Assembly (NCBI RefSeq): GCF_026672425.1
Contig: NZ_JAPPRC010000003.1
Span: 1,346,501-1,410,500, forward strand
From: Pannonibacter sp. SL95
GTDB lineage: Bacteria; Pseudomonadota; Alphaproteobacteria; Rhizobiales; Stappiaceae
Direction of reading: 5' to 3'
DNA length: 64,000 nt
Under the pieces are notes generated by a model. The model saw only the letters and a list, made by a program, of their open reading frames with translations, searched no databases and was not told where the DNA came from. Both the position numbers and the translations under genes were made by a program. Below, piece after piece: positions 1 to 64,000 of the stretch. Position 1 is the first letter of the stretch; each line of letters starts with the position of its first letter.

Positions 1-468
1 GAACAGGATCAGGCGGTCGTCGCGATCATAGGCGGCGATGGCGTCCGGAATGGTCTCGACCACGTCATCCAGCAGCGCCCGGGCCTCCTCGGCCTCTCGC
101 TGCGCAGCGATCCAGGGGTCGTTGTTGACGGCCATGCCCATGGCGGCAACGATGGTGACGCCGTCATGCACCGGCACGATGGTCGTGTCGAAATAACTGT
201 GGCCGCGCCGGGTCGTGACCTTGCGCGTATAGCGCACGACCTCGCCCTTCAGCGCCCGCTGATGCGCGGCAGCCCAGTCCGAGGCCTGATCTGGCGGCAA
301 CCAGGTTTCTTCGGGCACTTTGCCGCAAAGATCGCCGAAGGAATCCCGATCCATGCGGTTCTGGTAGATGTAGCAACCGGCACGATCGATCACCCAGACG
401 CCATGCGGGAGCATGTCCATGGCTCTGTAAGTTTCCTCAAGGTTGGATTTGACCATGTAAGATGCCAT
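1..468 (-). CDS. PAS-domain sensory protein, 5' part only (cut by window start)
   Basis: The frame is open from an ATG at 468 to the first base of the window, giving 156 residues with no stop, so the C-terminus lies outside. The N-terminal ~125 residues look like a PAS fold (MLPHGVWVIDRAG..., then TRRGHSYFDTTIVPVHDG). A short linker rich in Glu and Ala (AAQREAEEARALLDDVV) is followed by what looks like the start of a second PAS repeat (ETIPDAIAAYDRDDRLILF). Tandem PAS domains usually feed a histidine kinase, GGDEF or MCP output module, but that part is missing and no output can be assigned. An in-frame ATG at 456 is an alternative start. There is no signal peptide or membrane segment, so it is probably cytoplasmic. 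It is transcribed away from the K+ channel gene. Confidence 0.8.
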   Translation of the reverse strand, partial: MASYMVKSNLEETYRAMDMLPHGVWVIDRAGCYIYQNRMDRDSFGDLCGKVPEETWLPPDQASDWAAAHQRALKGEVVRYTRKVTTRRGHSYFDTTIVPVHDGVTIVAAMGMAVNNDPWIAAQREAEEARALLDDVVETIPDAIAAYDRDDRLILF

Positions 469-642
469 AGAGGAAGCCAAATAATCACCCGCCTATCTTG
501 GTACAAAAGCCTCTCATTCAATATTCAACGATGTGTTAATTTGGAAAGCTTATGGGTGAGAGGTGCCCGTATCTGCAATTTATCAGAGTATTTGCGAATA
601 TTTTTAGTTGCTGCCTTCGTGTCTTGATGGTGTATGCGAGAT

Positions 643-671
643 TTGCAGGCTCTGGTACAAATGCGTATAAA
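643..671 (+). promoter_or_regulatory. sigma70-like promoter of the K+ channel gene
   Basis: TTGCAG (643-648) and TATAAA (666-671) are separated by 17 bases, 25 bases upstream of the ATG at 696. The whole 469-695 gap is clearly richer in A and T than the rest of the window. A promoter here supports the start at 696 rather than any ATG further upstream. Confidence 0.5.
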
Positions 672-695
672 CTCCGCAAGACCCGGAGCAACTTC

Positions 696-1922
696 ATGAC
701 ACCACTGAAGAATCGCCTGTACCGCCTGCTTGAGGACAGCCGGGGCAACGACCATGCGTCGCGCCTGCTTGATCGGCTGCTGATCGCGTTAGTACTTGTG
801 ACGGTGGTCATTTCGATCTTGCAAACCGTACCCGACGTTCTCCCTGATTGGGGGCGACTTCTGGCTGACCTGCAGCTTGGCTTCGGGCTTGTGTTTCTGC
901 TGGAGTATCTGTGCCGCCTGTATGTCGCGGACCTGCATCCACCGCTCAGGCGATATGGTGCCTTCCGGGCTCGGCTTCATTATGCTCTGCAGCCGATGGC
1001 GATCATTGACCTGCTGGCCGTGCTGCCGCTCGTGCTCGTTCTGGTCCTGCCTGTGTCCTCCCTGCCTGTGCTGACCGTGTTCCGGCTGCTGCGCTTTCTC
1101 AAGTTGGTCCGTTATTCGCCGGCCTTGCGTTCGCTGACGTCGGCAGTCGTGCAGGAGCGGCAGGCGCTTGCTGCCAGCATGTTCATTGTCTGCGGCGTCA
1201 TTCTGGTTGCCTCGACGCTGATGTACCTTGTCGAGCATCAGGCGCAGCCGGACGTGTTTGGCAGCGTTCCGCTGGCGGCCTGGTGGGCGGTCACAACCGC
1301 GACGACAACCGGCTATGGTGACGTGGTCCCGGTCACGACGCTGGGCAAGATCATTGCCGGACTGGTGATGCTGACCGGCTATGCGCTGCTGGCCTTGCCG
1401 GTCGGGATCATTGCCTCCGCTTTTGCCCAGGAGGTGCACAGCCGCGACTTCGTGGTGACCTGGTCGATGGTGTCCCGGGTACCGCTGTTCGAGGATCTGA
1501 AAGCGACGGAAGTGGCGGAAGTGACCAAGCTGTTGCGGTCACATGTCGTGAAGGCGGGCGACACCATTGCCGAGCGCGGCGACGATGCGCGCTGCATGTA
1601 TTTTGTCGCGTCCGGGGAAGTGGAAGTCGAATTGCCGGATGAGACGGTTCGTCTTGGCGAAGGCGCTTTCTTTGGTGAACTGGCGCTGCTGCGGCAACGC
1701 CGGCGCGGGGCGAACGTGAAGGCGATCACCCGGACGCAGCTGCTGGTGCTGGACGCGGGCGCTCTGCAACACCTCATGGACCGCAACCCGCAGATCGCCC
1801 GGCGGATCCTTCATGAGGCGGAGATCCGCGAGGCAAGGGGGCGGCAGAATGTCGGCGACATTGCCGAGGAAGAGCTGATCCAAGCCGAAGCGCTTGAGGT
1901 GCCGGCCAGTCCCGAAAACTGA
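696..1922 (+). CDS. cyclic-nucleotide-gated potassium channel (MlotiK1 type)
   Basis: A 408-residue six-helix K+ channel with a cytoplasmic ligand-binding domain. Hydrophobic segments fill residues ~25-195. An S4-like helix carries regularly spaced basic residues (VFRLLRFLKLVRY). The pore has the selectivity filter TTGYGD near residues 204-209, and S6 follows. The C-terminal ~275-375 region is a cyclic-nucleotide-binding fold whose phosphate-binding cassette reads FFGELALLRQRRRGANV, keeping the Gly-Glu and Arg positions. This matches the Mesorhizobium MlotiK1 family in layout; ours is slightly longer, with an acidic C-terminal tail. The start at 696 is chosen because CCGGAG stands 7-12 bases upstream and a promoter lies just before it. 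Longer in-frame starts (552) would put the promoter inside the gene. It ends convergently with the next gene, 13 bases apart. Confidence 0.9.
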   Translation: MTPLKNRLYRLLEDSRGNDHASRLLDRLLIALVLVTVVISILQTVPDVLPDWGRLLADLQLGFGLVFLLEYLCRLYVADLHPPLRRYGAFRARLHYALQPMAIIDLLAVLPLVLVLVLPVSSLPVLTVFRLLRFLKLVRYSPALRSLTSAVVQERQALAASMFIVCGVILVASTLMYLVEHQAQPDVFGSVPLAAWWAVTTATTTGYGDVVPVTTLGKIIAGLVMLTGYALLALPVGIIASAFAQEVHSRDFVVTWSMVSRVPLFEDLKATEVAEVTKLLRSHVVKAGDTIAERGDDARCMYFVASGEVEVELPDETVRLGEGAFFGELALLRQRRRGANVKAITRTQLLVLDAGALQHLMDRNPQIARRILHEAEIREARGRQNVGDIAEEELIQAEALEVPASPEN

Positions 1923-1935
1923 CAGGTGTGCCCGC

Positions 1936-2373
1936 TTACTGCGGCACCAGGCCGGCGGGCAGCTGTTCGTAGAGTGGCTGGCCGTACCAGAAGGCATCGG
2001 TCGGGCCGATGGCGAAGTCGATGATGTTCCAGCGGCCATTCGCTTCGCGCAGCAGGGCATAGAGACTGGCGTCGCCGCTGATCTCGGCGAGGTCCGCCAG
2101 CATCGTCTGGCTGAGGTCAATCGCCTTGCCGCCCGGACGCTGCGGCAGCAGGATGACAAAGGCCCAGCCATTGGCCACCTGCATCCGTTCCACGACGAAT
2201 TCGACCGGCGCGCCGAGCCGGGCTTCCATCATCGGCCGGACGGCATCGTTGATCGCGGCCCGCTCGGCGCTGCCACGCGGGGGCTCATAGGCGCCTGCGG
2301 CAAGAGACGGCTCTGCGAAGGCAAGGGTCAGCGCAAGGCTTGCTGCGGCAATCAGGCTGGTCTTCCGGAACAT
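1936..2373 (-). CDS. small exported protein of unknown function
   Basis: A 145-residue protein starting MFRKTSLIAAASLALTLAF, a clear Sec signal peptide with probable cleavage after SLAA (about residue 26). The mature part is a mixed alpha/beta sequence (EFVVERMQVANGWAFVILLP, DASLYALLREANGRWNIIDF). It resembles the small periplasmic proteins of unknown function common in Rhizobiales, but I do not recognise the family. The ATG at 2373 is preferred over 2379 because the purine-rich CGAGG lies 7 bases before it. It is monocistronic as far as can be seen. Confidence 0.6.
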   Translation of the reverse strand: MFRKTSLIAAASLALTLAFAEPSLAAGAYEPPRGSAERAAINDAVRPMMEARLGAPVEFVVERMQVANGWAFVILLPQRPGGKAIDLSQTMLADLAEISGDASLYALLREANGRWNIIDFAIGPTDAFWYGQPLYEQLPAGLVPQ

Positions 2374-2545
2374 GGCCATCCTCGAATCAGGCTGAGACAC
2401 TGGCCGTGACGATAGCCGGTGTGTCCCTGTTTCGGAATGTCGGCGCGGCGGCAGGGCGCGAAACATACGGGGTGGAGTTGGTGGGGGATGCAAGACAGGC
2501 CCTCAAGGGGAGGGATGTTCGCGGAAGTGCCTTAGCAGAGCCCAC

Positions 2546-2620
2546 GTCATCCCGGCCCAGTTGAGCGTCAGCGAAGCCCCGGATCTGCGGTTCGCGTTCG
2601 CTCACCTTGTCCGGCATGAC
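2546..2620. repeat. intergenic inverted repeat, GTCATCCCGG...CCGGCATGAC type
   Basis: Ends read GTCATCCCGG and, at the other side, CCGGCATGAC, with an interior resembling the element at 5361-5488 (both contain CGGATCT followed by a GC-rich TTCG-containing stretch). It lies between the exported protein gene and icd. It looks like a member of a dispersed REP-like family rather than a gene. Confidence 0.6.
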
Positions 2621-2642
2621 GGAGCGAGAGCAGCGTTCAAGC

Positions 2643-2670
2643 AAAAGGCGCGGCTTGGGGGCCGCGCCTT
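2643..2670 (-). terminator. rho-independent terminator of icd
   Basis: The arms AAGGCGCGGC (2645-2654) and GCCGCGCCTT (2661-2670) form a perfect 10-bp stem with a 6-base loop. On the minus strand the stem is followed by TTTTGCTT. It sits 30 bases downstream of the icd stop. Confidence 0.85.
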
Positions 2671-2699
2671 GAGGTGTGTCATTGGTGGAAAGGATGCCC

Positions 2700-3914
2700 T
2701 CAGGCGCCCATCGCCTTCTTCAGGTTCTCGTCGATCTTGTCGAGGAAGCCGGTGGTGGTCATCCAGCCCTGATCCGGGCCAACCAGCAGGGCGAGATCCT
2801 TGGTCATGAAGCCGGATTCGACCGTGTCGATGCAGACCTTTTCCAGCGTCAGGGCGAAGTTCAGGAGCGCATCGTTGCTGTCCAGCTTGGCGCGATGGGC
2901 AAGGCCGCGGGTCCAGGCGAAGATCGACGCGATCGGGTTGGTCGAGGTCTGCTCGCCGCGCTGGTGCTGGCGGTAGTGGCGGGTAACGGTGCCATGGGCA
3001 GCTTCCGCCTCAACGGTCTGGCCGTCCGGCGTCATCAGCACCGAGGTCATGAGGCCGAGCGAGCCGAAGCCCTGGGCGACGATGTCCGACTGCACGTCGC
3101 CGTCATAGTTCTTGCAGGCCCAGACATAGCCGCCCGACCACTTCAGCGCCGAGGCAACCATGTCGTCGATCAGGCGGTGTTCGTACCAGATCTTCTTGGC
3201 CTCGTAGGCGGCCTTGAATTCCCGGTCGAAGACTTCCTGGAACAGGTCCTTGAAGCGGCCGTCATAGGCCTTGAGGATCGTGTTCTTGGTCGACAGGTAG
3301 CAGGGCACGCCGCGCTGCAGGGCGTAGTTGAACGAGGCGCGGGCGAAGTCGATGATCGAGTCGTCGAGGTTGTACATCGCCATGGCGACGCCGGCGGACG
3401 GCGCGTCATAGACGTCATGCTCGATCACGGTGCCATCGTCGCCGACGAACTTGATGGTCAGCTTGCCCTTGCCCGGGAACTTGAAGTCGGTGGCGCGGTA
3501 CTGGTCACCGAAGGCGTGGCGGCCGACGATGATCGGCTGGGTCCAGCCCGGCACCAGACGGGGCACGTTGCTCATGATGATCGGCTCGCGGAAGATCACG
3601 CCGCCGAGGATGTTACGGATGGTGCCGTTCGGGCTCTTCCACATCTTCTTCAGGCCAAACTCGGTCACGCGCGCCTCATCGGGGGTGATGGTCGCGCATT
3701 TGACGCCGACGCCGTGCTTCTTGATCGCATTGGCCGCGTCGATGGTGATCTGGTCTTCCGTCTCGTCGCGCTTCTGGATCGACAGGTCGTAATAGTCGAG
3801 GGTCAGGTCCAGATAGGGAAAGATCAGCTTGTCCTTGATGAACTGCCAGATGATGCGGGTCATCTCGTCGCCGTCGATATCGACGACGGGGTTCGCTACC
3901 TTGATCTTTGCCAT
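2700..3914 (-). CDS. icd: NADP-dependent isocitrate dehydrogenase, dimeric eukaryote-like type
   Basis: A 404-residue enzyme that oxidatively decarboxylates isocitrate to 2-oxoglutarate in the TCA cycle. The sequence begins [20 protein letters not shown] and is colinear with the homodimeric type-II (eukaryote-like) NADP-IDH family. The substrate loop KSPNGTIRN lies near residues 94-102, and the metal-binding region [19 protein letters not shown] near 270-290 is intact. Length is normal. GAGG precedes the ATG by about 8 bases, and a strong terminator follows. A second, unrelated-fold NADP-IDH is encoded on the same strand about 1.65 kb away (5565-7775). Confidence 0.97.
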
Positions 3915-4044
3915 GGGGGAGACCTCGTTTAGGGATGAAGGATTGTGTGCGGCTGTATACGATTTTGTTCCCGTTCAGGCAAGTGCTGCCTCGCATCAGG
4001 ATTTTGCCGGAAGTTCAGCTCACAGAGAAGGGTAGGGCAGAAAC

Positions 4045-4371
4045 ATGACGCTTGCCGTCTGCACAACGACCGAAAGTCGTGAAGAAGCGCAAAAAATTGC
4101 CCGGGCGTGTGTCGAGGCGCGGCTTGCAGCCTGCGTCCACATTGACGAGATCGCCAGTATCTATGTCTGGCAGGGCGACGTGCAGGAGGGGCGTGAGTTC
4201 CGCCTGACGATGAAGACGACGGCTGAGGCCTATCCGGCGCTGGAGACGCTGATCCAACAGCACCATTCCTATGACCTGCCGGCGATCTACGCCTTCGAGG
4301 TGGTTCGGGGCAGTGGGGACTATCTGGACTGGGTGCGGGGTGAAGTCACGCCTTGCGGGCAAGCTGGTTGA
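4045..4371 (+). CDS. cutA: divalent-ion tolerance protein CutA
   Basis: A 108-residue CutA1-family protein, a trimeric ferredoxin-like fold of debated function historically linked to copper tolerance. Family landmarks are the N-terminal VCTTTESREEAQKIARACVEARLAACV, the central YVWQGDVQEGREFRLTMKT and the C-terminal HSYDLPAIYAFEVVRGSGDYLDWV. The length fits the family. A purine-rich AGGGTAGGG lies about 8 bases before the ATG. It is divergent from icd, and the acetyltransferase gene follows on the same strand. Confidence 0.95.
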   Translation: MTLAVCTTTESREEAQKIARACVEARLAACVHIDEIASIYVWQGDVQEGREFRLTMKTTAEAYPALETLIQQHHSYDLPAIYAFEVVRGSGDYLDWVRGEVTPCGQAG

Positions 4372-4411
4372 CGGCACTTGTGGACCTGCGACACTGCGCG
4401 CGGCGACGCGG

Positions 4412-4918
4412 ATGCAGTTTCAGGTGGCAGGCTTGGGTGTTGAACTGGACAGTGGCGCAGATGTGGCGATGCCTGCGCAGGCGCCCCGCGCTTGTCTTCA
4501 ACGGCTGAGGCCAGCCGAGCCGGCCGATCAGGGCGAATGCCTGCGCATCTGGCGCGAGACCTGGCCAGAGGCCTTTTCGGGTACGCCGCTTCCACCCGAC
4601 GAGGAGTTCGCCCGGCAAACCATGGGCGAAGAGATCTTCGTGATTCCCGGTGACCGGGGCCTTGCCGGATTTGTCTCGCTCTGGCTTGAGGAGCCTTTCG
4701 TCCATTTCTTGCTGGTCGACGGGCGCTACCGCCGCCAGGGCGTGGGCGAGGCCTTGCTGCGCCTTGCCATCTCCCGCCTGCATCCGCCGGTTCACCTCAA
4801 ATGCGCTCCTGGCAACGCCGAAGCGCTCGCCTTCTACGCCCGCATGGGCTGCTCCGAGGTGGAGCGCGTCGAGGTCCCGGGGAACGCATATGTGCGGTTG
4901 AGATTGCCTGCGGGGTGA
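4412..4918 (+). CDS. GNAT-family N-acetyltransferase
   Basis: A protein of about 168 residues carrying a GNAT acetyl-CoA-binding motif: LVDGRYRRQGVGEALLRLAI (motif A, RRQGVG) followed by the motif-B region HLKCAPGNAEALAFYARMGC. The acceptor substrate cannot be told; small-molecule or protein N-acetylation are both possible. The start is uncertain. ATG 4412 and ATG 4469 both lack a good ribosome binding site, and the conserved part begins only at about LQRLRPAEPADQGE. It lies 40 bases after cutA on the same strand and may be co-transcribed with it. Confidence 0.75.
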   Translation: MQFQVAGLGVELDSGADVAMPAQAPRACLQRLRPAEPADQGECLRIWRETWPEAFSGTPLPPDEEFARQTMGEEIFVIPGDRGLAGFVSLWLEEPFVHFLLVDGRYRRQGVGEALLRLAISRLHPPVHLKCAPGNAEALAFYARMGCSEVERVEVPGNAYVRLRLPAG

Positions 4919-4980
4919 GGCTTTTGGGTGGTTGCCCGCAAGACGGACATGTCCATGGTGATCATGCACGGCCCATCACA

Positions 4981-5013
4981 GGTCCCGGCTCAAGGCCGGG
5001 ACAGCGCGGAGAG
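4981..5013 (+). repeat. 33-base repeat, copy 1 (copy 2 at 45547-45579, inverted)
   Basis: This 33-base sequence, starting GGTCCCGGCTCAAGGCCGGG and ending CAGCGCGGAGAG, occurs identically on the opposite strand at 45547-45579. The 5' part is itself a hairpin (TCCCGGC/GCCGGGA). It is the first of several repeats in the 4919-5564 gap. Confidence 0.75.
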
Positions 5014-5103
5014 GGAGAGGCGGTGTTCAACGAGGGCCGCCCGCTGTCTTGCGATTGTTGTCGCAGAACACATGACGACGCGTCGAGGCCTTGCCGCATG
5101 CGT

Positions 5104-5250
5104 CCTCTCCGCCCTTGAGGGGGAGATGCGCCCGGAGGGGGCAGAGGGGGGTATCGGACTGTCGTCGCTGCCGGCGTTGGTCCTGCGCGGAGGCGCAGCC
5201 ACCCCCCTCTGTCTGCTGACGCAGACATCTCCCCCTCAAGGGGGGAGAGG
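5104..5250. repeat. long intergenic inverted repeat (CCTCTCC...GGAGAGG)
   Basis: The outer arms 5104-5128 (CCTCTCCGCCCTTGAGGGGG then AGATG) and 5226-5250 are near-perfect inverted copies. A second, inner pair (GCAGAGGGGGGT / ACCCCCCTCTGT) lies about 45 bases apart. Each outer arm contains its own small palindrome around CCCTTGAGGG. It resembles the element at 20218-20348 in composition and layout. The 4919-5564 gap holds no convincing gene. Confidence 0.7.
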
Positions 5251-5301
5251 GGGCCTGGTCGACCGCCGAGCACATTCAGTGCCGCAGCGAGCGTGCCAAA
5301 C

Positions 5302-5326
5302 AAAAAAGGCGGCCCGTGGGACCGCC
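5302..5326 (-). terminator. possible secondary terminator downstream of monomeric IDH
   Basis: On the minus strand, GGCGGTCC and GGCCGCC can pair with one bulged base, followed directly by six T residues (5302-5307). It lies beyond the stronger terminator at 5511-5539 and may act as a back-up. Confidence 0.4.
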
Positions 5327-5360
5327 CTCGAGGTTGATGACAAACCTCGACCTTACCGAA

Positions 5361-5488
5361 GTCATCCCGGCCAAGCGGAGCGCCGAGCCGGGACCGGAGA
5401 GTCGAGGCGTCAATGTTTCGGTCAGTGAACACCAGAGAGACCTTGGCTCTCCGGTCCCGGATCTCCGCTTCGCTGCGTCCGGGATGAC
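5361..5488. repeat. intergenic inverted repeat, GTCATCCCGG...CCGGGATGAC type
   Basis: Outer ends are GTCATCCCGG (5361-5370) and CCGGGATGAC (5479-5488). An inner inverted pair reads GGGACCGGAGAG / CTCTCCGGTCCC. The element is about 128 bases and could fold into a long cruciform. It shares ends with 2546-2620, so it belongs to a dispersed repeat family. Confidence 0.75.
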
Positions 5489-5510
5489 TAAAGAGGGTTC
5501 GTCATCAGCA

Positions 5511-5539
5511 AAAAGGGCGGCCCGTTGAGCCGCCCTTTT
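5511..5539 (-). terminator. bidirectional terminator downstream of monomeric IDH
   Basis: AAAAGGGCGGC (5511-5521) and GCCGCCCTTTT (5529-5539) form a perfect 11-bp arm pair with a 7-base loop. The A and T ends supply a T-tract on either strand. It lies 26 bases past the stop codon of the gene at 5565-7775. Confidence 0.85.
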
Positions 5540-5564
5540 CCGTTCAAACCTCCGAGGACCTGCC

Positions 5565-8596
<3,032 letters not shown>

Positions 8597-8800
8597 GGAT
8601 CTTGCTCCGTGTTTCACGTCTGCCGCGCCGCGCGCCTTGCGCGACTCGTCAGCCAGATGATGAAATGTCAGGCGTTACAGCCTCGTGAAAAATGACGATT
8701 TCCTTTGTCTCTGCGTCTGGAAACAGGCTTCAGCGTGACGGGTATGCGGTTGACTGTAGGTCTGGAGTTTGCCGCAAACATCCGGTAAATCCCGGCTATC

Positions 8801-9634
8801 ATGACACGAAACGCAAACATCCGCGATGAAGCCCTGACCGTCGACGTCCGTCCGCCGGCAGTGATCCTGTGCGAACCGCAGCTGGGCGAGAACATCGGCA
8901 CCGCCGCCCGCGCCATGGCCAATTTCGGCCTGACCGATCTGCGCATCGTCAATCCGCGCGATGGCTGGCCGAGCGAGAAGGCCCGGGCTGCGGCCTCGCG
9001 CGCCGACCATGTGATCGACAAGGTCCAGGTCTTTGACAGTCTCGAGGCGGCCATCGCCGACCTAACCTTCGTCTATGCCACGACGGCGCGCTCACGCGAG
9101 GTCGCCAAGCCCGTGCAGGGGCCGGATGAGGCAGCCGCCAAGGTTACCGGCCTTGGCGCGCAGGGGCTTGCCACCGGCTATATCTTCGGGCGCGAGCGCT
9201 GGGGCCTCAACAATGAGGAAGTCGCGCTGGCTGACGCCATTGTCACCTTGCCGGTCGATCCGAATTTTGCTTCGCTCAACATCGCCCAGGCGGTTCTGGT
9301 CTGCGCCTATGAGTGGCGCAAGACGGCAACCAACGGCGCGCTGCCTTTCGTGCTCGACACAGAAGCCAATCCGCCGGTGCAGAAGGACGACCTGCTTCGT
9401 TTCTTCGAGCATCTGGAGGGGGCCCTCGACCGGGTGACCTTCTTCCGTCCGGTGGAACGGCGGCCGCATATCGTGCGCAACATCCGCAACATCTTCCAGA
9501 AGGCCGAGCTGACCGATCAGGAAGTGAAGACCCTGCGCGGCATCATCGCCGCGCTGGAGGGGCGCCCGACGCGGCCGCGCAAGGATCAGGACGCTGCCGC
9601 AACCGAGCCACAGACGGAGACACCAGACCAATGA
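8801..9634 (+). CDS. trmJ: tRNA (cytidine/uridine-2'-O-)-methyltransferase, TrmJ/SpoU family
   Basis: A 277-residue SPOUT-class methyltransferase expected to 2'-O-methylate position 32 of tRNAs using S-adenosylmethionine. The three family motifs are visible: motif 1 [20 protein letters not shown] (residues ~25-45), motif 2 [18 protein letters not shown] (~128-145) and motif 3 [19 protein letters not shown] (~155-173), forming the knotted SAM site. A ~100-residue C-terminal tail includes a helical region ([20 protein letters not shown]) typical of TrmJ. Its stop codon overlaps the murI start (ATGA), so the two genes are translationally coupled. Confidence 0.93.
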
Positions 9635-10419
9635 GCCGGCCCGTCCTCCTGTTCGATTCCGGTATCGGCGGGTTGACGGTCCTGCGCGAGGCGCGCGTGC
9701 TCATGCCGGAGCGCAGCTTTGTCTATGTCGCCGATGATGCCGGCTTTCCTTATGGCGGCTGGGAGGAAGAGGCGCTGAAGGCGCGGCTACTGTCGCTGTT
9801 CAAGGACCTCCTGCACCGGTTCGATCCGGAAGTGGCCGTGGTGGCCTGCAACACCGCCTTCACGCTGGCAGGTGCCGATCTGCGAGCCGCCTTTCCCGGC
9901 ACGGTCTTTGTCGGCACGGTGCCGGCGATCAAGCCGGCGGCGGAACGCACCCGCTCTGGCCTTATCTCCGTGCTGGCAACGCCTGGCACGGTCAAGCGGG
10001 CCTATACCCGGGACCTTATCCAGTCTTTCGCCAGCCAATGCCATGTGCAGCTCGTCGGCTCGCCGAAGCTTGCCAGCATGGCGGAGGCTTACATTCGCGG
10101 CGAGACGCTGTCGGACGACGATGTCCGGGCCGAGATTTTCGGTTGCTTCCAGGAGCGGGAGGGCGCACGCACCGACATCGTCGTTCTGGCCTGCACGCAT
10201 TATCCGTTCCTGGTGAATGTGTTCCGCCGCCTTGCGCCTTGGCCGGTCGACTGGCTTGACCCGGCCGAGGCAATCGCCCGGCAGGCGCGTCGGCTGGTGC
10301 CTGCGCTGGACCGGCTCAAGGCCGATTCCCGTCCGGACCGTGTCGTGTTCACCTCTGATGCGCCGGATTTTGCCACCCAGCGCCTGGTCCAGGGCTTTGG
10401 TCTGTCGCCTCTGGTTTAG
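9631..10419 (+). CDS. murI: glutamate racemase
   Basis: A 262-residue cofactor-independent racemase that makes D-glutamate for peptidoglycan. It shows the N-terminal [13 protein letters not shown] (catalytic Asp/Ser region, residues ~9-21), [15 protein letters not shown] with the first catalytic Cys (~72), and [13 protein letters not shown] with the second catalytic Cys (~188). Length is normal. The start ATG at 9631 lies inside the ATGA overlap with trmJ and matches the family N-terminus. A hairpin terminator follows 6 bases after the stop, so trmJ-murI form a two-gene operon. Confidence 0.95.
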
Positions 10420-10425
10420 GAAATG

Positions 10426-10445
10426 GCCGGATTTCCGGCTTTTTT
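10426..10445 (+). terminator. terminator of trmJ-murI
   Basis: GCCGGA (10426-10431) and TCCGGC (10434-10439) form a tight stem followed by six T residues (10440-10445), directly after murI. Confidence 0.75.
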
Positions 10446-10469
10446 CGTGCGGAGACCATGTCCGCGCGT

Positions 10470-10498
10470 TTGACAATCCCGGTCGTCTCGTCTATTGA
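10470..10498 (+). promoter_or_regulatory. strong sigma70-like promoter for rpsD
   Basis: TTGACA (10470-10475), a 17-base spacer and TATTGA (10493-10498) form a near-consensus promoter. The predicted transcript would start near 10505, leaving a 5' leader of about 165 bases before rpsD. Confidence 0.65.
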
Positions 10499-10504
10499 CC
10501 CGCG

Positions 10505-10672
10505 ATCCGTACGGGGCTTGCCCTGTCGGTCTACGCACCCGTGGGGATTTTCCAGCCGGCGCAGTTCAGCTGGACCCCTGTCGATCAGATCGCTTTGGCA
10601 AATGTCGAGGCGGATCCGATAAAGGAGGGCGCGTTTCCTTAAAAAACGAGCCAAACGACAAAGGAAACAGCG
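10505..10672 (+). promoter_or_regulatory. long 5' leader of rpsD, possible S4 autoregulatory RNA
   Basis: The inferred transcript carries ~165 non-coding bases before the rpsD ATG. It ends with a purine-rich ribosome binding region (ACAAAGGAAACAGCG). S4 is known to regulate its own mRNA in other bacteria through structured leaders, so a similar role is an inference here. I could not match it to a known leader family by eye. Confidence 0.3.
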
Positions 10673-11290
10673 ATGTCGAAGCGCCACAGCGTTAAGTACA
10701 AGATTGACCGCCGCATGGGCGAAAACATCTGGGGTCGCCCGAAGAGCCCGGTCAACAAGCGTGAATACGGCCCGGGCCAGCACGGCCAGCGCCGCAAGGG
10801 CAAGATGTCCGACTTCGGCGTGCAGCTGCGCGCCAAGCAGAAGCTCAAGGGCTACTACGGCAACATCTCCGAGAAGCAGTTCCACAAGACCTACGTCGAA
10901 GCGTCGCGCATGAAGGGTGACAGCTCCGAGAACCTGATCGGTCTGCTGGAGCGCCGTCTCGACGCGATCGTCTACCGCGCCAAGCTCGTCCCGACCGTCT
11001 TCGCAGCCCGTCAGTTCGTCAACCATGGCCACGTCAAGGTCAATGGCAAGCGCGTCACCATCGGCAGCTACCGTTGCCGTCCGGGCGACCTCATCGAGGT
11101 CCGCGACCGCTCCAAGCAGATGGCCCTGGTCATCGAGGCGACCCAGTCGTCCGAGCGCGACGTTCCGGAGTACCTGGAAGTCGACCACGGCAAGATGACC
11201 GTCAAGCTGAACCGCGTCCCGGCCTTCAACGAAGTGCCGTACCCGGTCCAGATGGAACCGAACCTGATCGTCGAATTCTATTCGCGCTGA
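10673..11290 (+). CDS. rpsD: 30S ribosomal protein S4
   Basis: A 205-residue S4 of the zinc-free type, a primary 16S rRNA-binding assembly protein. It starts [20 protein letters not shown] and has the typical block [20 protein letters not shown]. The S4 RNA-binding domain ([20 protein letters not shown], then [12 protein letters not shown]) lies at residues ~95-155. The C-terminus NLIVEFYSR is the usual S4 end. The gene stands alone, with its own promoter, long leader and terminator, as is common for alphaproteobacterial rpsD. Confidence 0.98.
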
Positions 11291-11314
11291 TCGGTCTGGT
11301 CTTCAGACTTATGG

Positions 11315-11345
11315 AAAGGCCGCCCATCGGGCGGCCTTTTTGTTT
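11315..11345 (+). terminator. terminator of rpsD
   Basis: AAAGGCCGCCC and GGGCGGCCTTT pair with a three-base ATC loop, followed by TTTTGTTTT. It lies 25 bases after the rpsD stop. Confidence 0.9.
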
Positions 11346-11350
11346 TGGGG

Positions 11351-12076
11351 TCACATGTCGGGGAGGGGCAGGGCTTCGACCAGCGTTGTCAGGCCGGCGG
11401 CGTATCCCTGCCGCAGGCCGGCAAGATAAGGATCTCCTTCATCGAAGGAGCGCATCCGCCGGGCCTCCAGCGAGCCATTTTCATAGAGCAGCAGGTCGAT
11501 CGGTGCGCCGACCGAGAGGTTCGAGCGCATGGTGGCGTCGAAGGACAGCAGCGTCAGCTTGGCTGCTTCCTCAAGGCTGGTGTCAAACCGCAGCAGACGG
11601 TCGAGGATCGGCTTGCCATATTTCGTCTCGCCGATCTGCAGGAACGGCGTGCGCTCAGATGCTTCCATGAAGTTGCCGGCGGAATAGATCTGGAACAGGC
11701 GTCGTTCCTCGCCAAGGATCTGCCCGCCCAGAAGGAACGAGGCCGACGGATCGCCATAGGGGTGAACGAAGCTTGCCTCGCGCGCCAGCACGTCGCGCAG
11801 GCAATCGCCAATCTTCTGTGCCGCGTCGAACAACGACGTTGATGTGGCGATGTCCCGGTGTGTCTCGCCCGTTCCATAGGCTTGCCGAAGTGCCGAGATC
11901 ACGGCCTGGGTCGTTGCAAGGTTGCCCGCCGACAGGATGGTCATGAGCCGTTCGCCCGGCGTTGCAAAGACCGACAGCTTGGACACGGTCGCGATCTGGT
12001 CGACGCCGGCATTGGTCCGGGAATCCGATGCCAGCAGCAGGCCGCGCTCAAGGAGAATGCCCAGACAATAGGTCAT
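11351..12076 (-). CDS. Anbu-type bacterial proteasome homologue (Ntn hydrolase)
   Basis: A 241-residue protein of the Anbu (ancestral beta-subunit) family, related to HslV and the 20S proteasome. Removal of Met would expose Thr1 of MTYCLGILLERG. Asp17 (ASDSRTNAG) and a Lys near position 32 (VSKLSVF) complete the canonical Ntn-hydrolase triad, so catalytic residues are intact. SAGNLATTQAVI and YSAGNFMEASERTPFLQIGE are family landmarks. The ATG at 12076 is chosen so that Thr becomes residue 1; longer in-frame starts would bury it. Anbu is usually linked to alpha-E, circularly permuted ATP-grasp and transglutaminase-like genes, but none lies in this window. The gene is divergent from the broken solute-binding gene. 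Confidence 0.85.
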   Translation of the reverse strand: MTYCLGILLERGLLLASDSRTNAGVDQIATVSKLSVFATPGERLMTILSAGNLATTQAVISALRQAYGTGETHRDIATSTSLFDAAQKIGDCLRDVLAREASFVHPYGDPSASFLLGGQILGEERRLFQIYSAGNFMEASERTPFLQIGETKYGKPILDRLLRFDTSLEEAAKLTLLSFDATMRSNLSVGAPIDLLLYENGSLEARRMRSFDEGDPYLAGLRQGYAAGLTTLVEALPLPDM

Positions 12077-12274
12077 GTCGAATTGCTCGCTCCCGTTAAA
12101 ACTTGTTCTTACCATGCCGCACGGAAGTGACCTCAAACCTAACGTATCGCGCATTTTCTCCTTGAAACGGCCAGCTCTCCCGAAACGGGGTAAGGGCTAA
12201 GTAATAAATCTGCCGCAGGGTCATTTTATGAAAAACGAAGGCAACTTTCGCCTCGTGCCCAGGGGAACATGTGA

Positions 12275-12983
12275 ATGAAGAAACTTATCCTCTCCGCAGT
12301 CGCGCTCATGTGCTTCATCGGCGCAGCAAACTCCGCCGAAATCACGCTGACGACAGAAGATTACAAGCCGTACAACTTCATGACCGGTGACAAAATTACC
12401 GGTATCGGTGCGGATCAGGTCTTTGAACTCATGAAGCGTGCCGACGTTCCTTACAAGGCGGAGATGATGCAGTGGTCGCGTGCCATCGGACTTGCCGAAA
12501 AGGATGCCAATACCTGCGTCTTCACCGCATCGCACAGCACGGAGCGCGACAAGCGCTTTGCCTGGGTCGAGCCTCTGTTCGTTGATCGCACGCTGCTGAT
12601 CCGGAAGGCCGGCTCGGCCATTGCGCCGAAGTCCGTCGAGGAGGCCAAGGGCTATCGCATCGGGACGCAGGCCAAGGACTATACTGGAGGATCTGCTCAA
12701 GTCGGCCGGCTTCCCGACCATCGATCCTGCGAATAACCTCGAAACGACCCTGAAGAAACTCGACGCTGGCCGCGTCGATCTGGTCACGGTGTCGGGCTCC
12801 TATTTCGACAGCCTGAAGAAATCGGGGGCTGCAGTCGAGGAAGCGTTCGTGCTGAACGAGACGACCCTGTCTATGGCCTGCAACCTGAGCACGGACGCCG
12901 GTACGCTCGACAAGATGCGCGGTGCCCTGAAGTCGATGATTGATGATGGCACCCAGGCCGCGATCGTCGCGAAGTATCAGTAA
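12275..12983 (+). pseudogene. periplasmic solute-binding protein (SBP family 3-like), frameshifted
   Basis: The N-terminal half (12275 to about 12685) has a signal peptide (MKKLILSAVALMCFIGAANS) and a family-3 type fold start (AEITLTTEDYKPYNFMTGDK), continuing to RIGTQAKDYT. The C-terminal half continues one frame later with DLLKSAGFPTIDPANNLETT and ends ...QAAIVAKYQ. Removing one G from the GG at 12686-12687 joins the frames into DYTEDLLKSAGF, giving a normal ~235-residue binding protein. The lesion is therefore a single-base insertion, or a sequencing error. There are no permease or ATPase genes next to it. A terminator follows at 13025. Confidence 0.85.
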
Positions 12984-13024
12984 GCTCTTTCCAAGTCTCC
13001 TGTCTCCCAAGACTCCTCTCAACT

Positions 13025-13054
13025 GGCCGCCCACCCGGGCGGCCGTTTCTTTTT
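13025..13054 (+). terminator. terminator after the solute-binding gene
   Basis: GGCCGCCC (13025-13032) and GGGCGGCC (13037-13044) form an 8-bp stem, followed by GTTTCTTTTT. Confidence 0.85.
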
Positions 13055-13162
13055 CGGCGCTGTCCGCCCGGCCATGCCCTTTACAAAGCCGGGGCAGGAC
13101 GGCATAGCACCAGAAACGCGGACGCTGCGCGAGGCGCGCCTGCTTGAGGATCAGGATCCCAG

Positions 13163-14122
13163 ATGACCACTGCAACGGAAAGCCAGATGCCGGACGCCGA
13201 CGAGGGCATGGACGCTGATTGCCCGGCCATGCTGCGCGCGGCGCCTTCGACGGTGGAGTTCAAGAAGCTGCGCAAGCGGCTGCTGCGCGAGGTGCGGCAG
13301 GCGATCGACGACTACGGCATGGTGGCGCCGGATGCGCATCAGAAGCGTCCCAAGTGGCTTGTCTGCCTGTCTGGTGGCAAGGACAGCTACACGCTGCTGG
13401 CCGTGCTCATGGATCTGAAGTGGCGCGGCCTGCTGCCGGTGGATCTGCTGGCCTGCAATCTCGATCAGGCTCAGCCCGGGTTCCCGCCCGAGATCCTGCC
13501 GGCCTTCTTCGAGAAGAACGGCATCGAGAACATCATCGTGCGTGAGGACACCTATTCGATCGTCACGTCGAAGATCCCGGCGCACAAGACCTATTGCTCG
13601 CTGTGCTCACGCCTGCGCCGCGGCATTCTCTATCGCATTGCGCGGGAGCAGTGCTGCGAGGCGATCGTGCTCGGGCACCACCGTGAGGACATCCTCGAGA
13701 CCTTCTTCATGAACCTGTTCCACGGCGGGCGCCTGGCGTCGATGCCGCCGAAGCTGGTCAATGACGAGGGCGACATCCTGGTGCTGCGGCCGCTCGCCTA
13801 TTGCGCGGAAAGCGATGTGGCGAAATACGCCGCCGGCATGCAGTTTCCGATCATTCCCTGCAATCTCTGCGGCTCGCAGGATGGTCTGCAGCGCGAAGAG
13901 GTCAAGCGCATGCTGATGGACTGGGAACGTGCGTCTCCGGGCCGTCTCGGCGTCATGGCGCGGGCGCTGGCCCACACCCGGCCGTCGCATCTGCTTGACC
14001 GGTCGCTGTTCGATTTCGTCTCGGTTCGCCCGGGCGAGAACAATGGCGGGCCCGCGCGCGACAACGAGGAGCCATGCGGCGCCGGTCTTGCGATGACGCG
14101 GAACCTCTTCGCCGCCGAGTAG
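13163..14122 (+). CDS. ttcA: tRNA 2-thiocytidine(32) synthetase TtcA
   Basis: A 319-residue PP-loop ATPase that 2-thiolates cytidine 32 of some tRNAs in an iron-sulfur-dependent reaction. The PP-loop [10 protein letters not shown] lies at residues ~70-79. The Cys pairs [10 protein letters not shown] (~150) and [11 protein letters not shown] (~234) are the cluster-binding motifs of the TtcA family. [19 protein letters not shown] is also diagnostic. Length is slightly over the family average because of an extended C-terminal tail after LFDF. It shares the tRNA position-32 theme with TrmJ 3.5 kb upstream, probably by coincidence. Confidence 0.95.
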
Positions 14123-14126
14123 GCGC

Positions 14127-14408
14127 TCAGGAGCCCGACCGGCCCTTGAACCCGCCGACAGGCGTGTTGCGCACGAGGATAACCAGGCCTTCGCTGCTGG
14201 GCGCTGCATCTGCGGCGGCCAGCCCGCCATGCGGACGGCAGAGGTCGGCTTCGGAGGCACCCGCGGCGGCAACAAACAAGGTCAGGCTGGCGCAGCTGAT
14301 CCGCGTCAGGTCCTCGTCATTGACCGATCTCGGCGTATTGGCCAGCGCAACGGCGCTGAGAATGAGCACTGAGGCTGCACAGGCAATCAGGCTGGTGGTC
14401 TTCAGCAT
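14127..14408 (-). CDS. small exported protein of unknown function
   Basis: A 93-residue protein starting MLKTTSLIACAASVLILSAV, a likely Sec signal peptide with cleavage near ALANT. The mature part contains two Cys residues (RISCASL and ADLCRPHGG), which could form a disulfide. A GGGGA sequence lies 3-7 bases before the ATG at 14408, which favours this start over the longer frame. No family recognised. It converges on ttcA, with the stops about 5 bases apart. Confidence 0.5.
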   Translation of the reverse strand: MLKTTSLIACAASVLILSAVALANTPRSVNDEDLTRISCASLTLFVAAAGASEADLCRPHGGLAAADAAPSSEGLVILVRNTPVGGFKGRSGS

Positions 14409-14549
14409 AGTCCCCGCTCCCTGTTGTCCGGCCTCTGCCGGATCCTGGTACGGAGAATGGCGGTACACGACTGTACTGACCCTTAATCCGGCATTCACCT
14501 GCCATTCAGGTTAGGCGAGTCGGCAAATTTTGCCTAGCAGACATAAGAA

Positions 14550-14576
14550 GACCGGCCGCGCGCTGCACGGCCGGTC
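14550..14576 (-). terminator. terminator of the bolA-grxD unit
   Basis: GACCGGCCG (14550-14558) and CGGCCGGTC (14568-14576) form a 9-bp stem. On the minus strand it is followed by TTCTTATGT. It lies 24 bases beyond the grxD stop. Confidence 0.7.
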
Positions 14577-14599
14577 CACAGGATTCTGCCCTTGCGGCA

Positions 14600-14923
14600 T
14601 CAGGCGGTGGTGACGCCCTTTTCGGCGAACACGGCCTGCAGTTCCTGGTTCTGGAACATCTCGCGCACGATGTCGCAGCCACCGACGAACTCGCCCTTGA
14701 TGTAGAGCTGCGGAATGGTCGGCCAGCTGGCGTAGTCCTTGATGCCCTGGCGCAGGTCTGCGTCCTCGAGCACGTTGATGCCCTTGTAGGGAACGCCGAG
14801 GTAGTCGAGGATCTGGACGACCTGGCCGGAGAAGCCGCACTGCGGGAAGTTCGGCGTGCCCTTCATGAACAGCACAACGTCGTTGCTCTCGACTTCGTTC
14901 TTGATCCAGTCCTGAATGCTCAT
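14600..14923 (-). CDS. grxD: monothiol glutaredoxin, Grx4/GrxD family
   Basis: A 107-residue CGFS-type glutaredoxin, an iron-sulfur cluster carrier rather than a disulfide reductase. The active site CGFSGQVVQIL lies at residues ~31-41 within FMKGTPNFPQCGFS. The glutathione-binding WPTIPQLYIKGEFVGGCDIV and the C-terminal region are intact. The ATG at 14923 fits the family N-terminus (MSIQDWIKNEVESNDVVLFM). The bolA gene lies 69 bases upstream on the same strand; BolA-Grx4 heterodimers bind [2Fe-2S] clusters, so the pair is a functional unit. Confidence 0.96.
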   Translation of the reverse strand: MSIQDWIKNEVESNDVVLFMKGTPNFPQCGFSGQVVQILDYLGVPYKGINVLEDADLRQGIKDYASWPTIPQLYIKGEFVGGCDIVREMFQNQELQAVFAEKGVTTA

Positions 14924-14992
14924 CGTTTCGTCCTCGTCTCCATTGGCCATGCTTGGCCCGGCATTCGTTTGCGCCATCGGCGGTTGATGGTG

Positions 14993-15226
14993 TCAGTCCG
15001 GCGCGTTGGTCTGCAGCGCCAGCGCATGCAGCGTGCCGCCCATGTTGCCCTTGAGCGCCTGATAGACCATCTGGTGCTGCTGGACACGGCTCTTGCCCCG
15101 GAAGGCCTCCGAGACAACGTTGGCCGCATAGTGATCGCCATCGCCAGCCAGATCGCGCACCTCGACCTGGGCGTCCGGAAGGGCTGCCTTGATCAGGGTG
15201 ATGATTTCATTCGCGTCCATCGGCAT
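14993..15226 (-). CDS. BolA-family protein
   Basis: A 77-residue BolA/IbaG-type protein with the class II KH-like fold. It shows the conserved His-containing segment [19 protein letters not shown] and the C-terminal [16 protein letters not shown] with the second His. The start ATG at 15226 has AGAGGG about 8 bases upstream. Adjacent grxD suggests joint function in iron-sulfur trafficking or iron regulation. It follows purL by about 97 bases on the same strand; a hairpin at 15260-15281 lies between them. Confidence 0.95.
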
Positions 15227-15259
15227 CGGTGAGACCCTCTTCCCTCTGAAGTCCTGTGT

Positions 15260-15281
15260 CCCGGCAGCAGGGGCTGCCGGG
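15260..15281 (-). other. intercistronic hairpin between purL and bolA
   Basis: CCCGGCAGC (15260-15268) and GCTGCCGGG (15273-15281) form a perfect 9-bp stem with a 4-base loop. No T-tract follows on either strand, so it is not a clear terminator. It may stabilise or separate the purL and bolA messages. Confidence 0.45.
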
Positions 15282-15322
15282 CCTTGCGTTGCGTTCCGCC
15301 GGTCGCGGCCTGACCATGAAGA

Positions 15323-17521
<2,199 letters not shown>

Positions 17522-17781
17522 GGGCATCCGCTTCGTTGCGCAAGGGACAAGGCCTGTGGCGGCTCGCGCCCCCTTTAACAGATCACCGCGCGGAATGGGA
17601 GTGCTTCACGGCTCAAAACACAGTCGAGAAGGGGGCGGCTGTGCCTGGCCACTTTTGCTGGAACGTTGGAGCTGTCCGGGTGATGCAAATGTGGAGCATT
17701 TTTTCTGACTGGACTTGCGCTGTTAAGAGTTCATTCAGTCTGTGAACTTACCTATCGTTATAAATGACGAAGGGGAAGAAT

Positions 17782-19149
17782 ATGTTTCGATTCAAATCGG
17801 CAACGGCGGCAGAGAGCAGCAACGTAAGTAAAACGCCTGAGCTGCCTGTGATGGCGGTTGTATCGGCGCTGCGTGCACTTGAAGCCCACGCCCGCCTTGA
17901 AGGTCTGGATGCTCTGCCGCGGGAACTGGCGGATGCGCTGACTTCGCTGGCGGCAACGCTGGGCCGCCATGACGAGACACAGCTGCGCCAGACGGTGGAC
18001 TATTCTGTGCAGGCGAGCGAGGCCATGGCCGCGACCGCGCGCATCACCGGTGAAATCCGCGATACCGATCAGCAGGCCCGCATGATGTCGGCAGGCGTCG
18101 ATGAGCTGACGGCCTCGATCGAGCAGATTTCACATACCGCCAACGAGGCCGCGACGGCGATGGATGTGGCGCACGGCGCCCTGCATGGCGGGGCAACGGC
18201 AACGCGCAACGCGGCGACCTCGTCGCTGCGCATCGGCTCGTCCTTCGACAAGATGAGCGAGAGCGCCCGCCAGCTGGCGATGGCTGCCGAACAGATCGGA
18301 ACCTTCGTGGCGACGATCGATGGTCTTGCCCAGCAGACCAACCTTCTTGCGCTGAATGCCACCATCGAGGCCGCGCGCGCCGGTGAAGCCGGCAAGGGCT
18401 TTGCGGTGGTTGCCAGCGAAGTGAAGCAGCTGTCCGGTCAGACCCAGAAGGCGACCGACGACATCCGCGCCCGCATCGAGCGACTGCAGGTGCATGTTGG
18501 CGAGGTCATGACCTCCGTCGACGAAGTGCAAAGCCTTGTCGGGGAAAGCGCCGAGCAGTCTGAAGATGCCGCGACCAAAATCGGTTCGGTTCTGGAGCAT
18601 GTGGGCAGCAACGCTTCACGCATGAACGCCATCGCCGGTCTCCTGAGCCAGCAGAGCGAGGCGGTCCGGGAAATCGCGACTGGCATTCACGCCATCGCCC
18701 GCCACTCACAAGCCGCAACGCGCTTCACGGAGGAAGTCATCCGGGCCGTTGGCAGTTCTGAAGCTGTGATCAACGCCCAGTTCGTCGAACTCGACAAGCG
18801 CGACATCGCCAACTACGTGCTGCACCGGGCGAAGTCGGATCATCTTCTTTGGAAGAAGCGCCTGTCGGAGATGTTCGTTGGTCTGAAGAGCCTGAAGACG
18901 GAAGAGCTCAACGACCACCACCATTGCCGACTGGGCAAGTGGTACGACAGCGTGACCGATCAGTCGCTCCGCCGTCATCCCTCGTTCTCGGCCTTGCTGC
19001 CTGTCCACGAAGCCGTACACCGCAATGGCAAGCTCGCAGCGAGCCTCCACGCCAAGGGCGATCGTGAGGGGGCACTGAAGGCGCTGGCGGAGATGGAAAA
19101 GGCATCAACCGAAGTCATCCGCCACATCGATGCCTTGCTGAAGGGCTGA
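17782..19149 (+). CDS. soluble methyl-accepting chemotaxis protein with C-terminal CZB domain
   Basis: A 455-residue cytoplasmic receptor with no transmembrane segment. Residues ~60-300 form the MCP signalling coiled coil, with the hairpin tip [20 protein letters not shown] near residue 192. Residues ~335-450 form a chemoreceptor zinc-binding (CZB) domain, with [27 protein letters not shown] (the HxxCxxGxW motif) and later HEAVHRNG providing zinc-ligand His and Cys. CZB receptors are reported to sense oxidants such as HOCl through the Zn-Cys site, so redox or zinc sensing is likely. GAAGGGGAAGAAT directly before the ATG at 17782 favours this start over 17764. No other chemotaxis gene is nearby. 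Confidence 0.93.
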
Positions 19150-19152
19150 GTC

Positions 19153-20124
19153 TCAGCCCTGCTCCAGGCGCGCGCTGGCCAGCACGCACATCAGTTCGAA
19201 CATTAGAGAGGCTCCCAGCCATGCGGTCCCGCCAGAGGGATCGAAGGGCGGGGAGACCTCGACCAGATCCGCGCCAATCAGGTTGAGGCCGGAGAGCTTG
19301 CGGATCATCCGCTGCGCCTGGAACGAGGTAAACCCGCCGATCTCCGGCGTGCCTGTGCCCGGTGCAAAGGCCGGGTCGATGCCATCGATGTCAAAGCTGA
19401 CATAGGTGGGCTCGCGCCCGACACGTTCGCGTGCCTCGTCCATCACATGCTCAACGCCGCGCTCCATCAGCTCCTCGATCATGATGATGCGCACGCCCTG
19501 GGCTTCACCCCACTCGATGTCTTCTCCGTCATACATCGTGCCGCGGATGCCGATCTGGACGACCCTTTCCGGATCCAGCAGCTCTTCCTCGATGGCACGG
19601 CGGAACGGCGTGCCATGGGTGTAGCGGAAGCCGCCGAAATAGCCGTCGAACAGATCGGTATGGGCATCGAAATGCACCATGCCGAGCGGTCCTTGCCGGG
19701 CAAGGGCTCTCAGGATCGGCAGGGACACCAGATGGTCACCGCCAGCCGACAGCGGCGTGATGCCGAGATCCATCACCTGGTCGTAGAAGCCTGTGATGCG
19801 GGCGAGTGCGTCCTGCACATCCGCCGGGTTGACCGGGGCATCGCCAAGGTCGGCGCAGCGTGCGAGCTTGAACGGATTGACGCCCGTGTGCGGATGCACC
19901 TGGCGGATCATGGTGGACAGGTCGCGTAGCTGGCGCGGCCCGTGGCGGGCGCCGGCGCGGTTGGTGGTGCCGCCGTCCCAGGGCACGCCGATGAGACCGA
20001 TATCCACGTCTGCCGCCCGGTCATCGCGCAAATGGACATGCGGAAGGCGCATGAACGTCGGTATTCCGGCAAAGCGCGGCAGATCAAAGCCGGACACCGG
20101 CTGGAAGAAATCATCGCCTGTCAT
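19153..20124 (-). CDS. ureohydrolase of the agmatinase/arginase family
   Basis: A 323-residue Mn2+-dependent ureohydrolase, hydrolysing a guanidino compound (agmatine, guanidinobutyrate or similar) to urea and an amine. The metal ligands are visible: SAGGDHLVSLP (~122), MVHFDAHTDLFD (~150-155) and SFDIDGIDPAFAPGTGTPE (~240-255). The exact substrate cannot be told; the N-terminus (DDFFQPVSGFDLPRFAGIPTF) is typical of the proteobacterial agmatinase/guanidinobutyrase group. GGGGGAACTG lies before the ATG at 20124. It ends 3 bases from the MCP stop, convergently, and lies between purL and purQ on the same strand. Confidence 0.9.
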   Translation of the reverse strand: MTGDDFFQPVSGFDLPRFAGIPTFMRLPHVHLRDDRAADVDIGLIGVPWDGGTTNRAGARHGPRQLRDLSTMIRQVHPHTGVNPFKLARCADLGDAPVNPADVQDALARITGFYDQVMDLGITPLSAGGDHLVSLPILRALARQGPLGMVHFDAHTDLFDGYFGGFRYTHGTPFRRAIEEELLDPERVVQIGIRGTMYDGEDIEWGEAQGVRIIMIEELMERGVEHVMDEARERVGREPTYVSFDIDGIDPAFAPGTGTPEIGGFTSFQAQRMIRKLSGLNLIGADLVEVSPPFDPSGGTAWLGASLMFELMCVLASARLEQG

Positions 20125-20217
20125 CAGTTCCCCCCGTTTTGAGCCAGCATGCACAACGGCACCGGGGGCGGCAAGGGGAGGGGAGCGGCTTCAAGACCGG
20201 CGTACCAATGGCGGCGC

Positions 20218-20348
20218 TTGCCCCCCACCCCCAACCCCTCCCCACGAGGGGGAGGGGAGCTGAGATGCCGGGCCCTTGAAACAAGGCAACAGGTCGAAGC
20301 GCCAGCCGCCCCTCCCCCTCGTGGGGAGGGGTAAGGGGTGGGGGGCAG
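20218..20348. repeat. long GC-rich inverted repeat in the intergenic gap
   Basis: The left arm 20218-20257 (TTGCCCCCCACCCCCAACCC then CTCCCCACGAGGGGGAGGGG) is mirrored by the right arm ~20310-20348 (CCCCTCCCCCTCGTGGGGAG then GGGTAAGGGGTGGGGGGCAG). Arms are nearly perfect over about 39 bases, around a ~52-base centre. Each arm also has an internal CTCCCC...GGGGAG palindrome. The 20125-20383 gap holds no gene. Confidence 0.8.
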
Positions 20349-20383
20349 CAGCAGACCCGATTACAAACTGGCGTCTCAGCCGC

Positions 20384-20632
20384 TCACCGCCGGTCGTGGC
20401 GCTCCAGGGCGGAGAGATCGTCGCTGAGATCATCGAAGCGGCGGGCGGCGAGGGCGGCGGCGTCGCGCACGCCTTGCGTATAGAAGGCGCTGCCGGCTTC
20501 CTGGCTCAGGAAATCGAGGAGTCGCAGCGCGTCCATGTTCCCGATATCGATGTCCAGCTCGCTGCGGCAGAAGGCGGCAAGGCGGCTTGCGATGTCACTC
20601 TGGAGGTCGCGGGGCAGTTCGAGCTTGCTCAT
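20384..20632 (-). CDS. DUF2164-family small protein
   Basis: An 82-residue acidic helical protein. It matches the DUF2164 pattern: LPRDLQSDIASRLAAFCRSELDIDIGNMDALRLLDFLSQEAGSAFYTQGVRDA, with the conserved E-IG-(x)n-LLDF and AFY-GVRDA elements. Function is unknown. GGGGACAGGAC precedes the ATG. It follows purQ by 29 bases on the same strand and may be in the purS-purQ transcript. Confidence 0.8.
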   Translation of the reverse strand: MSKLELPRDLQSDIASRLAAFCRSELDIDIGNMDALRLLDFLSQEAGSAFYTQGVRDAAALAARRFDDLSDDLSALERHDRR

Positions 20633-20661
20633 GTCCTGTCCCCGCGCTGTGGTGTCTCTGG

Positions 20662-21333
20662 TCAGGCGACCAGCTGGCCGACGAGGCTCTCAAACAGCTT
20701 GCGGCCGTCGCTGCCGCCCTGCAGATCCTCGATCAGGTTCTCCGGATGCGGCATCATGCCGAGGACATTGCCCTTGGCGTTGACGATGCCGGCGATGTCG
20801 TTCAGCGAGCCGTTGGGGTTCTGGCCATCCGCATAGCGGAAGACGACCTGGCCGTTGTCCTCGATGGCCTTCAGCGTTTCGGCATCGGCGAAGTAGTTGC
20901 CGTCATGGTGGGCAATCGGGCAGCGCCAGACTTCGCCCTCCTTGAAGGCATTCGAGAAGGCGGTGCGGGCGTTGACGGTCTTCAGCTGCACTTCCTTGCA
21001 GATGAACTTCAAGCCGGCATTGCGCATCAGGGCGCCCGGCAGCAGGCCCGCCTCAGTGAGGATCTGGAAGCCGTTGCACACGCCGAGGACATGCACGCCC
21101 TTGGCAGCGCGCTCGATCACGGTCTGCAGCACCGGCGAGCGGGCTGCAATGGCGCCGCAGCGCAGGTAGTCGCCGTAGGAGAAGCCGCCCGGGATGACGA
21201 TGAGATCGACGTCCGGAATGTCGGTGTCCGTGTGCCAGACCGTTGCCGGCTTGCTGCCGGTGATCGTCTCCAGCGCGTAGAGCATGTCGCGGTCGCGGTT
21301 GAGGCCTGGGCAGAGGATGACGGCGGACTTCAT
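20662..21333 (-). CDS. purQ: phosphoribosylformylglycinamidine synthase, glutaminase subunit PurQ
   Basis: A 223-residue class-I glutamine amidotransferase that supplies ammonia to PurL. The nucleophile Cys is in [20 protein letters not shown] (~residue 86), and the catalytic His-Glu pair is in [14 protein letters not shown] near the C-terminus. [17 protein letters not shown] is the standard N-terminus. It needs PurL (15323-17521) and PurS (21494-21733). The tiny membrane protein gene lies 31 bases upstream, so purS, the small gene and purQ form a tight unit. Confidence 0.97.
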
Positions 21334-21364
21334 GATCTCGGTTCCCCGTTGGTCAGGTTTGCGC

Positions 21365-21478
21365 CTAGAGCAGGACCAGCACGGCCAGGAGGCTCAAGGC
21401 GGCGGGAAGCAGGATGAACACGGCGGCCTTGAGGAGAAGGAAGCGGATCGCGCGGGCGCTGTCCTCATCCATGGCCAT
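21365..21478 (-). CDS. 37-residue single-pass membrane protein between purS and purQ
   Basis: A short frame of 37 codons from ATG 21478 to a TAG at 21365: [20 protein letters not shown] followed by [17 protein letters not shown]. It has an acidic N-terminus, a basic/amphipathic stretch and one 20-residue hydrophobic helix ending at the C-terminus. CCGGAGCAGGA lies directly upstream, a good ribosome binding site. A small membrane protein at this exact place has been described in annotation as FGAM synthase-associated in alphaproteobacteria, so the position is conserved. Function is unknown; membrane anchoring of the FGAM synthase complex is a guess. Confidence 0.75.
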
Positions 21479-21493
21479 TCCTGCTCCGGGTTG

Positions 21494-21733
21494 TCAGAGG
21501 ATCTCGATGGCGTAGTTCTCGATCACCGTGTTGGCGAGCAGCTTCTCGCACATGGCGGCGATCTCTTCACGCGCCTTGGCAGCGTCGCGGTCGCTCAGTT
21601 CGATGTCGAAGACCTTGCCCTGGCGCACGCCGCCGATGCCGCCGAAGCCGAGCGCGCCAAGCGCCCCCTCGATGGCCTTGCCCTGGGGATCCAGAACGCC
21701 GTTCTTCAGGGTGACGGTGACACGTGCCTTCAT
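21494..21733 (-). CDS. purS: phosphoribosylformylglycinamidine synthase, subunit PurS
   Basis: A 79-residue PurS, the small subunit that links PurL and PurQ in the FGAM synthetase complex. MKARVTVTLKNGVLDPQGKA and ALGFGGIGGVRQGKVFDIEL are typical, as is the C-terminal LLANTVIENYAIEIL. Length fits the family. It is the first gene of purS / small protein / purQ; purC lies 175 bases upstream on the same strand with a terminator in between. Confidence 0.96.
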   Translation of the reverse strand: MKARVTVTLKNGVLDPQGKAIEGALGALGFGGIGGVRQGKVFDIELSDRDAAKAREEIAAMCEKLLANTVIENYAIEIL

Positions 21734-21845
21734 CGCTGTCGTCTTTCCGCTTGTCGCCTTGACCCCACAGGGTCATCCGTTGCGCGCTCCTTACACCACA
21801 GAGGCCAAGCGCGAAAGAGCCAAGCTCCCGCTCAGGACCCGGAAA

Positions 21846-21882
21846 AGCAAAAACCCCCGGCGAAGTGTTCGCTAGGGGTTTT
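21846..21882 (-). terminator. terminator of purC
   Basis: On the minus strand AAAACCCC and GGGGGTTTTT flank an 18-base loop (CTAGCGAACACTTCGCCG-like), and a T-tract follows (21846-21853). It separates purC from purS. Confidence 0.7.
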
Positions 21883-21908
21883 CCGTTTCAGGGACCGATG
21901 CCGGATGC

Positions 21909-22673
21909 TTACTGCACCAAGGTCGGGCCGGAGCCGCCGGGGCGCTCGTTGTCGTTCAGGATGCCCAGACGGCGGGCTACTTCCTGATAGGCCTCGAGCA
22001 TGCCGCCGAGGTCGCGGCGGAAGCGGTCCTTGTCCATCTTCTCGTTGGTCGTGATGTCCCACAGACGGCAGTTGTCCGGGGAGATCTCGTCAGCAACGAC
22101 GATGCGCATCATGTCGCCTTCGAACAGGCGGCCGCATTCGATCTTGAAATCGACGAGGCGGATGCCGACGCCAAGGAACAGGCCGGACAGGAAGTCGTTG
22201 ACACGGATGGCGAGCGCCATGATGTCGTCGAGCTCCTGCGGGGTGGCCCAGCCGAAGGCGGTGATGTGTTCTTCAGCAACCATCGGGTCGTTCAGAGCAT
22301 CGCTCTTGTAGTAGAACTCGATGATCGAGCGCGGCAGCTGGGTGCCTTCCTCGAGGCCGAGGCGCGAGGACAGCGAGCCGGCCGCGACATTGCGCACCAC
22401 GACTTCCAGCGGAATGATCTCAACTTCGCGGATCAGCTGCTCGCGCATGTTCATCCGGCGAATGAAATGGGTCGGAATGCCCATGCCGTTCAGCTGGTTG
22501 AAGATGTACTCGGAGATCCGGTTGTTAAGGACGCCCTTGCCATCGACGATCTCGTGTTTCTTGGCATTGAAGGCAGTCGCGTCGTCCTTGAAATGCTGGA
22601 TCAAGGTTCCAGGCTCCGGGCCCTCATAGAGGATCTTGCCCTTGCCTTCATAGATGCGCCGGCGGCGATTCAT
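21909..22673 (-). CDS. purC: phosphoribosylaminoimidazole-succinocarboxamide synthase
   Basis: A 254-residue SAICAR synthetase, joining CAIR and aspartate using ATP. It starts [20 protein letters not shown], the rhizobial-type PurC N-terminus. Landmarks are [42 protein letters not shown] (nucleotide-binding and substrate loops) and [20 protein letters not shown]. The ATG at 22673 is used because the family starts here; the in-frame extension upstream is a non-coding leader. It is divergent from the zeta inhibitor gene across a ~300-base gap that holds a palindrome. Confidence 0.95.
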
Positions 22674-22931
22674 GGGCACGTACCGTGTTCGTTCGAGGAA
22701 ATCCATCGAGGCGGGAAACTCCTTGGCGTCTGATTCCGGGTGGCGCGAGCGCTGACCAATCACCGCGTTATCGACATTTAGCCCCGCATTAGCGGCGCGG
22801 AACTTAACCGATCCTTCGCAAAAGCACAATGAGCGCGGCTCAGGCTTTTGCTTTGCCGGCCGATGCCCCCTCGCATTTGCGATATCGCGTTGATTTGCCG
22901 AACGCCGGAGGATATTGAGAAGCCCGAAAAA

Positions 22932-22948
22932 GTCCCCACATTGGGGAC
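22932..22948. promoter_or_regulatory. perfect palindrome in the purC / zeta intergenic region
   Basis: GTCCCC-ACATT-GGGGAC (22932-22948) lies between the divergent purC and the DUF1476 gene, 31 bases before the latter's ATG. It has no T-tract, so an operator or RNA hairpin is more likely than a terminator. The 22674-22978 gap contains no gene. Confidence 0.35.
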
Positions 22949-22978
22949 AGACGCTGTCCGCCAATGAGGAGGCACCAG

Positions 22979-23302
22979 ATGAGCACGTTCGACAATCGCG
23001 AGCAGGGCTTCGAGAGCAAGTTTGCCCATGATGAGGAGCTTCGCTTCAAGGCAACTGCACGCCGCAACAAGCTTCTCGGCCTCTGGGCTGCAGACAAGCT
23101 TGGCCTCGCTGGCGAAGAAGCCGCTGCCTATGCCAAGGAAGTCGTTCGCTCCGACTTCGAAGAGGCTGGTGACGAGGACGTGTTCCGCAAGATCCGTGGC
23201 GATTTCGACAATGGCAAGGTCGAGCAGTCCGACCACCAGATTCGCCGCACGATGGACGAGCTGATGCACACCGCCATCGACCAGATCCAGAAGGGCGAAT
23301 AA
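22979..23302 (+). CDS. DUF1476 protein, alphaproteobacterial F1-ATPase inhibitor zeta
   Basis: A 107-residue helical protein of the zeta family, an inhibitor of the F1Fo ATPase found in Alphaproteobacteria. It shows [60 protein letters not shown] and [27 protein letters not shown] lies 6-8 bases before the ATG at 22979. No atp genes are in the window, so its partner is encoded elsewhere. A strong terminator follows. Confidence 0.92.
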
Positions 23303-23324
23303 GCCTTTCTCCGATGAGCCTTCC

Positions 23325-23354
23325 AGACCCCGCTTCGGCGGGGTCTTCGTTTTT
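23325..23354 (+). terminator. terminator of the zeta gene
   Basis: GACCCCGC (23326-23333) and GCGGGGTC (23338-23345) form an 8-bp stem, followed by TTCGTTTTT. Confidence 0.85.
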
Positions 23355-23527
23355 GGGCCCCGCAAACGCGCGTCTTGACCAGCGGTGCACTTGTTTGAGG
23401 GTGCCGGACAGCCTGCGGTGTCGCATGGCTTGCCGTCGCAGTGCGAACCGGCTTTGATCCCGGTCCAACCGGACAGCGCTGACGAACGTCTCGCGGCGCA
23501 GTCGTGACAGCTCAGGGATCCAAGATC

Positions 23528-24301
23528 ATGTCCAGCTCAACCCAGCCCAGCCTCGCCACGCGTCTGCGCGCAGGCGAAACCATCGTGACCGCCTGGTCCA
23601 ACCTTGCCGTTCCGATCCTTGCCGAAGTCATGGGCCGGGCCGGGTATCCATGCGTCACGCTCGACATGCAGCATGGCATGCATGACATTGCCAGCCTGCG
23701 GGACGGGCTGGCGGCGATCGCGCTTTCGGGTGCGCACCGGGCCGTCCGCATTCCGGTCGGCGAATCGGGCACGGCCAGCCGCGCGCTGGACTTTGGTGCG
23801 GAGCTGGTCATCGCCCCGATGATCAACTCCGCCGCCGAGGCCAAGGCCTTTGCCGACGCGATGAAGTATCCGCCGGTTGGCGCACGCAGCTGGGGGCCGC
23901 AGCGTGGCGCGATGCTGGCCGGCAAGTCGCCCGCCGACTATCTGGCGAGCGCCAATGCCGAGCTTCTTTCGCTGGCGATGATCGAAACGCCGGAAGCGAT
24001 TGCCGCACTCGATGACATCCTTGCCGAGCCGGGGATCGACGGCATCTTCGTCGGCCCGAGCGACCTGTCGCTGACGCTGAACAAGGGGGCAAAGCTCGAT
24101 CCGGGCGGCAACATGACGATGGCAGCTGCGCAGGATATCGCCGCACGCACGCGCGCTGCCGGCAAGATCGCCGGCATCTTCTGCCTGGAGGCCTCCGGCG
24201 TCGGCCCGGCCAGGGACATGGGTTACAGCTTCATCGCCCATGGCGTCGATTTGACGCTGTTCTCCGCCGCGCTGAAGGACACGCTGGCCCGGATCGGTTG
24301 A
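23528..24301 (+). CDS. HpcH/HpaI family aldolase
   Basis: A 257-residue class-II (metal-dependent) aldolase of the HpcH/HpaI family, which cleaves 4-hydroxy-2-oxo acids such as 2,4-dihydroxyhept-2-enedioate. The barrel motifs are visible: YPCVTLDMQHGMHD, AELVIAPMINSAAEAKAFAD, MIETPEAIAALDDILAEPGI and DGIFVGPSDLSLTLN with the metal-binding Glu and Asp. The substrate cannot be told; no other homoprotocatechuate gene is present. The ATG at 23528 is used; GGGATCC upstream is a weak ribosome binding site. It is separated from the zeta gene by a terminator and a ~170-base gap without a gene. Confidence 0.88.
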   Translation: MSSSTQPSLATRLRAGETIVTAWSNLAVPILAEVMGRAGYPCVTLDMQHGMHDIASLRDGLAAIALSGAHRAVRIPVGESGTASRALDFGAELVIAPMINSAAEAKAFADAMKYPPVGARSWGPQRGAMLAGKSPADYLASANAELLSLAMIETPEAIAALDDILAEPGIDGIFVGPSDLSLTLNKGAKLDPGGNMTMAAAQDIAARTRAAGKIAGIFCLEASGVGPARDMGYSFIAHGVDLTLFSAALKDTLARIG

Positions 24302-24445
24302 CAAGGGTCAAGGCAGGGCAGGGTGGCTCGGGTCATCCTGCCTGCCAGGTCATCCCCGGGACGCGCGAATGCGTCCGGACGGCGGGTCGGTGACAGCAGG
24401 GCCGGATCCTGTTCCGGCTGAACCCCTTGTCAGGGAACCCGTCAC

Positions 24446-24658
24446 ATGTGGAAGCTTGCTGCCATCCTCTTCATCATCATCGGCCCGACACTTGCCGGCA
24501 TCGGTGCGCTCGTGCCGCTGACCGTCTATGGCGTCAATGAATTCAACCCGCTGCTTCTGGCAATTGCAGCCGGCATCGGCCTTCTGGTTGCGGTTCCCGT
24601 CAGCCTGGTGGTGGGCAAGAAGGTCAATGACGCCATCCGCCCGCGCCGCTTGGCGTGA
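24446..24658 (+). CDS. small two-helix membrane protein of unknown function
   Basis: A 70-residue protein with two hydrophobic helices (LAAILFIIIGPTLAGIGALV and LLAIAAGIGLLVAVPVSLVV) separated by a short polar loop, and a basic C-terminus (KKVNDAIRPRRLA). Small proteins like this are common in Rhizobiales, sometimes mislabelled in annotation. The start at 24446 has a weak AGGGAACCC before it. No function can be given. Confidence 0.6.
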   Translation: MWKLAAILFIIIGPTLAGIGALVPLTVYGVNEFNPLLLAIAAGIGLLVAVPVSLVVGKKVNDAIRPRRLA

Positions 24659-24754
24659 GGGGCAGGGGCGGGAGGTCTGTGCGGGAAAAGAATGACCTTT
24701 CGCTCTCGCCCTTGGCCTGAGCGTATCGCCAAGGGCGTAGAAATACATTCTGCA

Positions 24755-24857
24755 GTCATCCCCGCCTCGTGCGGGGATCCATCCGGTCTTGCTGCGTACC
24801 GTGAGTTTCCGGCGTCCTCGGGACGAAAGCTGGATCCCCGCACAAGGCGGGGATAAC
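24755..24857. repeat. nested inverted repeat (GTCATCCCCGCC...GGCGGGGATAAC)
   Basis: The left arm 24755-24783 and the right arm 24831-24857 are near-identical inverted copies, differing at about 3 positions. Each arm is itself a palindrome (ATCCCCGC-CTCGT-GCGGGGAT). Total span is ~103 bases in the 24659-24960 gap, which contains no gene. Confidence 0.75.
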
Positions 24858-24960
24858 CGCCGCAATATTGGCGCTCCCAACCATCCCGCGAACGCTGTTC
24901 TGCTGGCCTTGTAGCGTCCGGCAACTGAAGCCTTGCCCCGCAATGGGTGCCGGCGCTGCG

Positions 24961-25515
24961 TTACAGCCGCGCCATGAAGTGGGCGAAGGACATCATGCCC
25001 TCCGGCCAGGGGCCGTGGCCGCTTTCCAGGTTGATGTGGCCGGCGTGACCGGCGTCCTGCAGCGTGGCGCCCCAGGCTGTGGCCAGCCCGCGCGCGACCT
25101 CGAAGTCGCAGTACTCGTCATTCTGGCTGGCGACCACATGGGTGCGGAAGGGCAGGGGCATGCGCGGCACCGGCACGAAGTCGCCGCCGTCGAACTCCGG
25201 CACGAGGCCGGGGCGGTCCCAGTCGGAGGGGGCGGCGAGAAACGCCCCCTTGACCTTGTCCTTCGGCAGCACATGCGCGCCATGGGCCACGAAGACGCAG
25301 CCCAGGGAATGTGCGACCAGCACGACCGGCTTGGTTGCCCGCTCGATTTCCGCGAGCAGGGTTTCCATCCAGACCTTCTTCGAGGGCGTCCACCAGTTGT
25401 CCTGCTCGACCACTCGGGCGGTCGAGATCTTGTCCGCCCAGCGGCGCATCCAGTGGCCGGCCTCGGCATTGCCGAAGCCGGGGATGAGCAGGATCTCAGC
25501 CTCTGCCGTCTTCAT
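24961..25515 (-). CDS. RBBP9/YdeN-family serine hydrolase
   Basis: A 184-residue alpha/beta hydrolase. It has the oxyanion-side LLIPGFGNAEAGHWMRRWAD near the N-terminus, the nucleophile elbow VLVAHSLGCVFVAHG (Ser ~80), and HAGHINLESGHGPWPEG with the catalytic His near the C-terminus. Length is typical of the YdeN group. Substrate unknown. The ATG at 25515 is used: purB ends at 25520 and GAGGCG in its last codons serves as ribosome binding site, so the two are likely in one transcript. Confidence 0.85.
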   Translation of the reverse strand: MKTAEAEILLIPGFGNAEAGHWMRRWADKISTARVVEQDNWWTPSKKVWMETLLAEIERATKPVVLVAHSLGCVFVAHGAHVLPKDKVKGAFLAAPSDWDRPGLVPEFDGGDFVPVPRMPLPFRTHVVASQNDEYCDFEVARGLATAWGATLQDAGHAGHINLESGHGPWPEGMMSFAHFMARL

Positions 25516-25519
25516 CGTC

Positions 25520-26848
<1,329 letters not shown>

Positions 26849-26907
26849 CGCGGGCCTCGTCTTTTCAGGGATGTTGGCGGTGCCAATAGCAGGTAGCGCC
26901 CATAACC

Positions 26908-27414
26908 TCAATCAGCGTGGCGCGCCTCGCGGCTTCGCCGGCGCACAAAGACCAGTGCCGCCGCAACGAGCAGCGGCAGGCCGGCCGGCAGCAGGATGCG
27001 GATCCCGTCGATGGCAAAGAGGTAGGCGGCATTCGCGCCCGTCACCAGCGTCTCCAGCACCCAGTCGCGGCTGAACGGTGTCTGGTGAAAGGCAGCGTAA
27101 TAGAGGCGGAATTGCAGGAAATAGAGAAGCGCTGTCATGCCGGCCGTGCCAAGGCCCAGGAGCAGGAACAGGGCGGCAAAGCGGGCGGTTGCGGCTTCCC
27201 GGCGGTCGGCAATCCACAGGGCCAGTGGCCAGGCGGTCAGCGCGCCGCTCAGGCCGCCGAGACCGAAGATGAAGATCAACGCCAGGGCGCGCGGCGTGAA
27301 GGCCTCCTCGCTGCGCAGCACATGCAAGGCGGCCAGTATTGCCATGGCAACAGGCCAGATCGCGGCGGCGGCTGCCATTTCCAGGGTCCGCGAGCTGCCG
27401 ATGCCGAATTTCAT
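26908..27414 (-). CDS. multi-pass membrane protein of unknown function
   Basis: A 168-residue protein with about four hydrophobic helices (AAAAAIWPVAMAILAALHVL; ALALIFIFGLGGLSGALTAW; FAALFLLLGLGTAGMTALLY; a final helix ILLPAGLPLLVAAALVFV) and a basic C-terminus (RRRSREARHAD). GGAAAATTCC precedes the ATG. It lies 59 bases upstream of purB on the same strand. No family recognised. Confidence 0.6.
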   Translation of the reverse strand: MKFGIGSSRTLEMAAAAAIWPVAMAILAALHVLRSEEAFTPRALALIFIFGLGGLSGALTAWPLALWIADRREAATARFAALFLLLGLGTAGMTALLYFLQFRLYYAAFHQTPFSRDWVLETLVTGANAAYLFAIDGIRILLPAGLPLLVAAALVFVRRRSREARHAD

Positions 27415-27508
27415 TGCGGAATTTTCCCTGCGCCTTGTTGCGTTTCAGGGTATATGCCGGAGAATGCCGGATGCAACATCCGGTTAACCGTCGCGGGCAG
27501 GTGCGGGA

Positions 27509-28750
27509 GTGCAAAGTGTAGACGTCATCGTGCTGGGGGCGGGAATTGTCGGGGCCTCGACGGCCTTGCAGCTCCAGCGCAAGGGGCTTGACGTCGCCCT
27601 GATCGATCGCCGGCAGCCGGGCGAGGAAACCTCCTATGGCAACGCTGGCATCATCGAGCGCAACGGTTTCGTGCCGATCGGCTTTCCCGAGGAATGGCGG
27701 TTCCTTCTCGACATCGCCCTGAAGCGCAGCCCGGCCGTCAACTACGACATGAAGACCCTGCTGCGCATCGCGCCCTGGCTGCGCGCGCTGAAGCGGCAGT
27801 CATCGCGGCCGGCCCTGCAGCGCTTTGCCCATGCCATCGACAGTTTTGAGCGGCAGGCGGTTGCCGAGCACCAGGTGCTCGCTGGTCTTGCGGCTTGCGA
27901 GAAATTCTACCGCAAGACCGGCTGGCTGCATCTCTATCGCAGCGAGCCGGCCTACCGCGCCGCCGAGATCGAGCGACACTTTGCCCGGATCTTCGGGGCC
28001 GAGTATCAGGAACTGGGTCCGCTGGAGATCAACGAGCTGGAACCAGCGCTGATGGCGGACACTTGCCAGGGCGTCTACTGGCCGGACAGTCAGTCAGTCT
28101 CCAGCCCCGGTGGTGTCACCAAGGCCTTTGCCAAGGCGGTGGTCGACCGCGGCGGCCACCTTTACCTCGGTGATGCGCGCCGTCTCAGCCGCTCCCGGGG
28201 GGGCTGGGCTGTGGCGACGGACCGTGGGCCGGTGTGGGGTCGGGCGGCCGTCGTCTGTCTCGGGCCCTGGGCGCCGGACCTCTTGAAGACCTTCGGCCTG
28301 CGCTTTCCGATGATCGTGAAGCGTGGCTATCATCTGCACTACAAGCATCCGCCCAACGCCACCCTGACGCGGCCGGTCGTCGACATGGAACACGGCTATG
28401 TCCTGACGCCAATGGAAAAGGGCATCCGTCTCACCACGGGGATCGAGTTCCGCGACCGAGATGCGCCGCCGTCGCCGGTGCAGATCGGCAAGGCGCTTGA
28501 GCGGGCGAAGGAGATCTTTCCGCTTGGACCACCGGCGGAATCCGAGCCCTGGATGGGTGCGCGGCCCTGCTTTGCCGATTCTCTTCCCGTCACGGGCGCC
28601 GCGCCTGGCGAGGCCGGCCTGTGGCTCAACTTCGGCCACGGCCATGTCGGCTTCACGCTCGGACCGGTCACTGGCCGCCTGATCGCCGAAATGATCACGG
28701 GCCAGGACCCCTTCGTGGATCCCGGCCCGCTGTCGCCTAATCGGTTTTGA
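27509..28750 (+). CDS. FAD-dependent D-amino-acid dehydrogenase (DadA-like)
   Basis: A 413-residue GR2/DAO-family flavoprotein. The N-terminal FAD-binding VDVIVLGAGIVGASTALQLQ (residues 3-22) contains the GAGIVG dinucleotide motif, followed by VALIDRRQPGEETSYGNAGI, as in DadA. The C-terminal GLWLNFGHGHVGFTLGPVTG is the second conserved FAD contact. D-amino-acid or imino-acid oxidation is likely but the substrate is inferred. The start is a GTG at 27509. It is divergent from the membrane protein gene and convergent with the Lrp regulator. Confidence 0.85.
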   Translation: MQSVDVIVLGAGIVGASTALQLQRKGLDVALIDRRQPGEETSYGNAGIIERNGFVPIGFPEEWRFLLDIALKRSPAVNYDMKTLLRIAPWLRALKRQSSRPALQRFAHAIDSFERQAVAEHQVLAGLAACEKFYRKTGWLHLYRSEPAYRAAEIERHFARIFGAEYQELGPLEINELEPALMADTCQGVYWPDSQSVSSPGGVTKAFAKAVVDRGGHLYLGDARRLSRSRGGWAVATDRGPVWGRAAVVCLGPWAPDLLKTFGLRFPMIVKRGYHLHYKHPPNATLTRPVVDMEHGYVLTPMEKGIRLTTGIEFRDRDAPPSPVQIGKALERAKEIFPLGPPAESEPWMGARPCFADSLPVTGAAPGEAGLWLNFGHGHVGFTLGPVTGRLIAEMITGQDPFVDPGPLSPNRF

Positions 28751-28776
28751 TGATGAATGCCGCTTGACTTGTCGCC

Positions 28777-29256
28777 TCAGCGCTCGCGCAGTGGCAGGGC
28801 GACGGTGTCCTTCACCGTGTTGACCACGATGCGGGATTGCACGTCCGACACAAGCGTGTTGTCGAGAAGCTTCAGGCGCAGGAAGTTGTCGTAGGCCTTG
28901 ATGTCTTCGGTCACCACCTTGATCAGGTAATCGACGGCGCCCGTGATGCGCTCACAGGTCACGACCTCCTGCCAGTGATGCACCAGCTTGTCGAAGGTCT
29001 CCATGTTCTCGCGGCTGGGTACGGTCAGCTTCACGAAGGCATAGGAGACGAAGCCGAGACCGACTGATTCCCGGTCGACGACAGCCACGACCTGACGGAT
29101 GACCCCCATCTCTTTCAGCTTCTTGATACGGCGCCAGCACGGCGTCTGGCTCATGCCGGCCGCCTTGGCAATTTCAGCAATGGACTGGGACGCGTCCCGC
29201 TGCAGCACCCGCAACACGCGGATGTCGGAAGGGTCTAGGAGAAAATTTTCGGTCAT
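28777..29256 (-). CDS. Lrp/AsnC-family transcriptional regulator
   Basis: A 159-residue regulator with an N-terminal winged helix (LRVLQRDASQSIAEIAKAAG then MSQTPCWRRIKKLKEMGVI) and a C-terminal RAM/AsnC ligand domain (VTCERITGAVDYLIKVVTED). Length is normal. It is divergent from the indolepyruvate oxidoreductase gene with ~155 bases between; Lrp-like proteins next to such genes usually control them in response to amino acids, so regulation of 29411-32923 is inferred. The ATG at 29256 matches the family start. Confidence 0.93.
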   Translation of the reverse strand: MTENFLLDPSDIRVLRVLQRDASQSIAEIAKAAGMSQTPCWRRIKKLKEMGVIRQVVAVVDRESVGLGFVSYAFVKLTVPSRENMETFDKLVHHWQEVVTCERITGAVDYLIKVVTEDIKAYDNFLRLKLLDNTLVSDVQSRIVVNTVKDTVALPLRER

Positions 29257-29410
29257 TCCCGGCTTCTTGGAAGGATTGCGCCGCTTTAGGCTCTTGTGCC
29301 GGCACATTAGCACAGAAATTATCGCGGAAAAGGACGATATTGGTTCTTCGAGAGGCAGTGATCCGGCGATGCCGTCAAAGCGTCGTCGGACCGGCCGAGG
29401 AGGGGATCCG

Positions 29411-32400
29411 ATGAACGCCTATGCACCCATCGTCACACGTGACGATCTGGCCCGCAAGTCCGTAACGCTGGACGACAAGTTTGTGGCCTTGGACGGCCGA
29501 ATTTATCTCACCGGCATCCAGGCGCTGGTGCGTCTGGCGCTGGATCGCAAGCGCCTCGACCGGGACGCGGGACTGAAGACGGGAGGCTTCATTTCCGGAT
29601 ATCGCGGCTCCCCTTTGGCGGGCTACGACACCGAGCTGACCCGGGCGCGCCGGCATCTTGCCTCCCATGACGTGGTGTTCAAGCCGGGCGTCAACGAGGA
29701 GCTCGGCGCCACTGCGGTCTGGGGTTCACAGAAGGTGCGCCAGCACGGGCGCGGTTCCAGCTACGACGGCGTCTTCGGCATCTGGTACGGCAAGGCCCCC
29801 GGCGTGGACCGGGCTGGCGATGTGCTGAAACAGGCCAATGCCTCGGGGGTCGATCGCAACGGCGGCGTTCTGGCCCTTGCCGGCGACGACCACCTTGCCA
29901 AATCCTCGATCCTTCCGGCGCAAAGCGAGTTCTTCTTCGAGCACGCCGAAATGCCCGTCCTCAATCCGGCCGATATCCAGGAAGTTCTCGACTACGGCCT
30001 GCACGGCTTCGAACTGTCGCGCTATGCCGGTCTGTGGACTGCGATGATCTGCCTTGCCGACACGATGGACGCGTCGGCGACCATTTCCGTTGCCCCGCAG
30101 CGGCTGAAGTTCCTGCGCCCGGACAGCGATCCGTGGGCCGAGCAGGATCTCAACCGCGTGCTGCTGCTGGGCAACCGGCTCGAGACCGAACGCCTCCTGC
30201 GCGACGTGCGCATCCCGGCGGCCCAGGCCTATGTCCGTGCCAACCGGCTGGATGCCATCGCCTTCGGTGCCAGCCGTCCTCGCTTCGGTATTGTCGCCAC
30301 CGGCAAGGCCTTCCGCGACCTGTTGCAGGCGCTGGACCTTCTCGGCATCACCGAGGCCCGCGCCCGTGACATCGGCCTTGCCGTCTACAAGGTGGCCATG
30401 CCCTGGCCGCTGGAGCCCTACAATTTCACCGAATTCGGCCGGGGCCTGTCCAAGCTGCTCGTCGTCGAGCACAAGCGGGCCTTCATGGAGCCGCAGATCA
30501 AGTCGATCTCCTACCACTGGCCGGAAGGCTCGCGCCCGCTGATCTGGGGCAAGCGCACGCCGGATGGCTCGCCGTTCCTGTCGGATGTGCTGGAGCTGTC
30601 TGTCGCGGAAATCCTGCAGGCCTTGCTGAAGTACCTGCCGGACGAGATCGTCACCGACGAGATGCGCGCCGTCAGCGAAAAGATGACGATGCAGGTCATG
30701 TGGGCGCAAGGCCATGCCGAACGGGCCGCGCGCGTGCCCTATTTCTGCTCCGGCTGCCCGCATTCCTCCTCGACCAAGACGCCGGAAGGCTCGCGCTCAC
30801 TGCCGGGCATCGGCTGCCACGCCATGACCGAGCAGGCCGGACGCACCACCGACGGCCAGATCGCCATGGGCGGCGAGGGCGTGCTGTGGGTCGGCCAGAA
30901 GGACTTCTCCAACGACACCCACGTTTTCGCCAACCTGGGCGATGGCACCTATTTCCATTCCGGCATTCTGGCGATCCGTCAGTCGATCGCCGCGAAGATG
31001 CCGATCACCTACAAGATCCTCTACAACGACGCCGTCGCCATGACGGGCGGCCAGCCGCATGACGGCACGCTCACCGTGCCGCAGATCACCCGGCAGCTCG
31101 AGGCCGAAGGCGTTGACCGCATTGCCGTCGTCTCGGAAAACCCCGATGCCTATATCGGCCGCAGCGATCTGGCCCCGCTGACCCAGGTCGTGCACCGCGA
31201 TCTCCTGATGGATGTGCAGCGCGAGTTCCAGACCGTGCCGGGCGTCACCGTCATCGTCTATGACCAGACGTGCGCGGCCGAAAAGCGCCGCCGCCGCAAG
31301 AAGGGCTCGTTCCCCGATCCGGATCTGCGCCTGTTCATCAACGATCGTGTGTGCGAGGGCTGCGGTGACTGTTCGGTGCAGTCCAACTGTCTCTCCGTCG
31401 AGCCGCTGAAGACCGCCTTCGGCGAAAAGCGCCAGATCAACCAGTCGAGCTGCAACAAGGACTTCTCCTGCGTGAAGGGCTTCTGCCCGTCCTTCGTCGA
31501 GGTTGGCGGCGCGGCCCTGCGCAAGGCGACCACCAAGGGCCTCGACATCGACGCCATGCTGGCGGACCTGCCCGAGGTCGAGCTGCCGGGGCTGGAGCGC
31601 ACCCGCAACCTGCTCGTTGCCGGTATCGGTGGCATGGGCGTGACGACCATCTCCGCCGTGCTCGCCATGGCGGCGCATCTGGATGGCATCCAGGCCTCGA
31701 CACTGGATATGACCGGCCTTGCCCAGAAGGGCGGCCCGGTCACCTCGCACGTGCGCTTTGCCTCGCTTGAGCGGGGCATTGAGGGACCGCGCGTGCCGAC
31801 AGCCGCGCTCGATGTGCTGATCGCCTCTGACATGGTCGTTGCCACCAACGCCGAACAGCTGGCGCTGGCCAACCGTCCGGTGATGCTGAGTGTCGCCAAT
31901 ACCCGCGTGGCGCCGACGGCCGAATTCGTCCTGAAGCAGACCTTGTCCTTCGATGAGGCGCGGATGCTGAAGTCGCTGGAAGCCGCCTCGCGCGCCTGCC
32001 TGCCGATTGATGCGGCGAGCGTTGCCGAGAAGCTTTTCGGCGATGCCATCTACGCCAACATGATGCTGGTCGGCATGGCCTATCAGGCCGGCGGCCTGCC
32101 GCTGCATGCCGAAGCCATCGAGGCCGCGCTGGAGCTGAACGGCGCGTCTGTGGCCAGCAACATCAAGGCCTTCCGCGCCGGGCGCGTGCTGGCTGCCGAT
32201 CCTGCGAAGATCCTGTCCGCCCTGCCGGGCCAGGAAAAGCCGGCACCCGAGACGCTGGACGAGAAGATCTCCCGCTACGCCCGGGAACTCACTGCCTACC
32301 AGAACGCTGCCTATGCCGACCGCTTCACAGCGCTGGTTGGCGACCTGCGCAAGGCCGACGCGACCCATGGTCCGGGCACCTTCCGCCTCACCGAGACGGT

Positions 32401-32923
32401 CGCCGACATGCTCTACAAGGTGATGGCCTACAAGGACGAGTATGAAGTCGCGCGGCTCTATGCCGACCCGGCCTTCAAGGCGAAGCTGCTGGCGCAGTTC
32501 GATGATCCGAAGAAGCTGAAAGTCCTGCTGGCCCCGCCGCTTCTGGCCCATCGCAAGGATCCGAAGACGGGCCGTCCGGCGAAGATCGGCTTCGGCCCTT
32601 GGATCTTCACCGCCTTCCGCCTGTTGTCGAAGTTCAAATCGCTGCGCGGCACCAGGCTCGACATCTTTGGCTACAACACCGAGCGCAAGGCGGAACGGGC
32701 GCTGGTCGACAGCTACAGCGCCGATGTCGCGGTTCTCACCGGTCACCTGGGCACGGCGAGCTACGGCCTTCTGGTGGAGATCGCCCGCGTGCCGGATCTG
32801 GTGCGTGGCTTTGGCCCGGTGAAGGAAGCAAACCTTGCCAAGGCCGAGGCCAAGCGCGCCCAGCTGATGCAGAAACTCGTTACCGGCAACGGTTCTGAAG
32901 GGTTCATGGCTGCGGCAGAGTAA
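29411..32923 (+). CDS. indolepyruvate ferredoxin oxidoreductase, fused single-chain form
   Basis: A 1170-residue enzyme that oxidatively decarboxylates aryl-pyruvates (from aromatic amino acids) to aryl-acetyl-CoA, reducing ferredoxin. The N-terminal pyrimidine-binding TPP domain (~20-400), the PP-type TPP domain (~430-630, with YFCSGCPHSSSTKTPEGSRS and GGEGVLWVGQK) and a 4Fe-4S Cys cluster (CEGCGDCSVQSNC, ~647-659) are followed by the gamma domain (LLVAGIGGMGVTTISAVLAM, ~735-755). This is the long fused alphaproteobacterial type. The ATG at 29411 is used; the ~100 in-frame residues upstream belong to the intergenic region. A hairpin follows. Confidence 0.95.
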   Translation: MNAYAPIVTRDDLARKSVTLDDKFVALDGRIYLTGIQALVRLALDRKRLDRDAGLKTGGFISGYRGSPLAGYDTELTRARRHLASHDVVFKPGVNEELGATAVWGSQKVRQHGRGSSYDGVFGIWYGKAPGVDRAGDVLKQANASGVDRNGGVLALAGDDHLAKSSILPAQSEFFFEHAEMPVLNPADIQEVLDYGLHGFELSRYAGLWTAMICLADTMDASATISVAPQRLKFLRPDSDPWAEQDLNRVLLLGNRLETERLLRDVRIPAAQAYVRANRLDAIAFGASRPRFGIVATGKAFRDLLQALDLLGITEARARDIGLAVYKVAMPWPLEPYNFTEFGRGLSKLLVVEHKRAFMEPQIKSISYHWPEGSRPLIWGKRTPDGSPFLSDVLELSVAEILQALLKYLPDEIVTDEMRAVSEKMTMQVMWAQGHAERAARVPYFCSGCPHSSSTKTPEGSRSLPGIGCHAMTEQAGRTTDGQIAMGGEGVLWVGQKDFSNDTHVFANLGDGTYFHSGILAIRQSIAAKMPITYKILYNDAVAMTGGQPHDGTLTVPQITRQLEAEGVDRIAVVSENPDAYIGRSDLAPLTQVVHRDLLMDVQREFQTVPGVTVIVYDQTCAAEKRRRRKKGSFPDPDLRLFINDRVCEGCGDCSVQSNCLSVEPLKTAFGEKRQINQSSCNKDFSCVKGFCPSFVEVGGAALRKATTKGLDIDAMLADLPEVELPGLERTRNLLVAGIGGMGVTTISAVLAMAAHLDGIQASTLDMTGLAQKGGPVTSHVRFASLERGIEGPRVPTAALDVLIASDMVVATNAEQLALANRPVMLSVANTRVAPTAEFVLKQTLSFDEARMLKSLEAASRACLPIDAASVAEKLFGDAIYANMMLVGMAYQAGGLPLHAEAIEAALELNGASVASNIKAFRAGRVLAADPAKILSALPGQEKPAPETLDEKISRYARELTAYQNAAYADRFTALVGDLRKADATHGPGTFRLTETVADMLYKVMAYKDEYEVARLYADPAFKAKLLAQFDDPKKLKVLLAPPLLAHRKDPKTGRPAKIGFGPWIFTAFRLLSKFKSLRGTRLDIFGYNTERKAERALVDSYSADVAVLTGHLGTASYGLLVEIARVPDLVRGFGPVKEANLAKAEAKRAQLMQKLVTGNGSEGFMAAAE

Positions 32924-32962
32924 GACCAACTGTCGGTGAGCTTGACTCACCGAGAGTTGGTC
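32924..32962 (+). terminator. two-part hairpin after the oxidoreductase gene
   Basis: The outer arms GACCAACT (32924-32931) / AGTTGGTC (32955-32962) and an inner pair CGGTGAG / CTCACCG with a CTTGA loop form a long hairpin directly after the stop. There is no T-tract, so it is a weak or factor-dependent terminator, or a 3'-end stabiliser. Confidence 0.5.
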
Positions 32963-33031
32963 AAGCCCGTGCAGCGATTGAGCATTTTCAAGGCGTGATG
33001 CGTCAGCATCTCAGCGCCTTGGTCTAAGTCT

Positions 33032-34045
33032 CTAACCGAAGCGCTGCTGCCAGGTCGGCACCGGATCCCCCGGTGCCGGTGTGGCGTGGTAGATGCCCCG
33101 GGCAATGGCGCGGGCGAGGGTGGACACGGCAGCTGCCCCCAGCTGCACCATGTCTGCCATCGGCCGCTCCAGTTTTTTCTGGCCCGTCGAGATTGCGAAC
33201 ACCAGGTCGCCATCCAGCGGCGTATGCGCCGGCCACAGCGCCCGGGCGAGGCCATCATGCGCCATCACGGCAAGGCGCTTGGCTTCCGCCTTGGTCAGGA
33301 CCGCATCGGTGGCGACGGCCGCGATTGTGGTGTTCGCGCCCGCTGACAGCGCGTCGAGCTTTGTCCGCACGCTGACGGTATCCTCGGGCAGGGGGGTGGG
33401 ATAGCCCAGTCCGCCGAACTCGCCGTTGCGCTCGTAAGGGGCGGCCCAGAAGTGCCGCGTATCGCCAACGGTTGCCCGGCCCAGCGCATTGACGGCAACG
33501 ATGGCGCCAACCGTCACCCCGTTCTCCAGCCGGATCGAGGCCGAGCCGAGCCCGCCCTTGAGGTTGGCCGTCGTCGCACCGCAGCCGGCGCCGTGCGAGC
33601 CGAGCGGGAAATCGCGTGAGACCGTGTCGAGTGCCGCGCGTCCAAGGTCGCGATAGGGGGCCATCTCGCCCCAGCTCTTGTTGCCGCCGTTGAGGAGGTC
33701 GAACAGGATCGCCGAGGGAACGATCGGCACGCGCACCGGGCCGACCTGAAAGCCGCGTCCCATTTCCGCCAACCGTCCCTGCACGCCCGCACCAGCATCA
33801 AGGCCGAAGGCAGATCCGCCGGCCAGCACGATGGCATCAACGGCTTCCACGGTTTGCTCGGGTTCCAGCAGTGCGATCTCGCGCGTGCCTGGAGCGCCGC
33901 CATGAATGGCGACCGAAGCCACTGCCGGCTGGTCGGGCAGGATGACCGTGACGCCGGACTTCAGGTCAAGATCATCGGCCCAGCCCACGGACAGTCCGGG
34001 TACGTCGGTGATGAGGTTGCGCAGCGTATCACTCAATCCCGGCAT
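33032..34045 (-). CDS. P1-family (DmpA/BapA-like) aminopeptidase
   Basis: A 337-residue Ntn-type peptidase of the P1/DmpA family, which self-cleaves to expose an N-terminal Ser. The likely cleavage and nucleophile segment is NLKGGLGSASIRLENG (GLGS-A/S, ~165-180). Other landmarks are HGGAPGTREIALLEPEQTVE, VLAGGSAFGLDAGAGVQGRL and GSHGAGCGATTANLKGGLGS. Family members act as L-aminopeptidases, D-esterases or beta-aminopeptidases; the substrate here is unknown. It ends convergently with the oxidoreductase gene. No signal peptide is seen. Confidence 0.88.
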   Translation of the reverse strand: MPGLSDTLRNLITDVPGLSVGWADDLDLKSGVTVILPDQPAVASVAIHGGAPGTREIALLEPEQTVEAVDAIVLAGGSAFGLDAGAGVQGRLAEMGRGFQVGPVRVPIVPSAILFDLLNGGNKSWGEMAPYRDLGRAALDTVSRDFPLGSHGAGCGATTANLKGGLGSASIRLENGVTVGAIVAVNALGRATVGDTRHFWAAPYERNGEFGGLGYPTPLPEDTVSVRTKLDALSAGANTTIAAVATDAVLTKAEAKRLAVMAHDGLARALWPAHTPLDGDLVFAISTGQKKLERPMADMVQLGAAAVSTLARAIARGIYHATPAPGDPVPTWQQRFG

Positions 34046-34141
34046 AGCGGTCCTCCGTCAGCCGGACCTGAGAACGGACAAGGTTCCGGACGCCCCGAGC
34101 CTGATCGGCTTTTGGCCCAGGTGCAAGGCGTGATTGCGACC

Positions 34142-34696
34142 TCAGAGGCTGTGATAGGAGCGGGCCTTGTAGATCAGGGCGTCATGCGCCTCGCCCAGTC
34201 GCACATCCTTAAGCGCGCCGATGAAGATCGAATGCGAGCCGACATCGTGGCTTTGCATCAGGCTGCAATCTGCGCTCATCAATGCGCCGACCAGCACGGG
34301 TGCCCCAGTTGCGCCGGTGATCCATTCGGCGCTGGCAAAGCGCGGCTCCATGTCCGCGCCATTGCGGCCGGCGAACGTGTCCGAGAGCCCGCTCTGGTGT
34401 CCGGCCAGCGTGTTGAGGCAGAACACCCGGTTCTCCATCACGGCTGCGTGGATGCGGCTGGAGCGGTTGACGCAGACGACCAGTGCAGGCGGACTGTCGG
34501 TCAGCGAACAGGCCGCGGACACGGTCGCGCCGCAGCGCCCGCTGACGCCATCCGTCGTCAGAACATGGACAGCGGTGGCGATTCGGCTCATCGCCTCGCG
34601 GAAACGGGCGATGTCGAGCGCCGGCAGGGCAGCGGCCTTGCCTGCGAGTGCAGTCGGATCAGGCTGGTTAGGAGCAGACTTGTTAGGAGGAGACAT
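34142..34696 (-). CDS. flavin reductase-like (HpaC-type) FMN-binding protein
   Basis: A 184-residue flavin reductase-like domain protein. FREAMSRIATAVHVLTTDG, VSAACSLTDSPPALVVCVNR and FCLNTLAGHQSGLSDTFAGR are characteristic of the HpaC / two-component monooxygenase reductase group, which supplies reduced flavin to an oxygenase. No oxygenase is adjacent, so a partner is unknown. The ATG at 34696 is preferred because AGGAGGAGACATG lies there; a longer in-frame start exists at 34780. Confidence 0.82.
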   Translation of the reverse strand: MSPPNKSAPNQPDPTALAGKAAALPALDIARFREAMSRIATAVHVLTTDGVSGRCGATVSAACSLTDSPPALVVCVNRSSRIHAAVMENRVFCLNTLAGHQSGLSDTFAGRNGADMEPRFASAEWITGATGAPVLVGALMSADCSLMQSHDVGSHSIFIGALKDVRLGEAHDALIYKARSYHSL

Positions 34697-35017
34697 GGGC
34701 GAAAAGGTCTTTCCCTTGCGTCTTGCGGTCAACGCGCGAAAATGTGGCCTGGCAGCAAGCTCGGCACGGGGGCAATGCACTCATCAGCCAGAGTATTTCT
34801 CAGACTGTCCGATGGCGAAAGCCAGTATGGCGGCAAGGATATAACGCGGCCTTGCCGAACTTGCACCCCGGACCGGCCTTTTGGTTGCGGTAAAGCGTCG
34901 GCCACGCGAAAAAAATCATGTCTGGTTGCAGCGGTTTGCCCGCGCGGATGATACTAGGACACGGAACGTCGGATTGAGGCCAGCGCTGACTGGCAAGCGA
35001 TTGAGGATCGGAACGGG

Positions 35018-36130
35018 ATGAAGCGGGGGATCGCGGCGGCGACAGGTTTGGTTCTGGCAAGCCTCTGGGCAACGGTGGCAATGGCGGATATCGCCATTGG
35101 CGTGGCCGCCCCCCTCAACGGACCCTTTGCTCCCCTTGGCCAGCAGCTGCTGTCGGGCGTGCGCGAGGCGATCGCGGATCTGAATGCCCGTGGCGGGGTT
35201 GCAGGCGAGAAGCTGAAGCTGGAAGCGGTCGACGATGGCTGCGAGGCGAAGAAGGCCGAGGCCGTCGCCAACCAGCTGGTTGGCCGCAAGGTTCGCCTCG
35301 TCGTCGGTCACGTCTGCTCGGCAGCTTCGCTGGCAGCCGCCAAGGTCTATGCCGAGGCCGGGATCGTCCAGATCAGCCCGGCAACCCTGTCGCCCCGTCT
35401 GACCGAGGATCGCGCCGGCCCTGGCCTCTTCCGTCTGGCGCGGCGCGAGGACGCGCAGGCGACAGCGCTCGCCGATCTGCTCCTGAAGCAGTTTGGCACG
35501 GAGCGCGTCGCGCTGATCGCGGACCGCAGTGCCTATGGCAAGGCGCTGTCCGATGCGGTGAAGGAAAAGATCAATGCTGGCGGTCTGCGCGAGGCCGTAA
35601 ACCTGACCTTCGAGCCGGGGGAAAAGGATTTTCGCGGCCTGGCCTCCACGTTGAAGGGCGAGACCATCGACGCCGTCTTCATCGCCGCCCACGCTGCCGA
35701 TACGGGCAATCTCAAGGCTGCACTTGCCGGGCTCGGGCTGAACGTGCCTGTCATTGCCGGCGATGCGGTGATGAGCACCGAATATGGTGCTGCCGCAGGT
35801 GAGGCCGCCAGCGGCATCAGCGTCAGCTTCCTCCCCGATGCGACAGGGCTTGCCGCCGCCCAGGACATTGTCGAGCGCCTGCGCGCCCGCAAGGACGAGG
35901 CGCTCGGCTATACCTTGCCGGCCTATGCCGCACTCGAACTCTATGCTGCAGCGGTCGCTGATGCCGGAAACACGGAGTTCGCCGAGGTCGCAGCGGCCCT
36001 GCAGCAAGGCCGGTTCGAGACGGTGATCGGCCCTGTCGCCTTTACCCCGGACGGGGATGCGGACATGCCGGGCTATGCCTTCTTTGACTGGCGCGACGGC
36101 GCCTTCCGGCCCGCTGACGTCACCAATTAA
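35018..36130 (+). CDS. branched-chain amino acid ABC-type periplasmic binding protein (LivK-like)
   Basis: A 370-residue type-I periplasmic binding protein. Signal peptide MKRGIAAATGLVLASLWATV then AMADIAIGVAAPLNG; the mature protein shows GPFAPLGQQLLSGVREAIAD, VRLVVGHVCSAASLAAAKVY and QISPATLSPRLTED. It binds amino-acid-like ligands and hands them to a permease. There is no permease or ATPase gene next to it, so it is an orphan, possibly serving a transporter elsewhere. It is 90 bases upstream of the L,D-transpeptidase gene. Confidence 0.88.
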   Translation: MKRGIAAATGLVLASLWATVAMADIAIGVAAPLNGPFAPLGQQLLSGVREAIADLNARGGVAGEKLKLEAVDDGCEAKKAEAVANQLVGRKVRLVVGHVCSAASLAAAKVYAEAGIVQISPATLSPRLTEDRAGPGLFRLARREDAQATALADLLLKQFGTERVALIADRSAYGKALSDAVKEKINAGGLREAVNLTFEPGEKDFRGLASTLKGETIDAVFIAAHAADTGNLKAALAGLGLNVPVIAGDAVMSTEYGAAAGEAASGISVSFLPDATGLAAAQDIVERLRARKDEALGYTLPAYAALELYAAAVADAGNTEFAEVAAALQQGRFETVIGPVAFTPDGDADMPGYAFFDWRDGAFRPADVTN

Positions 36131-36219
36131 CCCTTTGTTCAGATTTTGCCCGCCGCCGGGTGCCGCGCGAACGGGCCACTGCTAGTCTTGCCGCAGGTCT
36201 TGTCTGGTTCAGGCGGCGG

Positions 36220-36777
36220 ATGGCAATGGCAGAAAATCGCGGTGGGCGGAGGCTTCGCCTCGTTTCATATGGCGCATGTCTTGCGCTTGTCAGTCTTCTC
36301 GGTCTTGCCGAGGCAACGGTCCGTCCGGCCCATGCTGGCGGCACGCTCGTGCATTTCGAGGACCCGCGCTTTGCCCCCGGCACCATCGTCGTGCGCAACG
36401 GCGAGCGGCGGCTCTATCTGGTCGTGGGGCAAGGCAGGGCGCTTGCCTATCCCGTCGCGGTCGGCAAGCGCGGCAAGAGCTGGACCGGCCAGACCTATGT
36501 CGACGGCAAATATGTCACGCCGGCCTGGATCCCGCCGGCCGAGGTGAAGCGCGACATCCCGTCCTTGCCGGATCGCATTCCCGGCGGCGCGCCCAACAAT
36601 CCGATGGGCATCGCCGCGCTGACCCTGTCCGGCGGCGAATTTGCCATTCACGGCACCAATCGCCCCGACAGCATCGGCCGCCCGGTCTCCTACGGCTGCA
36701 TCCGCATGCATAACGACGACATCGCCGACCTGTTCCAGCGCGTCGCCGTCAACACGCCGGTCGTGGCGTTGCCGTAA
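36220..36777 (+). CDS. L,D-transpeptidase (YkuD domain), exported
   Basis: A 185-residue exported protein. An N-terminal hydrophobic helix (LRLVSYGACLALVSLLGLAE) precedes a YkuD catalytic domain with GEFAIHGTNRPDSIGRPVSY and GCIRMHNDDIADLF; the catalytic Cys is near residue 160 and the His near 147. Such enzymes make 3-3 peptidoglycan cross-links or attach lipoproteins. The conserved HGTN-x(n)-SYGCIRM signature is intact. The ATG at 36220 is chosen because AGGCGGCGG lies directly upstream; a longer ATG at 36160 is possible. Confidence 0.93.
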   Translation: MAMAENRGGRRLRLVSYGACLALVSLLGLAEATVRPAHAGGTLVHFEDPRFAPGTIVVRNGERRLYLVVGQGRALAYPVAVGKRGKSWTGQTYVDGKYVTPAWIPPAEVKRDIPSLPDRIPGGAPNNPMGIAALTLSGGEFAIHGTNRPDSIGRPVSYGCIRMHNDDIADLFQRVAVNTPVVALP

Positions 36778-36970
36778 GGCGGATATTTCATCGTCGTGCT
36801 TTGAGCCAGCGCTCGCTACCGTCCGCCTCTGTCTCTTCCGGCTTCAAATCGGCTGCATGAGGCTCCGAAGCCGTTAGACTGCCATTTTCCAAACATCCGT
36901 GCCCAAGCGTTGAAACTGGCAAGTCGGTCGCCGGTGCCACGCTACGCGCTGACTTGACCAACACCATTTT

Positions 36971-36990
36971 ATATTCTAGCACTAGAATAT
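36971..36990. promoter_or_regulatory. perfect palindromic operator overlapping the padR start
   Basis: ATATTCTAG-CA-CTAGAATAT (36971-36990) is a 9+2+9 perfect inverted repeat. Its last two bases are the first two of the padR ATG (36989). PadR-type repressors bind such AT-rich palindromes, so autoregulation is likely. No ribosome binding site lies before the ATG; TTGACC at 36954-36959 could be a -35 element with a weak -10 inside the palindrome, which would give a nearly leaderless message. Confidence 0.6.
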
Positions 36991-37525
36991 GGAGACGCGA
37001 CTTACAGATGCTGAACTGCTGCTGCTCGGGCTCGTCGATGAGATGCCGCGTCATGGCTATGAGCTGGAACAGCTGATCGAAAAACGCGGGATGCGCGAGT
37101 GGACGCAGATCGGCTTCTCATCGATCTATTTCGTGCTCGGCAAGCTGGAGAAGGCGGGCTTTGTGTCTGCCGGGGTGCCTGCCGGAGCCAAGGCACGAAA
37201 GGTGTTCTCGATCACTCCCGCTGGCCGTGAAATTCTGCTGCAGCAGACTGTTTCAGCCCTTGGCGCCTACCGCCCCAGTTCTTCATCGCTCTTGCTGGGA
37301 ATGGTCCATTGGCAATCGTTGACGCTTGATGCGGCGCTGGGCGCCCTCGAAGCGCGCCTCTCATCCATTTCGCAGGAAATTGATCGGCTCGAGTCCGTGC
37401 GTCGGCAAAGGCAGCCTATGCCGGATCACGTCGAGGTCTTGTTCGATTTCCTGGCGGGCCAGCTGGCGGCCGAACGCCACTGGATCACCACCACCCTGGA
37501 CTACATGAGGAGCAAGCCATGCTAG
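36989..37525 (+). CDS. PadR-family transcriptional regulator
   Basis: A 178-residue regulator. Residues 1-90 form the PadR winged helix (LTDAELLLLGLVDEMPRHGY, ELEQLIEKRGMREWTQIGFS, SIYFVLGKLEKAGFVSAG). The C-terminal ~100 residues form a long helical dimerisation domain typical of PadR subfamily 1 proteins (VMHWQS-like GMVHWQSLTLDAALGALEAR). The gene overlaps the next one: its TAG stop lies inside the ATGCTAG start region of 37519, a 7-base overlap, so the pair is co-translated. It is preceded by a palindromic operator overlapping the start. Confidence 0.9.
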   Translation: METRLTDAELLLLGLVDEMPRHGYELEQLIEKRGMREWTQIGFSSIYFVLGKLEKAGFVSAGVPAGAKARKVFSITPAGREILLQQTVSALGAYRPSSSSLLLGMVHWQSLTLDAALGALEARLSSISQEIDRLESVRRQRQPMPDHVEVLFDFLAGQLAAERHWITTTLDYMRSKPC

Positions 37526-38148
37526 GCGATGGACTGATCGACTTGACCAAGGACAGAACCCTGCTGCGCACGCTCTATGCGCCTCCGGCGGGGGGCTTCA
37601 GTATTGTCGAAGTGCCGAAGCTCCCGTTCGCCGTCCTCGATGGGGACGGGCCTCCCGTGCAGGCCGCGATTGAACCTGCAGTGAAAGCGCTTTTCACGGC
37701 GATCTATCCGATCCGGCGCGAAGCGCGTCAACGCGCTGGCAAGTCTTTTGTCGAAGCTCCCCTGGAGATCCTCTACTGGGCTCAAGACATGCGCGACCTT
37801 GCTGCGGGCAACAGAGAGGCTTGGAACTGGCGGGTACAGATTACCTTGCCGATCTGGGCCGATGCCGATCACTTGGCCCGGTCTGTCTCCGACATGCAGG
37901 CCGAACTCCAGGGTGCTGGGCCGATCCGCTACGACGTTACGGCCGAGGGCAGATGCGTCCAGACGCTGCATGTCGGACCGCCAGCAGGTATTCCTGAAAC
38001 TTTGGCAAGGCTTTACGACGATTTTCTGCCCCGCATGGGGCTTGAGCCGGAGGGGCGCTATCACGAGGTCTATCTCGATGACTGGAGCCGTGTTGCATCG
38101 GACCGCTGCAAGATCATTTTGCGGCAGCCTTTGCGGTCGGCGCAGTAG
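37519..38148 (+). CDS. GyrI-like small-molecule-binding domain protein
   Basis: A 209-residue protein of the GyrI-like / SBD effector-binding superfamily. EVPKLPFAVLDGDGPPVQAA, PLEILYWAQDMRDLAAGNRE and WNWRVQITLPIWADADHL are typical. These domains bind small lipophilic or cationic compounds. It overlaps padR by 7 bases, so the pair looks like a ligand-sensing / resistance module, though the ligand is unknown. A similar gene pair occurs in many soil bacteria. Confidence 0.78.
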   Translation: MLGDGLIDLTKDRTLLRTLYAPPAGGFSIVEVPKLPFAVLDGDGPPVQAAIEPAVKALFTAIYPIRREARQRAGKSFVEAPLEILYWAQDMRDLAAGNREAWNWRVQITLPIWADADHLARSVSDMQAELQGAGPIRYDVTAEGRCVQTLHVGPPAGIPETLARLYDDFLPRMGLEPEGRYHEVYLDDWSRVASDRCKIILRQPLRSAQ

Positions 38149-38236
38149 GCTGCTCCCGCGCCCCATTGCCACCTTGTGCCCGACGGCTGGCCCGGACACT
38201 CTGTAGCCTTGATTCCTGAAGGGGCCGGAGCGGGCG

Positions 38237-38620
38237 ATGTTGTTCTATCTCACTGTCATTCTCGTCTGCCAGCTCGCGGGCGAGCTGATTGTCGTCGGGC
38301 TTGGCCTGCCGATGCCGGGGCCGGTGATCGGCATGATCCTGCTGTTTGCCGGGCTCGTCATCCGGGGCGGCATTCCAGAGGGTCTGACGCGGGTGGGGGA
38401 TGCGTTTCTCTCCAACCTGTCGCTGCTGTTCATTCCCGCCGGCGTCGGCGTCGTGCTGCATATGGGGCTGATCGCGCGGGAGGCAAAGGCGCTGGGCGCG
38501 GCCCTTCTTGGCAGCACGCTGATCGCCATCGCCGTCACTGGCCTCCTGATGCATCTGCTTACCCGGCGCCAGCGGGCCCGGGCGGGTGAGGGCACGGGCG
38601 AGACGGGAGACCGGCCATGA
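38237..38620 (+). CDS. CidA/LrgA-family membrane protein
   Basis: A 127-residue holin-like membrane protein with four predicted helices. GLPMPGPVIGMILLFAGLVI and SNLSLLFIPAGVGVVLHMGL are signature segments of CidA/LrgA. The stop overlaps the next start (ATGA at 38617), so the two proteins are coupled. In other bacteria these are linked to murein hydrolase control or to pyruvate uptake; which applies here is unknown. Confidence 0.9.
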   Translation: MLFYLTVILVCQLAGELIVVGLGLPMPGPVIGMILLFAGLVIRGGIPEGLTRVGDAFLSNLSLLFIPAGVGVVLHMGLIAREAKALGAALLGSTLIAIAVTGLLMHLLTRRQRARAGEGTGETGDRP

Positions 38621-39342
38621 GCGCGCCGGCCAGCCTGACCGAACTCTGGGTCTATCTCGCTGCCAGCCCGCTGACGGCGCTGACCATGACGCTGATCGCC
38701 TATCAATGCGGCATGTGGATCTCGGCCAGGGCAGGCTTCAGCCCGCTTGCCAATCCGGTGCTGCTGGCAGTTCTGTTGCTGGTCGGATTGTTGCTCGTCA
38801 CCGGCACCGACTACAGCACCTATTTCGAGGGCGCGCAGTTCGTCCATTTCCTGCTTGGGCCGGCCACCGTTGCGCTGGCCTTGCCGCTCTACCGGCAGAT
38901 CGAACGGGTGCGGCGCTCGGCCCTTGCCATCACGGTCAGCCTCATCACCGGCGGCGCGGTGGCGGCGGCAACGGCGGTGGCCATCGGTGCCTTTTTCGGG
39001 GCCGGGCCGGACATTCTCGCCTCGCTCGCCCCGAAGTCGGTCACGGTGGCCGTTGCCATGGGCATTGCCGACAAGCTCGGCGGGTTGCCCTCGCTCACCG
39101 CTGTGCTGGTGATGATCACCGGGGTGATCGGAGCAGCGCTGGGCCCGCTGCTGCTGACGCTCCTCGGCGTACGCGATCCGGCCTCGCGCGGGCTTGCCAT
39201 CGGCACGGCGGCGCATGGCATCGGCACGGCGCGCGCGCTGCAGATGAGCGATCTCGAAGGCGCCTTCGCGGGACTTGCCATGGGCCTCAACGCGCTTGCA
39301 ACCGCGCTGCTCCTGCCGCTCGTATGGGGCTGGGTGTTCTGA
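38617..39342 (+). CDS. CidB/LrgB-family membrane protein
   Basis: A 241-residue multi-pass protein with six to seven hydrophobic helices. LGPATVALALPLYRQIERVR, LAPKSVTVAVAMGIADKLGG and LAIGTAAHGIGTARALQMSD are classic LrgB/CidB/YohK features. It overlaps the CidA/LrgA gene by four bases. It converges on the VWA gene, 42 bases away. Function (cell-death control or pyruvate transport) is inferred from the family only. Confidence 0.93.
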   Translation: MSAPASLTELWVYLAASPLTALTMTLIAYQCGMWISARAGFSPLANPVLLAVLLLVGLLLVTGTDYSTYFEGAQFVHFLLGPATVALALPLYRQIERVRRSALAITVSLITGGAVAAATAVAIGAFFGAGPDILASLAPKSVTVAVAMGIADKLGGLPSLTAVLVMITGVIGAALGPLLLTLLGVRDPASRGLAIGTAAHGIGTARALQMSDLEGAFAGLAMGLNALATALLLPLVWGWVF

Positions 39343-39384
39343 GCGCAGGGGCACGGCAAGGACGCTCCGTCCCGCGCGACGCTC

Positions 39385-40623
39385 CTACCGCACCTTGAGC
39401 CAGGCTCTGGGATCAACCTTCGCGTCGGTGTTTCCGGTTCCCGACAGGGCCTTCACCAGATCGGTGACGGCCTCCAGCGAATGGACGGCGCGGAATTCGT
39501 CCACATGCGGCAGCATGGCGCGGATACCGCGGGCCTTGGGCTCGAAGCCGTCGAAGCGCAGCAGCGGGTTGAGCCAGATCAGCCGGCGGCAGGAGCGGTG
39601 CAGCCGGTCCATCTCGCGGGCAAGATCCTCGTCGGTCTCCCGCTCCAGCCCGTCGGTGATCAGCAGCACGGTCGGCCCGCCGGACAGCACCCGGCGCGAC
39701 CAGTGGCGGTTGAACAGGTGCAGCGCCGTGGCGATGCGCGTGCCGCCGGACCAGTCGGCGACACCGGCCGAGCAGGCTTCCAGCGCCTCGTCCGGGTCCT
39801 TCATGCGCAGCGAACGGGTGACGTTGGTGAGCCGCGTGCCGAACAGGAACGTGTGCACGTCACGCCGCGTCTCCGTCATCCCATGCAGGAAATGCAAGAG
39901 GATGCGGCTATATTGGCTCATCGACCCGGAGATGTCGCAGAGCGCCACGATGGGCGGCAGCTTTTCCTGTCGCGCGCGGTGCTTCAGGTCGATGATGGCA
40001 CCGCCGGCGCGTAAGGACGCCCGCAACGTGCGGCGCGGGTCGATCTGGCCGCGCGGGGCCGCGACACGGCGGCGGTGCAAGATCAGGTCCTTCGGGATCC
40101 GCATCGCCCTTAGCGCCGCCTTCGCCTCTGTGATTTCGGCGGCGGTCATCTGGGCAAAGTCCTTGGCCTGCAGCAGTTCGCGGCCCGACACGGTAAAGCG
40201 GGCATCCACCTCCACCTCGGGCTGCTCGGCCAGCGTCTCGCGCCGCTCGCGCGCGGCCTGGAAGGCCTGGGCGACGCGGGTCTGGCCGGCCTTGGCCTTT
40301 TCAGGGGCGCCACGCGGCGGGGCGACGGGCGACAGGATCGCCAGCATCTTCTCGATCAGCCCGCGGCTCTGCCAGTAGATGCGGAAGGCCTCGTCGAAGA
40401 GCACCCGGTGCTCGCGCTTCTGCACGAACAGGGCATGCAGCGTCCAGTAGAGGTCGTCGCGGCTCTCGATGCCGCTCACTTCGACCGCGCGCACGGCTTC
40501 CACCACAGTGGCCGGTCCGGCGGGCAGTCCGGCGCGGCGCAGGGTGCGGGCGAAATGGACGATGTTCTCCACCATCCGTCCGCGCCGCTCTGCCTCTGTC
40601 GTCAGCGGTCCCGCAGTGGTCAT
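39385..40623 (-). CDS. VWA-containing CoxE-like protein
   Basis: A 412-residue CoxE-like protein. An N-terminal helical region (VENIVHFARTLRRAGLPAGP, DDLYWTLHALFVQKREHRVL) precedes a von Willebrand A domain with the MIDAS motif DISGSMSQYSRILLHFL (~225-240), then GGTRIATALHLFNRHW and LLITDGLERE. It pairs with the MoxR ATPase immediately upstream (4-base gap). MoxR-VWA pairs mature metalloenzymes such as CO dehydrogenase (CoxD-CoxE) in other bacteria; the client here is unknown as no oxidoreductase gene is adjacent. Confidence 0.9.
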   Translation of the reverse strand: MTTAGPLTTEAERRGRMVENIVHFARTLRRAGLPAGPATVVEAVRAVEVSGIESRDDLYWTLHALFVQKREHRVLFDEAFRIYWQSRGLIEKMLAILSPVAPPRGAPEKAKAGQTRVAQAFQAARERRETLAEQPEVEVDARFTVSGRELLQAKDFAQMTAAEITEAKAALRAMRIPKDLILHRRRVAAPRGQIDPRRTLRASLRAGGAIIDLKHRARQEKLPPIVALCDISGSMSQYSRILLHFLHGMTETRRDVHTFLFGTRLTNVTRSLRMKDPDEALEACSAGVADWSGGTRIATALHLFNRHWSRRVLSGGPTVLLITDGLERETDEDLAREMDRLHRSCRRLIWLNPLLRFDGFEPKARGIRAMLPHVDEFRAVHSLEAVTDLVKALSGTGNTDAKVDPRAWLKVR

Positions 40624-40627
40624 CGGC

Positions 40628-41590
40628 TCAGGCCCCGCCGGCCGGGCGCTGGCCGAGGTCGCGGGCGCCTTCCTTGCGGATGTCCTCGACGATCTGGCGC
40701 AGGCGCGAGCCGCGCACCCGCTCGATGTCGTCCTGGTATTTCAGCAGCACGCCCAGCGTGTCAGAGGCCATGTCGGGATCAAGGGCCAGTTCGTTGAGTT
40801 CCGTCAACGCCGTGGCCCAGTCCAGCGTTTCGGCGACGCCCGGCTGCTTGAACAGGTCTTCGGTGGCGCGCAGGCGCTGGACGAAGGCGACAATCTCCGC
40901 CGTCAGCCGTTCCGAGGCACCGGGCACTTTGCCCCGGACGATGGCGAGTTCCCGCTCCGCATCCGGATAGTCGACCCAGTGATAGAGGCAGCGCCGCTTC
41001 AGCGCGTCATGGATCTCGCGGGTGCGGTTGGTGGTGATGATGACGATCGGCGGCTCGGCAGCGCGGATGGTGCCAAGCTCGGGGATCGTCACCTGATTGT
41101 CGGACAGAACTTCCAGCAGAAACGCTTCGAAGGCCTCGTCGGCGCGGTCCAGCTCGTCGATCAGGAACACCGGCGGTCCCTTCAGCGACGGTTCCAGTGC
41201 CCTGAGCACCGGGCGCTTGATCAGGAAGCGTTCATCGAAGATGGAGCGCGACAGGGCGCTGTGGTCGGTGTCGCCGGAGGCCTCTGCAACGCGGATCTCC
41301 ACCATCTGCGCGGCATAGTTCCACTCGTAGACGGCGGCGGAAATGTCGAGCCCCTCATAGCACTGCAGGCGGATCAGGTCGCGGCCGAGAGTCGCCGCCA
41401 GAACCTTGGCGATCTCGGTCTTGCCGACGCCGGCCTCGCCTTCCAGAAACAGAGGCCGGCCCATCTTCAGGGCCAGATGCAGCACGGTTGCCAAGGCCCG
41501 GTTGGCGACATAGCCGCCGCTGGTCAGCAGCCCCAGAGTGGCATCGATGGAGGCGGGCAGGGCGCTGGGCGCGTGATGGGTCGGCGTCAT
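40628..41590 (-). CDS. MoxR-family AAA ATPase (CoxD-like)
   Basis: A 320-residue MoxR AAA+ ATPase. Walker A is LEGEAGVGKTEIAKVLAATL (~50-60), Walker B is VFLIDELDRADEAFEAFLLE (~125-135), and sensor 1 follows in IVIITTNRTREIHDALKRRC. It works with the VWA partner downstream. GGGAG lies 5-6 bases before the ATG at 41590, which is chosen over the upstream ATGs. It is divergent from the cytochrome c gene, with ~260 bases between and no gene in that gap. Confidence 0.93.
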   Translation of the reverse strand: MTPTHHAPSALPASIDATLGLLTSGGYVANRALATVLHLALKMGRPLFLEGEAGVGKTEIAKVLAATLGRDLIRLQCYEGLDISAAVYEWNYAAQMVEIRVAEASGDTDHSALSRSIFDERFLIKRPVLRALEPSLKGPPVFLIDELDRADEAFEAFLLEVLSDNQVTIPELGTIRAAEPPIVIITTNRTREIHDALKRRCLYHWVDYPDAERELAIVRGKVPGASERLTAEIVAFVQRLRATEDLFKQPGVAETLDWATALTELNELALDPDMASDTLGVLLKYQDDIERVRGSRLRQIVEDIRKEGARDLGQRPAGGA

Positions 41591-41850
41591 GGGGTCTCCC
41601 GGCATGTGTCGCTGCCCTCCACTCCCGGTCGCGGGGCGGGCAGTTGTTGGCGGGCAGTCCCGCAAACTGATCATATAAGGCGCCGTTGCTCTTGGGCAGC
41701 GGTGAAACGCGGACGAGGGCCGCAAACCGTCTCACCCTGCGGTACATTGTGACGCTGCTGCCGCGCCAAGCTTGTGCTTGGGGTTTTGCCTGACTTGTGG
41801 CGGCGCGGTGCGCCCGCCACTTTCCCCCTGGGACGAAGAGGGAGATCCCG

Positions 41851-42222
41851 ATGCGATTCGACGTGTTGCGCCGGCCTGCGGCCGCATTGACCATTGGTCT
41901 GTTGACGGGCCTGTCCGGTTTCGCCAATGCCGCAACCACCGACAACCAGCCGGTGCTGGATCCGGTCGAGCTCGGCCGTGGCATTGCCGAAATGAACTGC
42001 GCCACCTGTCATGCGCTTGGCCGCGACGGGGCCAGCCCGATGGCGACAGCGCCCGCCTTCCGGAACCTGTGGCAGCGCTATCCGGTCGAGCAGCTTGAGG
42101 AGAGCCTGGCTGAAGGCATCGTCGCCGGCCATGAAAACATGCCGGAACTGGTGCTGGAGCCGGACGAGATCGACGCTTTCGTCGCCTATCTGAAGTCGCT
42201 GGGTGGACCGGCTGCTCAATAA
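41851..42222 (+). CDS. exported class I c-type cytochrome, monoheme
   Basis: A 123-residue periplasmic cytochrome c. A signal peptide (RRPAAALTIGLLTGLSGFANA) precedes the heme-binding CATCHALGRDGAS (residues ~50-54) and a Met axial ligand in GHENMPELVLEPDEIDAFVA. It has one heme. AGAGGGAGAT lies ~6 bases before the ATG at 41851. It may serve an unassigned oxidase or dehydrogenase; the neighbouring MoxR/VWA pair makes a metalloenzyme link conceivable but unproven. Confidence 0.9.
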   Translation: MRFDVLRRPAAALTIGLLTGLSGFANAATTDNQPVLDPVELGRGIAEMNCATCHALGRDGASPMATAPAFRNLWQRYPVEQLEESLAEGIVAGHENMPELVLEPDEIDAFVAYLKSLGGPAAQ

Positions 42223-42356
42223 GGACGGGTTGGCAGCACTCGCGGAAAGGTGCTGCTAACATATTGAACATTAAGGTGATATGGCAATTTCTTAATTGCG
42301 CATTTACTTCGCCGGCGTGACACTTTCCTCGTGGCAACCACGTCATGAGGTGACCC

Positions 42357-42629
42357 ATGCAGGCAAGTGAAAGTTTTCGCCGCCAGTTCGCCGGATACGG
42401 CATCCTGACAGCAGAGATTCTCTACCGCATGCCGGACCATCCGGCGCTCTTGCAAAGTTTTCTCTGGCAGACCGAGGACAAGGCACCGCAGTTTCCCGAG
42501 CTGCGCCGGTTCCTCGCCTACTGGGAGCGGGAGATCGAGGCTCTGATCCACTCGGTCCGCGTTGCCCACAAGGACCTGATCGGCCCGATGGACGTGCGCT
42601 ACGCCAAGGGCGAATTCCTGATCCATTGA
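42357..42629 (+). CDS. Usg-family protein
   Basis: A 90-residue protein of the Usg family (first noted upstream of tryptophan genes in alphaproteobacteria). FRRQFAGYGILTAEILYRMP, LQSFLWQTEDKAPQFPELRR and FLAYWEREIEALIHSVRVAH match the family; function is unknown. It has a separate upstream region with an A/T-rich palindrome (GCAATT-TCTT-AATTGC near 42283). It converges on the NHLP gene, with a two-way terminator between. Confidence 0.85.
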   Translation: MQASESFRRQFAGYGILTAEILYRMPDHPALLQSFLWQTEDKAPQFPELRRFLAYWEREIEALIHSVRVAHKDLIGPMDVRYAKGEFLIH

Positions 42630-42645
42630 CGCCGACGGGCGCATG

Positions 42646-42674
42646 AAAAAGCGGGCAGAGCTTGGCTCTGCCCG
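42646..42674 (-). terminator. terminator between usg and the NHLP gene
   Basis: CGGGCAGAG (42652-42660) and CTCTGCCCG (42666-42674) form a 9-bp stem. On the minus strand it is followed by CTTTTT (42646-42651), so it mainly terminates the NHLP transcript, and may also stop usg. Confidence 0.75.
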
Positions 42675-42745
42675 TCCGTCTGTTGCCAAAAATTCTGGCG
42701 GTCCGCACCTGCTCGGCGTCACCAATGCGACGCGGAAGGTGGGCC

Positions 42746-42776
42746 GGACTTCACCTTGCCGATGCAGGTGAAGTCC
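42746..42776 (-). other. second hairpin in the NHLP 3' region
   Basis: GGACTTCACCT (42746-42756) and AGGTGAAGTCC (42766-42776) form a perfect 11-bp stem with a 9-base loop, 7 bases after the NHLP stop. It has no T-tract; the true terminator lies ~70 bases further. It may stabilise the message or act as a site of regulation. Confidence 0.5.
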
Positions 42777-42783
42777 TGTTGTC

Positions 42784-43113
42784 TCACTTCTTGCAGCCCT
42801 GGCCCTTCGGATAAGGGGGGCCGTAGAGGATGAAAGCCGAGAAGCCGGTGCCGCCCGACGCGAAATCGAGCAGTTCATCCGGCAGCTCGTCCTGTGCGAT
42901 GGACCGCGGCAGCACGAGAACAGCCTCGCCCGGAGCTTCCTCGATCACGGTGATCTTGTAGGACGGGATCGGGTCAGTGCCGATCAGTTCCTTGATGGCC
43001 GCATGCGGGTTGGACTTCAGCAGGTCGCGGAAAGCGGCATCGGTCGAGGCCCGTTTGATCAGGTGCTTCTCGATGTGCTGGCGGGCCTGGATAAGCGGAT
43101 CGGTTTCCGACAT
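42784..43113 (-). CDS. NHLP-type RiPP precursor peptide (leader with Gly-Gly plus candidate core)
   Basis: A 109-residue protein resembling NHLP (nitrile-hydratase-alpha-like leader) precursors. Residues 1-86 show the leader pattern: STDAAFRDLLKSNPHAAIKE, IPSYKITVIEEAPGEAVLVL, then ELPDELLDFASGG, a two-glycine site at 87-88 preceded by an acidic helix. The C-terminal candidate core is residues 89-109, starting TGFSAFILYGPPYPKG and ending with QGCKK, with one Cys and several Pro. The start ATG at 43113 has a perfect AAGGAG 8 bases upstream. No lanthipeptide synthetase, YcaO, radical SAM or C39 peptidase gene is nearby, so the maturation partner is unknown; a diverged non-RiPP role for the nitrile-hydratase-like fold is an alternative. 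Confidence 0.7.
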   Translation of the reverse strand: MSETDPLIQARQHIEKHLIKRASTDAAFRDLLKSNPHAAIKELIGTDPIPSYKITVIEEAPGEAVLVLPRSIAQDELPDELLDFASGGTGFSAFILYGPPYPKGQGCKK

Positions 43114-43247
43114 GAGCGTACTCCTTGGCATTTCTCATGCAATCAGGTCTGCATCGTCATCGCCGTCGTGACGCTGCCGAAGCATCCTCGTGCCAAGATC
43201 TACGGGAAGATTTCAAATGCTGCGGGGTTGGACCCCAAATCTGCCAC

Positions 43248-44072
43248 TCAAGGTCTTGGCTGCAGGTCCAGCCCCTTGCCGTCGCGCATGACCGCCCTCG
43301 CCTCGGGGAGAAAGTCCGAGCCGTCACCGTCATGCAGCACGAATCCCGGCATCAGGCGCAAGGGCGCACGGCTGGCGCGGATGGCGCGCAGCAGGATGCG
43401 GGTTGCGGCAGCGTCCGGACGCGGACGCAAGGGGATGATGTCGATGGCACCGAAGCGGCCCTGCAGCACATCCAGCACCTCCTGCAGGCCGTCGGCGCGG
43501 AAGATGACCGTCAATGACCCGCCCTCGCGCAGGATATCTGTCGCGGTGCGGGCCCAAGGTTCAAGCCCGCGCTCGTCCAGCATGTGGGCGTCGGCCCTGC
43601 GGCTGGCCGGGGAGGAGCGGAACTGGTGCGCGGGGTAGTAGGGCGGGTTCATGATCAGGTGATCGGCCATGCCCGGCGTCAGGCCGGCGGCATGGCGCGC
43701 GCTGCCCTTGGCGGTGATGTCTGCCGCCAGAACCGCGACACGGCCCGCAAAGGCCGCGTTCAGCGGATCGGTCAGGCTGCGGCGGGCCAGTTCGAGCACC
43801 AGCGGATCATTGTCGACCAGCGTGACGCGGATGCCGGGCAGACGCGCGGCGGCACAGAAGCCGGCGGTGCCGACACCGGCCCCCAGATCCACCACATGTC
43901 CGGATGTGCCCTCTGGCAGCGCGGCGGCGAGATAGACCGCATCAAGACCGGCCCGGTGGCGGCCTTTGGCAGGCTGTTCCACCATGACAAGGCCGCCCAG
44001 GAACGCATCACGCGTGGTGGCAGGCTCCGCGTCCTCGCCCAGGCTCATCCTTGCGTCGATGTCGTCACTCAC
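43248..44072 (-). CDS. TrmN6-like class I SAM-dependent methyltransferase
   Basis: A 274-residue methyltransferase. The SAM motif VVDLGAGVGTAGFCAAARLP (~60-75) and the catalytic NPPYYPAHQFRSSPASRRAD (~140-150, NPPY) suggest N6-adenine methylation; the layout fits the tRNA1(Val) A37 methyltransferase (TrmN6/YfiC) group. The GTG start at 44072 overlaps the DUF2007 stop (GTGA), so the two are coupled. It is upstream of the NHLP gene on the same strand with ~134 bases between. A role in peptide modification is not excluded but unlikely. Confidence 0.85.
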   Translation of the reverse strand: MSDDIDARMSLGEDAEPATTRDAFLGGLVMVEQPAKGRHRAGLDAVYLAAALPEGTSGHVVDLGAGVGTAGFCAAARLPGIRVTLVDNDPLVLELARRSLTDPLNAAFAGRVAVLAADITAKGSARHAAGLTPGMADHLIMNPPYYPAHQFRSSPASRRADAHMLDERGLEPWARTATDILREGGSLTVIFRADGLQEVLDVLQGRFGAIDIIPLRPRPDAAATRILLRAIRASRAPLRLMPGFVLHDGDGSDFLPEARAVMRDGKGLDLQPRP

Positions 44073-44299
44073 GCCCGGGGCTCGCTCAGTTCATGGCCGA
44101 GATCGGCGTCGCGCATCAGGCGGCGGGCCGCGTCGATGTCGTCGCTGTCGACCAGCACGCGGCGCGGGATGATGCCAAGGGATCCCTCGAGGATGCTCAT
44201 GTTGCCATCCGCGACAAAATGCGCAATGCCGGCCTGACCCAGCAGGGAGGCGACGACAGAAATGATCACGGGATCATTGGTTCTGAGCAGTTCTTCCAT
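44069..44299 (-). CDS. DUF2007-family small protein
   Basis: A 76-residue protein with the DUF2007 (putative signal-transducing) fold. MEELLRTNDPVIISVVASLL, GQAGIAHFVADGNMSILEGS and PRRVLVDSDDIDAARRLMRD are typical. The ATG at 44299 is used; the longer in-frame start begins within the ispB leader. It overlaps the methyltransferase by four bases. It is divergent from ispB with ~190 bases between, with no gene there. Confidence 0.82.
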   Translation of the reverse strand: MEELLRTNDPVIISVVASLLGQAGIAHFVADGNMSILEGSLGIIPRRVLVDSDDIDAARRLMRDADLGHELSEPRA

Positions 44300-44489
44300 G
44301 ATCATCCGGATCCCTGAAGAGATGTTGGCCATCGCTGGCCTTGGCAAGGCCAAGCATTATTCTCCCTGCTGCATCGTGGACAAGTTCGTTCAACGGTTTG
44401 TCAAACGATTGTTCCCTTGCCCCGGACGGCCGAGGTGCCTATTGTCCGCCAAAACCAGACCCCTCGCCAGACCCGTTGGGAGAGTGCAT

Positions 44490-45509
44490 TTGGCAGCCCT
44501 TGTCGCTTCCGCACAGGACAGAAACCGCGCAAAGGCGGGCATCCAGTTGCTCGTGGACCTCGTTGCCGCCGACATGCAGAAGGTCAACGAGTTGATCCTG
44601 TCGAAGGCGGGTTCGAATGTCGAGCTGATCCCGGTCATCGCCAAGCATCTGATCGATTCCGGTGGCAAACGGCTCCGGCCGATGCTGACCCTCGCGCTTG
44701 CCGGCATGTTCGGCTACGCCGGCAACGGCCATGTCATCCTGGCAGCCAGCGTCGAGTTCATGCACACCGCCACGCTTCTGCATGACGATGTGGTCGACGA
44801 GAGCGACATGCGTCGGGGCAAGCTGGCCGCCCGCAAGCTCTGGGGCAACCAGGCCAGCGTTCTGGTCGGTGACTATCTGCTCGGCCAGGCCTTCAAGATG
44901 ATGGTCGATGTCGGCTCGCTCGAGGCCTTGCGCATTCTGGCCGAAGCCTCCGCCGTGATCGCGGAAGGCGAGGTGATGCAGCTGGGCGCGGCCAAGAACA
45001 TCGCCACCACGGAAGCCGCTTATCTCAAGGTCATCGAAGCCAAGACGGCGGCGCTGTTTGCCGCTGCCGCCGAGGTTGGTCCGGTGATTTCCGGCCAGAG
45101 CGCCGAGATTTGCGCCGCCGCCCGCCGCTATGGCATGGACCTTGGCCTTGCGTTCCAGCTCGTCGACGATGCCCTTGATTATGGCGGGTCGTCCGCTGAC
45201 CTCGGCAAGCAGGTTGGTGATGATTTCCGGGAAGGCAAGATCACCTTGCCGGTGGTTGTGGCGCTGGAGCGCGGCTCCGACGAGGACCGCGCCTTCTGGA
45301 AGAGGTGCCTCGAAACCGGCGACATTCGCGAAGGCGATCTCGACCATGCAATCGCCTTGCTGCGCCAGCATGGGGCGATCGAGGAGACCATCCTGCGCGC
45401 GCGCCACTACGGTGGCAGCGCCCTGGCTGCTCTTGAGGCGCTGCCGGACACCGCGCACCGTCAGGCACTGGCCGATGCCGTCGAATTCTGCATCGCCCGC
45501 GTCAGCTGA
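44490..45509 (+). CDS. ispB: polyprenyl diphosphate synthase (octaprenyl/decaprenyl type)
   Basis: A 339-residue long-chain trans-prenyltransferase making the ubiquinone side chain. The two Asp-rich motifs are TLLHDDVVDESDMRRG (~98-110) and FQLVDDALDYGGSSADLGKQ (~223-240). SGGKRLRPMLTLALAG is the usual substrate-binding region. The family N-terminus (QDRNRAKAGIQLLVDLVAADM) begins after a TTG at 44490 with GGGAGA 6 bases upstream; a GTG at 44484 is an alternative. Most probably a decaprenyl synthase in alphaproteobacteria. A hairpin terminator follows at 45547. Confidence 0.93.
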   Translation: MAALVASAQDRNRAKAGIQLLVDLVAADMQKVNELILSKAGSNVELIPVIAKHLIDSGGKRLRPMLTLALAGMFGYAGNGHVILAASVEFMHTATLLHDDVVDESDMRRGKLAARKLWGNQASVLVGDYLLGQAFKMMVDVGSLEALRILAEASAVIAEGEVMQLGAAKNIATTEAAYLKVIEAKTAALFAAAAEVGPVISGQSAEICAAARRYGMDLGLAFQLVDDALDYGGSSADLGKQVGDDFREGKITLPVVVALERGSDEDRAFWKRCLETGDIREGDLDHAIALLRQHGAIEETILRARHYGGSALAALEALPDTAHRQALADAVEFCIARVS

Positions 45510-45546
45510 CGCGAACCAGCCGGTTCCGGTCATCGAAACCAGACTA

Positions 45547-45579
45547 CTCTCCGCGCTGTCCCGGCCTTGAGCCGGGACC
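45547..45579 (-). repeat. 33-base repeat, copy 2, also hairpin terminator of ispB
   Basis: This is the exact reverse complement of 4981-5013. The hairpin TCCCGGC/GCCGGGA is here followed on the plus strand by CCTTTTCTG, so this copy may double as the ispB terminator. A 33-base identity 40 kb apart is unlikely by chance. Confidence 0.75.
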
Positions 45580-45598
45580 TTTTCTGTTGGTCAAGACG

Positions 45599-46513
45599 TC
45601 ACGCCTGCAGCGTTGGGCTTCCCGCAACCCACCAGCCGGGATGCTTGCGTGACAGGTCGCTGACCAGCCCTTGAACCTCAGCCGCCGCGCAGAGGGCAAA
45701 GCAGGTCGCACCTGATCCGGACATTCGCGCGAGGGAAACGCGTGGATCAGCCTTCAGAATCGTCAGGACCTCGCCGATGGCCGGACATATGGAGATGGCC
45801 GGTGCTTCAAGGTCATTGCGCGCGTTGTTGAGATACTCCAGCAGCGCGGCGGCGTCGGCAAAGCCGTCCGGAAGGTCCGGCAGGGCGGTATTGTCGCGTC
45901 TTGTCAGGGCCTTGAATACGTCCGGCGTTGCCACCTTCTGGCGCGGGTTGACCAGAACCAGACCGAGCTGGGGCAGTTTCGGCAAGGGCGACAGTTCCTC
46001 GCCGATGCCGCGCATGCGGCTGGCACTCTGACTGAGGCACACCGGCACATCGGCGCCGAGGCTGGCCGCGATCTCCGCCAGCATTGCATCGGGAACGGGC
46101 GTGCCGCTGTGCTGGGCCATCAAGCGCAGGGCTGCCGCCGCATCGGCCGAGCCGCCGCCGATGCCGGAGGCAACCGGCAGGCGCTTGGTGAGACGCAGGT
46201 GATAGGCCGGCTCCGCCATCTCCAGCCGCCGGGCCAAGGCCCGAACGGCGCGCAGGACGAGGTTGCTGGCGGGATCTTCGCCTTTCAGCTCGCCGGCAAA
46301 CGGGCCCTCGATGGCCAGATCCAGCTGATCTGCGGGTTCGAGCAGCAGCACGTCGCCGATGGCCGGAAACACCACCAGACTGTCGAGCAGATGATAGCCA
46401 TCTGCCCTCTGTCCGGTGACATGCAATGCGAGATTGACCTTGGCGCGCGCCAGCTGCACCCGGGGCGGCGGCGGTCCGCGCCGCGCCTCCGGGCTTTCAT
46501 CCCTGTCGCTCAT
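45599..46513 (-). CDS. ispE: 4-diphosphocytidyl-2-C-methyl-D-erythritol kinase
   Basis: A 304-residue GHMP kinase of the MEP isoprenoid pathway. LARAKVNLALHVTGQRADGY is the N-terminal motif. The ATP-binding LTKRLPVASGIGGGSADAAA (~115-130) and the C-terminal VSLARMSGSGATCFALCAAA are conserved. The ATG at 46513 has TGAGGTTGCG before it; a longer ATG at 46537 overlaps the TPR stop. It is 7 bases downstream of the TPR gene, so the two share a transcript. Confidence 0.95.
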   Translation of the reverse strand: MSDRDESPEARRGPPPPRVQLARAKVNLALHVTGQRADGYHLLDSLVVFPAIGDVLLLEPADQLDLAIEGPFAGELKGEDPASNLVLRAVRALARRLEMAEPAYHLRLTKRLPVASGIGGGSADAAAALRLMAQHSGTPVPDAMLAEIAASLGADVPVCLSQSASRMRGIGEELSPLPKLPQLGLVLVNPRQKVATPDVFKALTRRDNTALPDLPDGFADAAALLEYLNNARNDLEAPAISICPAIGEVLTILKADPRVSLARMSGSGATCFALCAAAEVQGLVSDLSRKHPGWWVAGSPTLQA

Positions 46514-46520
46514 CGCAACC

Positions 46521-48371
46521 TCAGCCGCCGTTGCCACTGGTGTTGGCGGCCGTGGGCGTTGCCGGCTCGTCCTTCAGGCCATTGGCGATCTTGTCGAGGA
46601 TCTTCGGCAGATCTTCAGGCTCCGGCTTCAGGTCACGGGCATGGTTCCACTGGAACCGGGCTTCGAGGGTGCGGCCGATCTTCCAGTAGGCATCGCCGAG
46701 GTGATCGTTGATGGTCGGATCGCCGGGGCGCAGTTCGACGGCCCGTTCCAGTTCCTTGACGGCGTCCTCGTAGCGGCCAAGCCGGTAATAGGCCCAGCCC
46801 AGGCTGTCGACGATGTAGCCATCGCTCGGGCGCAGGGCGACGGCCTTCTTGATCATGCCAAGCGCCTCGTCCAGCTTCAGGTTCTGGTCAACCAGCGAAT
46901 AGCCGAGATAGTTCAGGACCATGGGCTGGTCGGGATAGAGCGCCAGCGCCTGGCGCAGGTCCGCTTCCGAGCCTTCCCACTGCTTCAGCCGCTCGCGGCA
47001 GATGCCGCGGTAGTAGAAGAGGATCCAGTGCTGGCCTTCGGCCTTAGACAGCTGTTCGATGCCGCCCGTATAGACCTTCTCGGCCTCAGCGAACATCTTG
47101 TGCGCCCTGAGCACGTTGCCCAGCGACGTGACCGCCTCCAGATCGCTCGGGTCCTGCTTGATCAGGGCCTCCAGATGCGCCCGGGCCTCGTCCACCTTCT
47201 CCATAGCGTTGAAGTTGAGACCGACCTGGATCTCTGCATCGCGCTTCAGCGGCGAGGTATCGGGCACCTGTTCCAGCGCCTCGATGGCGCGCTCGGGGTT
47301 CTCCATGCGCTCGTAAAGCCCGCCGAGGGCGATGGCGGCAAAGTCGGCGTCCGGATCGAGATAAAGCGACAGATGCAGGTAGGCCGCAGCCAGTTCCTCT
47401 GCGCCATCGCGGCCGATGGCAGAGCCGAGGCCGTTGAGCAGCTCGGCAACGCCCAGCAGCGGGCTCTTGACCAGCGGCGGGATCTTCTTGCCGGACTCGA
47501 TCAGCTCGCGGCTGCGCTTGAGCAGCGGATGGCCGGGGACGATCTCGTCATACTCAGCGAGGACCGCCAGCGCTTCCTTCTTCTTGCCATTGGTCGCCAG
47601 AAGGCGGGCGTAGGAATCGGCAACGCGCAGTGCACCGCGGTCAGCGTTATAGGCGGCCTCGATGCGCTCCAGCGCCAGCTTGGGCCGGCCAGCGTTCTGC
47701 GCTATCAGCGCCGCATGGTTGGCCTTGAACACGTCGAACCATTCGGGGCCCTTGAGACCGTCGATCCGCGACAGGGCCTTGTCGACTTCCCCGGCACCGG
47801 CTTCCATCCACGCCTTGGCCAGCGTCTGCGTCAGTTCTGCCAGCGGTCCGCCGCCCGGGTCCGTCTTCAGCGCCGAGGCAGCAGAGCGGAACTTTCCGTC
47901 CTGGGCGAGGCTGACGGCGGTCACCAGATGGCCGAGGTGATTGCTGATCTTCATCGCGTCCATGTCGAGGGCCAGTTCGGTGGCGATGTCGATTTCGCCA
48001 TTGGCCATCTTCAGCATGAAGGTGCGTTCCAGCAGGAACGGGTTTTCCGGATCGGTCGCGAGTGTTTCCTCAAAGAACGCGGCCGCCGAGGCAAAATCAT
48101 TGACGCGGGTCGCCAGCCGTCCGGAAAGGTAGCTGCCGGCCTGGGTGATGTTGAGGTCGTCCGGTGTGCCCGGGCGCTGCGGTTCCGGTGCCTGGGTGTT
48201 CTGCGTTGCCTCAGCCTGTGTAATGAGGGCCGGTGTCAGAAGCAACGGGGTGACAAGCGCAGGCACCATGAGGGCAGGAAGCGCGGCCATCAGCGTGCTG
48301 GCCAGCAACGGCCGGAGCCGGGAGCGGTAGATCGACCGGAGTTTCCTCGGGGTGGCGGTCACGTTCGTCAT
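46521..48371 (-). CDS. exported TPR-repeat protein
   Basis: A 616-residue protein with an N-terminal hydrophobic segment (ASTLMAALPALMVPALVTPL) suggesting export or an anchor, followed by about ten tetratricopeptide repeats (e.g. SAAAFFEETLATDPENPFLL, SEADLRQALALYPDQPMVLN, DAVKELERAVELRPGDPTIN). It resembles alphaproteobacterial TPR proteins that sit next to ispE. Function is unknown; a protein-protein scaffold in the envelope is likely. CGAGG precedes the ATG at 48371. The upstream region carries an 11-base direct repeat containing the ribosome-binding site. Confidence 0.85.
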   Translation of the reverse strand: MTNVTATPRKLRSIYRSRLRPLLASTLMAALPALMVPALVTPLLLTPALITQAEATQNTQAPEPQRPGTPDDLNITQAGSYLSGRLATRVNDFASAAAFFEETLATDPENPFLLERTFMLKMANGEIDIATELALDMDAMKISNHLGHLVTAVSLAQDGKFRSAASALKTDPGGGPLAELTQTLAKAWMEAGAGEVDKALSRIDGLKGPEWFDVFKANHAALIAQNAGRPKLALERIEAAYNADRGALRVADSYARLLATNGKKKEALAVLAEYDEIVPGHPLLKRSRELIESGKKIPPLVKSPLLGVAELLNGLGSAIGRDGAEELAAAYLHLSLYLDPDADFAAIALGGLYERMENPERAIEALEQVPDTSPLKRDAEIQVGLNFNAMEKVDEARAHLEALIKQDPSDLEAVTSLGNVLRAHKMFAEAEKVYTGGIEQLSKAEGQHWILFYYRGICRERLKQWEGSEADLRQALALYPDQPMVLNYLGYSLVDQNLKLDEALGMIKKAVALRPSDGYIVDSLGWAYYRLGRYEDAVKELERAVELRPGDPTINDHLGDAYWKIGRTLEARFQWNHARDLKPEPEDLPKILDKIANGLKDEPATPTAANTSGNGG

Positions 48372-48705
48372 CAAACCTCGCAGGTAACCTCGCAGGACGG
48401 CGGGTCGGACAGAGGGCCGGAGCCCATCCGATTCAGCATCATCCAGTGAACTCAGATGACAGTGGCGGGTTTGTGGCGCGGCGGCAAGCAACTGTGCGGT
48501 GCCGGGCGCAAACCACTGGTCAATTCGCTGTGCACCATAGACCAATTACCAAGCCGGCTGCGTCGCGCTTTCCACGGTTGCACTGCAAAAATAACTTGTG
48601 TCATGCCCCCTTCGCGTAGCAGGAATACGCCAGCTTCGGGCACCCGGGTTCGCCGGCCGAAGCCGGATAAGACCAGCAGAAAATGCTGTGAGGACGGAGG
48701 CAGGA

Positions 48706-51369
48706 ATGTCCAAGTGGGTCTATGGGTTTGGCAACGGTGCAGCCGAAGGCGACGCCGGCATGAAGAACCTGCTCGGCGGCAAGGGTGCGAACCTCGCCGA
48801 GATGAGCAATCTGGGCCTGCCGGTTCCTCCGGGCTTTACCATTCCGACCGAGGTCTGCACCTGGTATTACGACCATGACAAGACCTATCCGGCTGATCTG
48901 GCTGCCCAGGTCGAGGCCGCACTTGCCGAGGTTGGCCGGCTCACCGGCCGTGCCTTTGGCGACAAGGTCAATCCGCTGCTGGTCTCCGTCCGTTCCGGCG
49001 CCCGCGTGTCCATGCCGGGCATGATGGACACGGTTCTCAACCTTGGCCTCAATGACGAGACGGTCAAGGCTATGGCGGTCAGCTCCGGTGACGAGCGCTT
49101 TGCCTATGACAGCTACCGCCGCTTCATCCAGATGTATGGCGACGTGGTGCTTGGCGTCGATCACCATTCCTTCGAGGAGATCCTTCAGGAGGTGAAGGAC
49201 GAGGCCGGGCATGTGCTCGACACCGAACTTTCCGCTGCCGAGCTTGCCGGTATCATCGAGCGCTTCAAGGATCTCGTCGCTGAGGAACTGGGCCGTCCGT
49301 TCCCGCAGGACCCGATGGAGCAGCTGTGGGGCGCCATCAGCGCCGTCTTCAGCTCCTGGATGACCGCCCGCGCGCAGACCTACCGCCGCCTGCACGACAT
49401 TCCCGCCAGCTGGGGCACCGCCGTCAACGTCCAGGCCATGGTGTTTGGCAACATGGGCGAGACCTCGGCCACCGGCGTTGCCTTCACCCGCAACCCGTCG
49501 ACCGGCGAGAAGGCGCTTTATGGCGAGTTCCTCGTCAATGCCCAGGGCGAAGACGTGGTTGCCGGCATCCGCACGCCGCAGGACATCACCGAGAAGGCCC
49601 GCATCGAGGCTGCCTCCGATCGTCCGTCGATGGAACGGCTGATGCCGGAGGCCTATGCCGAGTTCATCCGCATCTGTGATCGCCTCGAGGCGCATTACCG
49701 CGACATGCAGGATCTTGAATTCACCATCGAGCGCGGCAAGCTGTGGATGCTGCAGACCCGCTCGGGCAAGCGCACCGCCAAGGCCGCGCTCAAGATCGCG
49801 GTCGACATGGCTGCCGAAGGCCTGATCACCGAGAAGGAAGCCGTGCTGCGCGTCGAGCCGTCGGCGCTGGACCAGCTGCTGCATCCGACCATCGATCCGA
49901 AGGCGGAACGCAAGATCTTCGTCACCGGTCTGCCCGCATCCCCGGGTGCGGCCTGCGGCGCCATCGTCTTCACCTCGGAAGAAGCCGAGCAGGCCAAGGC
50001 GGCCGGGCGCAAGGTGATCCTGGTGCGCGTGGAAACCTCGCCGGAAGACATTCATGGCATGCATGCGGCCGAGGGCATTCTCACCAGCCGCGGTGGCATG
50101 ACGTCACACGCTGCCGTGGTGGCGCGCGGCATGGGCAAGCCCTGCGTCTCCGGCGCCGGCTCGCTGCGCATCGACTATCGCAACGGCACGGTGAGCGCGG
50201 GCGGCAAGGTTCTGGAAAAGGGCCAGATCGTCACCATCGACGGGTCCACCGGCCAGGTGCTCATCGGCGAAGTCCCGATGCTGCAGCCCTCCCTGTCGGG
50301 TGACTTTGCCACGCTGATGGTCTGGGCCGACGCTGGCCGCCGCATGAAGGTGCGTGCCAACGCCGAAACCCCCGCCGACGCCCGCGTTGCCCGTGATTTC
50401 GGTGCCGAAGGCATTGGCCTCTGCCGCACCGAGCATATGTTCTTCGACGGCGAGCGCATTCTGGCTGTTCGCGAGATGATCCTGTCCTCGACCGAGGAGG
50501 GACGCCGCGCCGCGCTCGCCAAGCTTCTGCCGATGCAGCGCAACGATTTCCTGCAGATCTTTGAAATCATGAAGGGTCTGCCGGTCACCATCCGCCTGCT
50601 CGACCCGCCGCTGCACGAGTTCCTGCCGCATTCCGATGCCGAGATCGCGGAAGTGGCCGCGGCCATGGGCGTTTCTGCTGACAAGCTGCGCGAGCGGGCA
50701 ATGGAACTGGCCGAGTTCAACCCGATGCTGGGCCATCGCGGCTGCCGTCTGCTGGTGTCCTATCCGGAAATTGCCGAAATGCAGGCCCGCGCCATCTTCG
50801 AGGCCGCCGTAGAAGCCGGCAAGCGCACCGGTGCCCCGGTGGTGCCGGAAGTCATGGTGCCGCTGGTTGGCCTCAAGGCCGAGCTGGACCTGGTGCGTGG
50901 CCGCATCGATGCCATGGCCAAGGCGGTGGCAAGCGAAACTGGCACCGCCATCGACTATCAGGTCGGCACCATGGTGGAGCTGCCGCGTGCGGCCTTGCGC
51001 GCTGGCGAGATCGCAGAGGCGGCGGAGTTCTTCTCCTTCGGCACCAACGACCTCACCCAGACGACCTTCGGCATCTCGCGCGATGACGCCTCGTCGTTCC
51101 TCGGCACCTACCAGCAGAAGGGCCTGATCGAACAGGATCCGTTCGTCTCGCTGGACCGTGAGGGCGTCGGCGAGCTGATCAGCATCGCCGCGGAGCGTGG
51201 CCGCAAGACCCGCCCGGACATCAAGCTCGGCATCTGCGGTGAACATGGCGGTGACCCGTCGTCGATCCACTTCTGCGAAAGCGTCGATCTCGACTATGTT
51301 TCCTGCTCGCCGTTCCGCGTGCCGATTGCCCGTCTGGCGGCGGCGCAGGCGGCGCTGAAGCGGAGCTGA
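48706..51369 (+). CDS. ppdK: pyruvate, phosphate dikinase
   Basis: An 887-residue PPDK, interconverting pyruvate + ATP + Pi and PEP + AMP + PPi. The N-terminal ATP-grasp (KWVYGFGNGAAEGDAGMKNL, GGKGANLAEMSNLGLPVPPG), the central His domain with the phospho-His in GGMTSHAAVVARGMGKPCVS (~468) and the C-terminal TIM barrel with the catalytic Cys in KLGICGEHGGDPSSIHFCES (~845) are all present. The ATG at 48706 has GGAGGCAGGA upstream. The ~330-base gap before it, shared with the divergent TPR gene, has no other gene. Confidence 0.97.
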   Translation: MSKWVYGFGNGAAEGDAGMKNLLGGKGANLAEMSNLGLPVPPGFTIPTEVCTWYYDHDKTYPADLAAQVEAALAEVGRLTGRAFGDKVNPLLVSVRSGARVSMPGMMDTVLNLGLNDETVKAMAVSSGDERFAYDSYRRFIQMYGDVVLGVDHHSFEEILQEVKDEAGHVLDTELSAAELAGIIERFKDLVAEELGRPFPQDPMEQLWGAISAVFSSWMTARAQTYRRLHDIPASWGTAVNVQAMVFGNMGETSATGVAFTRNPSTGEKALYGEFLVNAQGEDVVAGIRTPQDITEKARIEAASDRPSMERLMPEAYAEFIRICDRLEAHYRDMQDLEFTIERGKLWMLQTRSGKRTAKAALKIAVDMAAEGLITEKEAVLRVEPSALDQLLHPTIDPKAERKIFVTGLPASPGAACGAIVFTSEEAEQAKAAGRKVILVRVETSPEDIHGMHAAEGILTSRGGMTSHAAVVARGMGKPCVSGAGSLRIDYRNGTVSAGGKVLEKGQIVTIDGSTGQVLIGEVPMLQPSLSGDFATLMVWADAGRRMKVRANAETPADARVARDFGAEGIGLCRTEHMFFDGERILAVREMILSSTEEGRRAALAKLLPMQRNDFLQIFEIMKGLPVTIRLLDPPLHEFLPHSDAEIAEVAAAMGVSADKLRERAMELAEFNPMLGHRGCRLLVSYPEIAEMQARAIFEAAVEAGKRTGAPVVPEVMVPLVGLKAELDLVRGRIDAMAKAVASETGTAIDYQVGTMVELPRAALRAGEIAEAAEFFSFGTNDLTQTTFGISRDDASSFLGTYQQKGLIEQDPFVSLDREGVGELISIAAERGRKTRPDIKLGICGEHGGDPSSIHFCESVDLDYVSCSPFRVPIARLAAAQAALKRS

Positions 51370-51373
51370 CGTC

Positions 51374-52324
51374 ATGGCCGATGGGGCAGGGGAGGCACTC
51401 GCCCTTCTGCGACAGGGCGGCAAGCTCGCGCTGTCCCGTGCCCTGTCGCGGCTGGAAGCAGAAGAAGGCAGCGCCCGTCTGGCGGCGCTGCTCGATCTTG
51501 CGATCTCAGAAGGCTCCGGCCGGGCGCTGGGTCTCACGGGCCCTCCCGGGGTCGGCAAGTCGACGCTCACCAATGCACTGATCCGCGGCTTTCGCACGGC
51601 CGGCGATACTGTCGGTGTTCTGGCGGTGGACCCATCCTCGCGGCTGACCGGCGGGGCGCTGCTGGGTGACCGAACGCGGCTAGCCACCGATCCGGAAGAC
51701 CAGGGCATCTTCGTACGCTCCATGGCGGCGCGGGATCGTCTTGGGGGTCTGTCCGACCACGCCATCGCCGCCATTGCCCTGTTCCGGGCCGCGCGGGATC
51801 AGGTCATCGTCGAATCGGTTGGCATTGGCCAGTCAGAGGCGGACGTTGCCTTTGCCGTCGATACGCTCGTCCTGTGCATCCAGCCCGGCTCCGGCGACAG
51901 CCTTCAGTTCATGAAGGCTGGCGTCATGGAGCTGCCCGACATCATCGTCGTCACCAAAGCCGACATGGGCGCGGCCGCCGCGCGGGCGAAGTCGGACGTC
52001 GAGGGCGCGCTCAGCCTGTCACGCCTTGCCAGCCAGGACTGGACGGTGCCGGTGCTGACCGTTTCTGCGGCGGAGGACAAGGGGACTGCGGAGCTGATGC
52101 AGGCCATTGCCCGCCACCAGGCCTATCTGAAGTCCAGCGGCAAGGGCGCGAGCCGCTACCTTGGCCAGCAACGCGACTGGGTTGCCGACTTCGTCCATAC
52201 CCGTTATGGCCGCGCCGGAGCGAGCCTTGTCGATGTGGCCGCGCAGCTGGAGCGTGCCGGAGGCCCCTTCGCGGCGATGGCGGCCATCCGCGCTGATTTG
52301 GACAGGCGGCTCGGACTGGACTAG
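51374..52324 (+). CDS. meaB: MeaB/ArgK GTPase, chaperone of methylmalonyl-CoA mutase
   Basis: A 316-residue G3E-type GTPase that protects and loads B12-dependent mutases. Walker A is LTGPPGVGKSTLTNALIRGF (~57-70), the Mg2+ site VDPSSRLTGGALLGDRTRLA follows, then ESVGIGQSEADVAFAVDTLV and VTKADMGAAAARAKSDVEGA (G4). Length is typical. It starts 5 bases after ppdK, so the two are probably co-transcribed. The mutase itself is not in the window. Confidence 0.93.
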   Translation: MADGAGEALALLRQGGKLALSRALSRLEAEEGSARLAALLDLAISEGSGRALGLTGPPGVGKSTLTNALIRGFRTAGDTVGVLAVDPSSRLTGGALLGDRTRLATDPEDQGIFVRSMAARDRLGGLSDHAIAAIALFRAARDQVIVESVGIGQSEADVAFAVDTLVLCIQPGSGDSLQFMKAGVMELPDIIVVTKADMGAAAARAKSDVEGALSLSRLASQDWTVPVLTVSAAEDKGTAELMQAIARHQAYLKSSGKGASRYLGQQRDWVADFVHTRYGRAGASLVDVAAQLERAGGPFAAMAAIRADLDRRLGLD

Positions 52325-52382
52325 TCTTAGTGCAGGTTCCAAGCAGCCCTGACCTGGACAAGCTTTGCTGATGAAAGCCCCG

Positions 52383-52829
52383 ATGACCATTGGTGACGTT
52401 TCCCGCGAGACCGGGTTGCCGTCCAAGACCTTGCGTTACTACGAGGACATCGGGCTCGTCCGCCCGCATCGGCTGGACAATGGCTACCGGACCTATGACC
52501 CGGCCGATCTCGAGCGTCTGCGCTTCCTCAAGCGCGCCCGGTCGCTGGGATTTACGATCGAGGAATGCCGCAGCCTGATAGACTTGCAGGACAATCCGAA
52601 CCGGTCGAATGCGGAAGTGCGCCGGCTGGCGTTGGCGCATATCGAGGCGCTGGATCACAAGATCGGTGAGCTGGCAGCCTTGCGGCAGGCGCTGGAGGAG
52701 ACGGTGTCCCTGTGCACCGGCGACGGCGGGCCAGATTGCGCCATTCTGGAGGACCTTGCCAGCGATCAGAGCCGCCTCGACCTGCCGGGTTGCCTTAGCC
52801 AGCGCGCAGCTGTTCCGTCACGATCTTGA
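52383..52829 (+). CDS. MerR-family regulator, CueR/HmrR-like (Cu+ sensing)
   Basis: A 148-residue regulator. MTIGDVSRETGLPSKTLRYY is the MerR winged helix start. A coiled-coil follows and a metal-binding loop with two Cys eight apart (CTGDGGPDCAILEDL) near residues 112-120, the hallmark of copper(I)/silver sensing CueR-type proteins. The ATG at 52383 is preferred over 52371. Its targets, normally copper ATPases, are not nearby. Its 3' end overlaps the EAL gene on the other strand by 35 bases. Confidence 0.85.
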   Translation: MTIGDVSRETGLPSKTLRYYEDIGLVRPHRLDNGYRTYDPADLERLRFLKRARSLGFTIEECRSLIDLQDNPNRSNAEVRRLALAHIEALDHKIGELAALRQALEETVSLCTGDGGPDCAILEDLASDQSRLDLPGCLSQRAAVPSRS

Positions 52830-55059
52830 ACTGGTCGCCGAAGCCGCTGCCGGCGATTACCGGTGCGATCTCCTGTGCCGGCCCCGGGCGGCTGATGTAG
52901 TAGCCCTGGAGCCGCTCGCAGCCGATGGAGGTCAGGAATTCCATCTGCTCCTGCGTTTCGATGCCTTCTGCCACAACCGTCATGTCGAGCGCTTCGCCGA
53001 GGTCGATGATCGTGCGCAGGATCGCCTGCGCCTGCGGCGAATCGCCTGCCGGCAGGATGAAGTCGCGGTCGATCTTGAGGATGTCGAACGGGAACCGGCG
53101 CAGGTAGCTCAGCGAGGAGTAGCCCGAACCGAAATCGTCGAGTGCGATCTTGATGCCGAGTTCGCGCAGCCGCTTCATCACGTTGAGCACGGCCATGTCC
53201 TTGCCGGCAAAAACCGATTCCGTCACCTCGATTTCCAGCCGCGACGGCGGCAGGTCATAGGAGGCAAGCGTCTCGATCAACTGGTCGATGAAGCGCGGGT
53301 GGCGGAACTGGGTCGGCGAGATGTTCACCGAGATCATCACGTCCGGCCACAGATGCGCATCGCGGCAGGCGCGGCGCAGCACCCAGAGACCAAGGTCGTT
53401 GATGAGGCCGGTCTCCTCGGCAATCGGCACGAAGTTCGCCGGGCTGATTGGACCGCGTTCGGGATGGGTCCACCGGACCAGCGTCTCGATGGCCGTGATC
53501 TTGCCGGTCTTCGACGACATCTGCGGCTGATAGGCGACAGCCAGCGCGTCATTGTCGATGGCGCGGCGCAGCTCGCGGGCGATGTTGTCGCGGGTCTGGA
53601 CGTATTCTTCCATCGACGGATCAAAGAACGACCAGCGGCCGCGCCCGTTCGCCTTGGCATCATAAAGCGCGATGTCGGCCTTGCGCAGCAGTTCGCCTGC
53701 GCCGCTGCCATCCATCGGCGCCACGGCAGCGCCCATCGACAGGCTAACAAAGAGCTCGGTGCCCGCGACCTTGACGGGGCGGATCAGCTCGTCCTGTACC
53801 CGGCTCAGCTGATATTCGATCAGGGCCCGCGACGAGCACTGGTTCAGAACCATGGCGAATTCATCGCCGGAAATCCGGGCGACAGTGCCGGTGGGGGGCA
53901 CAATCGCGCGCAGACGCGCCGTCACGGCGCGCAGCACCTCGTCTCCGGCGGCGTGGCCCAGCGTATCGTTGATGTCCTTGAAGTGATCGAGGTCGATATA
54001 GACGACAGCGGTGAGGCCGCGGTCTTCATCAATGCTCGCCAGCGACTGTTTCAGCAGGTCGTTGAAGAAGTCACGGTTCGGCAGACCGGTCAGGCTGTCA
54101 TGCTGCGAGGCATAGACTGCCTTTGCTTCGCTTGTTGCCAGCTTGCGCGTGGACTGACGGGCGTAGTTCAACAGGACCGCCGTCAGCACCGCGACGGCCA
54201 GCGCAAGGATCACCATGACCGGCAGGATGCGGTTGAGCATGTCCGTGCCCGGCCGCTTTGGCTCCCAGTTGAGACGGATCACGGACGCATTGTTCGGATC
54301 CTTCAGCACCACATCGGCCATGCCCGGGCGGACGTTGGCGGGCTGGGTCGCGGTGATGCTGGACAGTCCGGACATCTCGGCCAGGCGGCCAAGCGACAAG
54401 CTGTTCATAGGGACGAAGCTGATCACCACCGACGGCGGCTCTCGGTCGGAGCCGATCGTGTGCAGGTCCGGCGCGATGGCGGTGACCGTGAAGTAATACG
54501 GTGCCGACTCGATGCGGACGAGCCCCGTTTCGAACAGCGAATGGTGATAGTTGCGATAGACCGGTTGGAACTTGTAGGTGCCGGACGGGGTCAGCACGAA
54601 GCTGTTGATGTAGCGGGCGCGCACCCGGGCAATTGGCCCCTTCAGGGCGTTGAGCAGCGCCTCGCTCACCCAACTCGCCTCGCCGGAGCGGTCGAAGGCG
54701 ACGAGCACGTTGCGATCGCTGTCAAGGATCAGGCTGCGGCTGTGGCCATATCCTTCGGCAAGCCAGGCGGAGACATGGTGGCGCAACCAGTCGCGGTTTT
54801 CGAGGCCCCGTTCGGCGCGGAAGAATGCGTCATCCCAGACAGCCGCACCTTCCTGCTGCTTGGCGATCTGGTCCAGTTGCAGCTGGATCGATTCATTCAG
54901 CAGCATGCGCTCGCTGGATACGGCGGCCTCATCTGTCAGACGCGAAGACCAGACAAGCATGGCAAAGACGAAAAGAACTGCAAGGACGACAATGCCGATC
55001 ACCGGCATGATGATCGTGTTCGCAATCCTGCCGTTTTTGATGCTGTTTCCGGCTTCCAT
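52795..55059 (-). CDS. membrane c-di-GMP protein: CHASE-type sensor, GGDEF, EAL
   Basis: A 754-residue protein. Two transmembrane helices (IIMPVIGIVVLAVLFVFAML ~20; ILPVMVILALAVAVLTAVLL ~280) enclose a ~240-residue periplasmic CHASE4-like region. A GGDEF domain follows (~325-480; signature reads RISGDEFAMVL, SGDEF rather than GGDEF), then EAL (~500-750; ETLVRWTHP, DDFGSGYSSLSYLRRF, VAEGIETQEQM). Phosphodiesterase activity is likely since EAL metal ligands look intact; the cyclase may be active or regulatory. Its last codons overlap those of the MerR gene on the other strand. Confidence 0.92.
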   Translation of the reverse strand: MEAGNSIKNGRIANTIIMPVIGIVVLAVLFVFAMLVWSSRLTDEAAVSSERMLLNESIQLQLDQIAKQQEGAAVWDDAFFRAERGLENRDWLRHHVSAWLAEGYGHSRSLILDSDRNVLVAFDRSGEASWVSEALLNALKGPIARVRARYINSFVLTPSGTYKFQPVYRNYHHSLFETGLVRIESAPYYFTVTAIAPDLHTIGSDREPPSVVISFVPMNSLSLGRLAEMSGLSSITATQPANVRPGMADVVLKDPNNASVIRLNWEPKRPGTDMLNRILPVMVILALAVAVLTAVLLNYARQSTRKLATSEAKAVYASQHDSLTGLPNRDFFNDLLKQSLASIDEDRGLTAVVYIDLDHFKDINDTLGHAAGDEVLRAVTARLRAIVPPTGTVARISGDEFAMVLNQCSSRALIEYQLSRVQDELIRPVKVAGTELFVSLSMGAAVAPMDGSGAGELLRKADIALYDAKANGRGRWSFFDPSMEEYVQTRDNIARELRRAIDNDALAVAYQPQMSSKTGKITAIETLVRWTHPERGPISPANFVPIAEETGLINDLGLWVLRRACRDAHLWPDVMISVNISPTQFRHPRFIDQLIETLASYDLPPSRLEIEVTESVFAGKDMAVLNVMKRLRELGIKIALDDFGSGYSSLSYLRRFPFDILKIDRDFILPAGDSPQAQAILRTIIDLGEALDMTVVAEGIETQEQMEFLTSIGCERLQGYYISRPGPAQEIAPVIAGSGFGDQFKIVTEQLRAG

Positions 55060-55129
55060 GCCCGCCCACCCTGTTTTGCTGAACGGACGGTAGCGCAGAC
55101 GCCTTAAGGAAAGGCCGACGAATGTAGTT

Positions 55130-55175
55130 AAAAAAAGCTGATCACTGGCGATTGAAGACTGAAAATCCAGTGATC
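55130..55175 (-). terminator. terminator of radC
   Basis: GATCACTGG (55140-55148) and CCAGTGATC (55167-55175) form a 9-bp stem with an 18-base loop. On the minus strand AGC and seven T residues follow (55130-55136). It starts 2 bases past the radC stop. Confidence 0.65.
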
Positions 55176-55176
55176 G

Positions 55177-55887
55177 TCAAAGCAGTTGCAGGCCCCGGAA
55201 GCTCACTTCTGTGCCTCGTGCGACGATGATGTGATCATGGACTTCGATGCCCAGCGGCTTGGCGATGTCGATGATCTGGCGCGTCATCTGGATGTCCGCG
55301 CGCGACGGGGTAGGGTCGCCAGAGGGGTGATTGTGGACCAGGATGATCGCCGTGGCCGACAGTTCCAGCGCCCGGCGGATCACCTCGCGTGGATAGACCG
55401 GCGTATGATCGACCGTGCCGCGCTGCTGTACCTCATCGGCGATCAGGCCGTTCTTCTTGTCGAGGAACAGGATGCGAAATTCCTCGCGCTCCTCGTGTGA
55501 GCTGGCCGCGCGCAGGTATTCCACCACCTTCGACCAGGACGACAGTGCATCTCGGGTGTTCACCTCGGCCCTGGCATAGCGCTTGGCGGCGGCCTGCAGC
55601 AGTTTCAGGTCATCCGCCACCCGCTCGCCAACGCCCTTGACCTCGAGCAGCCGCGCCCGCGGGGCTGCGAGGACGCCCGCGAAGGAGCCGAACCTGGCCA
55701 GCAGCGCCTTGGCGATCGGCTTGGTGTCGGCGCGCTTGATCGAGGCATACAGGATGAGTTCCAGCAGCTCGTAGTCGGCAAAACCGTCCGCGCCATGGTC
55801 CCGGAAGCGGCCGCGCATGCGGTCACGATGACCAAGATAATGCGCCGGGGCCGGGGCATCGGAAAATCCGGTGTCATCCTCGGCCAT
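55177..55887 (-). CDS. radC: RadC/JAB-domain DNA repair family protein
   Basis: A 236-residue RadC protein. An N-terminal helix-hairpin-helix region ([20 protein letters not shown]) precedes a JAB1/MPN-type metalloprotease-like domain with [20 protein letters not shown] (~182-200), carrying the His-x-His and Asp zinc ligands. Length is normal. Historic DNA-repair roles are disputed. It is 36 bases downstream of map on the same strand. Confidence 0.94.
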
Positions 55888-55923
55888 GGCGTCTCCTTGC
55901 TGGCTGTTTGCCTCTGTCCGCGC

Positions 55924-56751
55924 CTACCGGTCGAAGCCGGGCCGGTGCAGGCCGCGCGGCGAAAGGGTAAAGATTTCGCAGCCTTCCGGCGTGATGCCGA
56001 TGGAATGCTCGAACTGCGCCGACAGCGAGCGGTCGCGGGTGACAGCGGTCCAGCCGTCGCTCAGCACCTTCACCTGCGGCCGGCCAAGGTTCACCATCGG
56101 CTCGATGGTGAAGATCATGCCGGGCTTCAGCTCGACGCCTTCGCCGGGCCGGCCATAGTGCAGGATGTTCGGCGTGTCGTGGAACAGACGCCCGAGACCA
56201 TGGCCGCAGAAATCGCGCACCACCGAGCAGCGCTCGCGCTCCACGAAGGTCTGGATCGCCGCACCGATGTCGCCGGTGGTGTTGCCGGGCTTGGCTGCGG
56301 CGATGCCCAGCATCAGGCTTTCGTAGGTGACCTCGATCAGCCGCTCGGCCGCGCGCTTCAGTTCGCCCACCGGATACATCCGGCTCGAATCGCCATGCCA
56401 GCCGTCGACGATATAGGTGACGTCGATGTTGACGATGTCACCGTCGCGCAGCGGCTTGTCATTGGGAATGCCGTGGCAGACGACGTGGTTGATCGAGGTG
56501 CAGGAAAACTTGGTGTAGCCGCGGTAGTACAGCGTCGCCGGCAGGGCGTTGTGCTCCCGGCCGAAGGCCTGCACGAAATCATCGATTTCCTGCGTGGTCA
56601 CGCCCGGCTTGACGATATCGGCCAGGGCATCAAGGCAGGCCGCCGTCACGGCGCCAGCCTTGCGCATGCCGGCAAAATCGTCCGGTCCGTAGAGACGGAC
56701 CTGTCCGGTGTTCTTCAGGGGGGCGGTTGCCGCGTCGATATAGGTGACCAT
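55924..56751 (-). CDS. map: methionine aminopeptidase, type I
   Basis: A 275-residue metallo-aminopeptidase removing the initiator Met. Metal ligands are visible in DIVNIDVTYIVDGWHGDSSR (Asp, Asp), VRDFCGHGLGRLFHDTPNIL (His), MIFTIEPMVNLGRPQV (Glu) and SAQFEHSIGITPEGCEIFTL (Glu). The substrate-binding KFSCTSINHVVCHGIPNDKP is intact. The ATG at 56751 (MVTYIDAATA) matches the family; the longer frame upstream is intergenic. It is probably co-transcribed with radC. Confidence 0.95.
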   Translation of the reverse strand: MVTYIDAATAPLKNTGQVRLYGPDDFAGMRKAGAVTAACLDALADIVKPGVTTQEIDDFVQAFGREHNALPATLYYRGYTKFSCTSINHVVCHGIPNDKPLRDGDIVNIDVTYIVDGWHGDSSRMYPVGELKRAAERLIEVTYESLMLGIAAAKPGNTTGDIGAAIQTFVERERCSVVRDFCGHGLGRLFHDTPNILHYGRPGEGVELKPGMIFTIEPMVNLGRPQVKVLSDGWTAVTRDRSLSAQFEHSIGITPEGCEIFTLSPRGLHRPGFDR

Positions 56752-57032
56752 GTCCGAAAGGGGTGTCCGTATCTGTTCTGTCCTGAGCCGGATCGAGGCG
56801 GACCGCCGGGAGAGGGGGCGGCGCCGGCCTGAAGCGCCGCCCTTTACGAGGCGGCTGTCCGGTAGGCTGTCATCGTTCATCGCGTGTGCCGTTGTCCTTC
56901 CCGTTAATATGCGCGGCGGCGTCGCGCAAGGAAAGACCTTCCCGCAACGAGCGGGATTTTTGTTTGGGCAGTGTCCGGCGCCCTTTGGCCTTGCGAAGCT
57001 CCGCCGTCAGCGCTAGGTGATGCCGTCTTGCC

Positions 57033-57117
57033 GCGGACGTGGTGAAACCGGTAGCCACAGCAGACTTAAAATCTGCCGTCTTCTGACATGCGGGTTCGAG
57101 TCCCGCCGTCCGCACCA
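57033..57117 (+). tRNA. tRNA-Leu (UAA anticodon)
   Basis: An 85-base tRNA with acceptor stem GCGGACG (57033-57039) pairing CGTCCGC (57107-57113), an encoded ACCA end, anticodon stem GCAGA/TCTGC with loop CTTAAAA (anticodon TAA), a long class-II variable arm, and a T arm with GTTCGAGTC. The long variable arm and anticodon identify leucine. Confidence 0.97.
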
Positions 57118-57138
57118 ACGCCGCCCGTCGCCTCCGCC

Positions 57139-58290
57139 TTACAGGTTCGTCGGCAGCAGGATTTCAACGCGGATCTTTTCCTGCGATTCCAGTGTGCTGC
57201 GCTGGTCGGCCATGGCTTTCAGCTTGCGGATGGCGCTGCGGGCAAGGTGCCCCGGATCTTGGGTGATCACGGCATCCACGCTGCCGCCGCGCAGCGCGTC
57301 TTCCGTGCAGGGCGTGCGCTCATGGGAAATGGTGACAATGTGTCCCAGCGCGCGTCCGCCGTCGCCAGCGCCCATGCCTTGATACAGCCCGATGGGGCGA
57401 GCCAGGTTCTGGCTCTGCCGGATCTCGTCCAGCACCGTCAGCGGGATGCGGGCCTCCGAGGACAGGATGTAGGCCGCCACCACGGACTGGCGGCGCAGGG
57501 CTTCGGCGATAATCCGCCGGGCGCGGTCTGCATTGCCATAGGTTTCCAGCGAGGGCAGGGCGGTGAGGTGTGGAAACTGCGCGTTGATCACCCGGTCAAA
57601 GCCCAGCCGCCGCTCCAGACTGTCGCGTGACTGCATGGTCTCCGAGACGATCAGGATGCTGCCGCTCGTGGCGCGCACGAAGCGGCCGAGGAGCGTGGCG
57701 GCCGTCGCGCCGGCGGCGTGGTTGTCGATGCCGACCCAGTCGCCGTCAATCGGCTGGTTGGAAATGAAGGGCAGGGCCTTCACGCCCCTTTCGCGCAGGC
57801 GCAGGATGGCATCGCGCACCTGCGGCGTTTCCGGCGCCATGATCGCAACGCCGTCGCACACCGAGGTGTCCAGTGTGCCGAGATAGGCGGCGATGGCATG
57901 CGGGTCGTTTTCATCGAGTTGCTTGACCGCCGTCGTCGCCATGTCGTCGACGAGGATCATGTCCGCCTCGCGGATGTGGCGGATGATCTCGGTCAGGAAC
58001 AGGTCGCCCGAGCGTGGCAGCACGAAGATGAAGCGATAGGCGCGGTTCTTGGCAAGGTTCGCGGCCGACAGGTTGCGGACGAAGCCGAGGTCCTGGATCG
58101 CCTTGTTGACCTTGTCGATGGTCTTCTGCTTTACGCCTTCGCGCGCATTCAAAACCCGATCGACTGTTGCCCGGCTGACGCCGGCAGCTTTCGCAAGGTC
58201 CTTCGTTGTCGGACGGTTGAGGGTGAACCCGTCATCGAGTGCGTCGAATTCGTGATCCTGATCAGACTGTTGGCTTCTCTCGAGCGTCAT
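57139..58290 (-). CDS. LacI-family transcriptional regulator
   Basis: A 383-residue regulator with an N-terminal LacI helix-turn-helix (RPTTKDLAKAAGVSRATVDR, VLNAREGVKQKTIDKVNKAI) and hinge (LGFVRNLSAANLAKNRAYRF), followed by a periplasmic-binding-like sugar-sensing domain (FISNQPIDGDWVGIDNHAAG, SLERRLGFDRVINAQFPHL). It is divergent from the CUT1 transporter, and the intergenic region contains a perfect palindrome, so it probably represses that operon. The ATG at 58290 is likely; 58323 is an alternative. A preceding acidic extension (SQQSDQDHEFDALDDGF) is unusual. Confidence 0.93.
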   Translation of the reverse strand: MTLERSQQSDQDHEFDALDDGFTLNRPTTKDLAKAAGVSRATVDRVLNAREGVKQKTIDKVNKAIQDLGFVRNLSAANLAKNRAYRFIFVLPRSGDLFLTEIIRHIREADMILVDDMATTAVKQLDENDPHAIAAYLGTLDTSVCDGVAIMAPETPQVRDAILRLRERGVKALPFISNQPIDGDWVGIDNHAAGATAATLLGRFVRATSGSILIVSETMQSRDSLERRLGFDRVINAQFPHLTALPSLETYGNADRARRIIAEALRRQSVVAAYILSSEARIPLTVLDEIRQSQNLARPIGLYQGMGAGDGGRALGHIVTISHERTPCTEDALRGGSVDAVITQDPGHLARSAIRKLKAMADQRSTLESQEKIRVEILLPTNL

Positions 58291-58334
58291 TTTCCGTGCG
58301 CCGCGTCCGTTTCCCGTCGCCATCAATAGCATGA

Positions 58335-58384
58335 TTTGAGACACGAGCATCATTTTTTGCTTGTTTTGAGACACGTGTCTCAAA
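58335..58384. promoter_or_regulatory. LacI-type operator and phased half-site
   Basis: TTTGAGACACGTGTCTCAAA (58365-58384) is a perfect 20-base palindrome, and a half site TTTGAGACACG lies at 58335-58345. The repeat period is 30 bases, close to three helical turns. Both lie between the LacI gene and the transporter, so control of both promoters is likely. Confidence 0.75.
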
Positions 58385-58453
58385 TAGTGTTGCTGCAACG
58401 GACGGGCGATGCCGAGGAGGGCGAGGCCGGTCTGTTTTGGGAGGAACGATCCA

Positions 58454-59776
58454 ATGAAATCCAGACTGCTGATGGCAGGCGCAAGCGCCCTGCTGATGTG
58501 CGGGCTTGCCGGCAACGCCAAGGCCGAGAACCTCACCCTGTGCTGGGCGTCCTGGGACCCGGCCAATGCACTTGTCGAGCTGAGCAAGGACTTCGAGAAA
58601 AGCTCCGGCCACAAGATGAGCTTCGAATTCGTGCCCTGGCCGAACTTCGCCGACCGCATGCTCAATGAGCTGAATTCCGGCGGCAAGCTGTGCGACCTGA
58701 TGATCGGCGACAGCCAGTGGATCGGCGGCGCGGCAGAAAACGGCCACTACGTGAAGCTCAACGACTTCTTCGATGCCAATGGCATCAAGATGAGCGACTT
58801 CATCGACGCCACCGTCACGGGCTATTCCGAATGGCCGAAGGGCACGCCGAACTATTGGGCGCTGCCGGCCTTTGGTGACGTGGTCGGCTGGACCTACCGC
58901 AAGGACTGGTTCGCCCGTCCGGAGCTGCGCGCCGAGTATAAGGCCAAGTATGGCCGTGAGCTGGAAGCGCCGCAGACCTTTGCCGAGCTGAAGGACATCG
59001 CCACGTTCTTCCAGGGCCGCGAGATCGACGGCACCAAGGTCTATGGTGCCTCAATCTACACCGAGCGCGGCTCGGAGGGCATCACCATGGGCGTCATGGA
59101 CGTGCTCTACAGCTTCGGCTTCCTGTACCAGAACCCGGACAAGCCCTACGACATGGAGGGTTTTGTCAATTCCAAGGGCTCCGTCGCAGGGCTGGAATAC
59201 TACAAGTCACTTTATGACTGCTGCACCCCTCCGGGCTCATCCAACGGCTACATGAGCGAGGGCATCGACGCCTTCAAGTCGGGCCAGGTGGCGATGCAGA
59301 TGAACTTCGCCTTCACCTGGCCGGGCTTCGAAAGCGATGCCAACGTCGGCAAGGGCAAGACCGGCTATTTCGTCAACCCGAAGGGGCCGGATGGCAAGCA
59401 GTTCGCCCAGCTCGGCGGCCAGGGCATTTCGGTTGTCTCCTATTCGGAGAAGAAGGATGCCGCGCTTGAATACATCAAGTGGTTTGCCCAGCCGGATGTC
59501 CAGGCGAAGTGGTGGACGATGGGCGGCTTCTCCTGCCTGAAGGCGGTGACGCTGGCCCCTGACTTCCCCAAGAGCCAGCCCTACGCCCAGGCCTTCCTCG
59601 ACTCGATGGCCGTGGTGAAGGACTTCTGGGCTGATCCCAGCTACGCCACCTTGCTGCAGGATGCCCAGAAGCGGTTCCATGACTATGTCGTGGCCGGCAA
59701 TGGCACGGCGCAGGAAGCGCTCGACGGTCTCGTCCGCGACTGGACCCAGACCTTTGAGGATGATGGCAAGCTCTGA
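58454..59776 (+). CDS. CUT1 sugar ABC transporter, periplasmic binding protein
   Basis: A 440-residue binding protein of the family-1 type. Signal peptide MKSRLLMAGASALLMCGLAG then NAKAENLTLCWASWDP. The mature part shows FVPWPNFADRMLNELNSGGK, WALPAFGDVVGWTYRKDWFA and AAPLRA-free sugar-binding loops (GYMSEGIDAFKSGQVAMQMN). Four Cys (LCW, KLCD, DCC) are noteworthy, hinting at disulfides. The substrate is a carbohydrate or polyol that cannot be named. GGGAGGAAC precedes the ATG. It is the first gene of a six-gene operon at least to the window end. Confidence 0.92.
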   Translation: MKSRLLMAGASALLMCGLAGNAKAENLTLCWASWDPANALVELSKDFEKSSGHKMSFEFVPWPNFADRMLNELNSGGKLCDLMIGDSQWIGGAAENGHYVKLNDFFDANGIKMSDFIDATVTGYSEWPKGTPNYWALPAFGDVVGWTYRKDWFARPELRAEYKAKYGRELEAPQTFAELKDIATFFQGREIDGTKVYGASIYTERGSEGITMGVMDVLYSFGFLYQNPDKPYDMEGFVNSKGSVAGLEYYKSLYDCCTPPGSSNGYMSEGIDAFKSGQVAMQMNFAFTWPGFESDANVGKGKTGYFVNPKGPDGKQFAQLGGQGISVVSYSEKKDAALEYIKWFAQPDVQAKWWTMGGFSCLKAVTLAPDFPKSQPYAQAFLDSMAVVKDFWADPSYATLLQDAQKRFHDYVVAGNGTAQEALDGLVRDWTQTFEDDGKL

Positions 59777-59905
59777 GCTGACGTTGCCCGGGCGCGGCAT
59801 TGCCGCCGCGCCTGTGGCCCCGCGAAGCTCCTGAGCGGATGCTGCCTTGCTTGCGTGTTGCAGGCCTTGAGCTGGCCAGCACCTGGCCTTGAAACTGGAA
59901 GCACC

Positions 59906-60853
59906 ATGACCGACCAATCGACAGACCGGGCGCCAACGGCCTCCCGGCCGCTGCGGGGGCATGTCGTCAGGGGGCTGAGTGACCGGGCGGTGGCCTGGAT
60001 CTTCATCGGCCCGACGATCCTGCTGCTGCTGGCGATCAACATCTTCCCGCTGATCTGGACCATCCGGCTGAGCTTGACCAACTACCGTGCCAATCGCACC
60101 GCGGAGGCTGTCGAGTGGGTGGGGCTGCGCAACTACCAGCGCATCCTGACCGATCCCGACATCTGGCACACCATGCAGGCGACGGCGCATTTCTTGATCT
60201 GGACCATCGTCCTGCAGGTGCTGATCGGCTTCACGCTGGCCTATCTGATCAACAAGAAGTTCCGGGGCAACGACCTGTGGACCACGCTCATCGTCCTGCC
60301 GATGATGCTGAGCCCGGCGGTGGTCGGCAATTTCTGGACCTTCCTGTACCAGCCGCAGATCGGCCTGTTCAATTACGTCGTCGGCTATCTCTCCGGCGTT
60401 GACCCCTCGTCCTTCTCGATGATCGGCGATGTCGCTCTGGCTCCCTGGGCGATCGTGATTGTCGACACCTGGATGTGGACGCCGTTCGTCATGCTCATCT
60501 GCCTCGCTGGCCTGCGCTCCATTCCGGAGTCCATCTATGAGGCGGCGGAATGTGACCGGGCCAGCAAGTGGCGGCAGTTCTGGACCATCACCATCCCGAT
60601 GGCGCTGCCTTTCCTCATGCTGGCGGTTCTGTTCCGCGGCATCGAGAACTTCAAGATGTTCGACCTTGTCGTGCAGCTGACCGGCGGCGGGCCCGGGTCG
60701 ATCACCGAGTTGACCTCGATCAACCTCAAGCGCGAAGCCTTCGAGAAGTGGCGCACCGGCTATGCCAGCGCCTATGCCGTGATCCTCTTCGTCACCGTCT
60801 TTGGCCTTGCCTCGATCTATGTGAAGGCGCTCAACAAGGTGAAGCAGCGATGA
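59906..60853 (+). CDS. CUT1 sugar ABC transporter permease 1 (MalF-like)
   Basis: A 315-residue inner-membrane permease with six predicted helices. VAWIFIGPTILLLLAINIFP starts helix 1. The EAA loop reads EAAECDRASKWRQFWTITIPMALP (about residues 212-235), the contact to an ATPase. It overlaps the next permease start (ATGA). It lies 129 bases after the binding-protein gene, in an intergenic stretch with no other gene. Confidence 0.93.
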   Translation: MTDQSTDRAPTASRPLRGHVVRGLSDRAVAWIFIGPTILLLLAINIFPLIWTIRLSLTNYRANRTAEAVEWVGLRNYQRILTDPDIWHTMQATAHFLIWTIVLQVLIGFTLAYLINKKFRGNDLWTTLIVLPMMLSPAVVGNFWTFLYQPQIGLFNYVVGYLSGVDPSSFSMIGDVALAPWAIVIVDTWMWTPFVMLICLAGLRSIPESIYEAAECDRASKWRQFWTITIPMALPFLMLAVLFRGIENFKMFDLVVQLTGGGPGSITELTSINLKREAFEKWRTGYASAYAVILFVTVFGLASIYVKALNKVKQR

Positions 60854-61788
60854 GCAGCTATTCCGTCACCCATCCCTCGCTGCGGCAGAAGTGGTTCGCC
60901 GGTGTGATCGTCGTCGCCTATGCGCTCATCACGCTGATGCCGCTGATCTGGATCGTGGCCACCGGCTTCAAGTCGCCGTCCGATGCCATTGCCTATCCGC
61001 CCAAGGTCGTGTTCGAACCGACGCTGGAAGGCTACGTCAACCTGTTCACCACGCGCACCCGCCTTTCGCCGGAGGCCCTGGCGGCGGCAGGTCCCGCTCA
61101 GACCTGGTACGACGAGATCGTCCGCCAGTATGACATGGTCATTTCCGGTCCCAGCCGCTATGGCGAGCGCTTCTTCAACTCCGTCATCATCGGCTTCGGC
61201 TCCACCTTCCTGTCGATCTTCCTCGGTACGCTGGCGGCCTATGGCTTCTCAAGGTTCCGGGTGCCGCTGAAGGATGACCTCCTGTTCTTCATCCTGTCGA
61301 CGCGAATGATGCCGCCGGTTGCGGTTGCCATTCCGATCTTCCTGATGTTCCGCGAGGTTGGCCTGTCCGACACGCATCTGGGCATGATCCTGCTCTACAC
61401 GGCGGTCAACCTGTCCCTGTCGGTCTGGCTGCTCAAGGGCTTCATCGACGAGATCCCGGTCGAGTATGAGGAAGCTGCGCTCATCGACGGCTACACGCGG
61501 TTCCAGGCTTTCTACAAAGTGGTGCTGCCACAGGCCGCAACGGGGATCGCCTCGACCGCGATCTTCTGCCTGATCTTTGCCTGGAACGAATACGCCTTCG
61601 CGGTGCTGCTCACTTCCGGCACGGCGCAGACCGCACCGCCCTTCATCCCGACGATCATCGGCGTCGGCAAGGACTGGCCGGCGGTTGCCGCTGGCGCCAC
61701 CCTGTTCCTCGTCCCGGTCATGGTCTTCACCGTCCTGTTGCGCAAGCACCTCTTGCGCGGGATCACCTTCGGAGCTGTCCGCAAATGA
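60850..61788 (+). CDS. CUT1 sugar ABC transporter permease 2 (MalG-like)
   Basis: A 312-residue permease. The N-terminal helix follows RQKWFAGVIVVAYALITLMP. A ~60-residue insert with polar sequence (SPEALAAAGPAQTWYDEIVR) lies between helix 1 and 2, longer than in MalG. The EAA motif EEAALIDGYTRFQAFYKVVL (~212-232) is intact. Start and stop both overlap neighbours by four bases (ATGA), so translation is coupled across the cluster. Confidence 0.93.
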   Translation: MSSYSVTHPSLRQKWFAGVIVVAYALITLMPLIWIVATGFKSPSDAIAYPPKVVFEPTLEGYVNLFTTRTRLSPEALAAAGPAQTWYDEIVRQYDMVISGPSRYGERFFNSVIIGFGSTFLSIFLGTLAAYGFSRFRVPLKDDLLFFILSTRMMPPVAVAIPIFLMFREVGLSDTHLGMILLYTAVNLSLSVWLLKGFIDEIPVEYEEAALIDGYTRFQAFYKVVLPQAATGIASTAIFCLIFAWNEYAFAVLLTSGTAQTAPPFIPTIIGVGKDWPAVAAGATLFLVPVMVFTVLLRKHLLRGITFGAVRK

Positions 61789-61973
61789 GAGCGCTCGTTC
61801 AGGACCTTGCCCGGCTGCGCCGGGGGCCATGGGAAATGCTGGCAACCGTGCTCATCGCACTTGGCGTCGTCATGCTCATGCAGCCGGTTTCGCTGTGGCT
61901 TTACACCCACTCCTTCGTGGTCACGCTTGTCGGCACGGTGATGTTCATCATCGTCAGCCATTTCCCGGAGTAG
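61785..61973 (+). CDS. 62-residue membrane protein embedded in the sugar transporter operon
   Basis: A small protein with two hydrophobic helices (MLATVLIALGVVMLMQPVSL; HSFVVTLVGTVMFIIVSHFP) and a basic N-terminus. It overlaps the preceding permease by 4 bases (ATGA) and ends 5 bases before the ATPase gene, so it is clearly part of the operon. Rhizobial glycerol transporters also carry a small membrane protein and two ATPases, but this sequence is not obviously that family. It may be an accessory subunit. Confidence 0.7.
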   Translation: MRALVQDLARLRRGPWEMLATVLIALGVVMLMQPVSLWLYTHSFVVTLVGTVMFIIVSHFPE

Positions 61974-61977
61974 GCCG

Positions 61978-63075
61978 ATGGCCCAGATCCGAATTGAAAA
62001 CCTGCGCAAGGAGTTCGGCGCCTTTACCGCCGTCCGCTCCTCCAGCTTCACCATCGAGGACGGCGAGTTCTTCATGCTGCTGGGGCCGTCCGGCTGCGGC
62101 AAGACCACGACCCTGCGCATGATGGCCGGTCTCGAACTGCCGACCAGCGGCCACATCTACATAGACGGCGAGGAGGTCAGCCAGAAGCGGGCGAGCCAGC
62201 GCGACATTGCCTTCGTGTTCCAGATGTTCGCGCTCTACCCGCACATGAACGTGCGCAAGAACATCAGCTATCCGCTGGTCAGCCAGGGCATGTCCCGGGC
62301 CGATGTCCGGCGCAAGGTTGCGGAAGTGGCGAAGATCCTGCGCATCGAGGACATTCTCGAACGGCCCGTGGGCGGCCTGTCCGGTGGTGACCGCCAGCGC
62401 GTCGCGCTGGGCCGGGCCATCGTGCGCGAGCCCAAGGCCTTCTTCATGGACGAACCGCTCGGCGCGCTGGATGCGGAGTTCCGCGAGCACATGGCCGAGG
62501 AGCTGCGCGCGCTGCACGACCGGATGGGGGCGACAACCGTCTATGTCACCCATGATCAGCTCGAAGCGATGCAGATGGGGGACAAGATCGTCGTCATGAA
62601 CCACGGTGTCGTCGAGCAGTTCGGCGTGCCGCAGCAAATCTACGACTGGCCGGCAACGAAATACGTGGCCGAGTTCATCGGCACTCCGCCGATGAACTTC
62701 CTCGACTTCGAAGGGACAGTTCCGAACGGCGCGACACAGGTCGCGCTGGGCGAGGCCGTCTTCGCTGTCCCGGAACAGCTGACGGGTGCGCAAGGGGCTC
62801 TCACTCTCGGCGTGCGTCCGGAACACGTGACCCTGTCGGATGCCGCGCCTTACCGGGCTGAGGTTCTGGCCCAGGAATATCTTGGCACGACCCAGATCAT
62901 CACGCTGCGCACCAGGCATGGCCTGCTCAAGGCACGGATCGCGTCGGACCTGCCGGTCCGGCTGGGGGAAGTGACCGGTGTCCTGCTGGATGCCCGCAAG
63001 CTCACCGTTTTCGACGCGACAACCGGCCGGGCGCTGGTGTCGAAAGGCAATCAGGAGGCGCTGCGTCATGGCTGA
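61978..63075 (+). CDS. CUT1 sugar ABC transporter ATPase 1
   Basis: A 365-residue MalK/UgpC-type ATPase. Walker A GPSGCGKTTTLRMMAGLE (~37-52), the signature GGLSGGDRQRVALGRAI (LSGGD, not LSGGQ), Walker B KAFFMDEPLGALDAEFREH and the H-loop VYVTHDQLEAMQMGDKI are present. A C-terminal TOBE-like regulatory domain follows (LTLGVRPEHVTLSDAAPYRA). It overlaps the second ATPase start by 8 bases. Two different ATPases suggest a heterodimer. Confidence 0.94.
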   Translation: MAQIRIENLRKEFGAFTAVRSSSFTIEDGEFFMLLGPSGCGKTTTLRMMAGLELPTSGHIYIDGEEVSQKRASQRDIAFVFQMFALYPHMNVRKNISYPLVSQGMSRADVRRKVAEVAKILRIEDILERPVGGLSGGDRQRVALGRAIVREPKAFFMDEPLGALDAEFREHMAEELRALHDRMGATTVYVTHDQLEAMQMGDKIVVMNHGVVEQFGVPQQIYDWPATKYVAEFIGTPPMNFLDFEGTVPNGATQVALGEAVFAVPEQLTGAQGALTLGVRPEHVTLSDAAPYRAEVLAQEYLGTTQIITLRTRHGLLKARIASDLPVRLGEVTGVLLDARKLTVFDATTGRALVSKGNQEALRHG

Positions 63076-64000
63076 AGTCAGTCTTCATGGCATTTCCAGA
63101 CGTTTCGGCACCACGCTGGCCCTTGATGATGTCAGCATGACCGTGCCCGACGGCTCCTTTGTCGTGCTGCTCGGCCCCACCGGCGCCGGCAAGACGACGA
63201 TCCTGCGCATGGTCGCCGGGCTCGATGCCCCGGATGCGGGCGAGGTTCTGATCGGTGGCAAGTCCATGGCAGGCCTCACCCCGGCGCAGCGCAACGTTGC
63301 CATGGTGTTCCAGCAATACTCGCTCTATCCGCATCTCAACGTGCGCGAAAACCTCGCCTTTCCGCTGAAATCGCCGATGCTGCGCACGCCGCAGGCGGAG
63401 ATTGACCGCAAGGTGAAGGAAGTGGCGGAAATCCTGCGCATCTCGCACAAGCTCGACAACAAGGCGACTGCCTTGTCGGGTGGCGAGATGCAGCGGGTGT
63501 CCATCGGCCGGGCCTTGGTGCGCAATCCGGCGGTCTATCTGATGGACGAGCCGCTTTCCTCGCTGGATGCCAAGCTTCGCGCCGATCTGCGTGTGGAGCT
63601 GAAGAACATCCAGGCCAACTCCGGTGCGACGCTGCTCTATGTCACCCATGACCAGATCGAGGCGATGACCATGGCCACCCATGTCGGTGTGCTCGATCAG
63701 GGCCGCCTGGTGCAGTTCGGCTCACCGCGGCAGATCTATGAGGATCCGGTCAGCGTCTATGCGGCCAGCCGCCTTGGCCAGCCGCGCATCAACGTGCTGC
63801 CGGCCGATCTCTTCGCCGGCGCGCCGCACGGTGCCGCGTCGATTGGCCTGCGTCCCGAACATATCGCGCAAGGGGAAGGGGAGGAGAGCTTTGTCAGCCG
63901 CGTCGAGCATCTCGGCGACCAGACCCGGCTGCATCTCACTCTGCGCAACCATGCCATTGTCACCGTCACTGATGCCCATACGACGCTGAAGCGTGGTGAT
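63068..64000 (+). CDS. CUT1 sugar ABC transporter ATPase 2, 3' part missing (cut by window end)
   Basis: The frame is open for 311 codons to the last base of the window, so only the C-terminus is missing. Walker A GPTGAGKTTILRMVAGLD (~36-50), the signature ATALSGGEMQRVSIGRAL (LSGGE), Walker B VYLMDEPLSSLDAKLRADL and LLYVTHDQIEAMTMATHVGV are seen, followed by the start of a TOBE-like domain (ASIGLRPEHIAQGEG). It differs clearly from ATPase 1. ATG 63068 lies within the last codons of ATPase 1. Confidence 0.93.
   Translation, partial: MAEVSLHGISRRFGTTLALDDVSMTVPDGSFVVLLGPTGAGKTTILRMVAGLDAPDAGEVLIGGKSMAGLTPAQRNVAMVFQQYSLYPHLNVRENLAFPLKSPMLRTPQAEIDRKVKEVAEILRISHKLDNKATALSGGEMQRVSIGRALVRNPAVYLMDEPLSSLDAKLRADLRVELKNIQANSGATLLYVTHDQIEAMTMATHVGVLDQGRLVQFGSPRQIYEDPVSVYAASRLGQPRINVLPADLFAGAPHGAASIGLRPEHIAQGEGEESFVSRVEHLGDQTRLHLTLRNHAIVTVTDAHTTLKRGD

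Follow-up and report, generated by a model that had tools for sequence, protein, structure and literature searches.

The window analysed is a stretch of 64,000 nucleotides from Pannonibacter sp. SL95. On its minus strand, an ORF with the ATG at 43113 and the stop codon at 42784 (42784..43113) encodes a protein of 109 AA. A Gly-Gly motif divides this protein into an NHLP-type leader of 88 residues, which ends in DELPDELLDFASGG (42850..43113, minus strand) and was delimited by a TIGR03793 match and an alignment with nine paralogues, and the core TGFSAFILYGPPYPKGQGCKK (42787..42849, minus strand), which consists of a conserved front of 14 residues and a variable end with one Cys. Reading of the sequence gave a ribosome binding site, AAGGAGT (43120..43126, minus strand), 6 nt before the ATG, in agreement with the good site noted in the preliminary description. 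The gene had also been credited with its own terminator. An 11-bp hairpin directly after the stop codon is indeed read in the sequence (42746..42776, minus strand), but it has no T-run, and a terminator-like stem with a T-run (42652..42674, minus strand) is placed 110 nt past the precursor gene, between the latter and the convergent Usg gene; the count of such sites is at chance level (1 found versus 1.3 expected in shuffled sequences). The G+C content of the ORF at the three codon positions is 0.63/0.43/0.81.

The gene is flanked by Usg and a small-domain methyltransferase, with DUF2007 beyond, and no RiPP gene was found among these scanned neighbours. Orthologues with colinear flanks occupy the same place in P. 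carbonis, P. phragmitetus, P. indicus and genome G010, the proteins of the three named species being encoded identically in genomes G007, G009 and G008. The dN/dS of the leader ranges from 0.02 to 0.19 (10 species pairs from five species of the genus). Because of this ratio and of the orthologues at the same place in four further species, the gene is not a chance ORF; 42784-43113 is confirmed as real, and so are the NHLP-type leader, the Gly-Gly site and the tail of 21 residues that it encodes. In P. indicus, a second tandem precursor with the core TKFSTFLEYGKDGRPIGGSMCK is present at this place (L051:10406-10738).

The leader had been assigned to the NHLP type from the letters alone, and this assignment held. 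TIGR03793 (leader_NHLP, NCBIfam) matched the precursor with E=3.6e-13 over the full model (positions 2-77 of 77) and a score of 49.2 bits, i.e. 1.7 bits under the curated cut-off of 50.9; of four array paralogues scanned with the same model, two pass (53.3 and 52.6 bits) and two remain below (50.2 and 47.8 bits). The Pfam model NHase_alpha matched below its cut-off (0.0018), and a phmmer search of the PDB matched 9cjx, a ‘NHLP leader peptide family natural product’ (1.2e-6). The Gly-Gly site, residues 87-88 within FASGG (residues 84-88), is invariant across 10 aligned rows (the precursor and nine paralogues), so both the site and the 21-residue core are as originally proposed. As in the NHLP family, the cleavage motif closes the leader, the 88 leader residues contain no Cys and thus lack the metal-binding Cys of nitrile hydratase, and a transport cassette co-occurs, here searched with TIGR03796 as the one cassette model applied, over cut-off in 5/5 genomes of the genus.

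The gene was initially described as an orphan. This is correct within the window, but not for its genome (G000), in which nine other precursors, a pair of tandem GNATs and an exporter of the NHLP type are encoded. Seven tandem homologues with 61-67% identity to the precursor, which share similar leaders and carry different tails, form an array at C3:535958-538695, and two further homologues (47-48% identity) are encoded at C5:229657-230313. Two GNAT ORFs, 34% identical to each other, are located upstream of the array on the opposite strand. The structure model of GNATb (pLDDT 91.8) gave full-length matches to two-domain GNATs, and a tandem-GNAT fold is predicted for the enzymes by this model. 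The TIGR03796 exporter at C3:554611-556734 reached 954.9 bits (cut-off 853.3) and has a C39 domain; further ABC genes as well as HlyD-like and outer-membrane-like ORFs, both named by reading, are found in the same locus. With distances to the precursor gene of 854 kb for the GNATs, 851 kb for the array, 833 kb for the exporter and 275 kb for a YcaO gene, the GNATs, the exporter and the YcaO gene all lie outside the window, just as the preliminary description had seen neither a modifying enzyme nor a C39 exporter there. The window itself yields two generic ABC ATPase matches of about 99 and 104 bits, far below the TIGR03796 cut-off. A search of the whole genome for a C39-ABC gene, suggested at the outset, led to the exporter named above, and of the two options then put forward, an enzyme acting in trans or a new use of the leader fold, the former is the better one, as the likely maturation genes are located elsewhere in the genome.

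Some further features of these loci were recorded. A hybrid histidine kinase (Pfam, L009:4483-7685) is encoded near the GNAT pair, likewise in L053, L054 and L055, and in all four loci a response regulator was recognized by reading; thus, peptide maturation may be regulated. Between the ABC genes of the exporter, a 174-aa ORF reads like a cyclic-nucleotide-binding protein (L017:13080-13604), and similar-reading, mutually related ORFs are found by the exporters in L054, L061, L065 and L067. The NHLP precursors of the C5 pair (L010:9601-10431) are more distant and have long tails without Cys, similar ones being present in L073, L074 and L075, and a class II ribonucleotide reductase gene adjoins the pair in L010. 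The tail of a C5-type precursor, beginning with VNGQIVDSVTWANTK, recalls R-body RebB; no RebB match was obtained from Pfam.

Since the gene stands alone and its leader resembles those of the array, it might be a decaying, functionless stray copy of the latter. We consider this the least probable of all readings, because the leader is constrained (dN/dS 0.02-0.19) and the gene is found at the same place in all five species. In a leader tree (67 rows, 80 columns), the Pannonibacter orphan shares a fork with the one-GNAT group of SFSAF-type precursors from other genera and with some further rows, and the seven array rows of its own genome are placed separately, although this placement is weak given a support of 87/80. 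On the conserved place, the leader dN/dS and, weakly, the leader tree, a recent stray copy of the array was rejected.

Co-occurrence was determined in 87 genomes of the family by scoring the best candidates per genome (25 for the GNAT, 11 for the exporter). Precursors were present in 5/5 genomes of the genus, with 10-11 copies each, and in 1/82 other genomes (three weak matches); GNATs in 5/5 and 0/82; and exporters over cut-off in 5/5 and 3/82. As the genus is one lineage, 5/5 Pannonibacter genomes come close to a single event. In the order (five best GNAT candidates scored per genome), 7/397 genomes have the GNAT: three of the genus and four of another genus, which matches the Pleomorphomonas loci. 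A precursor adjoins the GNAT in 4/4 order genomes outside Pannonibacter. The class-wide survey matched 7/385 genomes including our own, the others weakly with 68 bits at best (up to 12 candidates per genome scored), and the phylum-wide survey matched 1/398, which is our own genome (up to 11 candidates per genome scored); accordingly, the group is patchy. Three records were obtained from a plasmid collection.

Linkage was inspected in 30 related precursor loci retrieved from genome_contigs. Locus finding used leader patterns including a DELPDELLD-like one, by which the conservation of that stretch is inflated and the core is unaffected. A GNAT of this kind was present in the fetched flanks (up to 10 kb) of 13/30 loci; the other 17 include five close ones from outside the genus (L063, L064, L068, L071 and L072). 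The GNAT pair of G008 and G009, adjoined by one or two precursors, is found on a different contig from a four-precursor array; action without linkage thus seems to be the norm in the genus, with the reservation that the contigs are drafts. In the three searched genomes with unlinked SFSAF-type precursors (Azospirillum RU38E and two of Novispirillum), no GNAT lies within 10 kb of these precursors and GNATs are encoded elsewhere. No precursor was detected within about 9 kb on each side of the best RU38E GNAT and of the GNAT of one Novispirillum, whereas two precursors adjoin that of the other. A radical-SAM-like ORF, named by reading, follows about 2 kb on from the best RU38E GNAT (L133:12480-13973). 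A second, diverged tandem-GNAT group is encoded beside other NHLP-like precursors, some of them weak matches, in Novispirillum, G008 and G009 (L129, L130, L147, L148 and L149).

The core front recurs almost unchanged, as [TVI]SFSAF[IV]LYGPPYP, in precursors of other genera, several of them beside one GNAT. In 47 between-genus pairs of GPPYP-type rows (55 pairs minus those within Pannonibacter, L064/L068 and L065/L067), 11-14 of the 14 residues of the core front are identical, compared to 38-57% of the leader, calculated without its last 11 residues. Within the genus the pattern is reversed, the leader being nearly fixed and the core end variable. A near-identical front is encoded beside a GNAT in Oleisolibacter, Rhizobium AQ_MP, Rhizobiales AFS098815 and an Azonexus MAG; Azonexus is betaproteobacterial, and the occurrence outside Alphaproteobacteria is represented by this one MAG (L066). 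In the preliminary description, a conserved leader with a varying tail was expected for a RiPP precursor, and a tail conserved as strongly as the leader would have spoken against it. The tails of the paralogues do vary, but between genera the core front exceeds the leader in conservation. Because of the linked GNATs, the exporter and the paralogues with variable tails, we take this to indicate a conserved product rather than to speak against a precursor. The same observation could fit a leader-fold protein with another role, the tail of which is not cut off. However, the Gly-Gly site, the C39 exporter in 5/5 genomes of the genus and the paralogues with quite different tails make such a protein very unlikely.

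The core ends differ with the number of GNATs. In two-GNAT systems, exactly one Cys was found in 48/50 distinct cores; not counted were L072 and L053 at 483, which have no clear Gly-Gly split (one Cys in each tail by eye), and the distant C5-type precursors L010, L073, L074 and L075, none of whose tails has a Cys. In one-GNAT systems, no Cys was found in 14/15 cores, ‘one-GNAT’ referring to one main-clade enzyme and, for Rhizobium, Shinella and Magnetospirillum, to less than the whole genome. Three further cores of Pleomorphomonas-like genomes, found later, have no Cys either. Diverged tandem GNATs also occur in 4/5 whole-searched genomes outside Pannonibacter, in a Shinella locus and in genomes of genus g541, and besides the pair in G008 and G009. 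Both two-GNAT exceptions are one shared Cys-free peptide, VGVSDNL-SLL-VLN, a tail common to P. phragmitetus and Rhizobium RU36D (L062:10364-10714 and L053:1292-1519). With a Cys background of 0.94% (128/13633 residues), exactly one Cys is expected by chance in about one core of six. The core counts are not independent, as many cores are orthologues; when 37 cores were grouped by similarity (near-duplicates left out and one tail trimmed at its start), every member had one Cys in 11/12 core families. A K or R follows within four residues for 31/35 Cys. Lys is absent in 4/50 and Cys in 2/50 two-GNAT cores. In most one-GNAT cores the end reads K-P-[AK]-[KR] and Cys is absent; the Cys of two-GNAT cores often stands in C-P-K/R or C-K-K. 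The core of our precursor combines the GPPYP front with a GCKK end, whereas in other genera the GPPYP front is followed by ends that are rich in Lys and free of Cys, mostly with KPK.

These patterns allow the tentative and rather doubtful idea that the duplicated tandem GNAT switched its acceptor from Lys to Cys and would thus produce S-acylated (or S-to-N shifted) lipopeptides, in which case our precursor would be the conserved peptide SFSAFILYGPPYP, rewritten accordingly and matured in trans. They also bear on the possibility of an unmodified, microcin-like peptide, which is handled by the C39 exporter alone while the GNATs serve the array only. Export and leader conservation alone would explain the leader and the Gly-Gly site, and no enzyme is linked to the precursor gene. 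Such a peptide is nevertheless unlikely, since nearly the same core front adjoins a GNAT in the four genomes outside the genus named above and since the core obeys the one-Cys rule of the array.

Regarding other modifying enzymes, the searches covered the three classes named in the preliminary description, with radical SAM represented by the SPASM type; these fared badly, and the likely class, GNAT, was not among them. LanC-like PF05147 had no match in the own genome, i.e. the LanM/LanC-like cyclase of class II lanthipeptides was not found, and lanthipeptide maturation was rejected. SPASM (TIGR04085), used to look for a radical SAM maturase as in proteusins, had no match at E≤0.001, and maturation by a radical SAM enzyme of the SPASM type, to which this model applies, was rejected as well. 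One YcaO is over cut-off (G000:C3:1664486), at the distance of 275 kb and thus without the linkage of the cyclodehydratase known from TOMM/LAP clusters, and YcaO maturation was rejected on account of this distance. A core changed by another enzyme, e.g. by this single YcaO forming an azoline at the lone Cys, is highly improbable for two more reasons: GNATs adjoin precursors of this kind in 13/30 loci, and 14/15 one-GNAT cores offer no Cys. A 104-aa ORF near the YcaO gene (L132) weakly resembles nitrile hydratase (Pfam, 0.08) and might encode a separate precursor.

Taken together, we assign a probability of roughly 0.7 to the reading that the gene is an NHLP-type RiPP precursor with its maturation genes elsewhere in the genome and a selidamide-like acylated product. 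The evidence for it is drawn from sequences and covers the leader, the Gly-Gly site, the paralogues, the modelled tandem-GNAT fold, the C39 exporter, the co-occurrence and the conserved core. One of the two tandem-GNAT acyltransferases encoded about 854 kb away, or both, would recognize the leader and put an acyl group, probably a fatty acyl group, on a side chain (Lys or Cys) in the basic C-terminal end of the core. The peptide would then be cleaved after Gly-Gly and exported by the C39-peptidase ABC exporter of the NHLP type, which is encoded about 833 kb off. Precursor and GNATs are connected by a shared leader, the core rule and the genome, without a direct link. As the core unites the widespread front with the one-Cys end of its own array, it is most probably a substrate of the distant GNATs in trans, for which this own-genome Cys mark is the best hint. 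The conservation of the front in several genera suggests one specific product, and we would guess at, e.g., a membrane-active or signalling lipopeptide.

GNAT-acylated peptides with NHLP or Nif11 leaders are already known, and there is precedent for scattered precursors that share a single enzyme. Phaeornamide, a selidamide like kamptornamide, has a precursor with an NHLP leader and a GNAT acyltransferase, and its transporter is said to cut the precursor at the Gly motif; the nostolysamide precursors have a Nif11 leader, and their GNAT NpuN is a tandem GNAT by model (PMC9505594, PMC13060382). The NHLP-type leader and the GNAT acyltransferases accompanying the precursors (two in G000, unlinked to our gene) resemble these systems, the likeness referring to enzyme class and not to the PhaN/NpuN sequences. 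In contrast to them, no LanC-like match was obtained here, the precursor gene is not linked to the GNATs, one duplication gave rise to both GNATs, the cores almost always have one Cys each, and the core front is conserved across genera. With the NHLP family (TIGR03793/03794/03796/03797), members of which were noted in species without TOMM or lanthionine enzymes (Haft et al. 2010, PMC2887384), it shares the leader, the GG motif, paralogues with variable cores and the TIGR03796 transporter family; in contrast, one core is conserved here instead of hypervariable, and ‘GNAT’ occurs 0 times in the main text of that paper. Prochlorosins, with genome-scattered precursor genes and one promiscuous enzyme (PMC10783134), are alike in the dispersed precursor genes and differ in their Nif11 leaders, the lanthionine synthetase and cores of low conservation.

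In the literature searched, which extends to few subscription papers and not to the original selidamide paper, neither a core shared across genera nor a one-Cys rule tied to GNAT duplication nor unlinked precursors in Pannonibacter were found described. The core strings were not found in the text searched. Judged by their titles and the beginnings of their abstracts, the papers naming Pannonibacter and RiPP do not deal with a peptide of this kind, and no S-acylated RiPP was apparent by title among the matches listed. According to a preprint title, a macrocyclic peptide is reportedly lipidated via the lipoprotein pathway, which is a different route.

The finding indicates a branch of NHLP peptides that is served by GNATs. 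Genome mining based on clusters would split this branch, as precursor genes need not be linked to those of their enzymes. The core front common to several bacterial families provides a small peptide that can be tested directly, and a sharp prediction as to which side chain a duplicated GNAT uses follows from the one-Cys rule.
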